A DNA stretch of 64,000 nucleotides, from contig CASGHK010000016.1 of the NCBI GenBank assembly GCA_949320185.1, positions 1 through 64,000 on the forward strand, written 5' to 3'. Made by a program: the position numbers and the translations under genes. The notes below the pieces were generated by a model. That model worked only from the letters and a program-made list of their open reading frames with translations, did not search any database and was not told the origin of the DNA. How positions within the stretch are numbered: the stretch's first letter is position 1; each line of letters starts with the position of its first letter. Source of the DNA: an uncultured Methanomicrobiales archaeon. Its GTDB lineage: Archaea; Halobacteriota; Methanomicrobia; Methanomicrobiales; Methanospirillaceae. Shown piece after piece: positions 1-64,000 of the stretch.

Positions 1-12
1 AATCCACAACCC

Positions 13-48
13 AAATATATTTAAATTCTTTAAGTTATGTATATAAAC
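13..48 (+). promoter_or_regulatory. TATA-box promoter of the TBP gene
   Basis: An AT-rich block just before the first gene contains an archaeal TATA-like element (AAATATATTTAAAT at 13-26) and a second one (GTATATAAA at 39-47). Transcription would be expected about 25 bases downstream of the first element, near 45, only a few bases before the start codon at 53. The message would then be almost leaderless, which fits the lack of a clear Shine-Dalgarno sequence. Confidence 0.6.
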
Positions 49-52
49 TAGC

Positions 53-607
53 ATGAAGCCGGAGGAGTCCCTGCGCATCGAGAATATTGTCGCCTCGGCC
101 AAGGTGACCGACGCCCTCGACCTGCCGAGCATCGCGTCGAATATCGAAGGAGCCGAGTACGATAAGAAGCGTTTCCCGGGTGTTGTCATTCGGATGAAGG
201 ACCCCAAGATCGCGGCCCTGATCTTCAACTCGGGAAAGGTCGTCCTTACCGGTGCCAAGTCAGTCGAGAGCCTCGATCGGGGTCTTGCCATCCTCGGGGA
301 CCTTCTCCGCTCGCTCGATGTCTCGATTCCCGATGAGCTCACCTACAAGATCCAGAACATCGTCACCTCCGCCGATCTGGGTTCGACGATCAACCTCAAC
401 AAGATCGCCGTGGGCTTCAACCTCGACAAGATCGAGTACGAGCCCGAACAGTTCCCAGGCCTGGTCTATCGTCTCGAGGATCCCAAGGTGGTCCTGCTCC
501 TCTTCGGCTCGGGAAAACTGATCATCACCGGTGGCAAGAACACCGGTGACGCGAAGCGAGCCGTGGAGCGGATCATCAGCGATCTGCAGAAATTGGGGCT
601 CCTCTAG
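53..607 (+). CDS. tbp: TATA-box-binding protein (TBP)
   Basis: General transcription factor that binds archaeal TATA boxes and, with TFB, recruits RNA polymerase. The 184-residue protein has the family's usual size and saddle-forming direct repeat: residues about 7-88 and 98-181 are two copies of the same unit, each beginning with (R/K)I-(E/Q)-NIV and carrying FPG(V/L)V followed by a DPK and a GK-(V/L)-(V/I)-(L/I)-TG stretch. There is no acidic tail of the kind found in some archaeal TBPs. The ATG at 53 gives full-length alignment. The stop overlaps the convergent PEBP-like gene by 4 bases. Confidence 0.97.
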   Translation: MKPEESLRIENIVASAKVTDALDLPSIASNIEGAEYDKKRFPGVVIRMKDPKIAALIFNSGKVVLTGAKSVESLDRGLAILGDLLRSLDVSIPDELTYKIQNIVTSADLGSTINLNKIAVGFNLDKIEYEPEQFPGLVYRLEDPKVVLLLFGSGKLIITGGKNTGDAKRAVERIISDLQKLGLL

Positions 608-1062
608 CGGCCGTACAGGGCTTGCGCCTCACCGAACTGAAGGACTCGCCCCTGCATGGCTTCGGCAAGGGCAGGGAGACGGGCTCCGGGGGCGAGTGAG
701 AGCATACCATCCAGGCCATAGACCTTGAAGTCGTAGCGGTGAACCTTTCCCTGCGGAGGGCAGGGACCACCGTACCCTATTCTGCCAAAGTCATTGGTAC
801 CCTGGCGGAGGCTGATCGGAAAGGTCGTCTCGGGCTCCTTGGGTATGTCCTCGGGAATGATCGAAACGACCTCCATGTTCCAGCAGAGCCAATGGACGAA
901 GGAGCCACTGGATGCATCCGGATCGTTCAGTATGATCGCGAGCGATCTGACGTCGTCCTCGATCCCCAGGACCTCGATCGCCGGCGAGATATCGGACCCG
1001 TCACACGTGTAGTTCGATGGAAAGTGGGTGATTGGTAGCCTGACTGTCAGCGGTTTCATCAT
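604..1062 (-). CDS. YbhB/YbcL-family PEBP-like protein (copy 1)
   Basis: Phosphatidylethanolamine-binding-protein-like (Raf-kinase-inhibitor-like) protein of 152 residues, the usual size of the prokaryotic YbhB/YbcL group. It shows the family signatures NDPDA and FVHW around residues 47-59, and a second pocket segment with QGTNDFGRIGYGGPCPP followed by HRYDFKVYGLD. The role of these proteins in archaea is unknown; a small-ligand or anion-binding pocket is expected. The start is one of two adjacent ATGs (1062 or 1059). A related but more divergent copy lies just upstream, so this looks like an old tandem duplication. Confidence 0.9.
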   Translation of the reverse strand: MMKPLTVRLPITHFPSNYTCDGSDISPAIEVLGIEDDVRSLAIILNDPDASSGSFVHWLCWNMEVVSIIPEDIPKEPETTFPISLRQGTNDFGRIGYGGPCPPQGKVHRYDFKVYGLDGMLSLAPGARLPALAEAMQGRVLQFGEAQALYGR

Positions 1063-1113
1063 GCGTATTTGAGGGACTGGTCGCCTGAGCGGATAAACCT
1101 GATGCCCGACGAA

Positions 1114-1569
1114 TCACCGGACCAGGGCGATTGTCGTTCCGAACTGGACCACGTGCCCCTTCATCGCCTCCACGATCTCGTTTCTGTCGAACCCGGGCTC
1201 GAGCTCGGGCTCGTTATCCAACCCATAGACCTTGATGGTCACCTGGTGAGGCGGGTCGTCGGGCGCTGCGCAGGGGGGCTGCCACCCGATCCGCCCTCCG
1301 TCCCCGATACCCTGGACTGCCCGCACCGGGAAGGTCACGAGAGGTTCGTTTGGGATCGCCGGTGGGATCTCCGGCCCCGGCGGGATCCCGGCAGCCTGCC
1401 AGATAACGAACGAGCAGCCCGGTTCAAAGGGGTCGATCGCGATGATGGCGAGGGATTTTACCCGCGGGTCGAGTGTGCCGAGGCGGATCCGGGGGGAGAG
1501 GCCCTTGCCCCTGCAGGTGTGGATATCGGGCAACTCGGAATAATCGAGCTGTACGGAGAGATGTTCCAT
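1114..1569 (-). CDS. YbhB/YbcL-family PEBP-like protein (copy 2, divergent)
   Basis: Second PEBP-like protein, 151 residues when started at the ATG at 1569. The frame is open further upstream, but that part does not resemble the family, so the shorter start is preferred. It keeps the overall plan (IAIDPFEPG, a GIGDGGRIGWQPPCA pocket segment, IKVYGLD). The pocket histidine of copy 1 (FVHW) is replaced by isoleucine (FVIW), and NDPDA has become IDPFE. Ligand binding may therefore differ or be lost. It lies 51 bases upstream of copy 1 on the same strand and is probably co-transcribed with it. Confidence 0.8.
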   Translation of the reverse strand: MEHLSVQLDYSELPDIHTCRGKGLSPRIRLGTLDPRVKSLAIIAIDPFEPGCSFVIWQAAGIPPGPEIPPAIPNEPLVTFPVRAVQGIGDGGRIGWQPPCAAPDDPPHQVTIKVYGLDNEPELEPGFDRNEIVEAMKGHVVQFGTTIALVR

Positions 1570-1639
1570 GATTGATTCCCGAACGGGTATGGTCAACCGG
1601 CGCAGATAAAACCTGTCAGGAAGATGGTACAGTCTTCCC

Positions 1640-2737
1640 ATGCGCGTCCATTGGCGGCGAACACCTGGAACCCACAACACTCGGGTAGTCCTTGCGGCGG
1701 CGCTGGAACGGGCCGGCTTTATTCTCGAGGAGTGTGACGGGCCGACTGACTCCGTTACCTGCTACTCCCTCAACCAGGTGAACCTGCCCGGACTCCTTCG
1801 TGAGATGGCCTCAGCCGACTGTATCACCATCGCCGGCGGCCCCTCTGCAAGCGCTCGTTGGGAGGAGGTGATGCGCATCGCCGACTATGTCGTGGTGGGC
1901 GAGGGAGAATGGACCCTGCCCCGCCTGCTTGAGATGATCGAAGAGGGACGGGACGAACCGGTGCCCGGGACTGCCACATCCGCCCATGGACGCGTCCCAT
2001 CCGACCACTCGGTTATCCTCGACGCCTATCCCGCGTTCGCACGGGGGCGAGGTTTTATCGAGTGCACTCGGGGGTGTCCGCACTCCTGCGCATTCTGCCA
2101 GACTTCCCGCCTCTTTCCCGGTGGCATGCGTCACCGTTCCCTCGATGCCTGCATGCAGGCCTCTCGACATCTCAGTGACATCCGGTTCGTCACCCCGAAC
2201 GCGTTTTCATACGGCTCCGACGGTCGTACACCCCGGTTCGAGAAGGTCCGTCGACTGCTCACGCACCTCTCCCGCACTGACGCCCGCATCTGGTTCGGCA
2301 CTTTTCCGAGTGAAGTCAGGCCTGAGTTCGTTACGGACACGGCTCTCGAACTGATCACGGGATACTGCGCAAATCGCCGTCTCCATTTCGGCATCCAATC
2401 AGGGAGCGACCGTGTGCTCGAGAGACTCGGGCGCGGTCATACGGTCGCCGATGGGCTCAGAGCAGTTGAGCGAACGCTCGATCACGGCCTGGTCCCGGTG
2501 GTCGACCTTATCCTCGGGTTTCCGTTCGAGACCGACGAGGAGCAGGCCGAGACGGTCGCCCTTGCGGTCGATCTGGCCGGACGCGGGTGTCAACTCCACG
2601 TTCACGGCTTTCTCCCCCTTCCTGGAACGCCTCTCGCGGGACTCCCGCCACGCCCTCCGATCGCTGCTGCACGACGGGTGATCGGGCGCCTCGCGCTGGC
2701 AGGAAAGGCGACTGGATCCCTCGAGTTACTGGGTTAA
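1640..2737 (+). CDS. B12-binding-type radical SAM protein, MJ1487-like
   Basis: Radical S-adenosylmethionine protein of 365 residues. Residues about 1-115 resemble a cobalamin-binding-like Rossmann domain, with an AGGPSAS loop near 65-71 and a VVGEGEW element near 85-91 as in B12-binding radical SAM enzymes. The cluster motif CPHSCAFC gives ligands C146, C150 and C153. The C-terminal half has the HFGIQSGSDRVLERLGRGH segment and a DLILGFPFETDEE loop typical of Elp3/MiaB-like radical SAM barrels. The substrate is unknown; similarity to the MJ1487 family is by recognition only. It is transcribed divergently from the PEBP-like pair. Confidence 0.85.
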   Translation: MRVHWRRTPGTHNTRVVLAAALERAGFILEECDGPTDSVTCYSLNQVNLPGLLREMASADCITIAGGPSASARWEEVMRIADYVVVGEGEWTLPRLLEMIEEGRDEPVPGTATSAHGRVPSDHSVILDAYPAFARGRGFIECTRGCPHSCAFCQTSRLFPGGMRHRSLDACMQASRHLSDIRFVTPNAFSYGSDGRTPRFEKVRRLLTHLSRTDARIWFGTFPSEVRPEFVTDTALELITGYCANRRLHFGIQSGSDRVLERLGRGHTVADGLRAVERTLDHGLVPVVDLILGFPFETDEEQAETVALAVDLAGRGCQLHVHGFLPLPGTPLAGLPPRPPIAAARRVIGRLALAGKATGSLELLG

Positions 2738-2771
2738 GGTTTTGTACTCTTCGCCCGAATACTAGAGGAGT

Positions 2772-3416
2772 ATGATGGATGTCCTCCTGATCGCGGATCT
2801 CCACGGTAACTTCGGCAAGATTGAGTCGTTTCTCGATCTCAATGCCGATGCAATGATCGTGGCCGGTGATATCACGAATTTCGGCCCGATTGACGCCGTT
2901 GATGGGCTGTTCTCCCGGATCGATATACCCTGCGTTGCGGTCCCGGGAAACTGCGACCCCCGTGAGATCCTCGATGCGCTCGAGCAATCGGACGCGGTCT
3001 CACTCCATGGGTCTCGTATCTCCCTGGGCAGCAAGGTGACGGTGGCGGGGCTCGGCGGTTCGAACCCGACCCCGTTCCAGACGCCGTTCGAGTTTTCCGA
3101 GGAGGAGATCGAACAGATCCTGACCTCGACCGTATCGAAGATGGAGAGGACCGTCCACAACGTTCTCCTCTCGCACTGTCCACCCCTCGGGGCACTCGAC
3201 CTTGTCGGAGACCAGCATGTCGGTTCGACCGGAGTCAGGAATCACCTGAAGGCGTTCGACCTGGTCTGCTGCGCCCATATCCACGAACAGCGCGGCGTGA
3301 CCGATCTTGATGGTGTCAAGGTCGTGAATCCAGGGATGGCCTCCGATGGACATTGTGCCATGATCCACTTCGGGGATGTGGGAAAAGAGATCACCATCGA
3401 ACTGATCACCGTCTGA
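2772..3416 (+). CDS. Calcineurin-like metallophosphoesterase
   Basis: Cytoplasmic metallophosphoesterase of 214 residues with the five family blocks in order: ADLHGN near the N terminus, GDITNFG, GNCD, LSHCPP and a C-terminal HIHEQRG. Histidines and aspartates in these blocks bind a dinuclear metal centre. Archaeal homologues are annotated only as predicted phosphoesterases, so the substrate is unknown. Two adjacent ATGs (2772, 2775) are possible starts. A pyrimidine-rich stretch with a run of five T follows the stop and may end transcription. Confidence 0.9.
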   Translation: MMDVLLIADLHGNFGKIESFLDLNADAMIVAGDITNFGPIDAVDGLFSRIDIPCVAVPGNCDPREILDALEQSDAVSLHGSRISLGSKVTVAGLGGSNPTPFQTPFEFSEEEIEQILTSTVSKMERTVHNVLLSHCPPLGALDLVGDQHVGSTGVRNHLKAFDLVCCAHIHEQRGVTDLDGVKVVNPGMASDGHCAMIHFGDVGKEITIELITV

Positions 3417-3439
3417 TAACGACGGTTTGAACCACCAGA

Positions 3440-3455
3440 CACCCTTTTTCTTCCA
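3440..3455 (+). terminator. T-rich putative terminator after phosphoesterase
   Basis: A CCCTTTTTCTTCC stretch lies about 25 bases after the phosphoesterase stop. Archaeal intrinsic terminators are often simple T-runs without a strong hairpin. The rest of 3417-3601 holds no convincing gene. Confidence 0.3.
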
Positions 3456-3601
3456 ATCGGGTACGCACCGGTTTCGGTTATTTCGGTCCGTCAACCATCT
3501 TCAGAACAGGTCTGTCCACGGACCGTAGCGGCCACAAAGCCATTTCGCGATACCGCACTCCAGCAACGCCCGGCCGTATCACGTCTTCCGGGAGGTTGAG
3601 C

Positions 3602-4144
3602 TCAGGGCGAGGTAGCCCTTTCGTGCTCAAGCACCAGTTCGAGGTACGAGGAGGTGATCGGCGCACCCGTTATCCCGAGCGATTGGGCGAGCGCGTGCAC
3701 CCGCTCCTCGGTGTCGGTACTGTCCAGTTCTCCGAGGATCTCGACTTCGACGAACGTGCCGAGTCCTTCAACCTCGTCGAGGGCGATCGATGCCTCCCCG
3801 AGGGACCAGAGCTCCCGGTCCTTGACCACCTCGGCTTCCAGGTGAAACCCGAGCCGGTCGAGCACCGCTTCGAAGGTGGCTCCGTCATCGATGACGAGGT
3901 TCAGCTCCTCGCGGGCCTTGAGCCGAGTCCTGGCCATCTTCGCCCCCTTGTAGGTGATCACCGTCTCGTCTCCGGCCCTTCGCACACGCAGGGCTTCGTC
4001 AGTCATACCGAAGTCCCTGCAGGGGTGGTTGTAGTACCTGTCGCGTTCCTCGCGGGTGCCATCATGGTGGGCATGGTGTGCCTTGAGGGCGTCGCGAATC
4101 GGAGAGAGTGCATCCACGCGGGTCTTCAACTCGAATTCGATCAT
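3602..4144 (-). CDS. cyaB: CYTH-domain protein, class IV adenylate cyclase-like (CyaB)
   Basis: CYTH-superfamily protein of 180 residues. The N terminus has the defining ExExK signature (E3, E5, K7), and further acidic and basic residues line the predicted tunnel (RYYNHPCRDF, ALRVRR, ITYKG, FVEVEI). Members bind triphosphates with divalent metal; the family includes class IV adenylate cyclases and thiamine- or tri-polyphosphatases. Archaeal CyaB-like proteins are called adenylate cyclases by homology, but cAMP production in methanogens is unproven. Two GGAG motifs lie 5-20 bases before the ATG at 4144. Confidence 0.88.
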   Translation of the reverse strand: MIEFELKTRVDALSPIRDALKAHHAHHDGTREERDRYYNHPCRDFGMTDEALRVRRAGDETVITYKGAKMARTRLKAREELNLVIDDGATFEAVLDRLGFHLEAEVVKDRELWSLGEASIALDEVEGLGTFVEVEILGELDSTDTEERVHALAQSLGITGAPITSSYLELVLEHERATSP

Positions 4145-4209
4145 GGTGGTCTCCTAATCGGTCTCCTTTATCTATCTTCATCTCATTTTAATATAGTCAA
4201 GGTGAGCAG
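4145..4209. promoter_or_regulatory. Divergent promoter region, cyaB-like and FKBP genes
   Basis: The 65-base spacer separates two divergent genes. On the minus strand a CTATATTAAAA element (4196-4186) sits about 42 bases from the cyaB-like start, a good archaeal TATA position. On the plus strand CTTTATCTATCTT (about 4165-4177) could serve the FKBP gene, which also has an AAGGTGAG ribosome-binding site just before its ATG. Confidence 0.5.
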
Positions 4210-4887
4210 ATGGCCATCGCAGAGGGAGACTATATCAGGCTGAATTATACGGGGTTGGTGGACGGTATCGTTTTTGACACCACCAGCGCCGAGGCAGCAC
4301 GAGAGGCCGGCATTGAGAACGCTTCGGCGACATACGGGCCAATCCTCGTCCGGGTCGGCAGCGGTCACGTGATCCCTGGACTCGACGACGCCCTTATCGG
4401 CCGCGAAGTGGGGGATGAGGCGGAGGTCGACGTTCCTCCTGAGAAGGGTTTCGGCGAGTACAGGCGTGACCTTGTCGAGGGAGTACCCCTGAAGAAGTTC
4501 GGCGAGAAGGTCCAGGTCGGCTCGAGGGTCAAGAACGATAACCGCGAGGGCGTCGTCCGGGATATCATCGGAGGTCGGGCAATCGTCGACTACAACACCG
4601 ATCTTGCTGGAAAGGATCTCCATTACACATTCACTGTCGTCGAGATCGTCGAGGACGGGGTCGAGCGTGCCAAGGGCCTGGTCAGACTCTACTCGGGCCG
4701 TGAACTCGACGCTACGTTCGAGTCGGGTATCCTGACCTTCGAGCTCCCTCCCGGAATCGGCTACGACCGCCGGTGGATCCTCTGGAAGCCCTCGATCGTC
4801 CGTGACATCTTCGAGGCCGCGTCCGACGTGACCGAAATCCGGTTCCTCGAGACCGTCAAGCGCCCCGAACCTGCGAAGGAGGAGTGA
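4210..4887 (+). CDS. FKBP-type peptidyl-prolyl cis-trans isomerase (archaeal long form)
   Basis: FKBP-family prolyl isomerase and chaperone of 225 residues. Residues 1 to about 150 form an FKBP domain interrupted by the insert-in-flap chaperone domain, as in SlyD and archaeal FKBPs. Recognisable pieces are NYTGLVDGIVFDTT, a GHVIPGLDDALIG active-site segment and a PPEKGFGEY flap. About 70 residues at the C terminus (from VERAKGLVRLY) form the extra domain of long archaeal FKBPs. It likely acts on folding proteins in the cytoplasm. Confidence 0.93.
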   Translation: MAIAEGDYIRLNYTGLVDGIVFDTTSAEAAREAGIENASATYGPILVRVGSGHVIPGLDDALIGREVGDEAEVDVPPEKGFGEYRRDLVEGVPLKKFGEKVQVGSRVKNDNREGVVRDIIGGRAIVDYNTDLAGKDLHYTFTVVEIVEDGVERAKGLVRLYSGRELDATFESGILTFELPPGIGYDRRWILWKPSIVRDIFEAASDVTEIRFLETVKRPEPAKEE

Positions 4888-4902
4888 TCGGGTCGCCGGG
4901 GC

Positions 4903-5646
4903 ATGGGATCGAACGAGACGGCCCTATCGGTTCCCACCTGCCGCACGGCTGTAATCGACCTCGATTTCGTGCATGCGCCTGTCGCACGCCATCCCGCCCG
5001 GTGGCACTCATGGGGACGGCGTCTCATCGTTTTTTCCCGCGAGATACCGCGTGAACTGTATCGCTTGCCGGTCAGTTCCAGAACCCATGCCTTCCGGGAC
5101 GTGATCCGCGCTGTCGAACTCCTCCAGTCCGAAGAAGTCGGACGCCTCCGAGTCGTAGGCGCTCGTGCGATCGCCGTCCCCGTCTTCTTTCCCGTGAGCC
5201 TGGAAGATGGAAAGATGCGAGGCGTCCTCTCGCTCCGCGACCTCGCCGCGGATGCCGGTATCGGGACGATCGGGAGGAACGGTCTTCTCCTTGTGCCAGG
5301 ATACGGGTGTCGCGCCGCACTCGGTGCGGTGCTGACGGACGCGGAGCTCCCGCTCGTCAGGCCGGAAGGTATGCCCCAGTGCCTGGAATGCGGGCGATGT
5401 CAGACAGCCTGTCCGGCGGATGCGATCGGTCCCCAGGGAATCGATCCGTTCCGGTGCCTGAACGTCTCGTCCATCACCCCCGGCCCATTGAACCAGGTCC
5501 TCCGATGGGCGGCACGGGGGAGAAAGGGTGGCATCGCCACTCGCATGATCACCGCTCTCGTGAATGGTGTGGCACGCTCTGTTCCGATGCCGTGTTCAGT
5601 CTGCGTCACCGCATGCCCCCTCTCCGGGATGGAGGAGAAGAGCTAA
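4903..5646 (+). CDS. QueG-like 4Fe-4S ferredoxin protein
   Basis: Iron-sulfur protein of 247 residues related to the C-terminal half of epoxyqueuosine reductases and similar archaeal ferredoxins. It has eight plausible cluster ligands: C160, C163, C166 and C170 in a CLECGRCQTACP motif, C185, and C231, C234 and C238 in CSVCVTACP. This matches the two [4Fe-4S] clusters of QueG. A GIGTIGRNGLLL segment typical of that family precedes the clusters. The N-terminal cobalamin-binding part of true QueG is short or altered here, so a queuosine role is not claimed. It starts 15 bases after the FKBP gene. Confidence 0.75.
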   Translation: MGSNETALSVPTCRTAVIDLDFVHAPVARHPARWHSWGRRLIVFSREIPRELYRLPVSSRTHAFRDVIRAVELLQSEEVGRLRVVGARAIAVPVFFPVSLEDGKMRGVLSLRDLAADAGIGTIGRNGLLLVPGYGCRAALGAVLTDAELPLVRPEGMPQCLECGRCQTACPADAIGPQGIDPFRCLNVSSITPGPLNQVLRWAARGRKGGIATRMITALVNGVARSVPMPCSVCVTACPLSGMEEKS

Positions 5647-5684
5647 TACAGGTCGCACCATAGAGAGAACGAAAGGAGTACGCC

Positions 5685-6698
5685 GTGGAGCATGATACAA
5701 CAGAACCGCTCGACCCGCTGGTCGAGGTGAACCGTTTCCAGTTCGAGCGGACGCCGACCATTCCGACCGCCGACGAGATCCTCGATGTCTCGTTCAGGCG
5801 GGCAGCGAAGAAACGAAAAGAGAAACACAACAAGGACCGTGCGAATGAAGAGTTCGTGCGCGCCGTCACCGCCTCGGTCCACGACCGCCTGGTCTCGATC
5901 CTCCAGCGGTTCCCAGATATCGACACACTGCCGCCGTTCTACCAGCACATGGTGGAGATCCTCTATGGAATCGACCGGATGAAGAAGGCGCTCGGAGCGG
6001 TGGGTTGGGCTGCCTGGCACGTCCGGGAGAAGGGATACTCGATCGCCTCGACGATGCGGCGAGCCGACGTCGTCGCCGATGAACGGAGGAGAGCGGTCGC
6101 CCGGATCGCATCGATCGTGCATCAGATCGACCCCGAACTCCGGTTCCTGAACGACGCGAGGAACGTGCTCAGGAAGCTTCCTCACGTCTCGGACGAGTAC
6201 ACCATCGTCGTCGCAGGGTACCCGAACGTCGGCAAATCGTCCTTCATTCGCGCCGTCTCGTCAGCCGCTCCCGAGGTGGCAGGCTACCCGTTCACGACGA
6301 AAGGGGTGATCATCGGGCACAGGGAGGCACCTTCGGGACGGATTCAACTCGTGGACACCCCCGGTATCCTCGATCGGCCGGCCAGCGAAAGGAACCCGAT
6401 CGAACGGCAGGCACTCGCAGCGCTGATGGACATCGCCGACGTCTGCCTCTTCCTGATCGATCCGAGCGAACATTGCGGCTTTTCACTCGAGGAGCAGCAC
6501 CGCCTGCTGGACGAGGTCCGGTCACTCGTCCAGGTGCCGGTCCTGGTCGCCTGCAGCAAGGCGGACATCGTGCGTTCGTGCGAGGGTCTCCCGATGTCGA
6601 CCGCGACTGGTGAAGGTCTCGACGCGGTCCTGGATGCGCTCCTCGCCCATCGTCCGGTCACGGATCAGTGTGGGATGCCGAGCGACTCCATGCAGTAA
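5685..6698 (+). CDS. nog1: NOG1-family GTPase
   Basis: GTP-binding protein of 337 residues, the short archaeal form of Nog1, a factor in large ribosomal subunit assembly. An N-terminal helical domain (about 1-165) is followed by the GTPase domain with P-loop GYPNVGKSSF, the adjacent GYPFTTKG, G3 DTPGIL and G4 CSKAD (a variant of NKxD). The C-terminal extension of eukaryotic Nog1 is missing, as usual in archaea. The 3' end overlaps the convergent helical-protein gene by 34 bases. Confidence 0.92.
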   Translation: MEHDTTEPLDPLVEVNRFQFERTPTIPTADEILDVSFRRAAKKRKEKHNKDRANEEFVRAVTASVHDRLVSILQRFPDIDTLPPFYQHMVEILYGIDRMKKALGAVGWAAWHVREKGYSIASTMRRADVVADERRRAVARIASIVHQIDPELRFLNDARNVLRKLPHVSDEYTIVVAGYPNVGKSSFIRAVSSAAPEVAGYPFTTKGVIIGHREAPSGRIQLVDTPGILDRPASERNPIERQALAALMDIADVCLFLIDPSEHCGFSLEEQHRLLDEVRSLVQVPVLVACSKADIVRSCEGLPMSTATGEGLDAVLDALLAHRPVTDQCGMPSDSMQ

Positions 6699-7864
6699 TA
6701 ATCGACGATGTCGACCAGGGCTTTCTTCGCCCTCTTCGCCCTGTTTTTGTCCTCCGAGGAGAGGTCCCGAGCGATATATTCCATCGCGGTCTCCATCGAG
6801 AGGAGCTCCGGGTGGTCGAGTCGGAGGTCGCGCATGATCCCAACCGCCTCCCCGGGCTTTTCGGAGAAGAGCGAGAAGACGTAATCGAGGATCGTGATGA
6901 GGTGGGGCGGCATCCCGTTCGCCACCGCGAGCCGACGAAAACTCAAGTAGGTGATCCGTCGGGTGGTGAGGAGCGAGAGTTTCAGGCCGTAATAGATCGG
7001 CTCGAGTTCGCCGGGTGACTGCTGCATCATCTGCTTGAGGACCCCCGCCGCTCCTGCCCCGTCGCGCTGCTCGAGCTTCAGGGAGTACAGCTCGCGAAGG
7101 AAGGTCATGTCATCGAAGAACCGCTCGATCCCGATGTTCAGCAGTTGCTCCCGACGCACGAGATCTCCCGATTCACGGGCCCGCTTGAGTCCGATCTTCA
7201 GGAAATACTTCTCCTGGGGAAACCATTCCAGTGCAGCAAAGATCATCGTCCAGAACGGACGGGCAAGGAACCCGAGTTCCATGAGGTCCTGGTGGTGCAG
7301 ACTTCGCAACCTGGTCTCCTGCTGGGCAAGACCAATCAGTACCTCGCGGGCTTCGAGTTCCCGAATATCGGAGCCCCCGGCGTACTGTGGGCCGGCCTTT
7401 CTGCTCCGCTCCAGTCCGAGCTGGTAATAACAGAACGCGAGTGCGATTCCGAGCCCCGCATCGTCCTTCGTCTGGTCCTTGAGGTACTCGGAGGCGTGAT
7501 ACCAGTCCCCGTGCTTGAAGAGTGCCAGCCCTGCCACGATATCCGTGTTACGCCCGCTGTCCTCTCCTCGCTTTGCCCGAAGCGCGTTGGTCTTGATCCG
7601 CTCGATCGTCTCACGAGTCAGAGGCCTGTCCGGGTCGTCGAGAAGCTTGAAACTGATCGCGTCGATGAACTCGTCGAAGTGTGAGTCGGAGAGGTTGGGA
7701 AACGAGTTCTCGAGCGCGGTGATCACGTGCCCGAAGAAAACTGGCAGGTTCTCTTCTACCTTGGAGCGATGCCTGGAGATATACCCGACGAAGTCCTTTC
7801 GGAGCAAGTCGAGGCGTTCGTACTCGATCGCATCCGAGAGAAGTTCGCCGCGCATAGATACCAT
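6665..7864 (-). CDS. Uncharacterised helical (TPR-like) protein
   Basis: No family was recognised with certainty. The 399-residue protein is soluble, strongly helical and charged, with no signal peptide or membrane segment. The central and C-terminal parts (about 115-370) are made of helix pairs reminiscent of tetratricopeptide repeats, for example a segment with FKHGDWYHASEYLKDQTKD. Two adjacent methionines (residues 1 and 4) are possible starts. It converges on nog1 with a 34-base overlap. A scaffold role is possible but unproven. Confidence 0.75.
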   Translation of the reverse strand: MVSMRGELLSDAIEYERLDLLRKDFVGYISRHRSKVEENLPVFFGHVITALENSFPNLSDSHFDEFIDAISFKLLDDPDRPLTRETIERIKTNALRAKRGEDSGRNTDIVAGLALFKHGDWYHASEYLKDQTKDDAGLGIALAFCYYQLGLERSRKAGPQYAGGSDIRELEAREVLIGLAQQETRLRSLHHQDLMELGFLARPFWTMIFAALEWFPQEKYFLKIGLKRARESGDLVRREQLLNIGIERFFDDMTFLRELYSLKLEQRDGAGAAGVLKQMMQQSPGELEPIYYGLKLSLLTTRRITYLSFRRLAVANGMPPHLITILDYVFSLFSEKPGEAVGIMRDLRLDHPELLSMETAMEYIARDLSSEDKNRAKRAKKALVDIVDYYCMESLGIPH

Positions 7865-8069
7865 GCGTGGAATGGCTCGATAAAAAATGCTTTCTCCTCG
7901 TCCTGTGGTCGCACGACCGCCGGATCAATTCTATCAGTCTTCTTCAAGAAGAGAGACGCGTATCTTGATTCACCGGGGCTTCGGACCAGGAGCCAAATCC
8001 ATCGATGCCGCTTCTGCCCCTGCCAGGAGGGTATGCCATCTCCAGGATTTACAGCAGGATGATCGACCC

Positions 8070-8651
8070 ATGATAGGTCGACGCATCCTCCTCGCCTTCG
8101 GTATCATCCTCCCTGCCGCTTCGGTCATCACCTGCGTCGTCCACCTCCGGCTCTTCCAGGACCTCCACCACATCTTCATCTTCCTGGCGGGAGAGATCGC
8201 CTTCGTTCCCATCGAGGTGCTTCTCGAGCGAAGAGCGATCGCCGAACGCCGCGACAGAATGGGGATGCTTTTCGGCGCTTTCTTCAGCACGGTCGGGATC
8301 GACCTCTCTGCCATCCTCTCCCGAGCCGATCCGGACCTGGACAGGGTGCATCTCGGCGTGGATGCAGACCGGGTGTACCCAATGCTCACGAGCGAATGGC
8401 TCGTTTACCTCCAGTCTGTCGGAAGGCTCTCCCCGTACCTCTACTCTCCCGCACTCAGAACCAGCCCGTTTGATCCGGGGACGACCGTGATCGTTCAGGG
8501 ATCGGGTTTAAGGACACCGATCATCGAAGAGCAAACGGCTCCAGGGATCATTCGCTCGGGTCGGGTATGCATGGAGGATGACCAGTCCCCTGTACATGGA
8601 GGGTTGAGCTCTCGGCCGGCCCTCTCTCCCCTCCTCGTACGATCAATGTGA
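8070..8651 (+). CDS. Conserved archaeal/bacterial two-helix membrane protein, C terminus altered
   Basis: The protein begins at the ATG at 8070 (193 codons). It has two transmembrane segments (LLAFGIILPAASVITCVV and IFIFLAGEIAFVPIEVLL) separated by HLRLFQDLHH, followed by a cytoplasmic part with MLFGAFFSTVG. This is the N-terminal hallmark of a widespread uncharacterised membrane protein family. After about residue 105 the sequence stops resembling the family and runs on as low-quality coding sequence into the opposite-strand kinase gene, overlapping it by 104 bases. I infer 3' truncation or decay. The frame is open upstream to 7887, but that part is not protein-like. Confidence 0.6.
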   Translation: MIGRRILLAFGIILPAASVITCVVHLRLFQDLHHIFIFLAGEIAFVPIEVLLERRAIAERRDRMGMLFGAFFSTVGIDLSAILSRADPDLDRVHLGVDADRVYPMLTSEWLVYLQSVGRLSPYLYSPALRTSPFDPGTTVIVQGSGLRTPIIEEQTAPGIIRSGRVCMEDDQSPVHGGLSSRPALSPLLVRSM

Positions 8652-11625
8652 GGCCAACACGGAACGACCCGGGGGGGATGTCCATCTCGAACCGTGCTCC
8701 GGTTCCTCTCGCTCCCGTCTCCCGCATCGAAATGCCGGTAATGTCCAGGATCTCTCGCGAGATGGCGAGTCCGAAACCGGTGTTCTTTCCAACACCCCAG
8801 TCGAAGATTCGCTCTTTCTCCCCGAGAGCAATTCCCTCCCCATCGTCCTCGCAGACGATCACCAGGCGCCCGTCCAGCAGCCTGGACGAGAACCGGACTC
8901 TGGTAATAGAATGCCCATGGCGGACGGCGTTGTCGATCAGGTTGAAGAAGACCTTGATGATCAACGGATCGGCATAGACCTCAAGGTCCTCCGGGATCTC
9001 GTTCTCGACCTGGATGGATGGGATTCCTGCGTCCCGCGCCGCCTGGAAGACGAGGGTGCGGGCCTGATGCCAGGTCGGCGCACGCACTCCAATCTCCTCG
9101 TACTCCTTTGTGAACTGGATCATCTGTGATATCTGGTCGCTCGACGCCCTGATCCGGGAGAAGTAGTGATCGAATGACCGGTTCTGTACCTCCTTCTGCA
9201 GGAGAGCGACAAACCCGTCGAGCGACAGGAGCTGGTTCTTGATGTCGTGGCGGGTGATCCCGGAGAGCATGTTGAGCTTTCGGTTCGCCTGCCTCAGTGC
9301 CTCCTCTCCCTGTCTCCGCTCGGTGATGTCCTCGTCGATGCCCCAGTACCCCTGGAACGATCCGTTACTGTCGAAGATCGGACTCCCGCTCGAACTCACG
9401 ACGACCGTTCTGCCATCCCTGCTCCGAAGGGGGTGGAAAAAGTTCCGGAACGGTCTTCTCTTCTTGAAAAGGTCGAGCGCGGCAGCCTTCATGGCTTCGC
9501 GCACGGCGGGTTCGAAGAGGTCCCAGAAGTGCATCGTTCCGACCACCTCGTCGGGCCGGTACCCGAGGAACTGCTCGATGGCCGGACTTGAGTACCGATA
9601 GGTGCCGTCAGGTCCGATCTCCCAGATCCATGTACCGGCGTGCATCGTGACGGCGAGAGCCCGCCGTTCGTTTCTCAGGAGCTCGATCTCGTTCTCCTTC
9701 TGCGGGGTGACATCCGTGACGATGCCTTCGATTGCTCGTATGCGACCGTTGTCGTCTCTCACCGGCATGGTACGCTGGTTGAACCAGCGCCTTCTCCCGG
9801 CACGGTCAAGGACCTGAAATTCGCAGACCGGGGGGACAATGCCCTGTATCAGCTTTCCCCACTGTTCGCGACAATACTCTTCGGATTCGGGATGGATCAA
9901 CCGGTGAAAGAGCGCGGGGTCTTCGTAGAACTCATGGGGCGAGAAACCCGTCATCGCGACGGAGGCAGGACTGACGTATTCAAATCGGCCCTCGGGAAGG
10001 GTCATGCGGTAGATCATGTCGGGGGCGTTGTCGGCGAGACGGTGGAACTTCTCCTCGCTCTCCCTGAGCGCATGCTCGGTGCGCCGCTGGTCCGTGATGT
10101 CTTCGATCGTAGAGAGGATCTGTGGGCCGTTGCTCGTCGTGATCACCGCCGCGGAGAAGCGGCAGACCCGTATGGCTCCCGATCGAATCCGGCACCTGAT
10201 CACACTCGCCCGGACCGCCCGCCCATTCCTCAGGATGCCGACGAGCCGACCATAGTCATCCGCGTCGGGGAAGAGACCGAGAGACTGTGACGTCCTGCCG
10301 ATCACCTCTTCTCGTGCGTACCCGGTGTTCAGGGTGAAGGCCTGGTTCACATCGATGAATGTCCCATCGGAGATCGAGACAAGGGTGAGGGCGATCGGAT
10401 TATGGCGAAAGATCGAGGTGTAGCGGTCTTCGCTCTCCCGCTTCGCATCCTCAGCCTTTCGCCGTCCCCGGTTGTCGATGAAGGTCCCGAGCACGAACTC
10501 CTGGCCGGCGAGGGTCATCAGGGTGGTGTGCATGATCACCGGGATCGCCTCCCCGTTCCCGGTTTGGAGGAATCGTTCGTCGTTTCCGACGGTCGTGTGA
10601 AGGTCGGTAATCGGGCAGGTTTCTTCACCATCGTCGCTGATGAAGTCCCTCCACCTCCCTCCTACGATCTTCTCCTTCGGCAGGCCGATCATCGCCGCGC
10701 CCGTTGGGGTGATATCGACTATCGCGTGCGTCGAGGCGTCGATGATCACGATCCCCGCCTGGACCGACGAGAAGATCTGGTCGAGGTACTCCCTGCTCGA
10801 GGCGATGGCGGCCTGTTGCTCTCGTTCAGCGTTGACATCCCGAATTGACTCGATCGCGCCAACGAGCTCTCCGTCCTGGTTCGAGAGAGGCCCCGCCTTG
10901 ATCAGCGCCGCAATTCTTCGCCCACCGGGAAGAGTCAGTTCCGTCTCTGCGGTGATCGATGAACCCTGCCGGTGGATTCGATCGAACTGAAAGAGGTCTT
11001 CACGGTCCGGTGCGTTCACCAGGTCGACCAGGAGCGGGTGCCTCTCGCCATAGAGCGGGATGGCGTACTCGTAGTCCCCTTTTCCAAGCATCTCGGACGC
11101 AGACACCCCGGTCATCTCTTCCATCGCCCGGTTCCACGAGATCACCGTTCCCTTGCGGTCGATGGCAAACGTGGGGTCCGGCAGGAAATCGATGATGTCG
11201 TTGAGTCGCTGTTCGGAGTCGTGGACCTGCCGCTCTGCCTCCTTCTTGCTTACGGCCTGCCGGATCTTATGAGCGAGCTCTGCGAACTGTGCCTTTGGGT
11301 CACCACCCTTCTGGACGTAAAAATCGACTCCGTTGTTGATCGCTTCGATCACGACCTCTTCCCGTCCCCTGCCGGTAAAGAGGATGAAGGGGATCGATCC
11401 GAACCGCTCTCGGGCAGCCTTGAGGAATGCGATCCCGTCCATCGATGGCATCTGATAATCCGAGACGATCGCGTCCACGGTCTGAATATCGGTGCCCGCA
11501 AGGGCCTCTTCCGCCGAGGTGGCTACGAAGACGGAAAAGTCGCCTGACCGCTCAAGGAATACCCTGGCGATCTCAAGCAGACCCGGTTCATCATCGACGT
11601 ACAGGACGCGAGTCCCACCGGCCAT
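8548..11625 (-). CDS. Hybrid sensor histidine kinase: REC - five PAS - HisKA-like - HATPase
   Basis: Signalling protein of 1025 residues. It starts with a response-regulator receiver domain (about 5-120; acidic pair D11/D12, phospho-acceptor D56, T84, K106). Five PAS/PAC sensor modules follow (about 140-255, 275-390, 400-515, 525-645, 650-775), then a dimerisation/phosphoacceptor helix with RHDIKNQLLSLDGF and an HATPase domain with N-box NLIDNAVRHG and G-boxes EDDGEG and GFGLAI. No membrane segment is seen, so sensing is probably cytoplasmic. The order (receiver first) is common in methanogens. The last 30 or so residues after MDIPPGSF look like a run-on extension and overlap the convergent gene. 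Confidence 0.93.
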   Translation of the reverse strand: MAGGTRVLYVDDEPGLLEIARVFLERSGDFSVFVATSAEEALAGTDIQTVDAIVSDYQMPSMDGIAFLKAARERFGSIPFILFTGRGREEVVIEAINNGVDFYVQKGGDPKAQFAELAHKIRQAVSKKEAERQVHDSEQRLNDIIDFLPDPTFAIDRKGTVISWNRAMEEMTGVSASEMLGKGDYEYAIPLYGERHPLLVDLVNAPDREDLFQFDRIHRQGSSITAETELTLPGGRRIAALIKAGPLSNQDGELVGAIESIRDVNAEREQQAAIASSREYLDQIFSSVQAGIVIIDASTHAIVDITPTGAAMIGLPKEKIVGGRWRDFISDDGEETCPITDLHTTVGNDERFLQTGNGEAIPVIMHTTLMTLAGQEFVLGTFIDNRGRRKAEDAKRESEDRYTSIFRHNPIALTLVSISDGTFIDVNQAFTLNTGYAREEVIGRTSQSLGLFPDADDYGRLVGILRNGRAVRASVIRCRIRSGAIRVCRFSAAVITTSNGPQILSTIEDITDQRRTEHALRESEEKFHRLADNAPDMIYRMTLPEGRFEYVSPASVAMTGFSPHEFYEDPALFHRLIHPESEEYCREQWGKLIQGIVPPVCEFQVLDRAGRRRWFNQRTMPVRDDNGRIRAIEGIVTDVTPQKENEIELLRNERRALAVTMHAGTWIWEIGPDGTYRYSSPAIEQFLGYRPDEVVGTMHFWDLFEPAVREAMKAAALDLFKKRRPFRNFFHPLRSRDGRTVVVSSSGSPIFDSNGSFQGYWGIDEDITERRQGEEALRQANRKLNMLSGITRHDIKNQLLSLDGFVALLQKEVQNRSFDHYFSRIRASSDQISQMIQFTKEYEEIGVRAPTWHQARTLVFQAARDAGIPSIQVENEIPEDLEVYADPLIIKVFFNLIDNAVRHGHSITRVRFSSRLLDGRLVIVCEDDGEGIALGEKERIFDWGVGKNTGFGLAISREILDITGISMRETGARGTGARFEMDIPPGSFRVGLTLIVRGGERGPAESSTLHVQGTGHPPCIPDPSE

Positions 11626-11957
11626 GAGAGATTATTCCATTGCTGTGAGTATATCCCTTCTCATCTGAGAATGGTATCCCCTCCCTGGTGGTGGACGGCA
11701 CTGAGGTCGAGGTGGTCGCCTTCATCCCGCGTTCATTCGCTGGAGTCTGAACAGAAGAACGTCCTCCGGCCGGTCTGCACGAGACTCCGACACCTCACGT
11801 TCCGGGGCTCCCATGCCGAGCGGAGCTGTCACACCGGCTTCTCGATGAACCGTGCCGGTGCCACTCGATCTCGGCCGTGTCCGATCGGGAACCGACCGAC
11901 CCGAGGATGCCAGGACCAGCCTTCGATCTCGTCCACGAGACCACGGGGGACCGAAGA
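11626..11957. other. Intergenic stretch, nothing recognised
   Basis: About 330 bases lie between the kinase start and the ABCE1 stop. Both flanking genes are on the minus strand, so this holds the kinase promoter (AT-rich near 11630-11665) and sequence downstream of ABCE1. Open frames are short and look like chance; no RNA gene or repeat was seen. Confidence 0.4.
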
Positions 11958-13742
11958 CTAACGCTCCGCGTCGTCTTCGCCGGCCATGTAATAGTAGTAC
12001 TCCCCGTTCGCCTTCTGTTCGCGGTCGAGGTACGATCCGGGCTTGTTGATGCGGGGCCGGCCGGTCTGGTCCCGCCGGAAGGTGATTCCCAGGTTGCCGA
12101 GGAAACGATTCATCCCCTCGCGCATTCCGAACGGACCGACGGCTGTACCCTGAATGCCGGGATCGCCTTCGAAGACCAGGATCCGTTCGCTCGCCATGTC
12201 GACCAGGTAGATGTCGTGGTCGATGACCATGATCCCCGCCTCGCGCCCCTCGGCGTGGCGCCGGATCAGACGGGTCACTCGCACCCGCTGCTCGACGTCC
12301 AGGTGCGCCGAGGGTTCGTCGAGGATGTAGAGGTCGGCGTCTCGGGCGAGGCAGGTGGCGATTGCGACACGCTGCAGCTCTCCTCCGGAGAGAGTGTCGA
12401 CCGATGACTGGAGGAGCGGGGCCAGGGCGAGGGGCTCGAGGATCTCGTGCTGGAACTGCGACGAGTCGAAACGGTTCGTTGCACTGCGGAGCAGGAACTC
12501 GACCGAGACGGAGGTATCTCCCTTGATGTATTGCGGCTTGTACGAGATCCTGACGGGGTTCTCGATCGGGCCGCCGTCCGGCGTCTCCACGCCGGCGAGG
12601 AGGCGGGCGAAGGTCGACTTTCCGATCCCGTTCGCCCCGACCACACCGAGCACCTCGCCGCGCCGAACCTCTCCACCCAGGACATCGAGCCGGAAGGCGG
12701 GATAGGTCCGTGTCATCTTCGGGAAGGAAAAGAGCGTCTGGCGGTCGCTTCCCTTCGAGTGTGCCCTTCGCTCGAATACGACCGAGTGGTCTCTGAAGCG
12801 CACGTTCTCTTCGTTAAGGTACCCTTCGAGGTACTGATTGATCCCGATTCTGACGCCCTTGGGTCGTGTGATGACGCCAAAGACGGCCGATTTTCCGTAC
12901 CCTATGTGCACCGTGTCCGCCAGCATGTCCAGGATCGCGAGGTCGTGCTCAACGATCACGATCGGTCTGGACGCCGCGAGTTCGCGCACCAGGCCGGCGA
13001 CGACCATGCGCTGGTAGACATCGAGGAACGGGGTGCACTCGTCGAGGAAGTAGAAGTCGGCATCGCGGGCGAGGCAGGCGGCGATCGCAACCCGCTGGAG
13101 CTCGCCGCCCGACAGAGTCTTGATGCTCCTATCAGCGATCGCATCGAGGCCCAGCGCCCTGAGGTATTCCTCAAGCGCTCCCCGCTCGTCGGTCGACCGC
13201 AGGAGTTCGGTCACCGTCCCCGAGAAGACCTTCGGAATCTGGTCGATGTACTGGGGCTTGACCGCGACCTTCATCCGGCCGGTCGAAACCTGCGAGAGAT
13301 AGTCGAAGAGCTCTGTTCCCGCGAACCCTTTCAGCACCTCGCTCCAGTCCACCTCGTGGTCGAAGACTCCCAGGTTCGGCCGGATCGTCCCTGAGAGGAC
13401 CTTGACCGAGGTCGACTTCCCGATCCCGTTCGGCCCGAGGAGACCGGTCACCTTCCCTTCCACCGGGATCGGGAGCCCGTAGAGCACGAAACCGTTCTGG
13501 CCATAGCGGTGGGTCGGCTCGTCGAGCTCTTCAGGGAGGCTGACGATATCGATCGCATCGAAGGGGCACTTCTTGATGCAGATGCCGCATCCGACGCAGA
13601 GCTCCTCAGAAACCACGGCTTTTCCGTCCTCTCCGAGGACCACGGTCTCGTCACCAGTCCTGACTCTTGGGCAGTACAGGATGCATTCAGTTCCGCATTT
13701 ACGCGAGTGGCACCGCTCGCGATGAACGACAGCGATTCTCAT
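11958..13742 (-). CDS. Ribosome recycling ATPase ABCE1/Rli1
   Basis: Twin-ATPase of 594 residues that splits ribosomes after termination or Pelota-mediated rescue. The N-terminal domain binds two [4Fe-4S] clusters (an early Cys set, CHSRKCGTEC with a later CP, then CVGCGICIKKCP). Two ABC domains follow: Walker A GPNGIGKST and GANGIGKST, and signatures LSGGELQR in both. The first site has LDECTPFLD where the second has LDEPSAHLD, so the Pro-Ser after the catalytic Glu is replaced by Cys-Thr at site 1. The EMC6-like gene lies 6 bases upstream on the same strand. Confidence 0.97.
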   Translation of the reverse strand: MRIAVVHRERCHSRKCGTECILYCPRVRTGDETVVLGEDGKAVVSEELCVGCGICIKKCPFDAIDIVSLPEELDEPTHRYGQNGFVLYGLPIPVEGKVTGLLGPNGIGKSTSVKVLSGTIRPNLGVFDHEVDWSEVLKGFAGTELFDYLSQVSTGRMKVAVKPQYIDQIPKVFSGTVTELLRSTDERGALEEYLRALGLDAIADRSIKTLSGGELQRVAIAACLARDADFYFLDECTPFLDVYQRMVVAGLVRELAASRPIVIVEHDLAILDMLADTVHIGYGKSAVFGVITRPKGVRIGINQYLEGYLNEENVRFRDHSVVFERRAHSKGSDRQTLFSFPKMTRTYPAFRLDVLGGEVRRGEVLGVVGANGIGKSTFARLLAGVETPDGGPIENPVRISYKPQYIKGDTSVSVEFLLRSATNRFDSSQFQHEILEPLALAPLLQSSVDTLSGGELQRVAIATCLARDADLYILDEPSAHLDVEQRVRVTRLIRRHAEGREAGIMVIDHDIYLVDMASERILVFEGDPGIQGTAVGPFGMREGMNRFLGNLGITFRRDQTGRPRINKPGSYLDREQKANGEYYYYMAGEDDAER

Positions 13743-13748
13743 ATGAGT

Positions 13749-14117
13749 CTACCGGAGAGACGTCGTCAGGAGGATTGTCAGCGTGATGAACCAGAACGCA
13801 AAGGTCATGAACCCCTGGTAGAACCAGTCCTTACCGCCGAGGGAGGGCGTATCGAGCCGGAGCAGGATGAACAGGTGGCGCTGCACCACGATCGCTGCAG
13901 CGAGGAGAACGAGTCCGATCAGGGCGTTTGGTTGCACGCCGAGCTCGTTCGGTGTGCCGCCAATCATATATGAGATGGCGCCCGCGGCCATACCCAGAAA
14001 ACAGGCCGCCAGCGTTCTCGCGATCCTGCGCAGGTGGTCACGCTGCTTCTCCGAGCGGATCTGTTCCGCCTTCGTACCGGCTCCTCGTATCGACAGATCG
14101 GTTTCGGTTTCGCTCAT
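13749..14117 (-). CDS. EMC6-like small membrane protein
   Basis: Membrane protein of 122 residues with three predicted transmembrane helices after a charged cytoplasmic N terminus (about 39-55, 65-87, 100-120). The pattern, with a polar GVQPN turn before helix 2 and a FYQGFMTFAFWF helix, resembles archaeal relatives of EMC6, a subunit of the eukaryotic membrane-protein insertase complex. It is the first gene of a pair with ABCE1 and divergent from rqcH-pelota, so a link to translation or co-translational insertion is plausible. The assignment is by pattern only. Confidence 0.65.
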   Translation of the reverse strand: MSETETDLSIRGAGTKAEQIRSEKQRDHLRRIARTLAACFLGMAAGAISYMIGGTPNELGVQPNALIGLVLLAAAIVVQRHLFILLRLDTPSLGGKDWFYQGFMTFAFWFITLTILLTTSLR

Positions 14118-14170
14118 GACACCAGTGAACCTATTTTTTAGGCGTCAGGGCATATCTATCTTGGTATTTA

Positions 14171-16069
14171 ATGGCGACTGCACAGGGGATGAGCGGGGTG
14201 GACCTGCTGGCAGTGGTATCAGCCCTCCACAGAGACCTCCCGCTCTGGATCGGGAAGGTCTACCAGTACGACCAGAAACTGCTGGGTATCCGTCTGAACG
14301 GCCAGGACCATGCCCGATACCATCTGATGATCGAGTCGGGGCGGCGACTTCACCGGGTCAGGACACTCCCGGAGCCCCCGAAGTTGCCCACCTCGTTCGC
14401 CATGATGCTCAGGAAGTACCTCGAGGGCGGACGGGTCCTGGCGATCGAGCAGCACGGGCTGGAGCGGATCGTCTCGTTCGAGATCGGGAGAAAGGAGACG
14501 ACCTACCGGCTCGTTGTCGAACTCTTCGACGAGGGGAACATCGTCCTCTGCGATACGGACTGGCGGATCATCAAGCCGCTCTGGCACCACCGGTTCAAGG
14601 ACCGGGAGGTGGTCCCCGGCGCCGACTATACGCTCCATGCCAGGCCCGCCCCCGTGCCCGACCCCGCGTCGTTCCGGGCTCTCCTCCTCGGCTCGGACCG
14701 TGACCTGGTCCGGACACTCGCGGTCGACCTCCGCCTCGGGGGGGCGTTCGCCGAGGAGGTCTGCCTTCGCGCCGGCGTGGAGCGGTCGGTCGTCGCGTCC
14801 GAGGTCGACTCCGATCGGGTTCACGCGGCACTCGAGTCCCTGGTAGCCGACGTGGTCGCTTCTCCGACGCCGGTGATCGACAGAAAGGGTGCGTGGCCGA
14901 TCACCCTTGCATCCCTCACGACGCCGTGCCCTTATCCCTCATTCGAGGAGGCGCTCGAGGCATTCTACCCGCTCAAGCCGCCGGAGAAGGTCGTCGAGAG
15001 ACGCGAGCAGGTCTCGCGCGAGGACCGGATGCGCCGAAGGCAGGAACAGGCGCTTGCAGGTTTCGAAGAGAAGATCCGGCGGAATGAACGGATCGCTGAG
15101 CTGATCTACGAGCAATACCCGGTCGTGTCCGAGGTGATCACCACCCTCGCGGCGGCAAGCCGACGACTCTCCTGGCAGGAGATCGCGAAGGTCCTGAAAG
15201 GGGCGGATAACCCGGTCGCTCGCCTGATCGTTTCCGTCGACCCGGCAACCGCGTCGGTCGTGGTCGACCTCGGAGAGAAGATCACTCTCTTTGTCCACGA
15301 GACCGTGGAGCAGAACGTCGAACGGTACTACGAGCAGGCCCGCAAGTTCAAGAAGAAACGCGCCGGGGCGATAGCGGCGATGGCCGCACCTCCCACTCGT
15401 CCGGAGAAGAAGGCACCGGCGAGGACTGGTCCGGAGAAGAAACGCTGGTACCACCGTTTTCGCTGGTTTGAGACGTCCGATGGGACCCTCGTTATCGGAG
15501 GACGCGACGCAGGCCAGAACGAGGAACTGGTCAAGCGGTACCTGGAGGGCCGGGACAGGTTCGTCCACGCTGACGTCCACGGGGCCTCGGTGGTGATCGT
15601 GAAGGGTGAGACCGAACGGATGGACGAGGTGGCCCAGTTCGCCGCCTCATACTCGGGTGCCTGGCGCGCTGGACACCTCCAAGCAGATGTCTACGCGGTC
15701 CGGCCTGACCAGGTCTCGAAGACTCCGGAGGCGGGCGAGTTCGTCTCGCGCGGTTCGTTCATCGTCCGAGGAGAACGGACATGGTTCCGCTCCGTGCCGC
15801 TTGGGATCGCTATCGGACTCGGACCGACCGGGGTGATCGGTGGGCCGCCGACCGCGGTCGAACGGCGGGCACCCGTTCGTGTGGTGCTCCGTCCCGGCCC
15901 GTTCGAACCGAACGACACCGCCCGGCGGGTGCTCAGAGCGCTCCGTGAGAAGGAGGGGATCGAGAGCGGAAGAGGTGCCCGGGCAATCCTGAACACCGAG
16001 GCGGTCGCCCGGTTCGTGCCGCCCGGCGGGTCGGAGATCGCAGAGGTCCATGCAGGCGACGTGCGGTGA
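14171..16069 (+). CDS. rqcH: Ribosome quality-control protein RqcH (NFACT/Rqc2/NEMF family)
   Basis: NFACT-family protein of 632 residues that binds stalled large ribosomal subunits. The N-terminal NFACT-N domain starts with MSGVDLLAVVSAL. A basic, Glu/Arg-rich coiled coil spans about 280-320, and an NFACT-R (DUF814) domain begins at about residue 430 with WYHRFRWFETSDG, VIGGRDAGQNE and FVHADVHGAS. The ATG at 14171 follows an AT-rich promoter shared with the divergent EMC6-like gene. The last 20 bases overlap pelota, so the two are translationally coupled. Confidence 0.93.
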   Translation: MATAQGMSGVDLLAVVSALHRDLPLWIGKVYQYDQKLLGIRLNGQDHARYHLMIESGRRLHRVRTLPEPPKLPTSFAMMLRKYLEGGRVLAIEQHGLERIVSFEIGRKETTYRLVVELFDEGNIVLCDTDWRIIKPLWHHRFKDREVVPGADYTLHARPAPVPDPASFRALLLGSDRDLVRTLAVDLRLGGAFAEEVCLRAGVERSVVASEVDSDRVHAALESLVADVVASPTPVIDRKGAWPITLASLTTPCPYPSFEEALEAFYPLKPPEKVVERREQVSREDRMRRRQEQALAGFEEKIRRNERIAELIYEQYPVVSEVITTLAAASRRLSWQEIAKVLKGADNPVARLIVSVDPATASVVVDLGEKITLFVHETVEQNVERYYEQARKFKKKRAGAIAAMAAPPTRPEKKAPARTGPEKKRWYHRFRWFETSDGTLVIGGRDAGQNEELVKRYLEGRDRFVHADVHGASVVIVKGETERMDEVAQFAASYSGAWRAGHLQADVYAVRPDQVSKTPEAGEFVSRGSFIVRGERTWFRSVPLGIAIGLGPTGVIGGPPTAVERRAPVRVVLRPGPFEPNDTARRVLRALREKEGIESGRGARAILNTEAVARFVPPGGSEIAEVHAGDVR

Positions 16070-17075
16070 GCTCAAGCGGGGCTTTGGTGAGTGCCGCTTC
16101 ACGCCCGAGACCCTCGACGACCTCTGGCACCTCTCGCACCTGGTCGTGCCGGGCGCTCTCGTCTACGCGACCACGTTCCGCGCGGTCGAGACCCCGACGG
16201 ACAAGCTTCGGCCTGAGAAGCCCGAGAAGCGGCCTGTGCGGCTCGGGCTCCGGGCCGAGCGCATCGAGTTCCATGCGACCACGACCCGTCTGCGGGTCGC
16301 CGGCCCGATCGTGTACGGCCCCGAGCCCGGTGCCTACCACACCTTCAACCTCGAGCCCGGGATCGAGGTCTCGGTCCTGCGCACATGGCGCCCGTCCGAC
16401 TTCGAGCGTATCGAGCGGGCCGTCCGTGCCTCGACCGCCTCCCTGGTCCATGTCCTGGCCCTCGAGGAGGGCGAGGCCGAGCTGTACCGGATACGGCAGT
16501 TCGGTCCCGAGTTCGTGACCGGAGTCACGGCTGGGAGCTGCAAGGGCGATGAGGGCGGCGGGAGGCAGGCGTTCTACGACCGGCTGATCGAGCTCCTGGG
16601 CCAGGTCGACGGGCCGCTCGTCGTGGCTGGACCCGGGTTTGTCAAGGAGGAGTTCGCGGCCCGCCTCCGTTCGACCGCGCCGGACATCGGCTCCCGCACG
16701 ACGCTCGCCGAGACCCGTCGGATCGGGAAGGGCGCCGTTCAGGAGGCGATCGGCAACGGTGTACTTGAGCGGCTCGCCGGCGACGCCGAGCTCGCTCGCG
16801 AAGTCACCCTGATGGAGGAGGTGGTCCGCCGGATCGCAACCGATGGCGCGGTCGCCTACGGCATGAACGAGACGAGGCGAGCCGTCGAGTACGGCGCGGC
16901 CGATCAGGTGCTGGTCGTCGACCGGCTCCTGCGCGACCATGCAGCCCAGGCGCTGATGGAGGCGGCGGAACAGCTCGGGGCGAACGTGGCGGTTCTCTCG
17001 TCCTCGTTTGAGCCGGGAGAGCGGCTCGACGGACTGGGGGGGGTTGCCGCTCTCCTGCGCTACCGGATCGGGTGA
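16050..17075 (+). CDS. pelA: Pelota, mRNA surveillance/ribosome rescue factor
   Basis: Archaeal Pelota (Dom34 homologue), 341 residues. It enters the A site of stalled ribosomes and triggers splitting with ABCE1. The N-terminal Sm-like domain (about 1-125) includes DDLWHLSHLV and TTFRAVETP. The central eRF1 domain 2-like region lacks the GGQ hydrolysis motif, as expected for Pelota. The C-terminal domain has the VEYGAADQVLVVDRLLRD segment. The first codons overlap the end of rqcH by 20 bases. Confidence 0.95.
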   Translation: MQATCGELKRGFGECRFTPETLDDLWHLSHLVVPGALVYATTFRAVETPTDKLRPEKPEKRPVRLGLRAERIEFHATTTRLRVAGPIVYGPEPGAYHTFNLEPGIEVSVLRTWRPSDFERIERAVRASTASLVHVLALEEGEAELYRIRQFGPEFVTGVTAGSCKGDEGGGRQAFYDRLIELLGQVDGPLVVAGPGFVKEEFAARLRSTAPDIGSRTTLAETRRIGKGAVQEAIGNGVLERLAGDAELAREVTLMEEVVRRIATDGAVAYGMNETRRAVEYGAADQVLVVDRLLRDHAAQALMEAAEQLGANVAVLSSSFEPGERLDGLGGVAALLRYRIG

Positions 17076-17545
17076 AAAAGAAGCGCCATCGCCGCGTCGC
17101 CCGGTGAAGGGTTTGCCCCCGGTCAGTGGTTTCACAGTCGGCATAAGTGTTCGTAGCCATGCTCCGGATACAGTGAAGAGAATGCCTGGCATGAGGGTCA
17201 TACATCACGAATTCACGGGTATTCTCAGGAAGAATTGGCTGTTCTCCGATGTCTTCGACGATTGGCGAGATATCTGGGTGGGTGGGAAGAATTCAGAGCC
17301 CCGCCCGGAGATCGAGGATATCGGCAGAATGACCAAAGGCGTGTTCTCACCACGGGGAAAGCATCGATACCCACGTGGCTCGGTCGAAAAATTCGTCGCT
17401 CTGATGGTACTTCTCGTGGGGGGTTCAATGCATGCGGCATTCGTGAAAGGTACGAGATACCGAGACTGGATGGAGGGTACGGAGGAGAGCGTGTGAGATT
17501 ATCATCTCGGCAGGAGAGAAAATACTGAGGGGCTGGTGAACCCGG
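17076..17545. other. Intergenic stretch with one doubtful small frame
   Basis: This 470-base stretch is less GC-rich than the neighbouring genes. It contains one plus-strand frame, ATG at 17191 to 17496 (101 codons), with a hydrophobic stretch near its C terminus (FVALMVLLVGGSMHAAF). It matches no family I recognise and its codon use is mixed. It may be a decayed gene or chance. The position next to a transporter and a transposase remnant suggests an accessory, rearranged region. Confidence 0.3.
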
Positions 17546-18541
17546 TTGGAGAGATTCAGCACAATCACCGAACAGTGCCTTTCGTTGGCGAATGCATTCA
17601 TCGAAGACAGTGGCGGATCACTGCGTCAGGAGCGGACAGTCCTCGTCCAGCGGGCACTCGTCGTCTCCATTGCAGTCGGCACCGTCCTCGGCATCATCGA
17701 GATTGCCCTGTCCCACGTAACCGGCAACCGGGGCATCTTCATGGACGGCTTCGTGAATGTCCTCTCTATCATACCCGGTGTACTCTCGGTCATCAGCGTC
17801 AGGCTCAGTAGCCGGCAGGCGGACTGGAGGATGCAATTCGGGTACCGCCGGATCGAGACGGCTTGTGTCCTGTTGTTTGCGCTGACAATCTGTGGCGTCG
17901 CCCTGACGCAGATCGCAGAGACCCTTACCAACCCGTCGGCGATTCTCGATACCCTGTACGGGACACTGATCATGGCATACGCGGCTGTCGCGATCGGGAT
18001 CGAGTATCTCCTGTCACGATACCTCTGGCGAGTAGGTCATGAGCAGCAGAGCCGGCTTCTGGTTCTGGATGCAATCCTGCTCCGTGGGGACATTGCTATC
18101 TCGGCACTCATCCTTGCCGGGGGACTGTTCCTTATCGCCCTTCCGGAGGTAGCACTCATCCAGACTGCCATCACGCTTCTTATCATCGGTCTTATCTTCG
18201 TCTTTGGAGTCCAGGAAGCGATAACGGCACTGAAAGAACTGATCGATGCCGGGCCGTCTCTTGAGATCTGTGTGCTGATCGAACAGATTGTCGAAGAAAA
18301 TCCGGCGGTTATCTTTATCTCCGAACAACGAATCCGAACCTTCGGCGGGGCCCTCTCGGTCGAGCTCACCGTGGAAATTGATCCCCTGCTGTCGGTGGCG
18401 GATGCGTACGGTATCTCCACCGGAATCGAACGGCAGATCCAGGAGGGTGTTGAAAATGTCATTGAAGTCCGGGTCCGGACGCACCCCGCAGGGGCATACG
18501 CCGGTACCCTGAACCTGCCTGTCGTCCTTCCCCGGGATTGA
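17546..18541 (+). CDS. Cation diffusion facilitator (CDF)-like transporter with altered metal site
   Basis: Membrane protein of 331 residues with about six transmembrane helices (40-255) and a C-terminal cytoplasmic domain (about 256-325), the CDF plan. The transport site in well-studied CDF proteins is D-x3-D in helix 2 and H-x3-D in helix 5. Here the equivalent positions read D67/N71 (FMDGFVN) and L178/D182 (LLRGD), so two of four ligands are changed. Metal specificity cannot be predicted. The best start is a TTG at 17546 after a purine-rich leader. It lies beside a decayed transposase. Confidence 0.75.
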   Translation: MERFSTITEQCLSLANAFIEDSGGSLRQERTVLVQRALVVSIAVGTVLGIIEIALSHVTGNRGIFMDGFVNVLSIIPGVLSVISVRLSSRQADWRMQFGYRRIETACVLLFALTICGVALTQIAETLTNPSAILDTLYGTLIMAYAAVAIGIEYLLSRYLWRVGHEQQSRLLVLDAILLRGDIAISALILAGGLFLIALPEVALIQTAITLLIIGLIFVFGVQEAITALKELIDAGPSLEICVLIEQIVEENPAVIFISEQRIRTFGGALSVELTVEIDPLLSVADAYGISTGIERQIQEGVENVIEVRVRTHPAGAYAGTLNLPVVLPRD

Positions 18542-18654
18542 CCGTCGCCAGATCCCCATCAAGCGATCCAACGGATTTTTAAGGGAATAATCTGGTATTG
18601 CCGCCCGTGCAGATACACCACGCGTGTCGACGAGTCGATAATGAGGTCGGCGTC

Positions 18655-19450
18655 GCTGTAATCCATCTGAACTCCAGTTCATTGAGGTAGAACAGGAACT
18701 TCTTGGAGCCGACCCCTTCTTACCTCATGAGACCTTCCGTGGCACAGGACCAGAACGCTTCGATCGCGTTGATGGAGACCGTCCCGTTGGCGAATCGTTC
18801 TACTGTGATCGACCGACTTCTGCCGATAGCCATTGGGGACCAGGTCGCAGTATCTTTGAAAACGATCAGTGTCCGCAAGGTTGCCGCGCTTCATGTTCCT
18901 GATGGCGAGTTCGAGGAAGTCCACTCATTTTGCGTCCTGTACGACCCCGACCCGGATCTCTCACTTCCCTGGTCGAAGATTCCGAAGACCGGTACCCTGC
19001 CTGCGCTCAACGTACTCCTTCTCCTTTCCTCCGGCCCCCACACGACGATTCATCGGCTTCTATCTCTCCATTCAGGGAGGGTGCTTCCTCAATGGTGACA
19101 GGATCGCCGTATAAAAGAGATGATGCAGACGATACGCGGTGTTGAATGCAAATCCCCGCTGAGAAGCCGCAACCTGATTGAATGTATCCAATTCGAACAG
19201 TGTGAACCCCAGTGCCAGGGTTGAGCAGGAGCCCTGCGAGATTCCAACAATACTGCCGTGCCGAACGCCCCATTCTCTTCGATGACCAGAACACGTGGAC
19301 TTTTGACCCCGGATACGATACGACGAGCCCTGCCACAGTGAAAACAGCGCGTGGAGGAAACGAGAAGGCCGTGATCCCGAAGATACGTTGCGGCGGTCTC
19401 TTCGTCGTGAAAATATCGGCCCACGTCGATGAGGTGAACCGTTAAAACTC
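18655..19450 (-). pseudogene. ISXO2/IS1595-type transposase remnant, multiply frameshifted
   Basis: Minus-strand pieces in different frames line up in the order of an IS1595/ISXO2-like transposase. First comes an N-terminal helical and zinc-ribbon-like piece (HLIDVGRYFHDEETAATYL, then CFHCG). Next is GEIEADESSCGG near 19040-19060, carrying the first catalytic Asp region, then KVPVFGIFDQG near 18970, SVDHSRTIRQ near 18810, NGTVSINAIEAFWS near 18760-18790 and FLFYLNELEFRW near 18660-18695. No single frame spans these blocks, so the gene is dead. Terminal inverted repeats were not identified. A shorter related copy lies near 37.1-37.4 kb. Confidence 0.75.
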
Positions 19451-19532
19451 CGTCTCGTCTCTCTATCTCCAGATGGCACTGAGTAAGGCACCACCTTTTT
19501 TTATCCTGCCAAATTCCAGCAATTTTTGACAC

Positions 19533-20906
19533 ATGGATCGCTGGCCTGAACCCTGCGACACCGTACTCCGCTCTGTCCAGCATGCAGTGGATCTCATTGC
19601 ATACCTCAGGACACGGTGGTACATCCACCGGATGATCCACCTCCCGCCGAAGAAGGCTGCCCGGGTCCAGGAAGAAAAATTTCTGGCACTTGTCCGCTCT
19701 GCGTACCAGGAGATCCCGTTTTATCGGCAACGGTGGAATGAGGCGGGAGTGCACCCGGACGATATCCGGACAATCGCGGATATCGTGAAATTACCGGTAA
19801 TCTCAAAGGAGGATGTCCGGGAGGGGTTCCGTGCCGGCCTCTTTTCTCAACCGGGAGAGGAGCTGAAGTACGAGGTATTTGAAACCTCCGGCTCGACCGG
19901 TGAACCGCTCGAAGTGATGTGGGACCGCTCGTCCATGATCAGGGCCATGACGTACTTCTCCCCCGCAATCGTCAGCGAATGTTCGGGTATGAGGATCCGG
20001 AGCGCGACGTATATCGTTGTCATGGGTCACCGGGATACCATTCCTCCGTTCTCCCTCGACCACCCGCACGAGGAGCCCCCCGGCAGGACCTTCTCCCGTG
20101 GAAGTGTCTCCTTCATTGATGCGTTAGAGCCACCTGCCCGATTCCTCTCCTTTATCGCGGAGAAGAGACCGGACTTCATCGGAGGATATACCGGGATCAT
20201 CACCGAGCTTGCGGCGTATGCGCAGGAGCACGGCATACCGGTCTGGCACCCCCGTCTGATCGGGCTGTCGGCCGAACCCCTGCCAGCCCAATCTGTGCAG
20301 CTCATCAGTCAGGTCTTCCGGGCACCGGTCATGGCAAGCTACGTAGCAACCGAGACCGGACTGATCGCGGTGGAGCGGCGGTATGGAACGGGGTACGTGG
20401 TCTTACCGTGGGATGTTGTCCTTGAACTGCTCACCGATGACGGGGACCCGGTCAGCGGAGATAATGTCGGAAATGTCGTGGTCACGACACTCTCGAACCA
20501 TGCCATGCCGCTCATCCGGTATTCCGGGCTTGCGGATTACTCATCGTTCACGACAGGCAGCAGGGATGACCGGGTCACCCTCTCCGCGGTGTACGGGAGG
20601 AAGGTCGATCGGCTGGTATGCCGCGATGGGAACACCGTGAACCCGTACCAGCTGGAGGTCATCATGGCATCGGTGGAGGGGATCGGCCGGTACCAAATCG
20701 TTCAGCATTCCGTGAACGAGATCGAAGTGGTCTACGTTCCCCTGCGGGGAGCAGGCGATAGGACGATCGTGCCGGATATGGGTCCGGCGGTTCGTGCATT
20801 TGAACAGGTATTTGGTCCCGGGACCCGGATCCGGTTCCATGCAGTTGAACGGATACCCCGTCCCGCGGACGTGCACAAGGCCCCGCTCATCGTTTGCCGC
20901 GCCTGA
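19533..20906 (+). CDS. PaaK/CapK-like AMP-forming adenylating enzyme
   Basis: Member of the phenylacetate-CoA ligase/CapK branch of adenylate-forming enzymes, 457 residues. It has the ATP-binding loop ETSGSTGEPLEV (about 117-128), an aromatic-rich acyl-pocket region, an ASYVATETG segment, and a RYSGLAD segment before the mobile C-terminal domain. Such enzymes activate carboxylates or act in surface-polymer pathways; the substrate here is unknown. It stands alone between the transposase remnant and a convergent gene block, so context gives no pathway. Confidence 0.82.
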   Translation: MDRWPEPCDTVLRSVQHAVDLIAYLRTRWYIHRMIHLPPKKAARVQEEKFLALVRSAYQEIPFYRQRWNEAGVHPDDIRTIADIVKLPVISKEDVREGFRAGLFSQPGEELKYEVFETSGSTGEPLEVMWDRSSMIRAMTYFSPAIVSECSGMRIRSATYIVVMGHRDTIPPFSLDHPHEEPPGRTFSRGSVSFIDALEPPARFLSFIAEKRPDFIGGYTGIITELAAYAQEHGIPVWHPRLIGLSAEPLPAQSVQLISQVFRAPVMASYVATETGLIAVERRYGTGYVVLPWDVVLELLTDDGDPVSGDNVGNVVVTTLSNHAMPLIRYSGLADYSSFTTGSRDDRVTLSAVYGRKVDRLVCRDGNTVNPYQLEVIMASVEGIGRYQIVQHSVNEIEVVYVPLRGAGDRTIVPDMGPAVRAFEQVFGPGTRIRFHAVERIPRPADVHKAPLIVCRA

Positions 20907-21089
20907 TACCTGAAGGGCGGTCGCGGGGGGAGTGGGGGGACACCGGAAAACCGGAGATGGTCGCTACTATCACCGGGTTGAAAAAAAGACGTGTCGAATC
21001 GGGGACGAAGACGCCCGCGCATGATACGCCCACCAGATGATCCCAGAGAAAGAGAGCCATCGAGGAATCGAGGTCCGGTGCTCTTTATC
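20907..21089. other. Intergenic spacer between convergent genes
   Basis: A GC-rich 183-base spacer between convergent genes. It contains a GGTTGAAAAAAAG stretch but no clear hairpin, and no gene is seen. Confidence 0.4.
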
Positions 21090-21716
21090 TCACTCCCTCT
21101 CGTGCCGGGAAAAGCGCATCAAAAGGAACGGAAAGAGGAGCACGACTGCTACGACGGCCCATGACGTGCCGAAGAACCAGAGGAGAGCCTCGCGCCCGGG
21201 GTCATAGAAACGGACGGTAAGATCGTGCGTTCGTTCCCAGGTGAGCAGGGTCGTGTTGTTCGTCCCCTCCGTCACCGTCGCTCCGGGGGACCATCCACCA
21301 AGGAGCGGGTTACGCACGTCGTATCCGGAGGGCACGGTCACGTTCACCGCATAGTACCGGTCGAAGACCTGTTCGAGCCTGTAGTTGCGGAGCGGGGCAG
21401 CGTACGAGAGCGTATAGTTGCCACGGGGGAATTCGATCGAGGAGTAACCGGTCTCCCGGAATTCTACCTCGGTTCCATTGGCCGAGACCAGTCGAACACC
21501 GGAGACCTCGATCGGCACCTTCTCCCCGAGCATGCCGGGCTCGGAGAAGAGGTACGAGTCCACCCCTTCGAGTTCGATCTCGACCAGGTAGGCACTCCCA
21601 TTCCCCGCGATCTCGTAGGTGGCGGTCGGTTGCGCGACCGAGACCCAGGGTATCAGGAGGAGAGCGCAGAGAGCAACAAGGAGATGTCCGCGTCGATCTC
21701 GCAGGGGGGCGCGCAC
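21090..21716 (-). CDS. Exported, C-terminally anchored protein (DUF5803-like)
   Basis: Protein of 208 residues with an N-terminal signal peptide (hydrophobic core about 11-26, likely cut after VSVAQ), an extracytoplasmic beta-rich domain (about 28-175, with several N-x-S/T sites) and one C-terminal transmembrane helix (about 182-202) followed by a short basic tail. The organisation matches the archaeal DUF5803 group; no function is known. The start overlaps the end of threonine synthase by 64 bases, so it is co-transcribed, or the true start lies slightly inside. Confidence 0.75.
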   Translation of the reverse strand: MRAPLRDRRGHLLVALCALLLIPWVSVAQPTATYEIAGNGSAYLVEIELEGVDSYLFSEPGMLGEKVPIEVSGVRLVSANGTEVEFRETGYSSIEFPRGNYTLSYAAPLRNYRLEQVFDRYYAVNVTVPSGYDVRNPLLGGWSPGATVTEGTNNTTLLTWERTHDLTVRFYDPGREALLWFFGTSWAVVAVVLLFPFLLMRFSRHERE

Positions 21717-22858
21717 TGGGCTATCACCGTCTCGGGGTCTTTCAGCAGGTGTCCGGTCACGACACAGACGATCCGTTCGTCCCGGTCAATCTGGCCTTCT
21801 TCGACCAGTCGCCGGATACCGGCGACCGACGCGGCGGAGGCGGGTTCGACACCGATCCCCTCCATCCGGGCCAGATCGCGCTGCATCCTGAGGATCTCAT
21901 CGTCGCTCACGGAGGTGGCGGTGCCGCCGGTAGCCCGGATCGCGACCAGTGCCTTCTCCGCGTTGACGGGTGCCCCGATTCGAATGGCGGTTGCGACCGT
22001 CTCGGGGTTCTTCTCGGGGATGACCTCGGGGAGCTCTTCGTGCACCGCCCGCACGATGGGAGCTGAGCCGGATGCCTGGACCCCGGTCATCATTGGGAGG
22101 GTGTCGATGAGACCGAGGGTGCGGAGCTCGTTGAGCCCCTTGTGGACCGCGGAGATGTTTCCGGCGTTACCGACCGGGAGAACGAACCGGTCGGGCACGC
22201 CCTCGAGCTGGTCGACAACCTCGTATCCGATCGTCTTCTGGCCCTCGAGGCGGAAGGGGTTCACCGAATTGAGCAGATAGATTCCGTGCGAGATGCAGAG
22301 CTCGTGAACCATCTCGAGTGCCCGGTCAAAATTCCCGCGGATCGAGATCACCTTCGCTCCGTGCATCAGGGCCTGGGCGATCTTGCCGAGCGCCACCTTG
22401 CCGGCGGGGAGGAGGACGATCGCCGGTATTCCGGCCTTCGCGGCATACTGGGAGAGGCTCGCGGAGGTATTCCCCGTGGAGGCGCATGCCACCTGCGACA
22501 TCCCGAGTTCGAGGGCCATCGAGACCCCAACCGTCATGCCCCTGTCCTTGAACGAGCCCGACGGGTTCATCCCCTCGTGCTTCGCGTACAGGTGCGGGAG
22601 ACCCAGTTCCTCTCCCAGGCGCTTGAGGTGATAGAGTGGTGTGCCCCCCTCCTGCAGCGTGACCGGCTCCCTCTTCACCGGGAGGAGTTCGCGGTAACGC
22701 CAGACCGAGAGGGGCCGCCGGTGCCAGCGGGACCGATCGATCGCGATCGTATCGAGTTCGTACTGAACAGCGAGCAGGTGCCCGCAACGGCTGCAGGTAT
22801 AGACGATCTGATCGGCCGGATAGGTCGCGGCGCAGTGGACGCAGGCGAGGCGGTACAT
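21653..22858 (-). CDS. thrC: Threonine synthase
   Basis: PLP enzyme converting O-phosphohomoserine to threonine, 401 residues. An N-terminal zinc-ribbon-like lead (C6, C9, C22, C25) is followed by the fold-type II domain with the PLP lysine K104 in NPSGSFKDRGM. Further segments are ACASTGNTSASLS and the VLPVGNAGN phosphate-binding loop. Threonine synthase is favoured over threonine dehydratase by the zinc-ribbon lead and the overall match. The 3' end overlaps the downstream exported-protein gene. Confidence 0.93.
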   Translation of the reverse strand: MYRLACVHCAATYPADQIVYTCSRCGHLLAVQYELDTIAIDRSRWHRRPLSVWRYRELLPVKREPVTLQEGGTPLYHLKRLGEELGLPHLYAKHEGMNPSGSFKDRGMTVGVSMALELGMSQVACASTGNTSASLSQYAAKAGIPAIVLLPAGKVALGKIAQALMHGAKVISIRGNFDRALEMVHELCISHGIYLLNSVNPFRLEGQKTIGYEVVDQLEGVPDRFVLPVGNAGNISAVHKGLNELRTLGLIDTLPMMTGVQASGSAPIVRAVHEELPEVIPEKNPETVATAIRIGAPVNAEKALVAIRATGGTATSVSDDEILRMQRDLARMEGIGVEPASAASVAGIRRLVEEGQIDRDERIVCVVTGHLLKDPETVIAQCAPPCEIDADISLLLSALSS

Positions 22859-22892
22859 GCAGAAATTGTATGCGTGCCCAAGAGGCTTGAGC

Positions 22893-23630
22893 TCATCGGC
22901 CTGATGAGCGGGTCACGAGGAAGAAGAGCGCCCAGAGGAGGCAGAAAAGGAAGACCGAGAGGTGGACCACCGTCTCCGTCCCGGCCCCGAAACGGTGGAG
23001 CAGGAGGATGCACCCCCACATCGAGCACCCGAGCGCAGTGGCGAAGACACGGGGGCGCGGGTCGGCCCGCCCTCCGGAGCGGAGCCTCCCCCTGAGCCTC
23101 CAACCGCTCACCGGGTAGAGCCAGGCGATCCCTGCAGGGGTGCAGGAGTCCTCGACGAGATGAAGGATCGCCCCCACCCCAAATCCGGCCAGGGCATAGG
23201 CGAGCAGGTGGTCTGGGGGACGGCCGACCAGGAAGAGGGCAGCGATGACGTAGAGGCAGGTGAGGGCCGTTATCACGACGATACCAAGAAGGGAGTGAAG
23301 GATGCCACGGTGTCCAGCCCGGAGCCTGCCGCCCGAGAGGAGCCAGCAGAGCCCGGCGGCAGGATAGTATTCGCCATACCGGATCAGGTAACCGAAGAAC
23401 GGGAGTACCCGTGCCGCACCGTTCACGAACCGGCGGGAGGCCCCGGACAAACCCCGGATCTGGGTGTGAAAGATAGCGGCGTCGGTGGCGTCCGCGTCCG
23501 GGGCGAGGGAACCGATGAAGAGCCCGAAGAAGAGGACCGCCAGCTCCCCGGGGGAGAAAGAACCCAGGTGCGGAGCAAGAAGCAGGCCTCCGGAGAAGAG
23601 AGTGATCAGGACATGCTGGTCGCCGCGCAC
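22893..23630 (-). CDS. DUF457/YdjM-like membrane metal-dependent hydrolase
   Basis: Integral membrane protein of 245 residues with five or six hydrophobic helices. It has the DUF457 pattern: GSLAPDADATD after the first helices, HRGILHS in the middle, and HLVEDSCTPAGIAWLYP later. These His/Asp residues form the presumed metal site. The family has been linked to membrane or DNA-damage-associated hydrolase activity, but substrates are not established. It ends 34 bases before thrC and starts 5 bases after the nitrilase gene, so it belongs to the same transcription unit. Confidence 0.85.
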   Translation of the reverse strand: MRGDQHVLITLFSGGLLLAPHLGSFSPGELAVLFFGLFIGSLAPDADATDAAIFHTQIRGLSGASRRFVNGAARVLPFFGYLIRYGEYYPAAGLCWLLSGGRLRAGHRGILHSLLGIVVITALTCLYVIAALFLVGRPPDHLLAYALAGFGVGAILHLVEDSCTPAGIAWLYPVSGWRLRGRLRSGGRADPRPRVFATALGCSMWGCILLLHRFGAGTETVVHLSVFLFCLLWALFFLVTRSSGR

Positions 23631-23635
23631 CCCTC

Positions 23636-24409
23636 TCAGCCCTCCGGCGGACCACGGGCCGGGTCAGGGCCTCGCCGGGCGGCCGCGATCCGATCGGGAT
23701 CGAGTTCGGCGACCAGGAGGCCGGCATCCTCGCCTGCAACGGCACAGAACTCGCCGTCGGGGTCCGAGACCGCCGATCCACCTGCATACCCCCCGACAGG
23801 CGTCGTGCCGCGGGCGTACGATACCCCGGCAACGTACAGGCGGTTGTCCAGTGCCCGGGCCTGGAGAAACAGGCGCCAGTGTCGGAGCCGTTCTGCCGGC
23901 CACGCCGCGAGTACCAGGACAGCCTCCGCATCCATGGCACGATAAGCGGTAAAGTCCGCCGGGAACCGGAGGTCGTAGCAGATGGCGAGGCCGAATCGAA
24001 GCCCTCCACATTCGAAGACACCGGGAGCGTCTCCCTGCAGGTATGCCCGGTCCTCTCCTCCCGGGGTGAAGAGGTGACGTTTCGCGTAGACGGCGCGGGT
24101 CCTGCCGCTTTCATCGATTACGATCGCTGTGTTTCTGACTCCGCCCTCAACCCGCTCCCGGATCGAACCGATGAGTCCGATCCGGTTGAGATATGCGGAC
24201 CTTTTCAGGGCCTGGACCAGGTTTCCATCCAGTTCCTCAGCCCCAGCGGACGATGAGGGGTCCCATCCGCAGAGCACCTGCTCCGGGAAGACGACGAGGG
24301 AGGCACCGGCATGTGCGGCACTCGAGGCGTACTGGTCGACAAGGGCGAGGTTGGCTTCCGTATCTTCCCACGCCGGGAGCACCTGGGCAAGGGCGATGCG
24401 GACGCTCAT
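23636..24409 (-). CDS. Nitrilase/carbon-nitrogen hydrolase family protein
   Basis: Cytoplasmic amidase-fold enzyme of 257 residues with the complete Glu-Lys-Cys triad: E43 (VVFPEQ), K110 (AVYAKRHLF) and C144 (LAICYDLRFP). It resembles the omega-amidase/nitrilase-like branch; the amide substrate cannot be assigned. The frame is open further upstream, but the ATG at 24409 is chosen because alignment begins at VRIALAQ and it overlaps the upstream gene's stop by 4 bases (ATGA), a coupling arrangement seen throughout this operon. Confidence 0.92.
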   Translation of the reverse strand: MSVRIALAQVLPAWEDTEANLALVDQYASSAAHAGASLVVFPEQVLCGWDPSSSAGAEELDGNLVQALKRSAYLNRIGLIGSIRERVEGGVRNTAIVIDESGRTRAVYAKRHLFTPGGEDRAYLQGDAPGVFECGGLRFGLAICYDLRFPADFTAYRAMDAEAVLVLAAWPAERLRHWRLFLQARALDNRLYVAGVSYARGTTPVGGYAGGSAVSDPDGEFCAVAGEDAGLLVAELDPDRIAAARRGPDPARGPPEG

Positions 24410-24609
24410 CGAGCCCGCCTCTCCCTGCGGTAGTCTGCTGCGAGAAGAACGATCGCCCCGATCACGACGAGGACGAGAACGGTCATGATCAGCATGGTGT
24501 CCCCCGGGACGGTAACCCCAGCGAGGCGGGCCACGATCACCAGCCCGACCAGAACGAGGGAGCCCGATAGGAGGACCATACCGATGGATGGGAGGTCCCA
24601 ATTCATCAT
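24406..24609 (-). CDS. Small two-helix membrane protein
   Basis: Protein of 67 residues with two transmembrane helices (about 8-29 and 37-58) joined by a short turn with VPGD, ending in a basic tail (RRERRAR). No family was recognised. It overlaps both neighbours by 4 bases, which supports its being a real gene in the marC-nitrilase operon. Confidence 0.75.
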   Translation of the reverse strand: MMNWDLPSIGMVLLSGSLVLVGLVIVARLAGVTVPGDTMLIMTVLVLVVIGAIVLLAADYRRERRAR

Positions 24610-25253
24610 ACACCCCCCGTGAGGAATGGGAAGGCGACCTTCAGTCCGTCGATCACGAACTCCACCGCGATGGCGATGAGGAGGATACCCATCAACCGGT
24701 TCACAACACGGAACTCACGCTGACCGACACGTCGAACGATCGCCTCGGAGTTCGCCATCATCAGGTGCGTGATCCCGGAGGAGACGACGATCGAGAGAAG
24801 GACGACACCGTATGCCCACACACCGAGATCGGCTGCGTCGTCCATCAGCACGATGACGGTGGTGATCGCACCCGGGCCGGCGATCATCGGGATGGCGATC
24901 GGCATTATGGAGACATCGTCATCTCCCTCGTACTTCTCGGTCGCCGTCACCTTCGACCTTGACATCCTGGCGTAGACCATCTCCATGCCGATGGAGAAGA
25001 GGAGGATCCCGCCACCGATCCGGAACGCCGCCAGCGAGATCCCGAAGAGGACCAGGATTACCCCACCAAGAAGGGCGAACGCCACCAGGACGATCAGGGC
25101 ATACCAGCTCGCCTCCCTTGCCACTCTTCGCTTCTCCGCTGGATCGAACCCGGAGGTCATCGAGACGTAGATCATCGTCGCGCCGAGAGGGTTGATAAGC
25201 ACCAGGAGCGACGAGAGCGAAAGCAGTATGAAACTGACGGGGTCCACCGCCAT
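24606..25253 (-). CDS. MarC-family integral membrane protein
   Basis: Polytopic membrane protein of 215 residues with six predicted helices. The MarC/SNARE-associated-like pattern is clear: LINPLGATMIYVSMT in helix 1, a GGGILLFSIGMEM helix, and the conserved PIAIPMIAGPGAITT segment before helix 4. The substrate and role of the family are unknown, despite the historic link to multiple antibiotic resistance. It is the first gene of an operon running down to the exported protein at 21.1 kb; an AT-rich element (TTAATAAT, near 25276-25283) is a likely TATA box. Confidence 0.92.
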   Translation of the reverse strand: MAVDPVSFILLSLSSLLVLINPLGATMIYVSMTSGFDPAEKRRVAREASWYALIVLVAFALLGGVILVLFGISLAAFRIGGGILLFSIGMEMVYARMSRSKVTATEKYEGDDDVSIMPIAIPMIAGPGAITTVIVLMDDAADLGVWAYGVVLLSIVVSSGITHLMMANSEAIVRRVGQREFRVVNRLMGILLIAIAVEFVIDGLKVAFPFLTGGV

Positions 25254-25286
25254 GACGAACGATTTGGCGCTTCGATTATTAATGAA

Positions 25287-25305
25287 TTGAGGTTAAAAAG
25301 GGGGG
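25287..25305 (-). terminator. T-run terminator downstream of agl23
   Basis: On the minus strand the agl23 stop codon is followed directly by CCCCCCTTTTTAACC, a C-run then T-run of the kind that ends archaeal transcription. It separates this unit from the marC operon. Confidence 0.4.
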
Positions 25306-26988
25306 TTATACGACGAGATCTGGCCCGGGCACCTGGTCCAGGGGCCTGATCTTCGTGAAGACGTCAAGGTTCATCGAACCCAGCTTGCCATCGCGGTTGA
25401 AGTAGTACTCGACAACGCGGTTCTGGTTGTCGTACCAGCTGAACCAGTAGTTCAGCTTCACCGTCCTCTTTTCATATCCCGGGAGGGAGGGATAGGACTG
25501 CCCCCCGTCGGTGAGGACGACGTCCGCGTCCGAGGCGATCACTGCGTTCTCATCGATCCGATTTCCGTAAAACTGGATCTTGTCCCACCGGTCTCCGCGA
25601 TAGTACCACGGGAGCGGCCAGTAGTTCTGGGACGCGACGACGACCTTCTCGGCCGCGTTCATGTCGCGGAAGACGCCCCTGAGGTCCTCGCTGTTCTGCA
25701 CCTGGACGATCGGCTCGGAGATGTCTTTTCGGTCGAACTGGACGTGGTAGGTGGTATACCCGAGCCCGAATCCATAGATCGGGACGACCAGGCTGAAGAC
25801 GAGGAACAGGGCCGTTACGTACTTCCAGGCGTCGTGGCGGATAAGACGTTCCTCCGCCTTCTTTTCGCGAAGGCACCAGCTCGCGACGAAACACATCGGG
25901 AGCAGCTGCTGGATGATCAACCAGGGGACCTTCTCACCGATGTAGCCGTACATCACCATCGTTCCGGCCATCCAGACCAGGCAGAACTTCAGGAACTCGT
26001 CCCTCCGGTCGAAGACGGGTACCGAACGGGCCACCGGCGAGACGCCGGCAAGCCCGTCGATCTCTGCCGAGATGGAGTCGAGGCGCGCCTTGGATCTCCG
26101 CCTCCACTGGAGAACCGCGTACGAGACAACGGATGCACCGGCGAGTATCACGATCGGGACCTCGTACAGCCCGAACAGCAGGACGTAGAAGTATGGCGGT
26201 CCACCCAGGCGTTGCTGTCCGTGCATCGACAGCCAGTGGTTGATCGCTTCGAACGGTCCCGTCCACAGCGTGTCCACGTGGATCCCGAAGAACGAGTAGA
26301 GCACCGCCATCAATCCGCCGATGATCGCGATCGAGACCACGAGGTCACGGACCCATACCTTCGTCTCCGGGAGCGGCAAGCGCTTGCGGACGATGAGGTA
26401 GAGGATGTACACCCCGAAGAGGATCAGGATGAGTGGCATCTCCTCCTTGCAGGACAGGGCGAGGCCCGCTGCCACCGCGGCAAGAGCGGCGAAACGGAAC
26501 TGCCGTCTCTCGAGGTAGTACAGGAGGGCGACAACGAGCAGGAGCGTGAAGAAGAGCATGAAGATGTCATGCCGCAGGAAACGGGAGAAGTAGACCATGT
26601 CGGGCGAGATCATGATCAGCAGGCCGGCCGCGAGCGACTGACGCTGGTCGAGGTACCCGAGTCGGTAGATGAAGTAGACGAGGACAACGATGAGTACGCC
26701 GAGGAATGCTGGCACCAGGCGTCCCACGAGGTCGGAGTCTCCAAAGAGGCGGAACATCCCCGCCGTGATGTAGTAGAGGACCGGCCCGTGATACATCGGG
26801 TCGTACGAGTACGTCCCCTTTGTCAGGAGCTCGTAACTGAACCAGGCGTGGATCGCCTCGTCATGGTGGAAGAGTTTCAGGTTCAGCCGGAAGAACCGGG
26901 TGATTGCGGTCGCAAGGATCAGGAGAAGAAACGCAGAGTTAAAAGAGAGATATCTCCTGATGGTCGTAAAGACCTCAGCGGCAGGCAC
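25306..26988 (-). CDS. Agl23-like flippase-associated membrane glycosyltransferase-fold protein
   Basis: Large polytopic membrane protein (about 560 residues) related to the ArnT/PMT glycosyltransferase fold and to Agl23, associated with lipid-linked sugar flipping in haloarchaeal N-glycosylation. The first luminal loop carries the acidic motif FHHDEAIHAWFS, followed by DPMYHGPVLYY. Around ten helices fill the middle, and a soluble C-terminal domain starts near residue 400. A GTG at 26988, preceded by GAGAGG, is preferred over the ATG at 27027, which would overlap rpsJ. It directly follows tuf-rpsJ. Confidence 0.8.
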   Translation of the reverse strand: MPAAEVFTTIRRYLSFNSAFLLLILATAITRFFRLNLKLFHHDEAIHAWFSYELLTKGTYSYDPMYHGPVLYYITAGMFRLFGDSDLVGRLVPAFLGVLIVVLVYFIYRLGYLDQRQSLAAGLLIMISPDMVYFSRFLRHDIFMLFFTLLLVVALLYYLERRQFRFAALAAVAAGLALSCKEEMPLILILFGVYILYLIVRKRLPLPETKVWVRDLVVSIAIIGGLMAVLYSFFGIHVDTLWTGPFEAINHWLSMHGQQRLGGPPYFYVLLFGLYEVPIVILAGASVVSYAVLQWRRRSKARLDSISAEIDGLAGVSPVARSVPVFDRRDEFLKFCLVWMAGTMVMYGYIGEKVPWLIIQQLLPMCFVASWCLREKKAEERLIRHDAWKYVTALFLVFSLVVPIYGFGLGYTTYHVQFDRKDISEPIVQVQNSEDLRGVFRDMNAAEKVVVASQNYWPLPWYYRGDRWDKIQFYGNRIDENAVIASDADVVLTDGGQSYPSLPGYEKRTVKLNYWFSWYDNQNRVVEYYFNRDGKLGSMNLDVFTKIRPLDQVPGPDLVV

Positions 26989-26998
26989 GCCGCACCTC

Positions 26999-27307
26999 TC
27001 AGTTCTCCAGGACGATCTCGATGCCAATGTCCTTCGGCACCTGGATGCGCATCAGCTGCCGGAGCGCGCGCTCGTCGGCGTCGATGTCGATCAGGCGCTT
27101 GTGGACACGCATCTGCCAGCGGTCCCATGTCGCGGTACCCTCTCCGTCAGGACTCTTCCGGATGGGTATCACCAGTCGCTTTGTGGGAAGCGGGATCGGC
27201 CCTGCCAGGTTCACGCCGGTTCGCTCCGCGATCTCGCGGATCCGGTCGCAGACCAGTTCAACCTTTGCATAATCGGTGCCTGTCAGACGAATGCGTGCCT
27301 TCTGCAT
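26999..27307 (-). CDS. rpsJ: 30S ribosomal protein S10
   Basis: Small-subunit ribosomal protein uS10, 102 residues, full length for archaea. The sequence shows the family pattern ([20 protein letters not shown] near the N terminus, [20 protein letters not shown] in the loop, and RVHKRLIDI). It follows tuf by 22 bases in the conserved archaeal order tuf-rpsJ. Confidence 0.97.
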
Positions 27308-27329
27308 CTTATGTTCTCCAAAAAAATGA

Positions 27330-28610
27330 TTATCTGATCATCTGCTTGGGCTTGATACCGATGCACATGCCGGCGGCGATCGTCGAACCCATGTCTCGGA
27401 TGGCGAAGCGGCCGAGCTGCGGCAGCTCCTTGATGTTCTCGATCACGAGCGGGCGGGACGGGAGAATCTCAACAATGGCTGCGTCTCCAGCCTTCAGGAA
27501 GGTGGGATTCTCCTCCTTGGTCTGGCCCGTGCGGGGGTCAAGCTTCTTCGTCAGTTCGAGGAAGGTACACGCGATCTGGGCGGTGTGGCAGTGGAAGACC
27601 GGGGTGTACCCGACCGTGATGGCCGAGGGGTGCTGGAGCACGACGATCTGTGCCGTGAACTGCTCGGCGACGGTGGGCGGAGCGTCGGCGGGACCGCAGA
27701 CGTCACCGCGGCGGATGTCGTTCTTGCCGACACCACGGACGTTGAAGCCGATGTTGTCGCCGGGGAGGGCCTGGGGCTGCTCCTCGTGATGCATCTCGAT
27801 CGACTTGATCTCACCGTCTTTGTTCGCGGGCATGAACGAGACCTTCATTCCCTTCTTCATGATGCCCGTCTCGACACGGCCAACAGGCACGGTACCGATC
27901 CCCGAGATCGAGTAGACGTCCTGGATCGGTACGCGGAGGGGCTTGTCAGTCGGCTTCTCGGGCTCTTTGAGCGTGTCGAGGGCCTCAAGAAGCGAGGGGC
28001 CGGTGTACCAGGGGGTCTCGGGTGCCTTCTTCGAGATGTTGACGCCCTTGATCGAGGACATCGGGATGAAGAGCGTCTCCGAGGGTTTGAACCCGACCAT
28101 CTGCATCAGGGCTGAGAGGTCCTTCTTGACCTCCTCGAACCGCTTCTGGTCGTAGTTGACCGCGTCCATCTTGTTGACGGCGACGATCAGCTGGTTGATC
28201 CCAAGGGTTCTCGAGAGGAAAACGTGCTCCTTGGTCTGGTCCATAACACCATCGGGCGCGGCAACGACCAGTACGGCCGCGTCAGCCTGGGAAGCGCCGG
28301 TGATCATGTTCTTAACAAAGTCGCGGTGCCCGGGGCAGTCCACGACCGTGAAATAGAACTTCGCGGTGTCGAAGCGCTTGTGGGCGATGTCGATCGTGAT
28401 ACCGCGCTCGCGCTCCTCCTTGAGGCTGTCCATGACCCACGCGAACTCGAATGAGGCCTTGCCCTTCGCCTCCGCCTCCTTGCGGTAGTTCTCGATGATG
28501 TGGGGCGGGACCGCACCGGTCTCGAACATCAGCCGTCCGACCGTTGTCGACTTTCCGTGGTCGATGTGGCCGATGACGGCCAGGTTCATGTGAGGCTTGT
28601 CAGCTGCCAT
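27330..28610 (-). CDS. tuf: Translation elongation factor EF-1 alpha (aEF1A)
   Basis: GTPase that brings aminoacyl-tRNA to the ribosome, 426 residues. The GTP-binding motifs are GHIDHGKST (P-loop), DCPGHRDF (G3) and NKMD (G4). Domains 2 and 3 contain the expected PVGRVETG and FNVRGVGK segments. The ATG at 28610, with GGAG 10 bases upstream, starts the family alignment; an extension to 28706 is open but lies over the promoter and is rejected. Confidence 0.97.
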
Positions 28611-28687
28611 AGATATGTGCTCCAATCGTGAACGGACGGTACAGCATCCTGTCCGGTCGACGCGAGTATTACATATTCGAGACACAC

Positions 28688-28697
28688 CTATATAAAA
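28688..28697 (-). promoter_or_regulatory. TATA box of the tuf-rpsJ unit
   Basis: On the minus strand TTTTATATAG lies about 78-87 bases before the tuf start, in an AT-rich stretch (about 28660-28790) that contrasts with the flanking GC-rich genes. It matches the archaeal TATA consensus well and would give a leader of roughly 50 bases. Confidence 0.65.
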
Positions 28698-28787
28698 TCT
28701 GTCCAATGCGTTCTTCCAGTTATTCTGGCAGGAAATTCAAAACAAGGAACAGAATATTATCCGTTCGCAGTTCAATATGTTCCATTC

Positions 28788-29090
28788 ATGAAGACCCTGC
28801 CAATGAAAAAGGAATCAGGCGGTGACAAGGCCTTTGTTGACTGCGCTGGAACCGAGCGGTCGGTTCATCGCTACTGTGGGTACTGTCAGCACTGTACCGG
28901 GATAAGGGTGGGCCGGCGTCTCATCCCCGCGCCGCAGGGGCGCGCAGTGGACGAGATCCGCCGTGGTTCCGCCCCGGACGAGAACCTGATGCAGGCGGCG
29001 ATGATGTTCAACACCTATGTGCGTGATGGAAGCGCGATAGAGTGCAACGATGACGAGGGAGAGGGGTACAGGCCCCGCTACGGGTCCTGA
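28788..29090 (+). CDS. Small Cys-containing hypothetical protein
   Basis: A 100-residue protein not recognised as a known family. The middle carries YCGYCQHCTG, a CxxCxxC set (about C30, C33, C36) that could hold zinc or part of an iron-sulfur cluster, and there are further cysteines at about 19 and 86. Third positions are G/C-rich as in genuine genes of this genome, which supports coding. It is divergent from tuf, and its last 13 bases overlap the convergent sulfite-reductase-like gene. Confidence 0.6.
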   Translation: MKTLPMKKESGGDKAFVDCAGTERSVHRYCGYCQHCTGIRVGRRLIPAPQGRAVDEIRRGSAPDENLMQAAMMFNTYVRDGSAIECNDDEGEGYRPRYGS

Positions 29091-29959
29091 GGCGCCCTGT
29101 CCTCGAACTCGTTTTTGATCTTCTCTTTCAACTCGTCGAATTTCAGTTCATCAAGCTGCTCTCCGAGGAGGCGGTTCGCACGCGATTTCCGGTACACCCA
29201 GTAGATCACCTGGTCGACGATCCCGACCACCTTCTCCGGCGTCTCAACCCGGATCAGTTCGCGCCCTACAGAGGGGTGTCTCCCACTCATCCCCCCGACG
29301 AGGACAAGGTAGTGCCGGTCTTCCTCCTTGATGAGGCTGAACGGACAGGAGTGGATGCACATGCCACAGAGACTGCACTTGTCCTCGTTGAGGTGGCAGA
29401 CTCCGTTCTTGATCGTGACCGCCTGCTCACGGCAGTACTGGACGCAGGTACCGCACCCGGTGCAGAGTCCGGGTGTCCTCACCGGGCGAATCCGGCCGAT
29501 GATCCCGATCTCGCTCAGGAGCGCATTGTTGCAGCAGTTCGGACAGCCGGCGATCGAGATCCGGAGCTTTACGGGCAGGTCTTTACCAAAAAAACGCTGG
29601 TCGAGCTCCCTCGCAAGACCGATCGTCTCGACATTGGAATACTTGCACCGGTCGGTTCCCGGGCAGGCGACGATATTCACGACTTCGTGCCGCTCGGCGC
29701 CGATCGGTGTCCCGTTCGCCTCGAGGTCGCGTGCCAGCTCCTCGACACGGTCCGGGTCCAGGTGCGGGATCTCGATCGTCTGCCGCGTCGTCAGATGGAT
29801 CTGGTCAGCTCCAAAGCGTTCGGCGATCTCCCCAAGACCGCGTAATTGCGAAAGGCTGATGACGCCGGCCGGGAGACGGGTCCGGACCGTAACCCGCTCG
29901 GGGTTGGCCTGGGTGATCACCCCGCCCCGCGCATGAACACTCCTGTCCGTCGGCTGCAT
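29078..29959 (-). CDS. Small siroheme sulfite/nitrite-reductase-like protein with inserted ferredoxin (dsr-LP)
   Basis: Protein of 293 residues with an N-terminal reductase ferredoxin-like half-domain, then siroheme/[4Fe-4S] ligands in ACPGTDRCKYS and AGCPNCCNN. A two-cluster ferredoxin insert follows (CTGCGTCVQYC, then CSLCGMCIHSCPF). This is the compact dissimilatory-sulfite-reductase-like architecture common in methanogens. It may reduce a sulfur oxyanion or take part in assimilatory sulfur or siroheme-dependent chemistry, but no activity is established. It ends convergent with the small Cys gene. Confidence 0.85.
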   Translation of the reverse strand: MQPTDRSVHARGGVITQANPERVTVRTRLPAGVISLSQLRGLGEIAERFGADQIHLTTRQTIEIPHLDPDRVEELARDLEANGTPIGAERHEVVNIVACPGTDRCKYSNVETIGLARELDQRFFGKDLPVKLRISIAGCPNCCNNALLSEIGIIGRIRPVRTPGLCTGCGTCVQYCREQAVTIKNGVCHLNEDKCSLCGMCIHSCPFSLIKEEDRHYLVLVGGMSGRHPSVGRELIRVETPEKVVGIVDQVIYWVYRKSRANRLLGEQLDELKFDELKEKIKNEFEDRAPQDP

Positions 29960-30014
29960 GTTTGATCTGGTACGGCGCGGCCCCTACTAAACGATTCGCA
30001 TCGGGTCGAACTGC

Positions 30015-30731
30015 TCAGGTGGCGAGGGCCATGACGCAGAGGACGGCTGCCCGGGCGAGCTCGTGAGATGCCCCGACCATGTCGCCGTTGATGCCGCCGA
30101 AGAGCCGGTACCCGAGACTCCGAACCAGGAGGGCGACGAGCACGCTCGTCGTCGCCCCTGCCAGTAGAGGGACGGCCCCGAGTGGGAGGACGAGGAGCGG
30201 GAGGCAGAGGAGAGATGCGGGCAGGATGAACCAGCTGTGCGCGCGTTCGTGGAGGTACGTGTGGATCCCTTCACGGAACGGTCGACCGATCACGGTGAGG
30301 AGCGCCATCGCAAACCTGCCGAGGACCTCTGCAGTGATGATGGCGAAGAAGGGGAGCGGGGAGGACAGGAGCCCGGCGTAGGCGAGGAGAAGTGTCGTCA
30401 TGCCGAGCGCGAGTGCGCCGGCTCCCACCTGTCGGTCGAGAAGGGCCCGAATGCGTACCTCTCGTCCACCGTGCGCCATCAGCCCGTCGCCGAGATCGAG
30501 GAGGCCGTCGAGGTGATTGGCGCCAGTCAGGAGCAGGACTGCTCCCAGACCGAGCGCAGCGGCGATCGACGGGTTCGGGACGATCAGGAGCAGGATCCCT
30601 GCCAACCCGCCGACGACGTACCCCGAGAGGGGATAGAGGTACGAACGGCGGGCGAAGTGGTCGAAGTCCACCGGCCGGCCGAGGGGCAGGACGGTGCAGA
30701 ACTGGAGGAGGGCGACGATGGACCGGATCAT
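30015..30731 (-). CDS. cobS: Adenosylcobinamide-GDP ribazoletransferase
   Basis: Integral membrane enzyme of 238 residues joining adenosylcobinamide-GDP to alpha-ribazole (phosphate) to complete the cobalamin nucleotide loop. The diagnostic metal/pyrophosphate motif GANHLDGLLDLGDGLMAHG lies at about 69-87, and about six to seven hydrophobic helices surround it. It overlaps cobZ by 4 bases and sits next to the divergent cobT, making a compact lower-ligand assembly cluster. Confidence 0.93.
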   Translation of the reverse strand: MIRSIVALLQFCTVLPLGRPVDFDHFARRSYLYPLSGYVVGGLAGILLLIVPNPSIAAALGLGAVLLLTGANHLDGLLDLGDGLMAHGGREVRIRALLDRQVGAGALALGMTTLLLAYAGLLSSPLPFFAIITAEVLGRFAMALLTVIGRPFREGIHTYLHERAHSWFILPASLLCLPLLVLPLGAVPLLAGATTSVLVALLVRSLGYRLFGGINGDMVGASHELARAAVLCVMALAT

Positions 30732-31168
30732 CCCTCGACCTGCTCGCTATAGAGCCGCGAGGTGCAGCCGGCGATCAGGCCGGCGACTGCGTCGTCGAGG
30801 AAAGGGCCGAGGCTTCCCAGGATGCCGGGCTTCTCCCTGTCGTAGCGCGTGAATTCGAACCGGGCGTAGGTGCCGGCGATCACCTCGGCGATCGCCATCC
30901 CGATGATCTCGTCAGCGACCAGGAAGACCGGGTCGCTCTCCAATTCCGACTCCTTTCGGCGCTCGACGAGCTCCTCCTCGAGGAGAACCGCACCTATGAG
31001 AAGGGCGGCGACATTTGGATCGCGGAGGTGACGGTCGAGCAGCCCGTCGAGTCGTTCAGCCGCTGCCTCGGGACCGAGGCCATGCGGGACGTAGAGCATC
31101 ATTCCGGCTTCGACGAGCGCCTTCCTGGTGATCCCCCTCTTTGCCAGACGTTCCTCGATCTCGAACAT
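30728..31168 (-). CDS. cobZ: CobZ-like alpha-ribazole phosphatase (PgpA-like fold)
   Basis: Protein of 146 residues with the YutG/PgpA-like domain used by archaeal CobZ, the non-orthologous alpha-ribazole-5'-phosphate phosphatase of methanogens. Features include EIEERLAKRGITRKALVEAG at the N terminus, a VADEIIGMAIAEVIAG helix, and a FLDDAVAGLIAG helix near the end. The ATG at 31168 begins the family alignment; a longer open frame to 31525 is antisense to cobT. Position between cobS and cobT supports the cobalamin role. Confidence 0.85.
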   Translation of the reverse strand: MFEIEERLAKRGITRKALVEAGMMLYVPHGLGPEAAAERLDGLLDRHLRDPNVAALLIGAVLLEEELVERRKESELESDPVFLVADEIIGMAIAEVIAGTYARFEFTRYDREKPGILGSLGPFLDDAVAGLIAGCTSRLYSEQVEG

Positions 31169-31211
31169 GGTACCGGATCGTTTAACGCGATAGCGGAAAA
31201 ATAGAGATCCC

Positions 31212-32222
31212 ATGCCGTTTCTCTCGGAGACGCCGGCAATTTCCTGCACACGACCGCTCTTTGCCGCGATCCTCGCGAACACCCTCCTCTCGACCGTCCC
31301 GGGGATCTCGGGCGCGGGTCCATCACCCGAGAAGACGCTCCTCACACCGAACCTGGACGCCGAACTGGTCACGTACGGCGCGATAACGAGCCAGCCAGCA
31401 CGCCCGGACACACCGACGGGGTGCCCGACGCCCGCCTCCATCACGCGCGCGGCAACTGACCTCGCAGGTCTGGTCCCGCTCCTGATCAATGCAGGGCTCG
31501 CCGAGCCCCCGGCCGTCCCCTGCATCGACCTTCGTGCCCCACCCGGGGCGGACCCACGAAACGGGCCTGCTGTGCCCGAAGCCGAGCGGCTCGTCGAAGG
31601 GGGGCGTACGATCGGCCGGCTGCTCTCCAGCCTCTCGGACCTCCTCGTCCTCGGCGAGAGTGTCCCCGGCGGGACGACGACAGCGCTCTGTGTGCTTCGC
31701 GCGTTCGGGTATCCGGCGCGCGTCTCAAGCAGCTTTGTTGTGAACCCGGCGGATCAGAAGGAGAGGGTTGTCCAGGCGGTACTCGACCGACTGCGCCCCC
31801 TCGGCCCGCTGGGTCCGGTCGACATCCTGCGGGAGGTGGGGGACCCGATGATGCCGGTCGCCGTCGGTATCGCCCAGACGTACCGGGGTACCCTCATGCT
31901 CGCCGGGGGGACTCAGTACCTCGCCGTCGCGGCAGCTCTCCGGGCTCTCGGGTACGAGCCCCCCTCCCTGGTAACGACGACCTATGTCCGCGATGACAGG
32001 TCGGCGAACTTCGCCGAGATCGCGGCCCGGATCGGGGTCCAGCCGCTCTATGTGGACCCCGGGTTCGGAGAACTCGGTCATGCAGGCCTCGCCCGGTACT
32101 GCATCGGCGAGGTGAAGGAGGGGATGGGCGCCGGGGGGGCGCTCGCTCTCGCCACGCTCCTCGGGCACCCTCCGGACGAGGTCCGGGCTCACGTCCTGAC
32201 CACGGTCAGGAGCTACAGCTAA
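31212..32222 (+). CDS. cobT: Nicotinate-nucleotide-dependent phosphoribosyltransferase CobT (archaeal type)
   Basis: Enzyme of 336 residues that activates the lower-ligand base for cobalamin. The sequence fits the archaeal CobT form (VLGESVPGGTTTALCVLRAFGY; LAGGTQYLAVAAALRALGY; GEVKEGMGAGGALALATLLG). It is divergent from cobZ-cobS across 43 bases (TTTAACGCG-like spacer), which probably carries promoters for both directions. Confidence 0.88.
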   Translation: MPFLSETPAISCTRPLFAAILANTLLSTVPGISGAGPSPEKTLLTPNLDAELVTYGAITSQPARPDTPTGCPTPASITRAATDLAGLVPLLINAGLAEPPAVPCIDLRAPPGADPRNGPAVPEAERLVEGGRTIGRLLSSLSDLLVLGESVPGGTTTALCVLRAFGYPARVSSSFVVNPADQKERVVQAVLDRLRPLGPLGPVDILREVGDPMMPVAVGIAQTYRGTLMLAGGTQYLAVAAALRALGYEPPSLVTTTYVRDDRSANFAEIAARIGVQPLYVDPGFGELGHAGLARYCIGEVKEGMGAGGALALATLLGHPPDEVRAHVLTTVRSYS

Positions 32223-32257
32223 AAGGCTATCATCGTTAAAAGCGAACCGGATCCGCA

Positions 32258-32818
32258 ATGCGACCCATCTTCGTGGTCAACAACTTCGGGCAGTTCAACC
32301 ACCTGATCCTCCGGATGCTCCGGGACCTCGAGATCGAGGCGAAAATGGTGCCGAACACGACTCCGCCCGGGGAGGTTGCCGAGGGATGCCGTGGGTTGAT
32401 CCTCGGTGGAGGCCCCTCAATCGAGAGAACGGGCCGCTGTGCAGAGTACCTGGACCTCGACCTGCCGGTGCTCGGGATCTGCCTGGGCCTTCACGTCATC
32501 GCCCGCCGGTTTGGCGGTACGGTATCTCCGGGGCGGATGGGTGGGTACGGAGCTGTCGACGTGGAGGTTCAGCACCCTGACCGGATCCTTGCCGGCTATC
32601 CCGGACGGATCCGGGTCTGGGCATCGCACCAGGACGAGGTCTCCGCTGTCCCTCCCGGTTTCGACCTGCTGGCGGTCTCCGACATCTGCCCCGCGGAGGC
32701 GATCGCCCATCAGAGTCGGCAGATCTTCGGGATCCAGTGGCATCCGGAGGTGAGCCACTCGGTCGACGGGCAGCGGGTGTACAGGAACTTTGACCGGGTC
32801 TGCCGCGGTGAGGCCTGA
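32258..32818 (+). CDS. guaAA: GMP synthase glutamine amidotransferase subunit A
   Basis: Class I glutamine amidotransferase of 186 residues supplying ammonia to the separate GMP synthase PP-loop subunit (archaea split GuaA). The catalytic triad is visible: C75 in GICLGLHV, and His and Glu in IQWHPEVSHS. Archaeal GuaAA length is normal. The next gene follows by 3 bases, so guaAA heads a three-gene unit. Confidence 0.92.
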   Translation: MRPIFVVNNFGQFNHLILRMLRDLEIEAKMVPNTTPPGEVAEGCRGLILGGGPSIERTGRCAEYLDLDLPVLGICLGLHVIARRFGGTVSPGRMGGYGAVDVEVQHPDRILAGYPGRIRVWASHQDEVSAVPPGFDLLAVSDICPAEAIAHQSRQIFGIQWHPEVSHSVDGQRVYRNFDRVCRGEA

Positions 32819-32821
32819 GAC

Positions 32822-33364
32822 GTGGGTGTGACTGCGCTCCGTGCACTGGCCGACAAGGTGCTCTCCATCGGATTTCGATGCACCCGATGCGGGGACTGCT
32901 GCCGCGGGCTCGGAAACGACGGTTCCCTGGTGATGGCCGGACGAGACGAGGTCGAGCGTATCTCACGTATGCTCGGAAGGCCTCTTCAGGAGGTGGCCGA
33001 ACCTTACCCTGAGACCGTGGAGATCCAAGGGGCCCGGGTTCGGCTCGGGTGGGCGCTCCTTCGCGACGAGGCGGGTGCCTGCCGGCAGTACAACGGCAAC
33101 CGTTGTTCGGTCTACGCCGACCGCCCGCACCTCTGCCGGACCTACCCCTTCATGCTTGATGGGGACCGGCTGATCGTCTCGGAGTGCCCAGGGATAGGGG
33201 CACCGCTCACCGACGAGGAGGCCCTTGCCATCGCTCGCGACCTTCTTCTCCGGCAGGGCGCAGAGGAGGAGGACGCCCGGGAGATCCAGGGCCGAATTGC
33301 GACCGCAGCTCTCTCTTCCGGGGCTGACGTGGTGATCGACAGCTGGGGAGTGACCCCGTTATGA
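32822..33364 (+). CDS. YkgJ-type cysteine-cluster protein
   Basis: Protein of 180 residues with the YkgJ/UPF0153 cysteine arrangement: FRCTRCGDCCRG at the N terminus, then CRQYNGNRCSVYADRPHLCRTYPF. These cysteines (CxxCxxxC, CxxxxxxxC and one more) are thought to bind a metal or Fe-S cluster. Function is unknown. It starts at GTG 32822, and its stop overlaps the TraB-family gene by 4 bases. Confidence 0.88.
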   Translation: MGVTALRALADKVLSIGFRCTRCGDCCRGLGNDGSLVMAGRDEVERISRMLGRPLQEVAEPYPETVEIQGARVRLGWALLRDEAGACRQYNGNRCSVYADRPHLCRTYPFMLDGDRLIVSECPGIGAPLTDEEALAIARDLLLRQGAEEEDAREIQGRIATAALSSGADVVIDSWGVTPL

Positions 33365-34563
33365 GCGAGTTCCGACTCGTGGGCACCGCCCACGTCTCGT
33401 CCGAGTCCGTCGAAGAGGTGCAGCGCGAGATCGAATCGTTCGTCCCGGACGTGGTCGCTGTAGAACTCGACCCGCCCCGGTACCATACCCTGAAGTACGG
33501 GGCAGAGGAGCCCGAGATAGGCGAGATCCTGAAGAACGGGCAGTTCACTCAGCTCCTGGTCCAGTGGGCCCTCGGGTACGTCCAGAGGAGGATCGGGATG
33601 GATGTCGGCGTGGAGCCGGGCGCGGAGATGAAGGCTGCCTGCGAGGCGGCGGAGGAGCGCGGGATCCGGATCGCCCTGATCGATCGGGACATCCGGATCA
33701 CGCTCCAGCGGTTCTGGTCGTCGATGTCCCTGATCGAGAAGCTTCGGATGGGCGGCGCCCTCGCCCTCTCAGTCTTTCAACTCGGCAGTGGGAAGGGTGA
33801 AGAGATCGATATCGAGTCGCTCAAGCAGCAGGACGTGATCACCGCAGCACTCACGGAGTTCCGGCGTTTCTCACCGAACGGGGCCCGGGCCCTTATCGAC
33901 GAACGCGACGCCTATCTCGCGCACCAGATCCTGGGGCTTACCCAGACGCACGAACGGGTGCTGGCGGTCATCGGCGCAGGGCACGTCGCGGGTATCCACG
34001 GTTACATGGCCGATCCGTCCACGCTTCCACCGATGAACGACCTCGTCCGGACGGTCACGCCCTTCCCCTGGCTCCGCATCATCGAGGTCGGTGTCGCGGC
34101 CCTCTTCATCGGCATCCTGGTCCTGATAGCATTCTCGGGAGTCGGTGTCGGGGTCCTCGGCTGGGCCCTTCTCTACTGGGTATTGCTCCACGGCGTGCTC
34201 ACCGCGGTCTTCACCCTGATCGCCGGAGGTCACCCGCTCTCGGCACTGACCGGCTTCGCGGTCTCCTGGCTGACAGCCATTCATCCTCTGATTGCTGCAG
34301 GCTGGTTCTCAGCAATCGTTGAGGCGAAGATCCGCCGGCCGCGAAAGGGGGACGTGAAGCGCCTTCTCGAGGCTGCCGACTTCACTGAACTCCGCCAGAA
34401 CCCGCTCTTTCGGGTCGTTTTCGTTGCCGCTCTCGCAAACGTCGGATCGACCCTCGGGACTGTCGCGTATTTCGCTCTCCTCTTCCCCGCGCTCGGCATC
34501 GATCCCACGGTCCTGTTGCAGCAGGGCGCGGCGAACATCTGGGCGATGGTCACCGGCGCCTGA
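33361..34563 (+). CDS. TraB/PrgY-family membrane protein
   Basis: Protein of 400 residues. The N-terminal TraB-like soluble domain carries VGTAHVSSESVEEVQ at the start, a VAVELDPPRYH segment, and IGAGHVAGIHGYM near 204-216. Four to five transmembrane helices follow (about 238-400). Family members occur in archaea and in conjugative-plasmid pheromone shutdown; the archaeal role is unknown and may be proteolytic, like the related TIKI/GumN fold. It is translationally coupled to the YkgJ-type gene. Confidence 0.9.
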   Translation: MSEFRLVGTAHVSSESVEEVQREIESFVPDVVAVELDPPRYHTLKYGAEEPEIGEILKNGQFTQLLVQWALGYVQRRIGMDVGVEPGAEMKAACEAAEERGIRIALIDRDIRITLQRFWSSMSLIEKLRMGGALALSVFQLGSGKGEEIDIESLKQQDVITAALTEFRRFSPNGARALIDERDAYLAHQILGLTQTHERVLAVIGAGHVAGIHGYMADPSTLPPMNDLVRTVTPFPWLRIIEVGVAALFIGILVLIAFSGVGVGVLGWALLYWVLLHGVLTAVFTLIAGGHPLSALTGFAVSWLTAIHPLIAAGWFSAIVEAKIRRPRKGDVKRLLEAADFTELRQNPLFRVVFVAALANVGSTLGTVAYFALLFPALGIDPTVLLQQGAANIWAMVTGA

Positions 34564-34677
34564 AGCCAGCATCGCGGGGCGGAGTCGATCCCTCCCCCCA
34601 GATATTTTTCCTGGAACGCCGTTCCCAATGAAGTGCTGGATCGCCGGGGTGACGGATATTCAAAAAGGAGATGTGCG

Positions 34678-36183
34678 TTACAGCCGCGTCAGGTCGTACC
34701 GGTTGTTGGACCCGGTCTTGTTCAGGATCGGCAGGTCCCCGTCGGCGGCGATCTCGAACCTTGAGTTCTTCACTGGCTTCTCGTAGTCGGGATTCCCATA
34801 ATACCACCCGAGGATGGACTGGTAGCCATCTTTTCCGGTCACGTTCTTCTGCACAAACCCTGAGAGGACCAGTCGATCGGCCCATGCCGCCCAGAGACCC
34901 CATTCGATATTATCGCTCGTGGCGCAGTCTTTGAGCGTGACCCCCTGGGAGTCTTTGACGATCTTGAATCCATAGGTCGACCCGGTGTCGGTGCACGCCT
35001 CGAAGGTAACGTTTCTTCCTCCGTGTACGAAGAAACCGGCGTTCTTGTTCCGCTCCGATGTACAGTTGACCACGACTGCGTTGTTGTGGATGTAATACCC
35101 CGAGGAGAACGTATCGGAGTATGGGTACGGTTTTGTGTTCCGGTGCCCGTTACCGATGCTGATACAGTCCTCCATTCGGATATCTTCCGCAACGGTCTTC
35201 GGTGTCGCGTGTCCGCCGGGCTCGAAATGGAACCCGGACTCCCAGTTGTCCTCTGCCCGGCACCGGAGGATCGTGATGCCGTAGAGGTCGTTGGTCTCGT
35301 GGAAATCGAAGCCTGTTGCCCATACGGCCCGCGAGTCCTTGTTTCCACACCGGATGGCGGAACAGTCGATGTACCGCAGGTTGCGTGTCTCCTTCGGCGA
35401 GCCCTGGCCGTTCACATTGAACCCATGTATCCCACAGTCGATCGCCGTGCAGTTCCGGAACTCGATGTCCTCGATCACCGAGTCCTTGGCGAAGACGAAG
35501 AAGGCGCCGTTTGCTTCCACGCGTCCCGATTGCATGGTCGTGATAGTGATCTTCTCCACCAGGATGTGGCTCGCCCTGACAAGGATGAAGCCCCGCCCTG
35601 TGATGGAAAAGTCCCTGAGAGTGACGCCGTCCTTGAGGAGCTCTATCGGCTTGTAATAGCCCTGGACGTCCAGCGTCGTCCTTCCGGCACCGAGCCCCTG
35701 AAGGGTGACGCCGGCGGGCGGGCTGATACGATCAGTGCATCGGAACGTACCGTCGAGCAGGACGACCACTCCTGTGCCCGCGCCCGCCGCCGCGAGTGCC
35801 TTCTCGATCTCGACCTGGTCATCAGAGCCGTCGCAGACGAATTGCGCCCCCTGGCGTCCCGTATCGGTGCTGTCAGCTGCTGAGACGAGTACGGCGCCCG
35901 CTGGATACGCGGGAGTCGGTGTGGGGGTGATGCTCTGAGTGGGCGTTGTCTCCTGGCCCCCGGGCCCAGGGCCCGAAGGCAGGAAGAGGACCAGCGCCAG
36001 GACCGCGCATGCGATCAGCGCGATCCCCACGAGGGCGATCGCACGGAGATCGGGTGAACGGTGGGGGGCCGGCTCGAGGGCAGATGTCAGGTGCTCTCGG
36101 TTATGCCCGTTCACCTCCTCCAGCTCAGGAGAGGCGACCACCTCGATCTCTTGATTACTCTGCTCGTGCAGTTCGTCCTCCAT
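34678..36183 (-). CDS. Membrane-anchored right-handed beta-helix surface protein
   Basis: Protein of about 500 residues. Residues 1-50 are cytoplasmic and acidic, one transmembrane helix follows (about 51-71), then a Thr/Pro-rich stalk (TTPTQSITPTPTPAYPAG). The rest is a pectate-lyase-like beta-helix domain with the entry segment FVCDGSDDQVEIEKAL and repeated rungs with asparagine/cysteine ladders (CTAIDCGIHGFN, CSAIRCGNK, CTSERNKNAGFFV). The anchor is N-terminal, so the helix domain faces outside. A carbohydrate-binding or lyase role is possible, but no catalytic site was identified. The second ATG (36183) is the preferred start. Confidence 0.83.
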   Translation of the reverse strand: MEDELHEQSNQEIEVVASPELEEVNGHNREHLTSALEPAPHRSPDLRAIALVGIALIACAVLALVLFLPSGPGPGGQETTPTQSITPTPTPAYPAGAVLVSAADSTDTGRQGAQFVCDGSDDQVEIEKALAAAGAGTGVVVLLDGTFRCTDRISPPAGVTLQGLGAGRTTLDVQGYYKPIELLKDGVTLRDFSITGRGFILVRASHILVEKITITTMQSGRVEANGAFFVFAKDSVIEDIEFRNCTAIDCGIHGFNVNGQGSPKETRNLRYIDCSAIRCGNKDSRAVWATGFDFHETNDLYGITILRCRAEDNWESGFHFEPGGHATPKTVAEDIRMEDCISIGNGHRNTKPYPYSDTFSSGYYIHNNAVVVNCTSERNKNAGFFVHGGRNVTFEACTDTGSTYGFKIVKDSQGVTLKDCATSDNIEWGLWAAWADRLVLSGFVQKNVTGKDGYQSILGWYYGNPDYEKPVKNSRFEIAADGDLPILNKTGSNNRYDLTRL

Positions 36184-36356
36184 CGTCACTCCCGGTGCCG
36201 GGGCTGCGAATCAAATCTGACCCGCCTGCCCCGACGTACCCTCATCGGTTGGACCCCGATTGTATTAACATCGCCCGAATGTGCCCCACATCTGGAAGGG
36301 TTCATACGGGGGCACAGGGAAATGTATATTTCCTTTCGCTTCGATAATGCTGCAGA
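36184..36356. promoter_or_regulatory. Divergent spacer with Sm-gene TATA box
   Basis: Between the divergent beta-helix and Sm genes. A TATA-like element (GTATATTTCC, 36324-36333) lies about 30 bases before the Sm start, which implies a leaderless or near-leaderless Sm message. Confidence 0.5.
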
Positions 36357-36590
36357 ATGGTGAACGGGATCGTCTTACCCATTAAAAAGGTCTTCTCACT
36401 CGTGGACTCGCGGGTGACAGTCGAGATCAAGGATGAGGGACGTCAGCTCCAGGGTCGACTCGTGGCCGTGGACGAGTACCTCAACATCCACATGGACGAG
36501 ACCGTTGAACAGAACCGGGGTGCACGCAGGAACCTCGGCACGGTCGTGATCCGGGGCAACAACATCCTTACCATCGCTCCGATGGCCTGA
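36357..36590 (+). CDS. Archaeal Sm-like (LSm) RNA-binding protein
   Basis: Sm-fold protein of 77 residues. Sm1 is represented by VFSLVDSRVTVEIKDEGRQLQGRLVAVDEYLNIHMDE and Sm2 by the VVIRGNNILTIAP segment. It would form a heptameric ring that binds U-rich RNA. Its length is normal for an archaeal Sm protein. A winged-helix regulator starts 4 bases after the stop and is probably co-transcribed. Confidence 0.95.
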   Translation: MVNGIVLPIKKVFSLVDSRVTVEIKDEGRQLQGRLVAVDEYLNIHMDETVEQNRGARRNLGTVVIRGNNILTIAPMA

Positions 36591-36594
36591 ACAT

Positions 36595-36939
36595 ATGACG
36601 GCGGAGACCGAGGACGACGCGTTCGAGGTGATCCGTTCCCACCCGAAAGGGGTTCTCCAGAGCGAGCTCTGGAAGGAGCTGGGGGTGGACAGCCGTAAGT
36701 GTTCGCGTCTGGTTAAGAAACTGCTCGACGACGGGCGTGTCGAGAGAATCGAGTACCGGAGGGATGGGATCAAGACCTATGTGATCCGAGCAGCCAGGGT
36801 ACCGCCCGACCCAAACCTGCTCCTTGCCGGTAGCGAGCTGATACCCTGTGTCGCCTGTGATCAGGAGTGTGTGATCGAGGAGTGCCCACTCCTGATGGAC
36901 TGGATGTACCAGCTCGCAATTGAGGATTTCCAGGAGTAA
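36595..36939 (+). CDS. Winged-helix protein with four-cysteine C terminus
   Basis: Regulator-like protein of 114 residues. Residues about 8-67 form a winged helix-turn-helix (GVLQSELWKELGVDSRKCSR and a GRVERIEYRRDG wing). The C terminus has C85, C88, C92 and C97 in the order CVACDQECVIEEC, suited to an Fe-S cluster or zinc. Similar small HTH proteins occur in methanogens, but a target is not known. It is co-directional with the Sm gene, so redox- or metal-responsive control is a reasonable guess. Confidence 0.75.
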   Translation: MTAETEDDAFEVIRSHPKGVLQSELWKELGVDSRKCSRLVKKLLDDGRVERIEYRRDGIKTYVIRAARVPPDPNLLLAGSELIPCVACDQECVIEECPLLMDWMYQLAIEDFQE

Positions 36940-37762
36940 TTCGCCTGCTTGAGGTCCAGTACTGGATCCTTCGGCACTCTTTTCAGGGTCGTAGGGCCAT
37001 CGTCAGAAAGGAGAATCTGAAGTCGAGGATGATCGGATTTTTTGGACGAATATTTGAGGCGGTATGTACCCAGCTCCTGCCACCAGGGCCTATTCACCAG
37101 GCGTGATGATCAGTTGATCGAAGAGATGAACATCCCGGTAGTATACCTGAACTCCAATTACGTGAGATAGAACGGGAACCTCGCCGGATCGACTCTATGG
37201 TAGTTCATCTTACGTTGTCTGGGGAAAGAGAGAGTCTTCGATCCCGTTGATGTGGACCTTCCCATTGGCGAATCGTTTAGTACGGTCGATTCGCTTGTGA
37301 AAAAAGCACTAGGAGACCAGTCCAAGGTACCTTCGAGAGCGATCGGTGTCCGCCAGGCCAAGCAATCAAGGAATCACCTCAAAATTGATGCTGTTTGAAG
37401 GGGCCGGTTGGGGCGGGCAGTCAGGAGGGGAGGAGAGCTCGATAAAGGGCTCGGGTCACGTGTCAGACCCGGATTTCTCCGGCCTTTCGCCATCGACAGC
37501 GAAGGGGCCTCTATGCTCAGCGACCAGCCGGAATGATACATGATAACGGTGCGTTCCGCGAGATAGGTGCCTTTGAAAGAGAGATCCGGAAAGATTCGAG
37601 TTCGGTCGATGAGGAGAACGAATCGATGACATCATCCAAGGAAAAGGGAGTGGCAAGACCCGTGCCACCTGCGGTTCCCTGACGGAGAAGCGAACGTCGA
37701 GGTTTGAAGGCATCAGCCCCTGAGACCCGGCGGGCACTCTTCAATGCCGACCGGACGAGAGT
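36940..37762. other. Gene-poor region, includes a transposase remnant
   Basis: About 820 bases without an intact gene. 37135-37372 is a decayed transposase fragment (listed separately). The flanks (36940-37134, 37373-37762) are lower in GC than neighbouring genes and hold only short frames without protein character. No RNA gene was recognised. This looks like the scar of an old insertion. Confidence 0.5.
37135..37372 (-). pseudogene. ISXO2/IS1595-type transposase remnant (copy 2)
   Basis: Minus-strand reading gives the C-terminal blocks of an ISXO2-like transposase: NGKVHINGIED (near 37255-37290) followed, after a frame break, by FPFYLT, an in-frame stop, and LEFRY (near 37145-37180). The DNA is alignable by eye to the end of the remnant near 18.7 kb: both have a GCGGACAC-GATCG start, ACGATTCGCCAA-GGGA, and a TCAACG-GATCGAAG stretch. 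The N-terminal two-thirds is missing, so the element is dead. Confidence 0.7.
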
Positions 37763-38035
37763 TCAGACCTCCGGGTCAACCCCGTTCCTTGACCGTGGAA
37801 TGAACCTTTTGCCGAACGCTGTAATCTCATCCTTCTTTTTCTGCAGATCGACATCGGACCAGGGACGGGACGTGATCGGACATCCGCCTTCCTGGACCAG
37901 AACGAAAGCCCGGCGGCCCATCAGGATAAGGAGGACAAGACCGACCCCGGTGATGATCAGGAGCAGAAGTCCGATTCCGAGCACCGCCATCCTGGCGATG
38001 CTCAGGGCGAAACGTAGGTCATCAATCAGGAACAT
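37763..38035 (-). CDS. Small single-helix membrane protein
   Basis: Protein of 90 residues with one long hydrophobic stretch (about 15-41, GIGLLLLIITGVGLVLLIL) and a basic C terminus. No family was recognised. A GGAG motif lies about 10 bases before the ATG at 38035, which supports translation. It is isolated between the transposase scar and the secreted propeller protein. Confidence 0.55.
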   Translation of the reverse strand: MFLIDDLRFALSIARMAVLGIGLLLLIITGVGLVLLILMGRRAFVLVQEGGCPITSRPWSDVDLQKKKDEITAFGKRFIPRSRNGVDPEV

Positions 38036-38378
38036 GGTAGATCATCTCCAGATGGAGTTCAACAGGAGTTGGACGTTCCCGTGTAATTTAGCCTTTCTGG
38101 TTCTACATCCCGGTCGAGGCATGGACTTCAGGGTCGATCAGCCTGATAGATCGGTCCCTGTCGGCCCTCAAACCGTGCCTGCATCAATCCTCTCCATTCC
38201 CGAGCAAACCCCGCCAGCATCGACTTTCACCATCTCCCTCGACACTGGGCATCGACAGATCAGCCATCGAGGATGGGTCAGATCTCGCCACCGCTCGAAC
38301 CGGCATTGGAATGGCCGATAGAGCCACCCCCTGCCCCCCCGGATCCGGATTCGGCCGACGTTGTCCCGGGAACACTGA
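38036..38378. other. Intergenic stretch, nothing recognised
   Basis: About 340 bases containing a C-rich tract near 38325-38345 and no credible gene on either strand. It lies downstream of the propeller gene and upstream of the small membrane gene. Confidence 0.4.
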
Positions 38379-40649
38379 TCAGGGTGCGGTTGAGAACCGC
38401 AACAGGTCGAAGTTCAGGCGGTTGACCCCCTCGAACGAGATGGTCACGACATGACGACCTGGTGTGAGTTGGAGCGGGGCCTGTGCGGAAAACTCCTGGT
38501 AGTTCAGCCACCCGCCTGTTGAGTCCACCCGGACCGTGCCACGGGGGGCCCCATCCACCTGGACGGTGATGGTCTTCGTGATAGGCTCGGGGTTTGCGAC
38601 GCGAAGGGCAAGGGTACGATTACCGGTGACGGGAGCGTCGACCGAGTAGTTCAGGAACTCTCCTGGACGGATCCACCCCACGTTGTACTCGGTCCCGATC
38701 AGCTCGATGTCGACCGCATCAAAACGATAGACGCCTCCTTCGTTCGCCAGGGTTGCGTCCCAGTAACCGCCCACGTCGTAGTCCTCTGCCTGGACGATCC
38801 CGGGCAGGTGATGCGCAGTTGGATAGGGTTCGTTGCTGCCGATCGAGGGCGTTATCGTCACTCTGGCTGTAACCGCCGGAGTAACGGTGAGGGACGGGAT
38901 TGGAGTTGCCGTTGGCATCGGTGTTTCGTTCGTGACCACTATCGTCTGCTCTACGGTCGACGTCTCGTGCGTGGACGAGTTCGATGCCTCGAGGACAAGG
39001 GTGTACGTCCTGGGCTGAATAAAGACGTAGATCGGGGTCTCACCGGACAGCGTGTCGACAACCTCTTCGTCGAGAAGGATAACCCAGTCGAGCCTGTCGT
39101 ACGGACCGCTCGTTGTTGAGTTGAACCGGACCACGAGCGGGGCGGGGCCCCTCTGGGGGGTAGCGGAAAATCCGGCGGTGATCGTATCGTTCGATGGCGG
39201 AGTGACAAAAGGTGTCGGTTCCGTTGAGGTCGGTGACGGAGATGGTGTCGAACAGGTCGGAGATGCAGGGATATCAGTTGGAGAGGTCGTCGGTACAGGG
39301 GTGATGACCGGGTTGCCCAGGGTATTGAAGAGCCAGATCACGTCGGCGAAGTCGATTCGGCCATTTTTGTTGTAGTCGAATGCTGTCTTCGGCTGGTTCG
39401 CCTCGATCCATGCCATCTGGTTGAAGAAGAGTATCACATCGACGAAATCCCGCCTGCCATTGCCGTTCAGGTCATCGTACGTGCCGTCGTGATCCGGATC
39501 GGTCGGCGGTCCTGATGCTCCAGGAACACGTGTCACGGTGGGTTTCGAAACCCCCCTCGCATATCGCAGGTCACCGGTGCTGTAATTAAAATACGAGATT
39601 CGCGGCATCCCGGCCGAATCGAGCGCGAGCGATGTCCACATCCCGACCTCTCCCTCCGAATCCACCCGTTCGGAATGCCAGCCCGAGGCGTCACGCCAAA
39701 CGAACTTCAGGTCGTCGTTCGTGTCATCGAAGTAGCTGATCCGGGGCTGACCGGACCCATCGAGCGCAAGTGAGGCGAAGAACCCGACCCATCCATCCGC
39801 GTCAACGACCTCATTGTGCCAGCCCGCGCCGTCGCGCCACGCGTACTTCAGGTCGTCCCTGGTGTCGTCCGAGTCATCGAAATAGCCGATATGCGGGTTT
39901 CCGTTACCATCGAGGGCGAGCGACGAGCACTTTCCCACGTAACCCTCGGCATCCACAGTCTCCGTGTGCCAGCCCGTCCCGTCGCGCCACGCGTACTTGA
40001 GATCATCGGACCATTCGAAAAGGTAGCTGATGCGCGGATTGCCGCCTCCGTCAAGGGCGAGGGAAGTGTACCACCCGACGATCCCTTTTGCATCCACCAC
40101 CTCGGTGTGCCAGCTTGCACCATCGCGAGAGGCGTACTTCAGGTCGGTGTTGGTGTAATCGAAGTAACTGATCCGCGGATTTCCGTTTCCGTCCAGTGCG
40201 AGGGAGGAGTAGCCCCCTACGTTCCCGGAGGAGTCCACGACTTCGGTACACCAGCCCGTGGCGTTGCGCTGGGCGTACTTAAGGTCGCCGTTCGTCGAGT
40301 CGTAGTAACTGATCCGCGGAAGGCCGGCAGCATCCAGCGCCAGCGAGGTGTACCAGCCGACCTGGCCTTCTGTGTCGACCGTCTCGGTATGCCAGCCCGT
40401 GCCGTCCCGCCATGCGTACTTCAGGTCGGCGTTCGTATCATCGTAATAGCTGACCCGGGGGTTTCCCGCGCCGTCCAGCGCAAGCGAGGTGAAGAAGCCC
40501 ACCCGACCCACCGAATCCACCGTCTCGATCTGCCAGTCGAACGCAGAGACGATCCCCGAACCGAGCGTGAATAAAAGCACGAACGAGAGAAAGGCGAGCG
40601 GAAGGCGCAGGGAGCAGGTCCGCGCCGTCCGTCCGGCACAGGCAATCAC
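38379..40649 (-). CDS. Secreted modular protein: seven-repeat propeller, dockerin-like, PKD, CBM6-like
   Basis: Exported protein of 756 residues. The signal peptide is 1-36. Residues 39-366 are seven repeats of about 47 residues following the pattern W-x2-E-x-VD-x2-G-x-VG, SLALD-x2-G-x-PRISY, then DLKYA and RDGTG, as expected for a seven-bladed beta-propeller. Next comes a dockerin-like calcium-binding pair (384-445; [12 protein letters not shown] and [12 protein letters not shown]), a Thr/Pro linker, a PKD domain (490-575), a second linker and a C-terminal CBM6-like domain (608-754, from IVQAEDYD to the end). It is probably a surface or cell-adhesion protein; no catalytic domain is visible. 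Confidence 0.88.
39552..40535 (-). repeat. Seven tandem coding repeats of about 141 bases
   Basis: The DNA encodes seven consecutive units of about 47 codons. The nucleotide sequence is similar enough between units (for example GTGTGCCAGCCC and GCGTACTTCAGGTCG recurring on the plus strand) to suggest recent duplication or conversion. Unit five has a four-residue insertion (DDTR), and unit four has a changed loop (LFEWSDD). Confidence 0.85.
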
Positions 40650-40763
40650 AACAAGTTTTCTCCAGGCGTGGCAATAAAACCTGCCGAGCGTACAGGAACC
40701 AGGGTCGCAGGAGAGCGTATACCTGTGAATAGTGGTCGAGGGAGTCCGGGTCCCGGGTCCAGA

Positions 40764-43178
40764 TCAGAATCCCCATTGGGACAGGTTTGTCCTCGATGGG
40801 TCCACGTCGGCCCACTCCCAGCCGAGCGCCTCGATGATTCGAGAGATCGGCTGTCGGATAGTCTTGTCGAGCATGGTCTCCCAGTCGACGACAAATTCTG
40901 TGGGAACCTGATCCGGGTACTCGAAGGCGATCACATCCGTCTTTGGGTACTTCGCGGTCACGTTCTTGATATAGAGCCGCTTCGGCTTCGAGCCCCGACC
41001 GAACGAGGTCCCGAGGTGCTGGTTCGCGTATTTCGCCCCCCGAATGTGGGCGTCGTCGTTTTCGTACGCGTCGAGTGCCTTGCCGATCCCACCGGGGATC
41101 CCGACCATGTCGAGCGGGTAGCCCCCGGCCCGGTAGGTCTTGATCACATCACCCAGGTAGGCCTTGATCGCGTCGTACCCTGCTCCCTTGAGGATCATCT
41201 CCATCACACGCCCCTGGACCTCCTTCGTGATCGCCGGCGAGTCCGAGCGGCGGAGCTCGAACCCGACCACGTCCACCTCGTCGACGTCCTTGCCTTCCTT
41301 CCAGACCAGGTGGCCCGCGTACCGCTTCTTTCGTCCTGCCTGGAAGAAACGCCGGTAGATCTTCTCGAACTTTATCGAGAAGTAGTGCTGCTCCGCGTTG
41401 AGCGTCTCGCGTGCGAAGTCCCCGTACGAGGCATTGAGCGCCGTCTCGATCGCTCGTGCGGCTGCGATCGTCGCCTCTTTCTCCATCACGGGAAGGCCGA
41501 TCATGCACGAGTCCGTATCTCCGTAAAGGACCCTGTACCCCAGCGACTCGATCACCGTGCGGGTGTGCTCTATGATCGCCCGACCCACTGAGGTGACGGC
41601 AGACCCGATCTCACGGTCGTAGAGCCGGAACCGAACATACCCTGAGACCCCGTAGTAGGAGTTCATGATCACCTTGATCACGTTCTGCTGGAGGTCGAGG
41701 AGGTGATATTCCGGCGAACCGAAGGGATGAGTGTTCCGTAGACGCTTCCGCTCGTCTCGCTCCTCGAGGAGCTCGGCGATGATCGCCCTGGTCAGCCCAT
41801 CGGGATGGGCTCGGAACCGAACACCATTCGGGGCGACCAGTTCGCCCTTCGGATCTTTCGTCTCGGGCGAGGCGTTGATCGTCATCATCGCCATCGGGTA
41901 GAGGGACTTCAGGTCCAGCACGACCACGTTCTCCCTTACTCCCCGCGATGGATCGAAGACGGTCGCCCCCTCGAACTCCTCGGCGACGATCGCCCCCTTC
42001 GACGGCAGGATGAACCGGCCGAAGGACTTGCGCAGGATAAAGACATCCACAACCTGCGACGAGTTGATCGACCGATCGAGCGGGCAACCGACATACCGGG
42101 CGATCTCGCGGTAGAACTCGATTATACTGTCTTTCCGGTTGATCCCGACGCAGAGCTCGACGTCCTTGATGTTGTACTCCACCAGTAATCGGGGGTCCTC
42201 GCGCCAGAGCCCGGCGATCGTCCCGGTGTACCGAACCTTGGTCTCGCCAAGCTCGAGCTGGGCGATCGCATCGAGCCGGTAGGACTCTCGTTTCTGGAGG
42301 TGCACCTTCTTGTACGCCTCAAGAAGGTCGAAGATCACTCGACCCCGGAGTGGATTCCGATCGGTCGACCCTGGGAGCCGGGCGAGAGCGTCGGACGGAC
42401 GAAGCCCGAGCCGAATCATCCGGTCAAATATGTAGGGAATGTCGAACTCCGCCACGTTCCAGCCCGAGACTACGTCGGGATCGGTCCGCTGCACGTACTC
42501 CGAGAGGCCGGCGAAAAGCCCGATCTCCGAATCATAGACACAGAGTGTATGACCTTCCGACTGGACGCAGGCGTTGTTCAGGCCCTGGGCGAGCGCCGCC
42601 TGATCGATCGATGTCTCTTTCGGCCGGAGCAGGAAGGTGGTGTAGTGGTCCTCGTACGAGTCGTGGCATGTGATGCAGATCACCTGGTCCCGATTCGGGT
42701 CAGGGAAACCGTGCTCGTCCTCGCACTCGATATCGATCAGGCAGACCCGCGCGGGGACATCGAGGCTCGATGGCTCAACAACGCTCACGTCGGGGTTGCT
42801 GGAGGGGGCCCGACAACCTGCCCTCAGACCGGTGTCGACCAGGAAACGGGTCGTAAATGGAATATCGGCCTCGTAGTGGTCATAGCCCGATCGGAGATCC
42901 CGAACATCCCCCGGTCGGAGCGTGTAAAGACGACGAAGTCTCTCTCCCCTGATCGACTGGTAGGTGGTCCCATCCTCGAGGGTGAGAATCCCCGTCCGAG
43001 TGGCGCTCTCCGCCTGGTCTTCAGGCACGTAGAAGTACGGCCGAAACCCGGTCACCTGGAGATGGACAGGGTTACGGGAACGGTCCCGCCCGAAGACATG
43101 GACCGTGGTGCCGACCGGGGTGGCAGAGTACTCCACCTGTGTAATGGCGCATTCGACCGGCCCGTCATCGATGGTCAT
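40764..43178 (-). CDS. polB: Family B DNA polymerase
   Basis: Replicative-type family B polymerase of 804 residues. The 3'-5' exonuclease motifs are DIECED (Exo I), WNVAEFDIPY (Exo II) and YNIKDVELC (Exo III). The polymerase motifs are DLKSLYP (A), IMNSYYGVSGY (B) and YGDTDSCM (C). The ATG at 43178 starts the family alignment (the open frame continues to 43610 on the strand opposite neighbouring sequence). It probably works beside polymerase D, as in most Euryarchaeota. It starts 4 bases from the end of the malate dehydrogenase gene and is likely co-transcribed. Confidence 0.95.
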   Translation of the reverse strand: MTIDDGPVECAITQVEYSATPVGTTVHVFGRDRSRNPVHLQVTGFRPYFYVPEDQAESATRTGILTLEDGTTYQSIRGERLRRLYTLRPGDVRDLRSGYDHYEADIPFTTRFLVDTGLRAGCRAPSSNPDVSVVEPSSLDVPARVCLIDIECEDEHGFPDPNRDQVICITCHDSYEDHYTTFLLRPKETSIDQAALAQGLNNACVQSEGHTLCVYDSEIGLFAGLSEYVQRTDPDVVSGWNVAEFDIPYIFDRMIRLGLRPSDALARLPGSTDRNPLRGRVIFDLLEAYKKVHLQKRESYRLDAIAQLELGETKVRYTGTIAGLWREDPRLLVEYNIKDVELCVGINRKDSIIEFYREIARYVGCPLDRSINSSQVVDVFILRKSFGRFILPSKGAIVAEEFEGATVFDPSRGVRENVVVLDLKSLYPMAMMTINASPETKDPKGELVAPNGVRFRAHPDGLTRAIIAELLEERDERKRLRNTHPFGSPEYHLLDLQQNVIKVIMNSYYGVSGYVRFRLYDREIGSAVTSVGRAIIEHTRTVIESLGYRVLYGDTDSCMIGLPVMEKEATIAAARAIETALNASYGDFARETLNAEQHYFSIKFEKIYRRFFQAGRKKRYAGHLVWKEGKDVDEVDVVGFELRRSDSPAITKEVQGRVMEMILKGAGYDAIKAYLGDVIKTYRAGGYPLDMVGIPGGIGKALDAYENDDAHIRGAKYANQHLGTSFGRGSKPKRLYIKNVTAKYPKTDVIAFEYPDQVPTEFVVDWETMLDKTIRQPISRIIEALGWEWADVDPSRTNLSQWGF

Positions 43179-43182
43179 CGTT

Positions 43183-44049
43183 TCAGATAGGAAGGCCTGC
43201 GCAGAGGCTTCCGAGGAAGGCGCCTGCCTCCTGCATTCGAGCTGATTCCCACGGGTCGAGAGTCCACTCCTCGATCCGCCGCGCCCCCTCTCGACCGACC
43301 TCGGCAGGGACTGCCATCGAACAGCCCTCGATCCCGTACTCGCCCTCGAGGGCGACGGCGCATGGGACGACCACGCGCTGGTCCTCGATAACCGCACGGA
43401 GCAGGGAGACGATGTGGACGGCGGGCCCAAAGACCGTGCCCCCTTTCCCCTGCAATACCTGCATGGATGCGGTCTGCAGACCTTTGAGGATCTCCTCCCG
43501 CAGAACCACGGGAACATCGGGGGCAGCACGTGAAAAGACCGGGACCTGGTGGTCCCCGTGCTCCCCGAGTACAGTGCCGGTCTTCCCCAGTCCTCGCTCA
43601 CGGAGCGCAAGGGCGAACCGGGCGGAATCGAGCTGCCCGCCGAACCCGATCACCCGTGACCGGTCGAACCCTGACTTCCGGGAGATATAGTACGCGTTCG
43701 CATCCGCTGGGTTGGTGACAGCGACCAGGACACCTGAGAACCGGTTCAGCGCCTGGAGGCACTCATCCGCAACCGGGAGGTTCGCTGCGAGCAGGTCGGC
43801 CCGGGACTTGATGTTTGGATTCCGCGGAGATCCGGCGGCAAATACCCCGACATCGGCTTCTGAGGCGTCTGAAAGGTCGGTCGAGATCATGAGATCGAGG
43901 CCCGTGTGCTGAAGATCGAGCACCTGGGCGTGAAGGAAGGGGGCGATTGCATCGTGGAGGACGAGTTCATCCACGAGCCCGGTCGCTGCCGCTAAGAATG
44001 CCACCTCGCCGCCGATCCGGCCGGCTCCCATCACGCATAGCCTGGTCAT
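43183..44049 (-). CDS. mdh: Malate dehydrogenase (LDH/MDH superfamily)
   Basis: NAD(P)-dependent 2-hydroxyacid dehydrogenase of 288 residues. Residues 1-30 contain the dinucleotide-binding MGAGRIGGEVAF; the catalytic histidine is in GEHGDHQVP and the partner Asp-x2-Arg in GGQLDSARF. An Arg follows the active-site loop (AAGSPRNPN), which favours malate over lactate. It supplies or uses oxaloacetate in the incomplete reductive TCA pathway of methanogens. It is upstream of polB on the same strand and divergent from pyrD. Confidence 0.9.
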   Translation of the reverse strand: MTRLCVMGAGRIGGEVAFLAAATGLVDELVLHDAIAPFLHAQVLDLQHTGLDLMISTDLSDASEADVGVFAAGSPRNPNIKSRADLLAANLPVADECLQALNRFSGVLVAVTNPADANAYYISRKSGFDRSRVIGFGGQLDSARFALALRERGLGKTGTVLGEHGDHQVPVFSRAAPDVPVVLREEILKGLQTASMQVLQGKGGTVFGPAVHIVSLLRAVIEDQRVVVPCAVALEGEYGIEGCSMAVPAEVGREGARRIEEWTLDPWESARMQEAGAFLGSLCAGLPI

Positions 44050-44163
44050 TGGGGGTACTATTCGCGGCGCTCCTAATAGAATGCCACTCTAATGGGGCGC
44101 GAGATCGAGGGATCATCGGGCCACGGGAGTCTCCCCGCAACGCTCATCATCCTCCAGGGTGAG

Positions 44164-45060
44164 ATGATCCGCATGCTCACGCTCAGGCCGGGTCCGGTCG
44201 ACGTCGGCGGCGTCCAGCTCAGAAATCACCTGGTCCTCGCGGCCGGAGTCCTTGGGACGACCGGTGCCTCGCTCGCCCGCCAGCTCAGGAACGGGGCGGG
44301 GGGTGTGGTAACCAAGTCGATCGGTCCTGTCCCATTGCCCGGACATGCCGGCCCCTGCCTCGTCCCGTTGGAGAACGGGGTGTTGAACGCGATGGGCCTT
44401 CCCAACCCGTCCTCGGAGTTTCGGAAGGAGCTCAATGCTGTCGACAATGAGCCCGTCATCGTATCGATCTTCGGTGGCTCGCCAGAAGAGTTCGCCACTG
44501 TCGGGAGCTGGTTCGTCGAGAGGGCACACGGACTCGAACTGAACCTCTCCTGTCCCCATGCCGCCGGATACGGTGCCGCCCTCGGCACCGACCCCAGTAT
44601 GGTCGAAGAGTGCACGCGTGCGGTGGTGCGGCTCGGCCTCCCGGTCTGGGTCAAGCTGACCCCGAATGTCACGGATATCTCTTCCATCGGCCATGCGGCC
44701 GAGAGGGGGGGAGCAAGCGCCCTCGTCGCGATCAACACGGTACGCGCGATGCGGATCTCGACCGGCCTTCGCCGGCCCATGCTCGGAAACCGCTATGGCG
44801 GGCTGTCGGGTCGAGCGATCTTCCCGATCGCCGTCCGATGCGTCTACGAACTCTTCGAGTCCTGCTCTCTCCCGATCATCGGGTGCGGAGGGATCTCGAC
44901 CGCTGAGGACGTTCTCGAGATGATGATGGCCGGCGCGTCTGCGGTCGAGATCGGCTCCGCGACACTCAAGGATCCCATTGTCTTCTCGACGATTGCAGAG
45001 AACCTCTACGCAGACGACGGCCTCGAACTGTCCGAGATCGTGGGGTGCGCGCATGCCTGA
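44164..45060 (+). CDS. pyrD: Dihydroorotate dehydrogenase, catalytic subunit (type 1B)
   Basis: FMN enzyme of pyrimidine synthesis oxidising dihydroorotate, about 298 residues from the ATG at 44164 (a longer frame is open from 44092 but does not align). Motifs include a GGVVTKSIG segment, ELNLSCPHAAGYG with the catalytic Cys, KLTPNVTDI, and IGCGGIST for FMN phosphate. It overlaps pyrK by 8 bases, the expected partner of class 1B enzymes that pass electrons through a flavin/[2Fe-2S] subunit. Confidence 0.94.
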   Translation: MIRMLTLRPGPVDVGGVQLRNHLVLAAGVLGTTGASLARQLRNGAGGVVTKSIGPVPLPGHAGPCLVPLENGVLNAMGLPNPSSEFRKELNAVDNEPVIVSIFGGSPEEFATVGSWFVERAHGLELNLSCPHAAGYGAALGTDPSMVEECTRAVVRLGLPVWVKLTPNVTDISSIGHAAERGGASALVAINTVRAMRISTGLRRPMLGNRYGGLSGRAIFPIAVRCVYELFESCSLPIIGCGGISTAEDVLEMMMAGASAVEIGSATLKDPIVFSTIAENLYADDGLELSEIVGCAHA

Positions 45061-45823
45061 GCCGACGGTGGTGACGATCGAAGAGGTGATCTACGAGACG
45101 CCGTCTATCCGGACGATCGTCTTCGATCATCAATTTTCGTTCGAACCCGGGCAGTTCGTGATGGTATGGGTTCCCGGGGTGGACGAGGTCCCGATGGCCC
45201 TCTCCTCGTCGCGCTCGATCTCGGTTCAGCGAGTCGGAGAAGCCACGGAAGCGCTCTGCGCCCTGGAACCGGGGGCGAGAATAGGTATTCGTGGCCCGCT
45301 CGGCAGGGGTTTCCCTATGAAAGGACCCGTCCTGGCGGTCGCTGGCGGGATCGGGGCCGCGCCTCTCCTCCCCCTTGCAGCCAATGGGCAGGCGACCACA
45401 TTCCTGCTCGGCTCAAGGACGGCGTCCGAGCTCCCGTTCAGGGAGAGACTCGGTCGAATGACAGACCTGCGGGTGGCGACCGACGACGGTACAGCAGAGT
45501 ATCATGGATTCGTTCCGGTTCTTCTGGAGTTTGTCGACCTCGACGCCTTCGAGGCGGTCTGTGTCTGCGGCCCGGAACCGATGATGGTTGCAGTGCGGGA
45601 CCGGCTCATGACCGCAGGAATGCTCGAGAAGTCATACTTCTCACTCCACCGGCACATGAAGTGCGGGGTCGGCCTCTGCGGCTCCTGTGTGATTGACCCG
45701 GACGGGCTCTGCGTCTGCCGTGACGGGCCGGTTTTCTCGGGACCCATTCTCCTGGACAGCGAAATGGGTCGGCATACCCGGGATGCCTCCGGCCGACAGA
45801 ACCCCTTTAAGCGGTCGGGATAA
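45053..45823 (+). CDS. pyrK: Dihydroorotate dehydrogenase electron-transfer subunit PyrK
   Basis: FAD/[2Fe-2S] subunit of 256 residues of the ferredoxin reductase family. The FAD-binding segment FEPGQFVMVW is near the N terminus, a VAGGIGAAPLL nucleotide-binding loop lies in the middle, and the iron-sulfur cysteines are in MKCGVGLCGSC plus a later CVC. The ATG at 45053 lies inside the end of pyrD. Electrons from dihydroorotate leave through this subunit to NAD or another carrier. Confidence 0.93.
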   Translation: MPEPTVVTIEEVIYETPSIRTIVFDHQFSFEPGQFVMVWVPGVDEVPMALSSSRSISVQRVGEATEALCALEPGARIGIRGPLGRGFPMKGPVLAVAGGIGAAPLLPLAANGQATTFLLGSRTASELPFRERLGRMTDLRVATDDGTAEYHGFVPVLLEFVDLDAFEAVCVCGPEPMMVAVRDRLMTAGMLEKSYFSLHRHMKCGVGLCGSCVIDPDGLCVCRDGPVFSGPILLDSEMGRHTRDASGRQNPFKRSG

Positions 45824-45833
45824 TACTCTGCCG

Positions 45834-45846
45834 CATATTTTTAATC
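45834..45846 (+). promoter_or_regulatory. TATA box of the mat-his operon
   Basis: CATATTTTTAATC lies about 70-80 bases before the mat start in a short AT-rich spacer. A start of transcription near 45865-45870 would give a leader of about 50 bases carrying the GAGG ribosome-binding site. Confidence 0.5.
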
Positions 45847-45916
45847 GCTTGTATGCACAGCTCTTATGAATACGTTCAGAGGGGTTCAACCATCCCCACG
45901 GACGATGAGGAACTTC

Positions 45917-47119
45917 ATGAGCAGGAATATACGTGTCGAGGCGCTGAACCAGATACCTCTGGAACGGCAGCAGATCGAGCTCGTTGAGCGTAAGGGGATC
46001 GGCCACCCCGACAGCATTGCCGACGGGATCGCCGAGTCGATCAGCAGGGCGCTCTGCAAGGTCTACATGGAGGAAGCCGGAGTCTACCTCCACCATAACA
46101 CCGACCAGGGCGAGGTGGTCGCCGGCGAGTCCGCGCCGAAGTACGGCGGGGGCCGGATCATCCGCCCGATCTACCTCCTGATCGATGGAAGGGCGACCAA
46201 GGAGTTCGAGGGGCATACGTTCCCGACCGACTCCATCGCGATCGAGGCTGCCCACCAGTACCTCCGTGAGACGGTCCCCAACCTCGACCAGGACCGCGGG
46301 CTGATCGTCGACTGTCGGCTTGGTGTCGGGTCTACCGACCTCAGGGACGTCTTCCGTCCGTGTGACTCCAAAATCCCCCGGGCAAACGACACCTCTTTTG
46401 GAGTCGGGCACGCGCCCTTCTCCGAGACCGAGACGATCGTGCGAGAGGTCTCGTATTTCATCGACAAGGACCTGTCAAGGCGCCGGCCGATGATCGGCCA
46501 GGACGTGAAGGTTATGGGGCTGCGTCAGGAAGACCGGATCACGCTCACGATCGGCTGCGCCATGGTGGACCGGTACTGCTCAGGACTGGCCGAGTACATG
46601 GACACCAAGGAGTTCATGAAGGAGGAGATCGAAGCCCTCTGCAAGAAGTTTACATCTCGGGCAGTCGATGTCCAGGTCAACACCGCCGACGACCTCGACA
46701 GGGGGTCGGTCTTCCTGACCGTTACCGGGACGTCCGCCGAGATGGGGGACGACGGGTCGGTCGGTCGCGGCAACCGGGCGAACGGACTGATCACGCCGAA
46801 CCGCCCGATGTCGATGGAGGCCACCTCTGGTAAAAATCCGATCAACCACATCGGTAAGATCTACAACATCCTCTCGCCCCAGATCGCGGAGGCGTGTGTG
46901 AACGAGGTCGAGGGGATCGAGGAATGCTACGTCCGTCTTCTGTCTCAGATCGGCATGCCTATCGACCACCCCCTGGTCGCCTCGTTACAGATCCTGCCTG
47001 CTGCCGGCGCGGACTTCCGGCGCATGCAGCGGACGATTGAGGAGGTCGTCGACGCCCAGCTCGATACGATCACCTGCGTCACCGAGAAGGTGATCCGTGG
47101 AGAGCTCGCTACCTTCTGA
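45917..47119 (+). CDS. mat: S-adenosylmethionine synthetase (archaeal MAT)
   Basis: Archaeal-type methionine adenosyltransferase of about 400 residues, only distantly related to bacterial MetK. Recognised segments are ELVERKGIGHPDSIADGIAE, a DQGEVVAG element and a GRGNRANGLITPNRPMSMEA block. The ATG at 45917 (MSRNIRVEAL) is preferred because a GAGG motif precedes it by 6-7 bases; in-frame ATGs at 45905 and 45866 are alternatives. The gene heads an operon with hisG, hisA and hisB. Confidence 0.94.
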   Translation: MSRNIRVEALNQIPLERQQIELVERKGIGHPDSIADGIAESISRALCKVYMEEAGVYLHHNTDQGEVVAGESAPKYGGGRIIRPIYLLIDGRATKEFEGHTFPTDSIAIEAAHQYLRETVPNLDQDRGLIVDCRLGVGSTDLRDVFRPCDSKIPRANDTSFGVGHAPFSETETIVREVSYFIDKDLSRRRPMIGQDVKVMGLRQEDRITLTIGCAMVDRYCSGLAEYMDTKEFMKEEIEALCKKFTSRAVDVQVNTADDLDRGSVFLTVTGTSAEMGDDGSVGRGNRANGLITPNRPMSMEATSGKNPINHIGKIYNILSPQIAEACVNEVEGIEECYVRLLSQIGMPIDHPLVASLQILPAAGADFRRMQRTIEEVVDAQLDTITCVTEKVIRGELATF

Positions 47120-47978
47120 GCGGGTCCGCCTCGCGGTCCCGAACAAGGGGCGGATCGCCGCGCCGATCATGGAGCTCCTCGAGCGGAGCGGGCTCCACGC
47201 AGTTGGAACGGGGGAACGCCGGCTCATCGTCCGGACGCTCGACCCGGGCGTGGAGCTCCTCTTCGCCAGACCGATCGACATTCCAGCCTACGTGGCAAAC
47301 GGTGCGGCGGACCTCGGCATCACCGGTCTGGACATGGTCGGCGAGCGGGGGGCGGCGGTGACGGACCTCCTCGACCTCCACTTCGGAGACGCGACTCTCG
47401 TGCTCGCCGTGATGGAAGATTCTCCCTTTGTGGATGTGCCGGACCTCGCCGGGCGTCGGATCGCGACGGAGTTCCCGAACCTTACCACCCGGTTCTTCGA
47501 TGATCGACAGGTACCGGTCACGCTTGTCCCGGTCGCAGGTGCCTGTGAGCTCGCGCCGCATCTCGGTATCGCCGACGCGATCGTTGACCTCTCCTCGTCG
47601 GGCACGACGCTGCGGACCAACCGGCTTCGAGTGATCTCCGAGGTGCTCCGATCGAGCACGCGTCTGATCGGTAATCCCGACTCGGTCCGCACGAAGGCGA
47701 AGAAGGTCGATGAACTCGTCCTCGCCCTCGAGAGCGTCGTTCGTGCGCGAGGTCAGTGCTATCTGATGATGAATGTCAACAGGATGCACCTGGCCGAGGT
47801 CGAGGAGGTCCTCCCCGGGCTTGGCGGCCCGACCGTAATGCCCGTTGCATCACACGACGACCTGGTGGCGGTCCACGCCGTCGTTGCCGAAACCGAGGTC
47901 TACAGCCTGATCCCCAGGCTCAAGCATGCCGGGGCAAAGGACATCCTTGTTATGTCCATAGAACGAATGATTCGCTGA
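47097..47978 (+). CDS. hisG: ATP phosphoribosyltransferase (long form)
   Basis: First enzyme of histidine synthesis, 293 residues. Long-form HisG has a C-terminal regulatory domain (about 215-290), so no HisZ is needed. N-terminal [29 protein letters not shown] and the [15 protein letters not shown] phosphate-binding loop are present. The GTG at 47097 overlaps mat by 23 bases. Histidine feedback inhibition through the C-terminal domain is expected from the family. Confidence 0.93.
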
Positions 47979-47983
47979 CGAAG

Positions 47984-48694
47984 ATGGAGATCTATCCGGC
48001 AGTCGATGTGATGGACGGGCATTGCGTCCAGCTCGTCCAGGGAGAGCGGGAACGAGCGACGCGGTACGGCGAGCCCCTGGATTGCGCCAGACGCTGGTGT
48101 GGAGAAGGGGCAACGGGGCTTCATGTCGTCAACCTGGACGGGGCGTTCGGGGCTTCAAGGAAGAATGCCGACCTGATCCGGGGTATCGTCCGCGAGACGG
48201 GTGCTTTCATCGAGCTGGGCGGGGGCATCCGGACGCTCGAGGACGCAGCCGGATGGCTTGACGCGGGGGTGGACCGAGTGATCCTGGGTACCTACGCCGT
48301 AGAACAGCCCGACGCCCTCCGCTGGCTTTCGAGGGAGTACGGCCCCGAGCGCGTGATGGCCGGCGTCGACGCACGGGGATCCGAGATCGCGGTCGCGGGC
48401 TGGCAGGAGACAAAGGGGAACTATCTCCGCTGGGCAGAGGTCTTTGTCGAGATGGGAGCCGGCTCTCTCCTCTATACCAATGTCTCGGTCGAGGGGCTCC
48501 AGCAGGGGATCGACCCGGCGCCGGTCAGGGACCTGCTCCAGACCGTGCGCTGCCCTATCGTCGTCGCCGGCGGCATCTCGTCAGCCGCCGACGTTCGGAG
48601 CCTTCGCGACCTGGGAGCAGCAGGCGCGGTCCTCGGTTCGGCCCTCTACGCCGGGCGTTTCAGACTTACCGAGGCGCTGGAGGCGGCACGATGA
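47984..48694 (+). CDS. hisA: ProFAR isomerase (HisA)
   Basis: TIM-barrel isomerase of histidine synthesis, 236 residues. The N terminus carries the catalytic Asp in [17 protein letters not shown], a [10 protein letters not shown] phosphate loop lies in the middle, and [13 protein letters not shown] is near the end. The ATG at 47984 starts 5 bases after hisG ends. It overlaps hisB by 4 bases. Confidence 0.93.
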
Positions 48695-49272
48695 GACGAA
48701 GAGAGGAGGAGCGGCGCACTGCGGAAACGGCGGTGAGGATTCTCATCGAGCTGGATGGAACGGGGCGCACCACGCTCTCCTCGGGTGTCCCGTTTCTGGA
48801 CCACATGCTGAATTCGTTCGCCCGGCACGGCCATTTCGACCTCGAGGTCGAGGCGACGGGAGACCTCGATGTGGACGTGCATCACACGGTGGAAGACATC
48901 GGGATCGTGCTCGGCACCGCCCTCGGTCATGCAATCGGAGATGGACGGGGAATCCGGCGGTTCGGCCAGTCAGCTGTGCCTATGGACGAAGCCCTCGCCA
49001 AGGTTGCCCTCGACTGCGGTGGACGGGCGTTCCTCCTCTTCGACGCGCCCTTCAACGGCCCCACGGTGGGAGGAATCGATGTAACCCTCCTGCCGCATTT
49101 CTTCGAAGCCCTCTGCCAAAACGCCGGTATTACGCTCCACGTCCATGCCTATGGGTTGAACGATCACCACAGGGCCGAGGCGATCTTCAAAGCTGTCGGG
49201 GTGGCACTGCGGAAGGCGGTTGCACTGGATGCGGGATCCACCGCGATCCCGAGTACGAAGGGTCTCCTGTAA
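48691..49272 (+). CDS. hisB: Imidazoleglycerol-phosphate dehydratase
   Basis: Monofunctional HisB of 193 residues with the manganese-binding histidine motifs: [32 protein letters not shown] and a later [12 protein letters not shown]. No phosphatase domain is attached. It is the last gene of the mat-his unit and converges on the histone gene with a 7-base gap. Confidence 0.95.
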
Positions 49273-49279
49273 AAAGGGA

Positions 49280-49486
49280 TTACGCGGACTTGGCCGCGAG
49301 TTCGACATCCTCTTCTTTGATGGTCTTTCGGCCGGCGTGCTGCGCGAGGCGGTTCGCCTCCTTTGTCAGGCTGCCAATATAGGCCTCGGCCTTCGCAACG
49401 ATCGCCGCCGCCGCATCACTCCCGACGCGTTCGGCACCACTCTTCTTTGCAATACGAACAACTGCAGCAATCGGTAAATCAGCCAT
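49280..49486 (-). CDS. Archaeal histone
   Basis: Histone-fold protein of 68 residues (MADLPIAAVVRIAKKSG at the start, three helices, HAGRKTIKEEDVELA at the end). The length and the RKTIK DNA-contact loop match archaeal HMf-like histones. It forms dimers and longer nucleosome-like stacks. The ATG at 49486 has an upstream TATA box; a longer open frame lies over the promoter. Confidence 0.96.
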   Translation of the reverse strand: MADLPIAAVVRIAKKSGAERVGSDAAAAIVAKAEAYIGSLTKEANRLAQHAGRKTIKEEDVELAAKSA

Positions 49487-49525
49487 GAAGGTATTCAACC
49501 TCAAGAAAGAGATATGCCGGTCGAG

Positions 49526-49537
49526 ATTTAAATATTT
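49526..49537 (-). promoter_or_regulatory. TATA box of the histone gene
   Basis: On the minus strand AAATATTTAAAT lies 40-51 bases before the histone ATG, within an AT-rich spacer (about 49490-49670). Confidence 0.6.
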
Positions 49538-49566
49538 CGAGTTTATCCAGCAGAATCGCGCGTAAT

Positions 49567-49584
49567 TCCCCCAAAAGAGGGGGA
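49567..49584. other. Perfect 6-bp hairpin between mtxX and histone genes
   Basis: TCCCCC-AAAAGA-GGGGGA forms a 6-base stem with a 6-base loop. It lies about 90 bases downstream of the mtxX stop on the minus strand and upstream of the histone TATA box. It could be a transcription terminator or an RNA-stability element, but no T-run follows directly. Confidence 0.3.
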
Positions 49585-49672
49585 TTCTTGCTGATCGATA
49601 GGAAGGACGAGAATATTCGAGGTATGCTGAAAAGATCATCCAATATTGGTTGAATTGAAAATTAAGACGCAA

Positions 49673-50449
49673 TTACCGCTTCGATCGGGCCCGCACCAGG
49701 GCTTCGGCTAGCTTCAGGGCCTGCGTGTAATCGCCGGAAGCGCGCGAAGTATCGATAAATACGGGTTCAATATTGGTTACAAGCGCTCCATGCCCGTTTC
49801 CGCCCCCGAGATAGGTAAGGGTGCGAAAGATGAGGTTGCCAGTAATCCCTTCGGGCGCGATGACAAGACCGCACTCCTGGACCGCGTCCTCGATCAGTAT
49901 CTCGAAGTGAACGCCGTCTCCCAGCCTGGCGGTGAGCTCGGCATCGGCCATTGAACGGTCGACGGCAGGATGCCTTCCCAGGTCCCCGAGCCGTCCTCCG
50001 GAAAGGATTCCGACCTTATCCGGCAGGCCGAAGAACCGGACCAGGTCTCGCCCGCGTCGGATCAGCGCAACCTTGTCCGCCACGGTCCACCCCTCGTCGA
50101 CTCCGACAGGAGCCAGAAAGAAGAGTCGACCTTCAGCGGTCTCGAGGAGGGCCACCCGTTCGAGGTGGTCGACACCGACGGCATCGCGGAGGATGCGAAG
50201 GGTGTGACTCGCCGCCAGTGTCCCGCGGACAGCGCCATCGATACGGTGCTGAACCAGGTCGTCGACGAGAGCGGTTGCAGGGTCAGGGGAGATGACGAGG
50301 TCAGGGGACGTGCTCTTTTGGATTGTCTCGGGACCATAGATACGGACCTCCACCCCGGGGTCGAGCTCGTCCTTCGCCCGCCGCAGACCGGCAAGGTCGT
50401 CTGCAGACGCAACACCTATACCGAGGATCACGCCCGCCCGTCCCTGCAT
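49673..50449 (-). CDS. mtxX: Methanogenesis marker protein 4 (Mmp4/MtxX family)
   Basis: Protein of 258 residues of the methanogen-specific marker 4/MtxX family, which has a phosphotransacetylase-like fold. Recognised segments are VILGIGVASADDL, DGAVRGTLAAS, KVGILSGGRLGDLGRHPAVD and VIAPEGITGNLIFRTLTYLG. Its biochemical role is not established. It overlaps the upstream Mmp2 gene by 22 bases, as expected for a conserved pair in methanogens. The presence of both supports the methanogen assignment. Confidence 0.88.
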   Translation of the reverse strand: MQGRAGVILGIGVASADDLAGLRRAKDELDPGVEVRIYGPETIQKSTSPDLVISPDPATALVDDLVQHRIDGAVRGTLAASHTLRILRDAVGVDHLERVALLETAEGRLFFLAPVGVDEGWTVADKVALIRRGRDLVRFFGLPDKVGILSGGRLGDLGRHPAVDRSMADAELTARLGDGVHFEILIEDAVQECGLVIAPEGITGNLIFRTLTYLGGGNGHGALVTNIEPVFIDTSRASGDYTQALKLAEALVRARSKR

Positions 50450-51480
50450 GTGTCCAGCCGCATGATCCCATCCTCGGCGAGGTCGAAGACCGGAACCTCT
50501 CCCTCAAGGGAGCGGATTGAGAGGCGTCGAGAGGCATCTACCACGCCGATCTCCGCTGCGGTCATGCCGACAGCGTCAAAGCGTGTGCAGACCTCGGCGA
50601 CCGATTCTGGGGGGACTGTGAGGACGAAGCCCATTCCGGGATACATCCGGAGCCAGAGGTCCAGGTTGATCTTCAGGGCGTGCAGGTCTGGGCGGGGTAC
50701 CAGGTCGACGTTGATCACGGCACCCTTCTCGCTCACCTCGAGGAGCATACCGAGCGAGCCCACGACTCCCGGGTTGGATATATCTTTCCCAGCCGTGACC
50801 AGGTGGTCCTCCGCGAGTCCACGGAGGCAGTCGATCTGTGCCCGGACCGTCTTTGCCGGCTTCATCGTGACCGAGTCCCAGTTCAGGATACACGAGGGGT
50901 GGATCCGCCCATCGAGATCGAGGGCGACTACCACCCGGTCACCCTCCCGTGCGGTGTGACTGTACAGCACCGAGTCCACGCGGGCGACCCCCAGGATCGC
51001 CACGTCGATCACAGAGTAGGGGGTGTCGGGGTGGAGGTGGCCCCCTACGATCGGAACACCGAACTGGAGGGAGGCGTCGCGCATCCCCTTGATCACCTGG
51101 TCACAGATCTCCCGGTCAGCGATGGATAAGATATCGACCATGGCGAGCGGACGTCCACCCATGGCGGCGATGTCGTGTACGTTCACGAGGACAGAGCAGT
51201 ACCCCGCCCAGTACGGGTCCGCCTCCATCAGCCTCGACCAGATCCCGTCGGCCGCAAGCAGGAGGGCCTGGTCTCCGCTTTGAATGACGGCAGCATCTTC
51301 GCCGAAGTCGGCCAGGACGTCCGGCGCATCCATTGAGAAGGCCCGGACCAGCTCGCCGATCGCATGCTTTCGCCTGACCCCCTCGTAGTCCCGAATTCGT
51401 TCTGCGATGAACGCTGTCGGCTGCGATCCCTCCACGGCTTGACCAACTTCCCTGTTTCTTGTTAAGGTTTCGTGCCTCAT
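50428..51480 (-). CDS. Methanogenesis marker protein 2 (Mmp2, AIR-synthase-like)
   Basis: Protein of 350 residues with the PurM/SelD-like ATP-binding fold (DFGEDAAVIQ, NVHDIAAMGGRPLAMVD and GGHLHPDT motifs). Marker 2 proteins occur across methanogens and are thought to help mature a methanogenesis component, but no substrate is fixed. The start at 51480 could be a few codons upstream of the true one. It is divergent from rfcL across 39 bases that hold AT-rich promoter sequence. Confidence 0.88.
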   Translation of the reverse strand: MRHETLTRNREVGQAVEGSQPTAFIAERIRDYEGVRRKHAIGELVRAFSMDAPDVLADFGEDAAVIQSGDQALLLAADGIWSRLMEADPYWAGYCSVLVNVHDIAAMGGRPLAMVDILSIADREICDQVIKGMRDASLQFGVPIVGGHLHPDTPYSVIDVAILGVARVDSVLYSHTAREGDRVVVALDLDGRIHPSCILNWDSVTMKPAKTVRAQIDCLRGLAEDHLVTAGKDISNPGVVGSLGMLLEVSEKGAVINVDLVPRPDLHALKINLDLWLRMYPGMGFVLTVPPESVAEVCTRFDAVGMTAAEIGVVDASRRLSIRSLEGEVPVFDLAEDGIMRLDTCRDGRA

Positions 51481-51519
51481 CGCTGATATTTTATTTGATT
51501 TCCGACCTGATCTCTAGGT

Positions 51520-52854
51520 ATGCACTGGGCAGAGCGATATCGACCGCAGAGGATCAGCGATCTGGTCGGAAACGGGCCGGCGATCCGACAGCTGGTCGAG
51601 TGGGCACGTACCTGGCGGCCCGGAACCCGACCGCTCCTGCTCTATGGAAAACCGGGGACGGGAAAGACCTCTGCGGCTCATGCCCTGGCCAATGACATGG
51701 GATGGGAGGTGATCGAACTGAACGCCTCGGACCAGCGGACCAGGGCTGAGATCGACCGCGTGGCAGGTCAGTCGGCGATCTCCGGCAGCCTCTTTGGTGA
51801 AGAGCGCCGGTTGATCATCCTGGACGAGGCGGACAACCTTCACGGGAACGCGGACCGGGGGGGTGCAAAGGCAATCCTCGAGCTGATCAAGGCGGCCCAG
51901 CAACCTGTGCTTTTGGTCGCGAACGACCTCTATGGTGTGGCGACCGAGTTGAAGTCGCGGACCGAGCCCGTCCAGTTCCGGGCCCTGATGGCCCGGTCGA
52001 TCATCCCCCGACTACGCCAGATCTGCGCTGCCGAGAAGATCAGGTGCGGCGATGAGGCCCTCCGTCTCGTGGCCGAGAGTGCAAACGGGGACATGAGATC
52101 GGCCGTGAATATGCTCGAGGCCGCGGCGATCGGTCGAACCGAGATGAATGAGGACTCGGTCCAGACGTCACAGAAGGACGAGAGGGCGACGATCTTCGAA
52201 CTGGTCGGGGCTGTCCTGCGTGATCGGCCGGACGAGGAGTTGATGCGCCTCGCATGGGAGGTAGAGGATAAACCCGACGCTATCCTCCAGTGGCTCGAGG
52301 GGAGCCTGGCCCAGCTCCCGATCGAGGGCCGGTGCGCTGCCTACCAGCCGCTCGCTGCCGCCGACCTCGCGATCGCACGTACCTATCGCCGGCAGCACTA
52401 CGCTCTCTGGCGGTATGCTACCGCGCTCGCCGTTCTCGGCACCGCCGATGCTGCCGCCGGCGTGGGTGTACGGAGCCGACTCGCTCCCCCCGCACGGTGG
52501 ACCCGTATGGCCCAGGCACGTCGCACGAAGGCGGTACGGACGTCCCTTCTGCGAAAACTTGGAGGGTGGATGGGGGTCTCGCGCACGGAGCTGCGTGAGT
52601 ACTACCTGAAGGCTGCTGCCGACCTGATCACCCTCGATCCCGAACCAGTAGCCCGGGCCCTCTCGCTGGACGCAGACGAACTGGGATTCATGCTCCCCGA
52701 CCGGACACGGGCCCAGGAGGTGGTGGCACGACTCGTCAGGGAACGGAAGGACCTCGAGAAGGCCGAACGACCGAAGAAGCGGTCGAAGAAGGAGAGAGAC
52801 GAGCAGACACAACCACCCGCGCAACCGTCAGGTAATCAGTCAACCCTCTTCTGA
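51520..52854 (+). CDS. rfcL: Replication factor C large subunit
   Basis: Clamp-loader large subunit of 444 residues that loads PCNA on primed DNA. Walker A is GKPGTGKT (43-50) and Walker B LIILDEADN. The C-terminal lysine-rich tail ends in QSTLF, a shortened PCNA-interacting motif common in archaeal RfcL. The 3' end overlaps the convergent UPF0146 gene by 15 bases. Confidence 0.95.
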   Translation: MHWAERYRPQRISDLVGNGPAIRQLVEWARTWRPGTRPLLLYGKPGTGKTSAAHALANDMGWEVIELNASDQRTRAEIDRVAGQSAISGSLFGEERRLIILDEADNLHGNADRGGAKAILELIKAAQQPVLLVANDLYGVATELKSRTEPVQFRALMARSIIPRLRQICAAEKIRCGDEALRLVAESANGDMRSAVNMLEAAAIGRTEMNEDSVQTSQKDERATIFELVGAVLRDRPDEELMRLAWEVEDKPDAILQWLEGSLAQLPIEGRCAAYQPLAAADLAIARTYRRQHYALWRYATALAVLGTADAAAGVGVRSRLAPPARWTRMAQARRTKAVRTSLLRKLGGWMGVSRTELREYYLKAAADLITLDPEPVARALSLDADELGFMLPDRTRAQEVVARLVRERKDLEKAERPKKRSKKERDEQTQPPAQPSGNQSTLF

Positions 52855-53259
52855 GGAACCGGTACGGTGATACCGGTGGAGAACGGCGCCCTTGAGGGGA
52901 ATTCGCTCTCCACCATCGAGATAGACTTCGTCTCCCAGGTGGTAGACAAGGAGGTCGCAGTCGCACCGCCGGGCGAGTGCGATGAGAGAAGGGACCATCT
53001 CGATCCCCGGTCGAATCGCCAGCACCAGGTCGACCCCTTCGTAGAGCGACAGGGTAGGGGAGAAGATGTCGTCCCGCACCACGGAGATGGGGCCGTCCCC
53101 AGTGGCCCGGATGTCGACCGCCCGCACCTGTGCTCCGCAAGAGGCGATCACCTCTGCCGCGGTAAAATTCCGGCCGATCCCGACTTCCACCACATCGTGA
53201 TAATGGGCCCCGACGTAGTCACCCACCACCCGCTCAATACGTTTAATGGCCCCGTCCAT
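52840..53259 (-). CDS. UPF0146-family protein
   Basis: Protein of 139 residues related to archaeal UPF0146, a small Rossmann-like fold with similarity to methyltransferase cores: VVEVGIGRNFTAAEVIASCG, then VRAVDIR and VRDDIFSP. Function is unknown. The ATG at 53259 is chosen because alignment starts there; the open frame upstream is antisense to the archaemetzincin gene, whose ATG is only 12 bases away in the opposite direction. Confidence 0.83.
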   Translation of the reverse strand: MDGAIKRIERVVGDYVGAHYHDVVEVGIGRNFTAAEVIASCGAQVRAVDIRATGDGPISVVRDDIFSPTLSLYEGVDLVLAIRPGIEMVPSLIALARRCDCDLLVYHLGDEVYLDGGERIPLKGAVLHRYHRTGSSEEG

Positions 53260-53271
53260 CGTACCTATGCT

Positions 53272-53868
53272 ATGCGATTTACCCTCTATTGGGATCACCG
53301 CTCGCCGCAGGGGCTCCAGAGGCCGGTCCAGCGAGCGATCGAGGGGATCCTGGGGGTCGATGGTGAGCTCTGCGCGGAGGAACGCCTTCTGCTGACCGGT
53401 TTCGATCTCGTCCGTCGCCAATATAACGCAGAGGCTCTCCTCACAAGGCTCGACGCAGTCCAGAGGCGCCGGCACGAGTGCAGCCCCCTCCTCCTGGTCA
53501 TACCCGATGATATCTTCGCCCCACGGGAGGAGTTTGTGTACGGCCTCGCGCGTCCGGGGCACGGCACCGCTGTCCTCTCAACGGCGCGGCTCACCAACGA
53601 ATTCTACGGTCGACAACCATCAGAGGACGACCTGATTGACCGAATCGTCAAGGAAGGGGCCCACGAGATCGGTCACCTTCTTGGACTCTCCCATTGTACG
53701 GAAAACGAGTGTGTCATGTTCGCTCCCCATTCATTCGACGAGCTCGATCGAAAGCGAAAGATGGTCTGTCCCGGCTGCTCCGCCCGCCTCCATGGAGGCG
53801 ACATGGCTGTTCTTCAGGCCGAAACAGGACCCGCGGCAAGGAGCCGGGCAGCGTTTCGCATTCCGTAG
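53272..53868 (+). CDS. amzA: Archaemetzincin metalloprotease
   Basis: Zinc peptidase of 198 residues. The metzincin site HEIGHLLGLSH gives H131, H135 and H141 as zinc ligands and E132 as base. The archaemetzincin-specific cysteines (C142, C147, C166, C169) would bind a structural zinc. Substrates are unknown. The 5' end shares a 12-base spacer with the divergent UPF0146 gene, and the 3' end overlaps a convergent membrane-protein gene by 55 bases. Confidence 0.93.
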   Translation: MRFTLYWDHRSPQGLQRPVQRAIEGILGVDGELCAEERLLLTGFDLVRRQYNAEALLTRLDAVQRRRHECSPLLLVIPDDIFAPREEFVYGLARPGHGTAVLSTARLTNEFYGRQPSEDDLIDRIVKEGAHEIGHLLGLSHCTENECVMFAPHSFDELDRKRKMVCPGCSARLHGGDMAVLQAETGPAARSRAAFRIP

Positions 53869-54707
53869 CCGTCGAGGAAGAGCAGGCCGCCTGCGCCGGA
53901 GATGATCGCGGCAAGGAAGAGGACGAGCACTTCCAGGAGGTCCACCGGGTTGGTGAACGCGAGCCAGCCCATTGCGAGTGACGAGATCCCGAGTCCGGTC
54001 GTAAAGAACAGACCCTGGGGGATGTTGTCCCGTGAACGGACGATCCGGTGAATGGTAACCCCGGCGCTCGAGAGGAACCAGGCGGCAAGCACCAGGAGGA
54101 GGATCACCACGTACAGCTCCCAGGTCACGAGCAGGAACCAGCCAGCTCCCAGCAAACCGAGGCCGTACAACACGTTCTTGCGGTCTTTTCCGCGTGACCG
54201 GATTCCGATGAGGAGGAGGACTGCACCCGTGCCGAAGACCACTCCCGGGATGATGAGTGCGAAGACGAGCTCGAGTGGTCCGAAGGCCATCAGCAGGAGA
54301 AGACCCCCAAGACAGAGAAGGAGGAGACCCAGGATTGCCCGGATACCACCGTTGAGACGAAGGTCGAGCTGCCGCGTCCCCAGGTTTCGCAGCTCAGCGT
54401 CCCGCGCGGTGACGACCAGTGTTGCCATCGTCTCGTAGATCATCAACAAGAGCGGCGCATCGTCGATCAGGTGCATGATCGGGTTGCGTGCAGGGTCGTA
54501 CCGATCGAGGTGGACACGGTAGTCGGCTACGGTCTCGTGGGCATGATACTGGCCGCTCCTGTAGCTGGCGATCGTCTTCGGACTCGGGACGTTGATGGGA
54601 GATCGTTTCCAGGAAGGTTCGAGCGGCTCGGTAACCGCCGACTTCGGGACGATCACCTCCCACATCCCCCGGTGAAGAGGGTCGAGAAAGTCGATCAGTG
54701 GGGCCAT
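53814..54707 (-). CDS. Uncharacterised membrane protein with six or so helices
   Basis: About 297 residues from the ATG at 54707 (a longer frame to 54800 is open). The N-terminal 115 residues are soluble and include DPLHRGMWEVIVPKS. Hydrophobic helices fill about 120-290 (for example ILGLLLLCLGGLLLLMAF and LYVVILLLVLAAWFL). No family was recognised. It overlaps the end of archaemetzincin and is divergent from the DUF2238-like gene. Confidence 0.75.
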   Translation of the reverse strand: MAPLIDFLDPLHRGMWEVIVPKSAVTEPLEPSWKRSPINVPSPKTIASYRSGQYHAHETVADYRVHLDRYDPARNPIMHLIDDAPLLLMIYETMATLVVTARDAELRNLGTRQLDLRLNGGIRAILGLLLLCLGGLLLLMAFGPLELVFALIIPGVVFGTGAVLLLIGIRSRGKDRKNVLYGLGLLGAGWFLLVTWELYVVILLLVLAAWFLSSAGVTIHRIVRSRDNIPQGLFFTTGLGISSLAMGWLAFTNPVDLLEVLVLFLAAIISGAGGLLFLDGYGMRNAARLLAAGPVSA

Positions 54708-54784
54708 GGAAAGACCGCTCCAGAACGATCTCGAACAGGGAATATATCCCAGTTCCGGTATCAATCCACCAAGGGAAAGCATAA

Positions 54785-55429
54785 GTGGACCCAGCAGCAA
54801 CGAGCAGTGAAATGCTCGCCGAGAGGGGCATGTGGCTCGCGTATCTCTTCCAGGCTCTGATGGTCCTGAACGGGCTCTTCGCCTTCGCGACCGGAAAGCT
54901 CGCCCAAGCCTTCACCGCAACATTCATGATTGCCCTCTCGGTCGTTCCGTACGTCGTGGCCGCACGGGAGAATATCCGGTTCCCGTGGTTTGTCTATTTT
55001 CTTATCTCTCTCGCTCTCTGGTTTCATGTCGCTGGATATACCCAGGGGTTTTACGTCGATCTCTATCCCTACTACGACAAGATGGCCCACCTGGTCTCTG
55101 GCACGACGATTGCCCTGCTTGGTTTCCTCGGGGTCATCTACCTGGATAAGCACTGGAAGATGGCGCTGACTCCGACTTTCGTTGCCGGCTTCACGGTGAT
55201 CTTCGGAATGGCCCTCGGGGGGGTCTGGGAGATCTACGAGTTCCTGGTCGATCAGGTCTTCGGCGGGTCGCTCGCCGGACCGATGCAGAACTCACTTGAA
55301 GATACCATGCTTGACATGATCTTCGTCCTGGTCGGATCGGTGATGGTGGCAGCCGTGGCCCTCGTCTATTTCCGGACACACGAGGTCGACGATGTCACCG
55401 AGTCGCTCGAGGAACTCCCCGGAGACTGA
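54785..55429 (+). CDS. DUF2238/YjdF-like membrane protein
   Basis: Polytopic membrane protein of 214 residues with about six helices. The YjdF/DUF2238 pattern is visible: YDKMAHLVSGTTIALLG, GVWEIYEFLVD and the NSLEDTMLDMIF segment. The acidic and histidine residues in these loops may form a site, but the family's function is unknown. The start is a GTG at 54785. Confidence 0.8.
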   Translation: MDPAATSSEMLAERGMWLAYLFQALMVLNGLFAFATGKLAQAFTATFMIALSVVPYVVAARENIRFPWFVYFLISLALWFHVAGYTQGFYVDLYPYYDKMAHLVSGTTIALLGFLGVIYLDKHWKMALTPTFVAGFTVIFGMALGGVWEIYEFLVDQVFGGSLAGPMQNSLEDTMLDMIFVLVGSVMVAAVALVYFRTHEVDDVTESLEELPGD

Positions 55430-55731
55430 TGGACAGGAGAAGATGTTGGTGGGGTTTCATCCGTCGGGGTGCTGCATACAGGGGGCAGGGTGATGTCCCT
55501 GCACCGGAATTGCATATCACTGAATCGACCGGTGGCGGCAATGAATCAACCCCTGCATGCCACGGTACTGCTCGGGACCAGGGCCCCTGTACGAACGACA
55601 GGGGCTGATGATCCAGGGATTGGGCACAAGGACTCTCGCTATTTTTCAAAGAGAGAGCACCCCGAACCGCAGGTTGTGGAGAATCTGCGAAGACCATACA
55701 CGAGAGAGGGTTTAGAAACGGATCCGCGGAC
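55430..55731. other. Intergenic stretch with strong inverted repeat
   Basis: About 300 bases with no gene. It contains a perfect 8-bp inverted repeat, GCCCCTGT (55583-55590) and ACAGGGGC (55598-55605) with a 7-base loop, and a looser CTCTC/GAGAG pair near 55632-55658. These may be structured RNA, transposition scars or chance. They sit directly before the 5'-truncated arsM, so the region may mark a deletion or insertion edge. Confidence 0.4.
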
Positions 55732-56304
55732 CGGGGTTCGACTGCTTCCTTGCGGCCGGCCGCGTTGGCCCAGGGGGAAAGGTGATCGGCGTGGATATGA
55801 CGGCTGAGATACTGATTCGGGCGCGGGAGAACGCGAAGGCCGGCGGGTATGACAACGTCGAGTTCCGTCTCGGCGAGATCGAGCACCTGCCGGTGGCCGA
55901 CGCCTTCTGTCGACGCCATCATCTCGAACTGCATCATCAACCTCGCGCCGGACAAGGCGCAGGTCTTGCGTGAGGCCTTCCGCGTACTTCGACCCGAAGG
56001 TCGGCTGATGATCTCCGACACGGTCATACTAAAGCCACGCCCGGACCCGGTCCAGCGATCGGTCGGTGCGTACGTCGGCTGCCTGGCCGGCGCTATCGAC
56101 AAGCAGACCTACATCGATCTGGTGAAGGCCGCGGGCTTTCGGGACGTGGAGATCCTCGAGGAGAGCCCGGTTTCGGTCGACTGTATGCTGAATGATCCGG
56201 CAGCCGCGGCGATCATGGAAGAGATGAAGCTCACGACCGAGATGGTCGAGCGGCTCGACGAGTTCATCGCCAGCATCAGGCTCACCGGGACGAAACCGAA
56301 CTGA
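55732..56304 (+). pseudogene. arsM: Arsenite methyltransferase (ArsM) remnant, 5' truncated and frameshifted
   Basis: The reading starts abruptly at [21 protein letters not shown]. The N-terminal part with the SAM-binding motif I is missing. An extra T near 55904 (GACGCCTTCTGTCGACGCC, where GCCTCTGTCGACGCC is expected) shifts the frame; the second frame continues as [16 protein letters not shown] through to a C-terminal CLAGAIDK and SVDCM, which hold the arsenic-binding cysteines of ArsM. The gene is almost certainly inactive. Its upstream neighbour and the repeat-rich spacer suggest a deletion at the island's edge. Confidence 0.8.
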
Positions 56305-56431
56305 CAGGGACTTTGGATCCCGATCCTTTTTCAATCGAGCAGGCCATTTGATCCTGCGGATACCGAAGATTTTAACAATACTTGAACCCAAAGGTATGAT
56401 ACGACACCATCGGTGACAGGAGCAGGTACGG

Positions 56432-56593
56432 ATGCAGTGCAGTCTCTGTGGGGCCCCCGGAACCACCTTCACGAAGGCGGTGCACCCCCGCTATGGCGTT
56501 GTGTACCTCTGTGAGAAGTGCCGGGCACAGGACACGTCTGATCTCCGCCCCGCAGATCGGAGCTGCGCCTGCGACCCCGACTCCTTTCGCTGA
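56432..56593 (+). CDS. Tiny Cys-rich (zinc-ribbon-like) protein
   Basis: Protein of 53 residues: CSLCG at the start (C3, C6) and CEKC in the middle make a likely treble-clef or zinc-ribbon site, with CACD near the end. An AGGAGC ribosome-binding site precedes the ATG. No family was recognised. It sits 8 bases before the arsF-like gene, and its cysteines would suit metal or arsenite binding. The call rests on codon quality and context. Confidence 0.6.
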   Translation: MQCSLCGAPGTTFTKAVHPRYGVVYLCEKCRAQDTSDLRPADRSCACDPDSFR

Positions 56594-56601
56594 TCCTGCA
56601 G

Positions 56602-57132
56602 GTGATCCGAATCCAATCCCGATTCCCCATACATCTCTCGGGCACCGCAGCCGCCCTGGCCCTGATCGTGCTCGGAGCAGTCCTGCTAGCCGGTTGCACG
56701 AGCCAGAGCGAACCGATTATGTCGGTGAATACGCCGGCGCCGGCCGCCCCTTCTGCCTCCACCCTGCCCGTCGGCGTCACGGTCACAAAGCTCGAGGTCT
56801 TTCACTTCCACCCGACCCGACAGTGTATCTCCTGCGTCACCATCGGCGATTACGCGAACGCGACCCTCACGACCTACTTCGCCGACGAGCTCGCCTCCGG
56901 GAAGATCGTTTTCCGGCATATCAATGGCGAACTACCTGAGAACCAGGTTGAAGTCGAGCGGTACGGTGCATCCGGCTCGTCCCTCTGGATCGGCGTCTAC
57001 ACCTCCGACGGCACTTTCTACCCCGAGGAGAACCTCAAGGTCTGGTATCGGACCGATGATAAGGGGCGGTTCATGGATTACCTGAAGGGCGTGATCGAGA
57101 AGCGCCTTGCCGGCGACCTCACGCCCGCATGA
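56602..57132 (+). CDS. arsF: ArsF-like thioredoxin-fold lipoprotein
   Basis: Exported lipoprotein of 176 residues: signal peptide and lipobox LLAGC (C32), then a thioredoxin-like domain with a CxxC (C75, C78 in RQCISC) in a TKLEVFHFHPTRQC strand-turn. It matches the ArsF family of the arsEFG systems, tied by genetic work to nitro-phenylarsenate reduction and aromatic arsenical handling. It starts at GTG 56602 and overlaps arsG by 4 bases. Substrate and redox partner here are not proven. Confidence 0.8.
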   Translation: MIRIQSRFPIHLSGTAAALALIVLGAVLLAGCTSQSEPIMSVNTPAPAAPSASTLPVGVTVTKLEVFHFHPTRQCISCVTIGDYANATLTTYFADELASGKIVFRHINGELPENQVEVERYGASGSSLWIGVYTSDGTFYPEENLKVWYRTDDKGRFMDYLKGVIEKRLAGDLTPA

Positions 57133-57854
57133 GCCTCCTCGAAGTGATGGAGACGCTCGGGACGAGCAGCGTCCCGGTCGTCGCGGCGTTCTTCATCGGC
57201 CTGATGATGGCGATCTCACCCTGCCCATTGGCGACGAACCTGACCGCGGTCGCGTACATCGCTCAGCGGAGCGAGGGGAGCCGGCACACTCTCCTCGTGG
57301 GCTCCCTCTACACCCTCGGCCGGATGGCGGCGTATGTCGGGATTGCCGCGCTGATCGTCGTGCTCGGCCTGAACGTCCAGGCGATCGCGCAGTTCCTCCA
57401 GCTCTACGGCGAGCGCCTCCTCGGTCCGCTGCTCATCGTAATCGGCGTGGTGATGCTGGACCTCGTCGGCCTCCCCGTCTCGCTCGGCTCGGCGCGGTAC
57501 CAGGCCGCCAAGCAGCGAATCACCGAGCGCCTCGCCGGGCGACGCTTCCTCGGCCCATTCCTCCTCGGTGTCCTGTTCGCCCTGAGCTTCTGCCCGTTCT
57601 CGGCGGTCCTCTACTTCGGCATGCTCATCCCGCTCGCGCTGCGCGAGCACGACCCCGTGATCGTGCCGTCGGTCTTCGCGATTGCCACGGGGCTTCCCGT
57701 CGTGGTCCTCTCGCTCCTGCTCGTCCAGGGGATCGCGACGGCCGGACGGGCCGTCCAGCAGGTGCAGACGGTCGAACGCTGGCTCAGGCGGGTGGTCGGC
57801 GTGGTCTTCATCCTCGCGGGCATCTACCTGATCGCCGTAATCTGGTTTCTCTAA
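57129..57854 (+). CDS. arsG: ArsG-like aromatic arsenical efflux permease (CcdA/DsbD-like)
   Basis: Membrane protein of 241 residues with six helices. The paired cysteine-proline motifs SPCP (about 30-33) and SFCPFSAVLYF (about 156) place it in the CcdA/DsbD-related branch to which ArsG transporters belong. The family includes a permease reported to export aromatic aminoarsenicals. Pairing with the ArsF-like lipoprotein (4-base overlap) is the usual context. Export of arsenicals by this protein is inferred. Confidence 0.8.
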   Translation: MSLLEVMETLGTSSVPVVAAFFIGLMMAISPCPLATNLTAVAYIAQRSEGSRHTLLVGSLYTLGRMAAYVGIAALIVVLGLNVQAIAQFLQLYGERLLGPLLIVIGVVMLDLVGLPVSLGSARYQAAKQRITERLAGRRFLGPFLLGVLFALSFCPFSAVLYFGMLIPLALREHDPVIVPSVFAIATGLPVVVLSLLLVQGIATAGRAVQQVQTVERWLRRVVGVVFILAGIYLIAVIWFL

Positions 57855-57901
57855 TGGGCGACTTCTGTAGGAATGGTCGTAGAAAATTCAACTCCCTGTT
57901 C

Positions 57902-57940
57902 TTAAATAGTCAAAACATATCAACATACGTAACTATGTTG
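57902..57940 (+). promoter_or_regulatory. arsR promoter and palindromic operator over the start codon
   Basis: TTAAATAG (57902-57909) is a TATA-like element. CAACATA (57921-57927), six bases, then TATGTTG (57934-57940) form a perfect 7-base inverted repeat; its right arm includes the arsR ATG (57935). A regulator bound here would block transcription and translation start. This is a typical position for an autoregulatory ArsR operator in a leaderless archaeal gene. Confidence 0.6.
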
Positions 57941-59020
57941 CACAGCGACCTGACTGCCGCCACGAAAAACTTCTTCTCCGCGCTGAGCGACGAGACACGT
58001 CTCCGGATACTCTACCTGCTGCAGGAGCGGGGCGGCTTGTGCGTCAACGACATCAGCACGGCGATCGAGCGGGACCAGAGCCTCGTCTCGCACCACGTCC
58101 GATGCCTGCGGACCTGCGGTTTTCTCACCATGGAGAAGAACGGAAAATTCTCTATCTACTCACTGCGGAACGAACGGATCACCGACATCCTCGACCTCGC
58201 CGATCAGCATGTCCGGGAGATGTCGGAGCAGATCCTGCACTGCGACGTTGTCGCGGATCGATCGGAGCGCGCGAGAGTGTTCGCCATGTCTGGTCGGCGG
58301 GAGCCGGACGCCGGCGCCTGCACAACCCGGTCAGGACATCGACACCGGCTGATGGACCGGATCGGGACATCGGCCCGGGATCGCTGCCGGGATGCAGGGC
58401 TGACGCTGTTTGAGGACGACGTCCGGATCTTCATCCTCTGGGAGTTCGCCCGAACCGGCAAACCGCCGACCATCGGAGCGATCGAGGAACGCGTGGACGG
58501 CGCGTCCGGAAAGACCGTGCGCCAGGCTATCGCCCGCCTCGAGGCCGCCGATCTCCTCACGACCCGCGATGGGGTGATCACTGCGGCCTATCCGTTCTCC
58601 GCCGAACCGACCCGGCACTCCGTGATATTCGCCGAGGGCCAGGTGGTCCACGCCCTCTGCGCCACCGACGCGATTGGCATCCATTTCATGCTCGACGAGG
58701 AGATCACCATCCAGTCCCGCTGCCCCGAGTGCGAGAGCGATATCGTCCTGCTCCTCCGGGACGGGGCGATCGCCGAGCGAACCCCGGATGACCCCGTCGA
58801 GTTCGCCGCCGTTTCGAAGGACCGCAGCTGTACGGCCGAGACGTGTTGCCCCAACATCAACCTGTTCTGCGGCAGGGACCATGCGGACCGCTGGATCGAT
58901 CGGCACCCGGAGTTCGCCGACGGCGAGATCTACACGCTCGAGGAGGCGCTCGAGGACGGCAGGATGATCTTCGGCGAGTTCCTGGCGCGGGTCGCGGTTG
59001 CCCGTGGGAGTTCGGGATGA
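57935..59020 (+). CDS. ArsR repressor fused to MerB-like organometal lyase domain
   Basis: One frame of 361 residues. Residues 1 to about 105 are an ArsR/SmtB winged helix (NFFSALSDETRLRILYLLQERGG, LCVNDI with C36, SLVSHHVRCLRTCGF with C57 and C61, a metal- or arsenite-binding set). After a linker, about 150-350 resembles alkylmercury lyase MerB: a winged N-terminal part, then LCATDAIGIHFML with C242 and D245 matching MerB's catalytic Cys and Asp, and C304/C305 and C312 in a CCPNINLFCGRDHADRW segment. It could be a sensor with a bond-cleaving or ligand-sensing domain. An internal start for a separate lyase cannot be excluded. Confidence 0.75.
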   Translation: MLHSDLTAATKNFFSALSDETRLRILYLLQERGGLCVNDISTAIERDQSLVSHHVRCLRTCGFLTMEKNGKFSIYSLRNERITDILDLADQHVREMSEQILHCDVVADRSERARVFAMSGRREPDAGACTTRSGHRHRLMDRIGTSARDRCRDAGLTLFEDDVRIFILWEFARTGKPPTIGAIEERVDGASGKTVRQAIARLEAADLLTTRDGVITAAYPFSAEPTRHSVIFAEGQVVHALCATDAIGIHFMLDEEITIQSRCPECESDIVLLLRDGAIAERTPDDPVEFAAVSKDRSCTAETCCPNINLFCGRDHADRWIDRHPEFADGEIYTLEEALEDGRMIFGEFLARVAVARGSSG

Positions 59021-59559
59021 CGGACCCAACGGAGCAGCCATGCTCCTGCTGCCACCCGGACGCCGCTGGCGGCCAGATCTGCCGCGTCTGCAGAAATCCC
59101 GGTACTCTCGTCCCAGCGATCACCGTGGAGTCACTCGTCACGCCGGACCGCCGTATCCGGCTGGTGTCGAGCGATGGTTTCTCGGCCTGCCGCACTCCCA
59201 ATTGCCAGGTTACGTACTTCGCCAACGAACGCAACGAGTACATCGACAAAGCCGACCTCGCCGTCAGGATCGGCGTTAAGGAGACCGACGACCCGGCACC
59301 CCTGTGCTACTGCTTCGGGTGGACGAAGAGGATGGTCGACGACGAGGTCGCCCGGACCGGCACGAGCTCGGCGGTCTGCGAGATCACGGATCGAATGCGG
59401 GCGACCGGGTGCGCTTGCGAGGTGACCAACCCCTCGGGCCGGTGCTGCCTCCCTGACGTCCAGGCTTACGTCGCCCACGCGGCGGAACGGGCAGCGATGA
59501 CGAATTCGTTGGTACCCTCCACACCAGACGAACACCAGACCCTGAGACCACGATCATGA
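59017..59559 (+). CDS. CopZ-like [2Fe-2S]/zinc metallochaperone-type protein
   Basis: Protein of 180 residues. The cysteine pattern matches the N-terminal domain of archaeal CopZ: CRVC and a CRTPNC-type pair suited to zinc, then CYC and CACEVTNPSGRCCLPDV, which in CopZ hold a [2Fe-2S] cluster. The C-terminal heavy-metal-associated domain of CopZ is missing. It starts within the previous gene's stop (4-base overlap) and overlaps DUF166 by 4 bases. Role in arsenic handling is inferred from position only. Confidence 0.75.
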   Translation: MTDPTEQPCSCCHPDAAGGQICRVCRNPGTLVPAITVESLVTPDRRIRLVSSDGFSACRTPNCQVTYFANERNEYIDKADLAVRIGVKETDDPAPLCYCFGWTKRMVDDEVARTGTSSAVCEITDRMRATGCACEVTNPSGRCCLPDVQAYVAHAAERAAMTNSLVPSTPDEHQTLRPRS

Positions 59560-60362
59560 ACCCGGACACAAACCTCGTTGAACAGTCACCATCACAGGGG
59601 GATACCGGGGATGAGGGCGAGCTCATCCGGGTCTGCATCGTTTCGGACGGCACGCTTGGAGATCGGGCGTTCGAGCAGTGCATGGCACGATTCCCGACGG
59701 AGTTCGCACTGGTCGAGCCGCTCCCGGCAACCGTCGTGGACGACGTTTCGATCGAGGTACCCCAGGCCGACCTCTACCTCTCGTACCTCCGCTCGCCCGC
59801 GCAGGCACTTGCGCTCGTCGAGAAGGGGCGGCCCGTGATCCTCGGCGTCTCGTTTGGGCCCGGCTTCGTCAGGCAGGCGCTGAGTTTCAATCCGGCCGTG
59901 ATCGCCCCCGAGACCATGTGCTCGCTCGAGCCGACGACCGGGAATCACGCGCTCGACACATTCGCCAATGTTTTCGGTCGGCCGCAGTTCGCGGCCACGG
60001 TCCGCAACGGGAAGCTCGTGCGGCTTGATGTCGTCCGGGGATCGCCCTGCGGGTCGACCACCGCAGCCTCGACCGAGCTCATCGGCCAGTACCTCTCGCC
60101 GGAGACACTGCGCCATTTCGGCCTCCGGATCTGCCACCACTGCCGGGCGCCGCGCCTCGGGCGGACCTGCGATAAGGAGACTGCGGGACTGATCCATGTT
60201 CGAGAGCTCCTCCGGGCCCTGCCGCCCGAGGCGATCGACGCAGAGACAGCCGCGTACGGGGCGGAGTGCAGCCGGATCTACGACCGGCGGAAAGGGCAGC
60301 CCGACCCCGGCAATGTTCACCCCGATTCACCCAGCTCTACTACGGAGACTCATCATGGCTGA
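59556..60362 (+). CDS. DUF166-family protein
   Basis: Protein of 268 residues of the DUF166 group, sometimes labelled thymidylate synthase without clear proof. Recognised segments are [41 protein letters not shown] and [14 protein letters not shown]. Conserved cysteines in the last two and in [13 protein letters not shown] suggest metal or thiol chemistry. It lies between the CopZ-like gene and acr3, overlapping both, so it is most likely part of the arsenic operon. Its reaction is unknown. Confidence 0.8.
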
Positions 60363-61440
60363 AACAACGAAACGGCTCTCATTCCTGGACCGCTACCTGA
60401 CTCTCTGGATCTTCCTCGCGATGGCGATCGGGATCGGGCTCGGGTACTTCGTGCCCTGGATCCCGACGGTAATCACCGGATTTTCGGTCGGCACGACCTC
60501 GATCCCGATAGCGATAGGCCTGATCGTGATGATGTACCCGCCACTCGCGAAAGTCCGGTACGAGGAGCTCGGCACCGTCTTCCGCGATAAAAAGGTCCTG
60601 AGCCTATCGCTCGTCCTGAACTGGATTGTCGGGCCGATCCTGATGTTCGCGCTCGCGGCCCTCTTCCTCTCCGGCTATCCCGAACTGATGTACGGCCTGA
60701 TTCTGGTCGGGCTCGCGCGGTGCATCGCGATGGTGATCGTCTGGAATGACCTCGCCGGCGGAAGCTGTGAATATTGCGCCGCGATCGTCGGTCTCAACTC
60801 GATCTTCCAGGTCTTTCTCTACTCGGTCTATGTGTACATCTTCATCACAGTCCTGCCACCGCTCCTCGGTATTGGGACGGGCACCGCCGTCGCGATTACG
60901 ATCGGTGAGATCGCCGTCTCGGTCTTCATCTACCTCGGCATACCGTTCATTGCCGGCATCATAACCCGCTTTGCGCTGCTGCGCCGGAAAGGACGGGAGT
61001 GGTACGAGACCCGGTTCATCCCACGGATCTCACCGATCACGCTCGTCGCACTTCTGTTCACGATCATCGTGATGTTCAGCCTCAAGGGGGAGTACATCAT
61101 TCAGGTGCCGCTCGACGTGGTACGCGTCGCCATCCCGCTGCTGTTCTACTTCGTGATCATGTTCTTCGTGGCGTTCTGGATGTCGTACAAACTCCGCGTC
61201 GACTACCCGCGCTCGGCCAGTCTCTCGTTTACGGCCGCGTCCAACAACTTCGAACTCGCGATCGCGGTCGCGGTCGCGGTCTTCGGGATCGGCTCGCAGG
61301 TCGCCTTCGCGACCGTGATCGGCCCGCTCGTCGAGGTGCCGGTGCTGATCAGCCTGGTCAACGTCGCGCTCTGGATCAAAAAGCGATGGTTCCCGGACGC
61401 ACCCGGAGCGACGTGCGCCATCGACCAGGGGGTCATCTGA
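60355..61440 (+). CDS. acr3: Arsenite efflux transporter Acr3
   Basis: Ten-helix permease of the ACR3 family, 361 residues, exporting arsenite. C123 in [18 protein letters not shown] is the cysteine needed for function in studied Acr3 proteins; a NNFELAIAV segment holds the conserved acidic residue in a later helix. The ATG at 60355 lies 8 bases inside the end of the DUF166 gene. No ArsA ATPase is present, as is usual for Acr3. Confidence 0.95.
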
Positions 61441-61495
61441 ACCGTATCCGCTCTGCCCCGGCACGAGCGCGTCCCAAAAAGAGATAGGAGATGTC

Positions 61496-61897
61496 ATGAC
61501 ACCCGTTGAACAGATTCAAAAGATGGGGACGACGATGAAAGAGATCCTGGGCCTGCACGGATCGGCGATCGGCGTTCCCCTGCTCAACCCAGGTGAACCG
61601 GTGTCCTGCGTGGACCCGGCCTCGACGGCCGTCCTCCAGGCGACGTGCGTCGACTCGACGATTATCCCGTTCCTCGAGCGCCGGCTCAACTACGGTCTCG
61701 GCTGCTACGGGTGTCGGGACGCGACCGACATCGGCCCGAACGAGACCGTTGTCGGGTTCCCGGCCGAGTTCCTGCCGGCGATCGTCGAGCACCTCGAGTA
61801 CCTGAACAAGCGCGCCCTCCCCCATTCGCGCGAGAAGCATGCCTTCTTAGCCCTGAAGAAGGCGATTGTCGACGAGCACTCATGCGGGAGCACATGA
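61496..61897 (+). CDS. DUF169-family protein
   Basis: Protein of 133 residues of the DUF169 type. The C-terminal half carries GCYGCRDATDIGPNETVVGF and an ALPHSREKHAFLAL helix; cysteines in CYGC, a CVD pair and the C-terminal CG suggest thiol or metal chemistry. Function of DUF169 is not established. The ATG follows an AGGAG site. It lies between acr3 and arsC, 4 bases before arsC, so it is likely co-transcribed with them. Confidence 0.75.
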   Translation: MTPVEQIQKMGTTMKEILGLHGSAIGVPLLNPGEPVSCVDPASTAVLQATCVDSTIIPFLERRLNYGLGCYGCRDATDIGPNETVVGFPAEFLPAIVEHLEYLNKRALPHSREKHAFLALKKAIVDEHSCGST

Positions 61898-61901
61898 GGG
61901 C

Positions 61902-62327
61902 ATGACCCGGCAGCGTGTCCTCTTCATCTGTACGCACAACGCGGCCCGCTCGCAGATGGCCGAGGGCTACCTCCGGGCCCGGTACGGCGACCGGTACGAG
62001 GCCTTTTCCGCCGGCACGGTCGCCTCCACCGTGAGCCCGCTCGCGATCCGGGTCATGGCCGAGATCGGGATCGATATCTCCGGTCACCGGTCCAAGGACC
62101 TCGGGGAGTTCATCGGAGAGGAGATGGACGTCGTGGTCACGGTCTGCGACGCGGCCGCCGCGACCTGTCCGATGTTCTCCGGGGCGACGAGGACGATCCA
62201 CGCGAGCTTCACCGACCCCGCCGCCACGACGGGAACGAATGAGGAGCGTATCGCCGTCTTTCGGTCGATTCGTGATGAGATAGCGGCCTGGATCGACGCC
62301 ACCTTCGGGGGTGCGGCTCACGATTGA
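61902..62327 (+). CDS. arsC: Arsenate reductase ArsC (thioredoxin type)
   Basis: Low-molecular-weight phosphatase-fold arsenate reductase of 141 residues. The P-loop FICTHNAARSQ has nucleophile C10; C82 and C89 (VCDAAAATCP) form the relay that accepts the disulfide, at the same positions as in the thioredoxin-coupled staphylococcal enzyme. An HRSKDL segment follows the DISG turn. A thioredoxin-like protein and an FTR catalytic subunit nearby could regenerate it. The last 17 bases overlap the MtrA-like gene. Confidence 0.95.
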   Translation: MTRQRVLFICTHNAARSQMAEGYLRARYGDRYEAFSAGTVASTVSPLAIRVMAEIGIDISGHRSKDLGEFIGEEMDVVVTVCDAAAATCPMFSGATRTIHASFTDPAATTGTNEERIAVFRSIRDEIAAWIDATFGGAAHD

Positions 62328-63024
62328 ACCGCCATCGAGCCGCAAGGTCCGGCCTCACCCGGACTATCCACCCGAGGAGGGGCGGTACCTCCGCGGCAAC
62401 GACTTCTCGCCGGTCGCGGTCGTGATCATTCTGAACACGGACGAGGACAAGATCCTGCCCGAGATCGAGGCGATGGTCCGAGCCGGCGTCGAGAGCGGGG
62501 CCGCGCTCTCGGGCACGGTCCAGACCCCGAACATCGGGTTCGAGAAGATCATCTGGAACATCGTCGGCAATCCGAACATCCGGTACCTCGTCCTCGGCGG
62601 TCCCGAGTCCGCGGGCCATGCCACTGGCGCCGCACTTAAGGCGCTCTTTGCGAACGGCATCGATGCGAAGTCCCGGATCATCGGCTCGGACGCCCCGTTC
62701 CCGGTCCTCTACAACGTTCCCCGCGAGGTCGTGGAACGGTTCCTCGACCAGGTGACTCTCGTCGACTGCCAGTTCCAGGACGTCCCGACCCTCAGCGAGG
62801 CGGTCCGCGCCTGCTACCAGGAGACGCCCACCGAGTTCCGCGGACAGTTCCTCTGCGATCCAGGTGTGTACCCCGCCGAACCTATCGGCGGAAGACTGAC
62901 CTGGAAGGTCACGCAGCCGTGGGCCGTGCCGAAGGACGAGAAGGAGGCGGCCGCCAAGGAACGGGCGCTGGCCCTCATCGAACGCTTGAAGGCGAGAAAC
63001 GCGCAGCGCCGGCAGGGAGGCTGA
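62311..63024 (+). CDS. Soluble MtrA-like corrinoid protein
   Basis: Protein of 237 residues matching the cobalamin-binding domain of MtrA, the methyl-carrier subunit of methyl-tetrahydromethanopterin:CoM methyltransferase. NPNIRYLVLGG, then GHATG with H103 (MtrA uses the histidine at this place as lower cobalt ligand), and ANGIDAKSRIIGSDAPFP all align. The usual C-terminal membrane helix is absent and the rest is soluble, so it is not part of the Mtr complex. The start is GTG 62311, overlapping arsC by 17 bases. A methyl-transfer role involving arsenic is inferred from context only. Confidence 0.82.
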   Translation: MRLTIEPPSSRKVRPHPDYPPEEGRYLRGNDFSPVAVVIILNTDEDKILPEIEAMVRAGVESGAALSGTVQTPNIGFEKIIWNIVGNPNIRYLVLGGPESAGHATGAALKALFANGIDAKSRIIGSDAPFPVLYNVPREVVERFLDQVTLVDCQFQDVPTLSEAVRACYQETPTEFRGQFLCDPGVYPAEPIGGRLTWKVTQPWAVPKDEKEAAAKERALALIERLKARNAQRRQGG

Positions 63025-63173
63025 AACGCAGGGTCGGCCCGGCGGGACGAACGAACAGGCCCTTCGAGGAAGGCTAAGTTCGATACACTCCCGACCAGAA
63101 AACCTGACAACCACCATTCTATCTCCACCAGATCACAAGTTTTATTGAATCGAATTCACCATTGGAGGAACAC
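63025..63173. promoter_or_regulatory. Intergenic promoter before the thioredoxin-like gene
   Basis: A 149-base spacer with a TATA-like GTTTTATTG (63139-63147) and a GGAGG site just before the next ATG. It starts a second transcription unit in the island. Confidence 0.45.
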
Positions 63174-63410
63174 ATGTTGAAGATCGAAGTACTCGGAACC
63201 GGGTGCGCGAAATGCAAGCGGCTGTTTGCCAACCTGCAGGAGGCGGTGAAGGCCCTGGGGGTTGAAGCAGAGTTGACCAAGGTCGAGTCGATAGACGAGA
63301 TCGTCGAACGCGGCGTCATGAGCACGCCCGCCCTCTTCATTGACGGGAAGATGCGGTTCTCGGGCCGGGTTCCGACTGTGGATGAACTAAAAAGGCTCCT
63401 TGAGGGGTAG
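63174..63410 (+). CDS. ArsE-like small thioredoxin-fold protein
   Basis: Redox-active mini-thioredoxin of 78 residues with CxxC in GTGCAKCKRL (C10, C13) and a cis-proline region MSTPALFIDGK. Small proteins of this type form the ArsE partner of ArsF/ArsG and also reduce disulfides of other proteins. The ATG at 63174 has GGAGG 5 bases before it; an in-frame TTG upstream is not used. A link to ArsC reduction is plausible. Confidence 0.8.
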   Translation: MLKIEVLGTGCAKCKRLFANLQEAVKALGVEAELTKVESIDEIVERGVMSTPALFIDGKMRFSGRVPTVDELKRLLEG

Positions 63411-63414
63411 GACG

Positions 63415-63867
63415 ATGACCGAGACACCCACCTGCTCATGCGGGTCAAAGGAACCAGCACGGCTCATCTTCCCGTGCGCCGGCCAGGCAAACACGGGCCA
63501 GCTCTCGAACCTCGCGGCCGTCGAACTGACCGAGGAGGGGTACGGCAGCATCGCCTGCGTCGCCAAGCTGGCAGTCGGGGACGAGGGCCTGGTGAAGGGC
63601 GCGAAGAACGCCGACGAGGTTGTCGTGATCGACGGGTGCGCGCTGCACTGCGCAAAGAAGATCGCGCTCGCACAGGGCGTGGTGCCCGCCCAGCACGTCG
63701 TCGTGACCGACCTCGGGATTGCGAAAGGGCCGTCGAAGGACTACATCCTCGAAGACGTCGAGACCGTAGTCTCGGCGTGCTGGCAGGGGATCGGGCGGGA
63801 CGCGCACGCCCCAGGGCCGGAACGAAAGGACGAGGGGGCGGGCTGCGGGTGCGGTGGAGGCTGCTGA
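63415..63867 (+). CDS. DGC-domain putative zinc-binding protein
   Basis: Protein of 150 residues: CSCGS at the N terminus, a FPCAGQANTGQL segment, then the VIDGCALHCAKK motif (D-G-C) of the DGC/DUF1847-like group, ending in GCGCGGGC. The cysteines are suited to zinc or a soft metal such as arsenite. Function is unknown. It starts 4 bases after the thioredoxin-like gene and is co-transcribed with it. Confidence 0.8.
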   Translation: MTETPTCSCGSKEPARLIFPCAGQANTGQLSNLAAVELTEEGYGSIACVAKLAVGDEGLVKGAKNADEVVVIDGCALHCAKKIALAQGVVPAQHVVVTDLGIAKGPSKDYILEDVETVVSACWQGIGRDAHAPGPERKDEGAGCGCGGGC

Positions 63868-63873
63868 ACGACG

Positions 63874-64000
63874 ATGACGACCACCCGGGATACGAGCGGC
63901 GAGGACGAGGTGCTACGGTGGGCCGCAGAGTACGCCCGGGAGCACGGGTGGGTGCTGAACCCCGACGGCAGGGTGCGGGCCATCGTGGTGAGCGGCCTTG
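63874..64000 (+). CDS. Ferredoxin:thioredoxin reductase catalytic subunit (partial)
   Basis: The last 42 codons match the start of FTR catalytic-chain proteins (WAAEYAREHGWVLNPDG and VVSGL). FTR passes ferredoxin electrons through a [4Fe-4S] disulfide site to thioredoxins. The cluster cysteines lie beyond the window, so completeness is unknown. It is the third gene of the thioredoxin-like unit and would power the local thiol pathway. Confidence 0.75.
   Translation, partial: MTTTRDTSGEDEVLRWAAEYAREHGWVLNPDGRVRAIVVSGL

Follow-up and report, generated by a model that had tools for sequence, protein, structure and literature searches.

A family of soluble MtrA-like corrinoid proteins in anaerobic arsenic-resistance operons

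Introduction

In all characterised cases that we know of, the MtrA domain carries methyl groups. It is named for MtrA of the methyl-H4MPT:CoM methyltransferase (TIGR01111, PF04208), which has a Rossmann-like fold, a cobalamin site with a cobalt-binding histidine and a C-terminal membrane anchor. Soluble proteins with the same domain include the cytoplasmic MtrA homologues (M. fervidus, 5LAA) and MtxA. The cytoplasmic MtrA paralogues of methanogens are 60-97% identical to membrane MtrA, the M. fervidus type being near-identical to it (PMC4915002). MtrA homologues have also been found in bacteria (PMC4915002; PMC9635834), where MtrA/MtrAH homologues of unassigned role have been suggested to supply the Wood-Ljungdahl pathway with methyl groups (PMC9635834). 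Already known, besides the fold, the family and these bacterial homologues, is an NCBIfam model for soluble MtrA-like proteins, NF002126 (PRK00964.1-4), whose annotation carries no arsenic function.

HgcA, the corrinoid protein of mercury methylation, would be the functional analogue of a corrinoid protein that passes methyl groups to arsenic; it belongs to a different protein family, binds cobalt through Cys and includes a membrane domain. When the ligand is His, methylcob(III)amide gives up its methyl group as CH3+, for which As(III) is a suitable acceptor, and the same reaction run backwards would demethylate pentavalent methylarsenicals. We know of no genes for anaerobic arsenic demethylation or for dedicated corrinoid arsenic methylation. 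Arsenic methylation by MtaA and methylcobalamin in methanogens is described in PMC13262295, which cites Thomas 2011 for it and has Wuerfel 2012 among its references. For methylotrophic methanogens, PMC6776024 and PMC10579292 report that methylarsenicals are demethylated anaerobically, in passages which suggest a corrinoid route and name no gene. Microbes that methylate and demethylate arsenic shape the toxic methylarsenic of paddy soils (PMC6776024, PMC10579292).

Here we analysed a stretch of 64,000 nucleotides (the window) from an uncultured Methanomicrobiales archaeon (contig CASGHK010000016.1, positions 1 to 64,000). It carries a gene for an MtrA-like corrinoid protein, denoted MtrAL. Small soluble corrinoid proteins of this kind, with the MtrA fold, make up a family of their own that forms part of anaerobic arsenic-resistance operons. 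The open-access literature that we searched, which most subscription journals lie outside, holds no prior report of the MtrAL clade, its distribution or its arsenic linkage. The family is a sequence-defined B12-type candidate recurring in the ars operons of many anaerobic phyla, and it shows that the MtrA fold, mostly associated with methanogenesis, is also put to use by organisms other than methanogens. The linkage hints at B12-based arsenic handling in anaerobic bacteria and archaea.

Results

The MtrAL gene lies within an ars operon

Profile searches of the open reading frames of the window placed MtrAL within an anaerobic ars operon, in the following order:

55728..56304, plus strand: arsM remnant, without about 86 N-terminal residues and frameshifted
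56602..57132, plus strand: ArsF-family nitroreductase subunit
57129..57854, plus strand: ArsG-type organoarsenical efflux permease
57917..58330, plus strand: ArsR-family regulator (PF01022)
59017..59559, plus strand: CopZ-N-terminal-like iron-sulphur metallochaperone
59556..60362, plus strand: DUF166 protein, present too in ars loci of related Methanoregulaceae
60355..61440, plus strand: acr3, arsenite efflux transporter, the sole ACR3 match in this genome
61496..61897, plus strand: DUF169-like gene, shortened by an internal in-frame deletion
61902..62327, plus strand: arsC, thioredoxin-type arsenate reductase (LMWPc), overlapping MtrAL by 17 bp
62311..63024, plus strand: MtrAL, MtrA-like corrinoid protein of 237 aa, GTG start, no membrane helix, H103 as cobalt His
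63174..63410, plus strand: MTH895/ArsE-family thioredoxin
63415..63867, plus strand: DGC-domain cysteine-rich protein (PF08859)
63874..64000, plus strand: ferredoxin:thioredoxin reductase beta-like (FTR-beta) gene, start only, continuing past the window
C16:64217-65305: ArsP_1 permease (PF03773), after the FTR-beta-like gene and past the window

The neighbours ACR3, ArsC, ArsE, ArsF, ArsG and ArsR bear out the first-pass annotation of this DNA, which had put the gene inside an arsenic operon. ACR3 scored 448 bits against a cut-off of 283, and the pI258-type score of ArsC was 125 bits, under its equivalog cut-off of 174. The DUF169 gene lacks, in frame, about 118 internal residues of the 254-aa copy of a congener, to which it is 92% identical past the junction. 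An intact ArsM gene stands elsewhere in the genome (C24:99867-100685), at a distance of about 6 kb from the two mtrA genes. Permeases of the ArsP type match PF03773, yet they score under both NCBIfam equivalogs (SaoE, SO_0444); we therefore regard organoarsenical export by them as putative. An aldehyde ferredoxin oxidoreductase-like gene adjoins the operon just past the window (L064:16977-18752), and a second Methanoregula genome likewise has one beside its ars operon (L077:19103).

The arsC stop codon, TGA, ends at 62327, giving the 17-bp overlap with MtrAL. Upstream of the conserved region at K12 there is no ATG, GTG or TTG start other than the GTG of the MtrAL frame. This overlap, singled out in the first-pass annotation, is real in the window and is a local feature, being replaced in other genomes by a gap of a few bp or a reversed gene order. 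The MtrAL frame is intact, and intact orthologues in several assemblies rule out a frameshift or assembly artefact as its source.

MtrAL is a soluble protein with the cobalamin-site residues of MtrA

MtrAL scored 119.8 bits against Pfam MtrA (PF04208; gathering cut-off 25) and 116.8 bits against the mtrA equivalog TIGR01111, under the cut-off of 249. It matches NF002126 over almost the full model (positions 3-185 of 186) with 201 bits against a cut-off of 161. A hydropathy scan found no hydrophobic or membrane segment: the 19-residue maximum is 0.84 overall and -0.17 beyond residue 185, whereas the C-terminal anchor of ordinary MtrA reaches 1.9-2.8. In the place of the anchor stands a hydrophilic tail (about residues 180-237) with the motif DPGAYPEPPLSGKxTWxVTQPW. 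Compared with MtrA, MtrAL is about 35-40% identical and has an extra loop near residues 41-60.

An AlphaFold2 model of MtrAL, made with 43 family sequences, has a pLDDT of 90.7. Foldseek pairs the model with MtrA crystal structures from M. jannaschii and M. fervidus; against 5l8x the E value is 3e-17 and the TM score 0.92 by target length. The residues around cobalamin in M. fervidus MtrA are Tyr18, Thr53, Asn55, Gly57, Asn64 and His84 (PMC4915002), and their counterparts in MtrAL by alignment are Y26, T72, N74, G76, N83 and H103. The last five are invariant in the 43-row alignment and Y26 is invariant in a 12-row alignment. H103 is the histidine of the GHATG motif (residues 102-106), so that a free-standing MtrA-like protein with its cobalt ligand kept and its anchor missing, as first annotated, is what the window encodes.

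One residue of the site departs from MtrA. Glu54, which in MtrA hydrogen-bonds the cobalt His, is E in 16/16 ordinary MtrA compared and is replaced by Pro73 in the window protein; among the 80 best of 177 MtrAL relatives the position is E in 52, P in 20 and A in 8. With Pro or Ala in the window protein and in 28/80 relatives, the cobalt environment may differ. Loss of Glu54 looks associated with ars linkage by Fisher test (p 0.009), but on the tree there are only 5 changes of the label and 4 independent starred pairs, so we claim no link. The comparison of MtrAL with ordinary MtrA revealed no new conserved cysteine pair able to bind As(III). Because the domain is a methyl carrier in the characterised cases and the cobalt-site residues are kept, MtrAL likely binds cobalamin.

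MtrAL forms a separate clade, mostly bacterial

We searched genomes related to that of the window and found MtrAL orthologues at 85-89% identity within the genus and 64-79% in other genera of Methanoregulaceae. A scan of GTDB genomes with a 12-sequence alignment gave 177 relatives, and the best 80 (54-88%) were analysed. These 80 are mostly bacterial, from Spirochaetota, Thermodesulfobacteriota, deltaproteobacteria labelled Myxococcota, Actinomycetota, Planctomycetota, Chloroflexota, Nitrospirota, Aerophobota, Verrucomicrobiota and Kiritimatiellota; alongside these are Borrarchaeum and one Methanosarcina MAG. Since many of the genomes are MAGs, single taxon labels may be wrong.

In a tree of 116 rows (IQ-TREE quick search) the MtrAL family lies on one side of a branch of length 1.31 with SH-aLRT support of 100, and ordinary MtrA, MtxA and the Methanosarcina soluble proteins lie outside. 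The Methanoregulaceae sequences are nested in a mostly bacterial group with moderate inner support (83-92). The tree program warned of long branches meeting among the outgroup clades, and we do not rely on the order of those clades. The first-pass annotation had proposed asking a tree whether the ars-linked clade stands apart from MtrA; it does, and the grouping with ordinary MtrA of a broken mtr operon, named there as refuting, is absent.

The same annotation had likened the protein to the cytoplasmic paralogues of methanogens. That comparison does not hold: MtrAL is about 35-40% identical to MtrA, against 60-97% for the paralogues (PMC4915002), and the 80 relatives analysed from the scan are mostly bacterial. 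Both these paralogues and MtxA, which has mtxX and mtxH as neighbours (L082, L103, L105), are ruled out as the identity of MtrAL by clade and gene context. MtrAL matches the model of the Methanosarcina proteins of NF002126, which too are often ars-linked; these proteins form a separate clade, are shorter (about 185 aa) and have CGKESxHFAGQ where MtrAL has GPESxGHxTG.

Some copies in the window's family are damaged. In a congener, the DUF166 gene is fused in frame to the C-terminal tail of MtrAL (L074; G001:C39:4944-6161), a natural deletion fusion in which acr3, arsC and the corrinoid domain have been lost. Another genome, G014, has three broken copies: one, next to an ArsP-type gene, has lost the whole corrinoid core in frame, one is an isolated tail fragment, and one is broken in two by a frameshift (L076:9458-9766; L075:9579-9779; L071:9750-10444).

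Linkage to arsenic genes recurs across phyla

The usual unit in Methanoregulaceae is acr3-(DUF169)-arsC-MtrAL, accompanied by an ArsP-type permease, ArsE, DGC and an upstream DUF166. Every one of the 12 genomes of the window's family that carry both genes has an ACR3 adjoining MtrAL, and 11 of the 12 have no other ACR3 locus (in G021 there is another ACR3, unlinked to MtrAL, and in G014 the ACR3 gene is split in two pieces at a single place). Four of the 24 genomes searched lack ACR3, and all four lack MtrAL; several others have ACR3 and no MtrAL. In the congener MAG G005, MtrAL is on a 5.2-kb contig without ACR3 or arsC. The steadier and wider neighbours of MtrAL are ACR3, the ArsP-type permease, ArsR and ArsE.

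We counted a locus as ars-linked when a gene for ACR3, an ArsP-type protein, ArsM or ArsC lay within 5 kb, and as having full flanks when at least 3 kb was present on both sides of MtrAL. Among the best 80 of the 177 relatives, 46 loci are ars-linked (31/48 with full flanks), spanning at least nine named phyla, and the label changes 14 times on the tree. By the same criterion none of 20 control regions (12 kb each, from archaeal genomes) is ars-linked; the Fisher p of 3e-7 is only indicative, because the sequences are related. The remaining 17/48 full-flank loci have no ars genes and include a group of sulphate reducers and Borrarchaeum; in the 7 of them that were inspected MtrAL stands alone among unrelated genes. 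Taken together, the retention of the setting by orthologues at 64-89% identity, the ars-adjacent relatives in many phyla and the 0/20 controls argue that the linkage is more than chance. In addition, the separate soluble clade (Methanosarcinaceae and a further family) is ars-linked in 10/21 loci, with ArsM adjoining several times.

The neighbours include no conserved methyltransferase or corrinoid reductase partner

Clustering of the neighbours in the 80 loci recovered known ars families, DsbD/ArsG-like proteins, DGC, ArsA-like ATPases and DUF166 as recurring. It gave no methyltransferase partner besides ArsM, which is near MtrAL in 9/80 loci. These 80 loci, the best of 177, hold 0 homologues of MtrH, MtxH or MtxX, and no dedicated corrinoid reductase is conserved in MtrAL loci.

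ArsM, the SAM-dependent arsenite methyltransferase, might carry out the same overall reaction as MtrAL and is sometimes adjacent to it, but differs in fold and methyl donor. Several MtrAL genomes gave no ArsM match; G009, G310 and G287 are complete or near-complete genomes that have MtrAL and ACR3 without it. The ArsM-free genomes, together with the broken arsM of the operon (an intact copy being elsewhere), indicate that MtrAL does not depend on ArsM.

Discussion

We propose that MtrAL is quite possibly, though by no means surely, a dedicated corrinoid methyl carrier for arsenic detoxification. MtrAL would bind cobalamin base-off with H103 as the lower ligand and act as a mobile methyl carrier between C1 metabolism and arsenic, the C1 side presumably being methyl-H4MPT in methanogens and methyl-H4F in Wood-Ljungdahl bacteria. 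In the methylating direction As(III) would receive the methyl group as CH3+ from CH3-Co(III), for which the His ligand of MtrAL, unlike the Cys of HgcA, would be suited. In the reverse direction Co(I) would take the methyl group of a pentavalent methylarsenical and As(III) would be released. ACR3 could export the As(III), and the ArsP-type permease might do so for methylated trivalent arsenic. That MtrAL moves methyl groups to or from arsenic is a plausible hypothesis. Methylation, in itself rather unlikely, is slightly favoured over the still less probable demethylation, because methylcobalamin-dependent arsenic methylation is reported in methanogens and ArsM lies beside a minority of loci in two separate MtrA-like clades. 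Several observations weigh against a methyl carrier for arsenic: 17/48 full-flank loci are free of ars genes, the 80 loci hold no MtrH, MtxH or MtxX homologue, MtrAL shows no new conserved cysteine pair for As(III), ArsM is missing from some complete or near-complete genomes with MtrAL and ACR3, and the replacement of Glu54 may alter the cobalt environment.

The linkage could have come about without any arsenic chemistry, if MtrAL were a general methyl carrier of anaerobes that travels with ars genes, either because of the harm that arsenic does to corrinoid enzymes or through transfer of the whole operon at once. The 17/48 full-flank loci without ars genes speak for this, as does the proposal that bacterial MtrA/MtrAH homologues feed the Wood-Ljungdahl pathway (PMC9635834). 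However, the linkage recurs in many phyla with differing ars gene orders and 14 state changes on the tree, the control regions are 0/20 linked, and a second clade is ars-linked independently; we consider a general carrier improbable, though a serious contender. It is scarcely credible that MtrAL is a displaced or degenerating MtrA gene left by a broken mtr operon. It belongs to the MtrA family and some family relatives are fragmentary (G001, G014), but the tree refutes this origin by setting MtrAL in a separate clade (support 100, branch 1.31), and its own genome has two ordinary MtrA genes elsewhere, no mtr genes lie nearby, and the frame is intact and 64-89% conserved in other Methanoregulaceae.

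The corrinoid might instead serve arsenic in another way, as a cob(I/II)alamin reductant or as a cobamide-bound sensor or regulator. A reductant would draw electrons from the operon's thioredoxin, FTR-beta and Fe-S proteins and act on arsenate, methylarsenate or nitroaromatic arsenicals. Redox proteins (ArsE thioredoxin, FTR-beta, CopZ-like, DGC) do recur near MtrAL, the cobalt could be tuned differently in the 28/80 relatives that have lost Glu54, and the reference list of PMC13262295 includes a work on cob(I)alamin hydride generation; for a sensor, there is the winged-helix fusion of one archaeal relative. Against these roles, both the fold and the conserved positions match a methyl carrier, no dedicated corrinoid reductase is conserved in the loci, and the fusion is seen once only. 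Both forms strike us as unlikely. A broader reading, and a more tentative one, is that MtrAL may be the core of an unrecognised corrinoid arsenic methyl-transfer system found across anaerobes, with the Methanosarcina MtrA-like clade independently recruited to do likewise. Such a system would either methylate As(III) or demethylate methylarsenicals as an anaerobic counterpart of ArsI.

Other MtrA-like proteins were observed near arsenic or metal genes. L083 and L102 (G077, G095), from an archaeal family other than the window's, have a long-branch soluble MtrA-like protein near ACR3, with ArsP, ArsE, ArsF and ArsG also nearby in L083 and ArsF and ArsG in L102. A relative outside the window's archaeal family has a C-terminal winged-helix HTH_20 domain (L101:7812-8681), possibly making it a cobamide- or arsenic-responsive regulator. 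A search of plasmids gave more distant MtrA-like proteins that are fused to the pterin-binding DUF4346 on Planococcus plasmids (L200:4345-8729, L201:352-4736); they have a Cys-rich N-terminus and directly follow an ArsR/SmtB regulator and a Zn/Cd-type P-type ATPase. These few, closely similar plasmids hint at a third setting of the MtrA domain with metal resistance.
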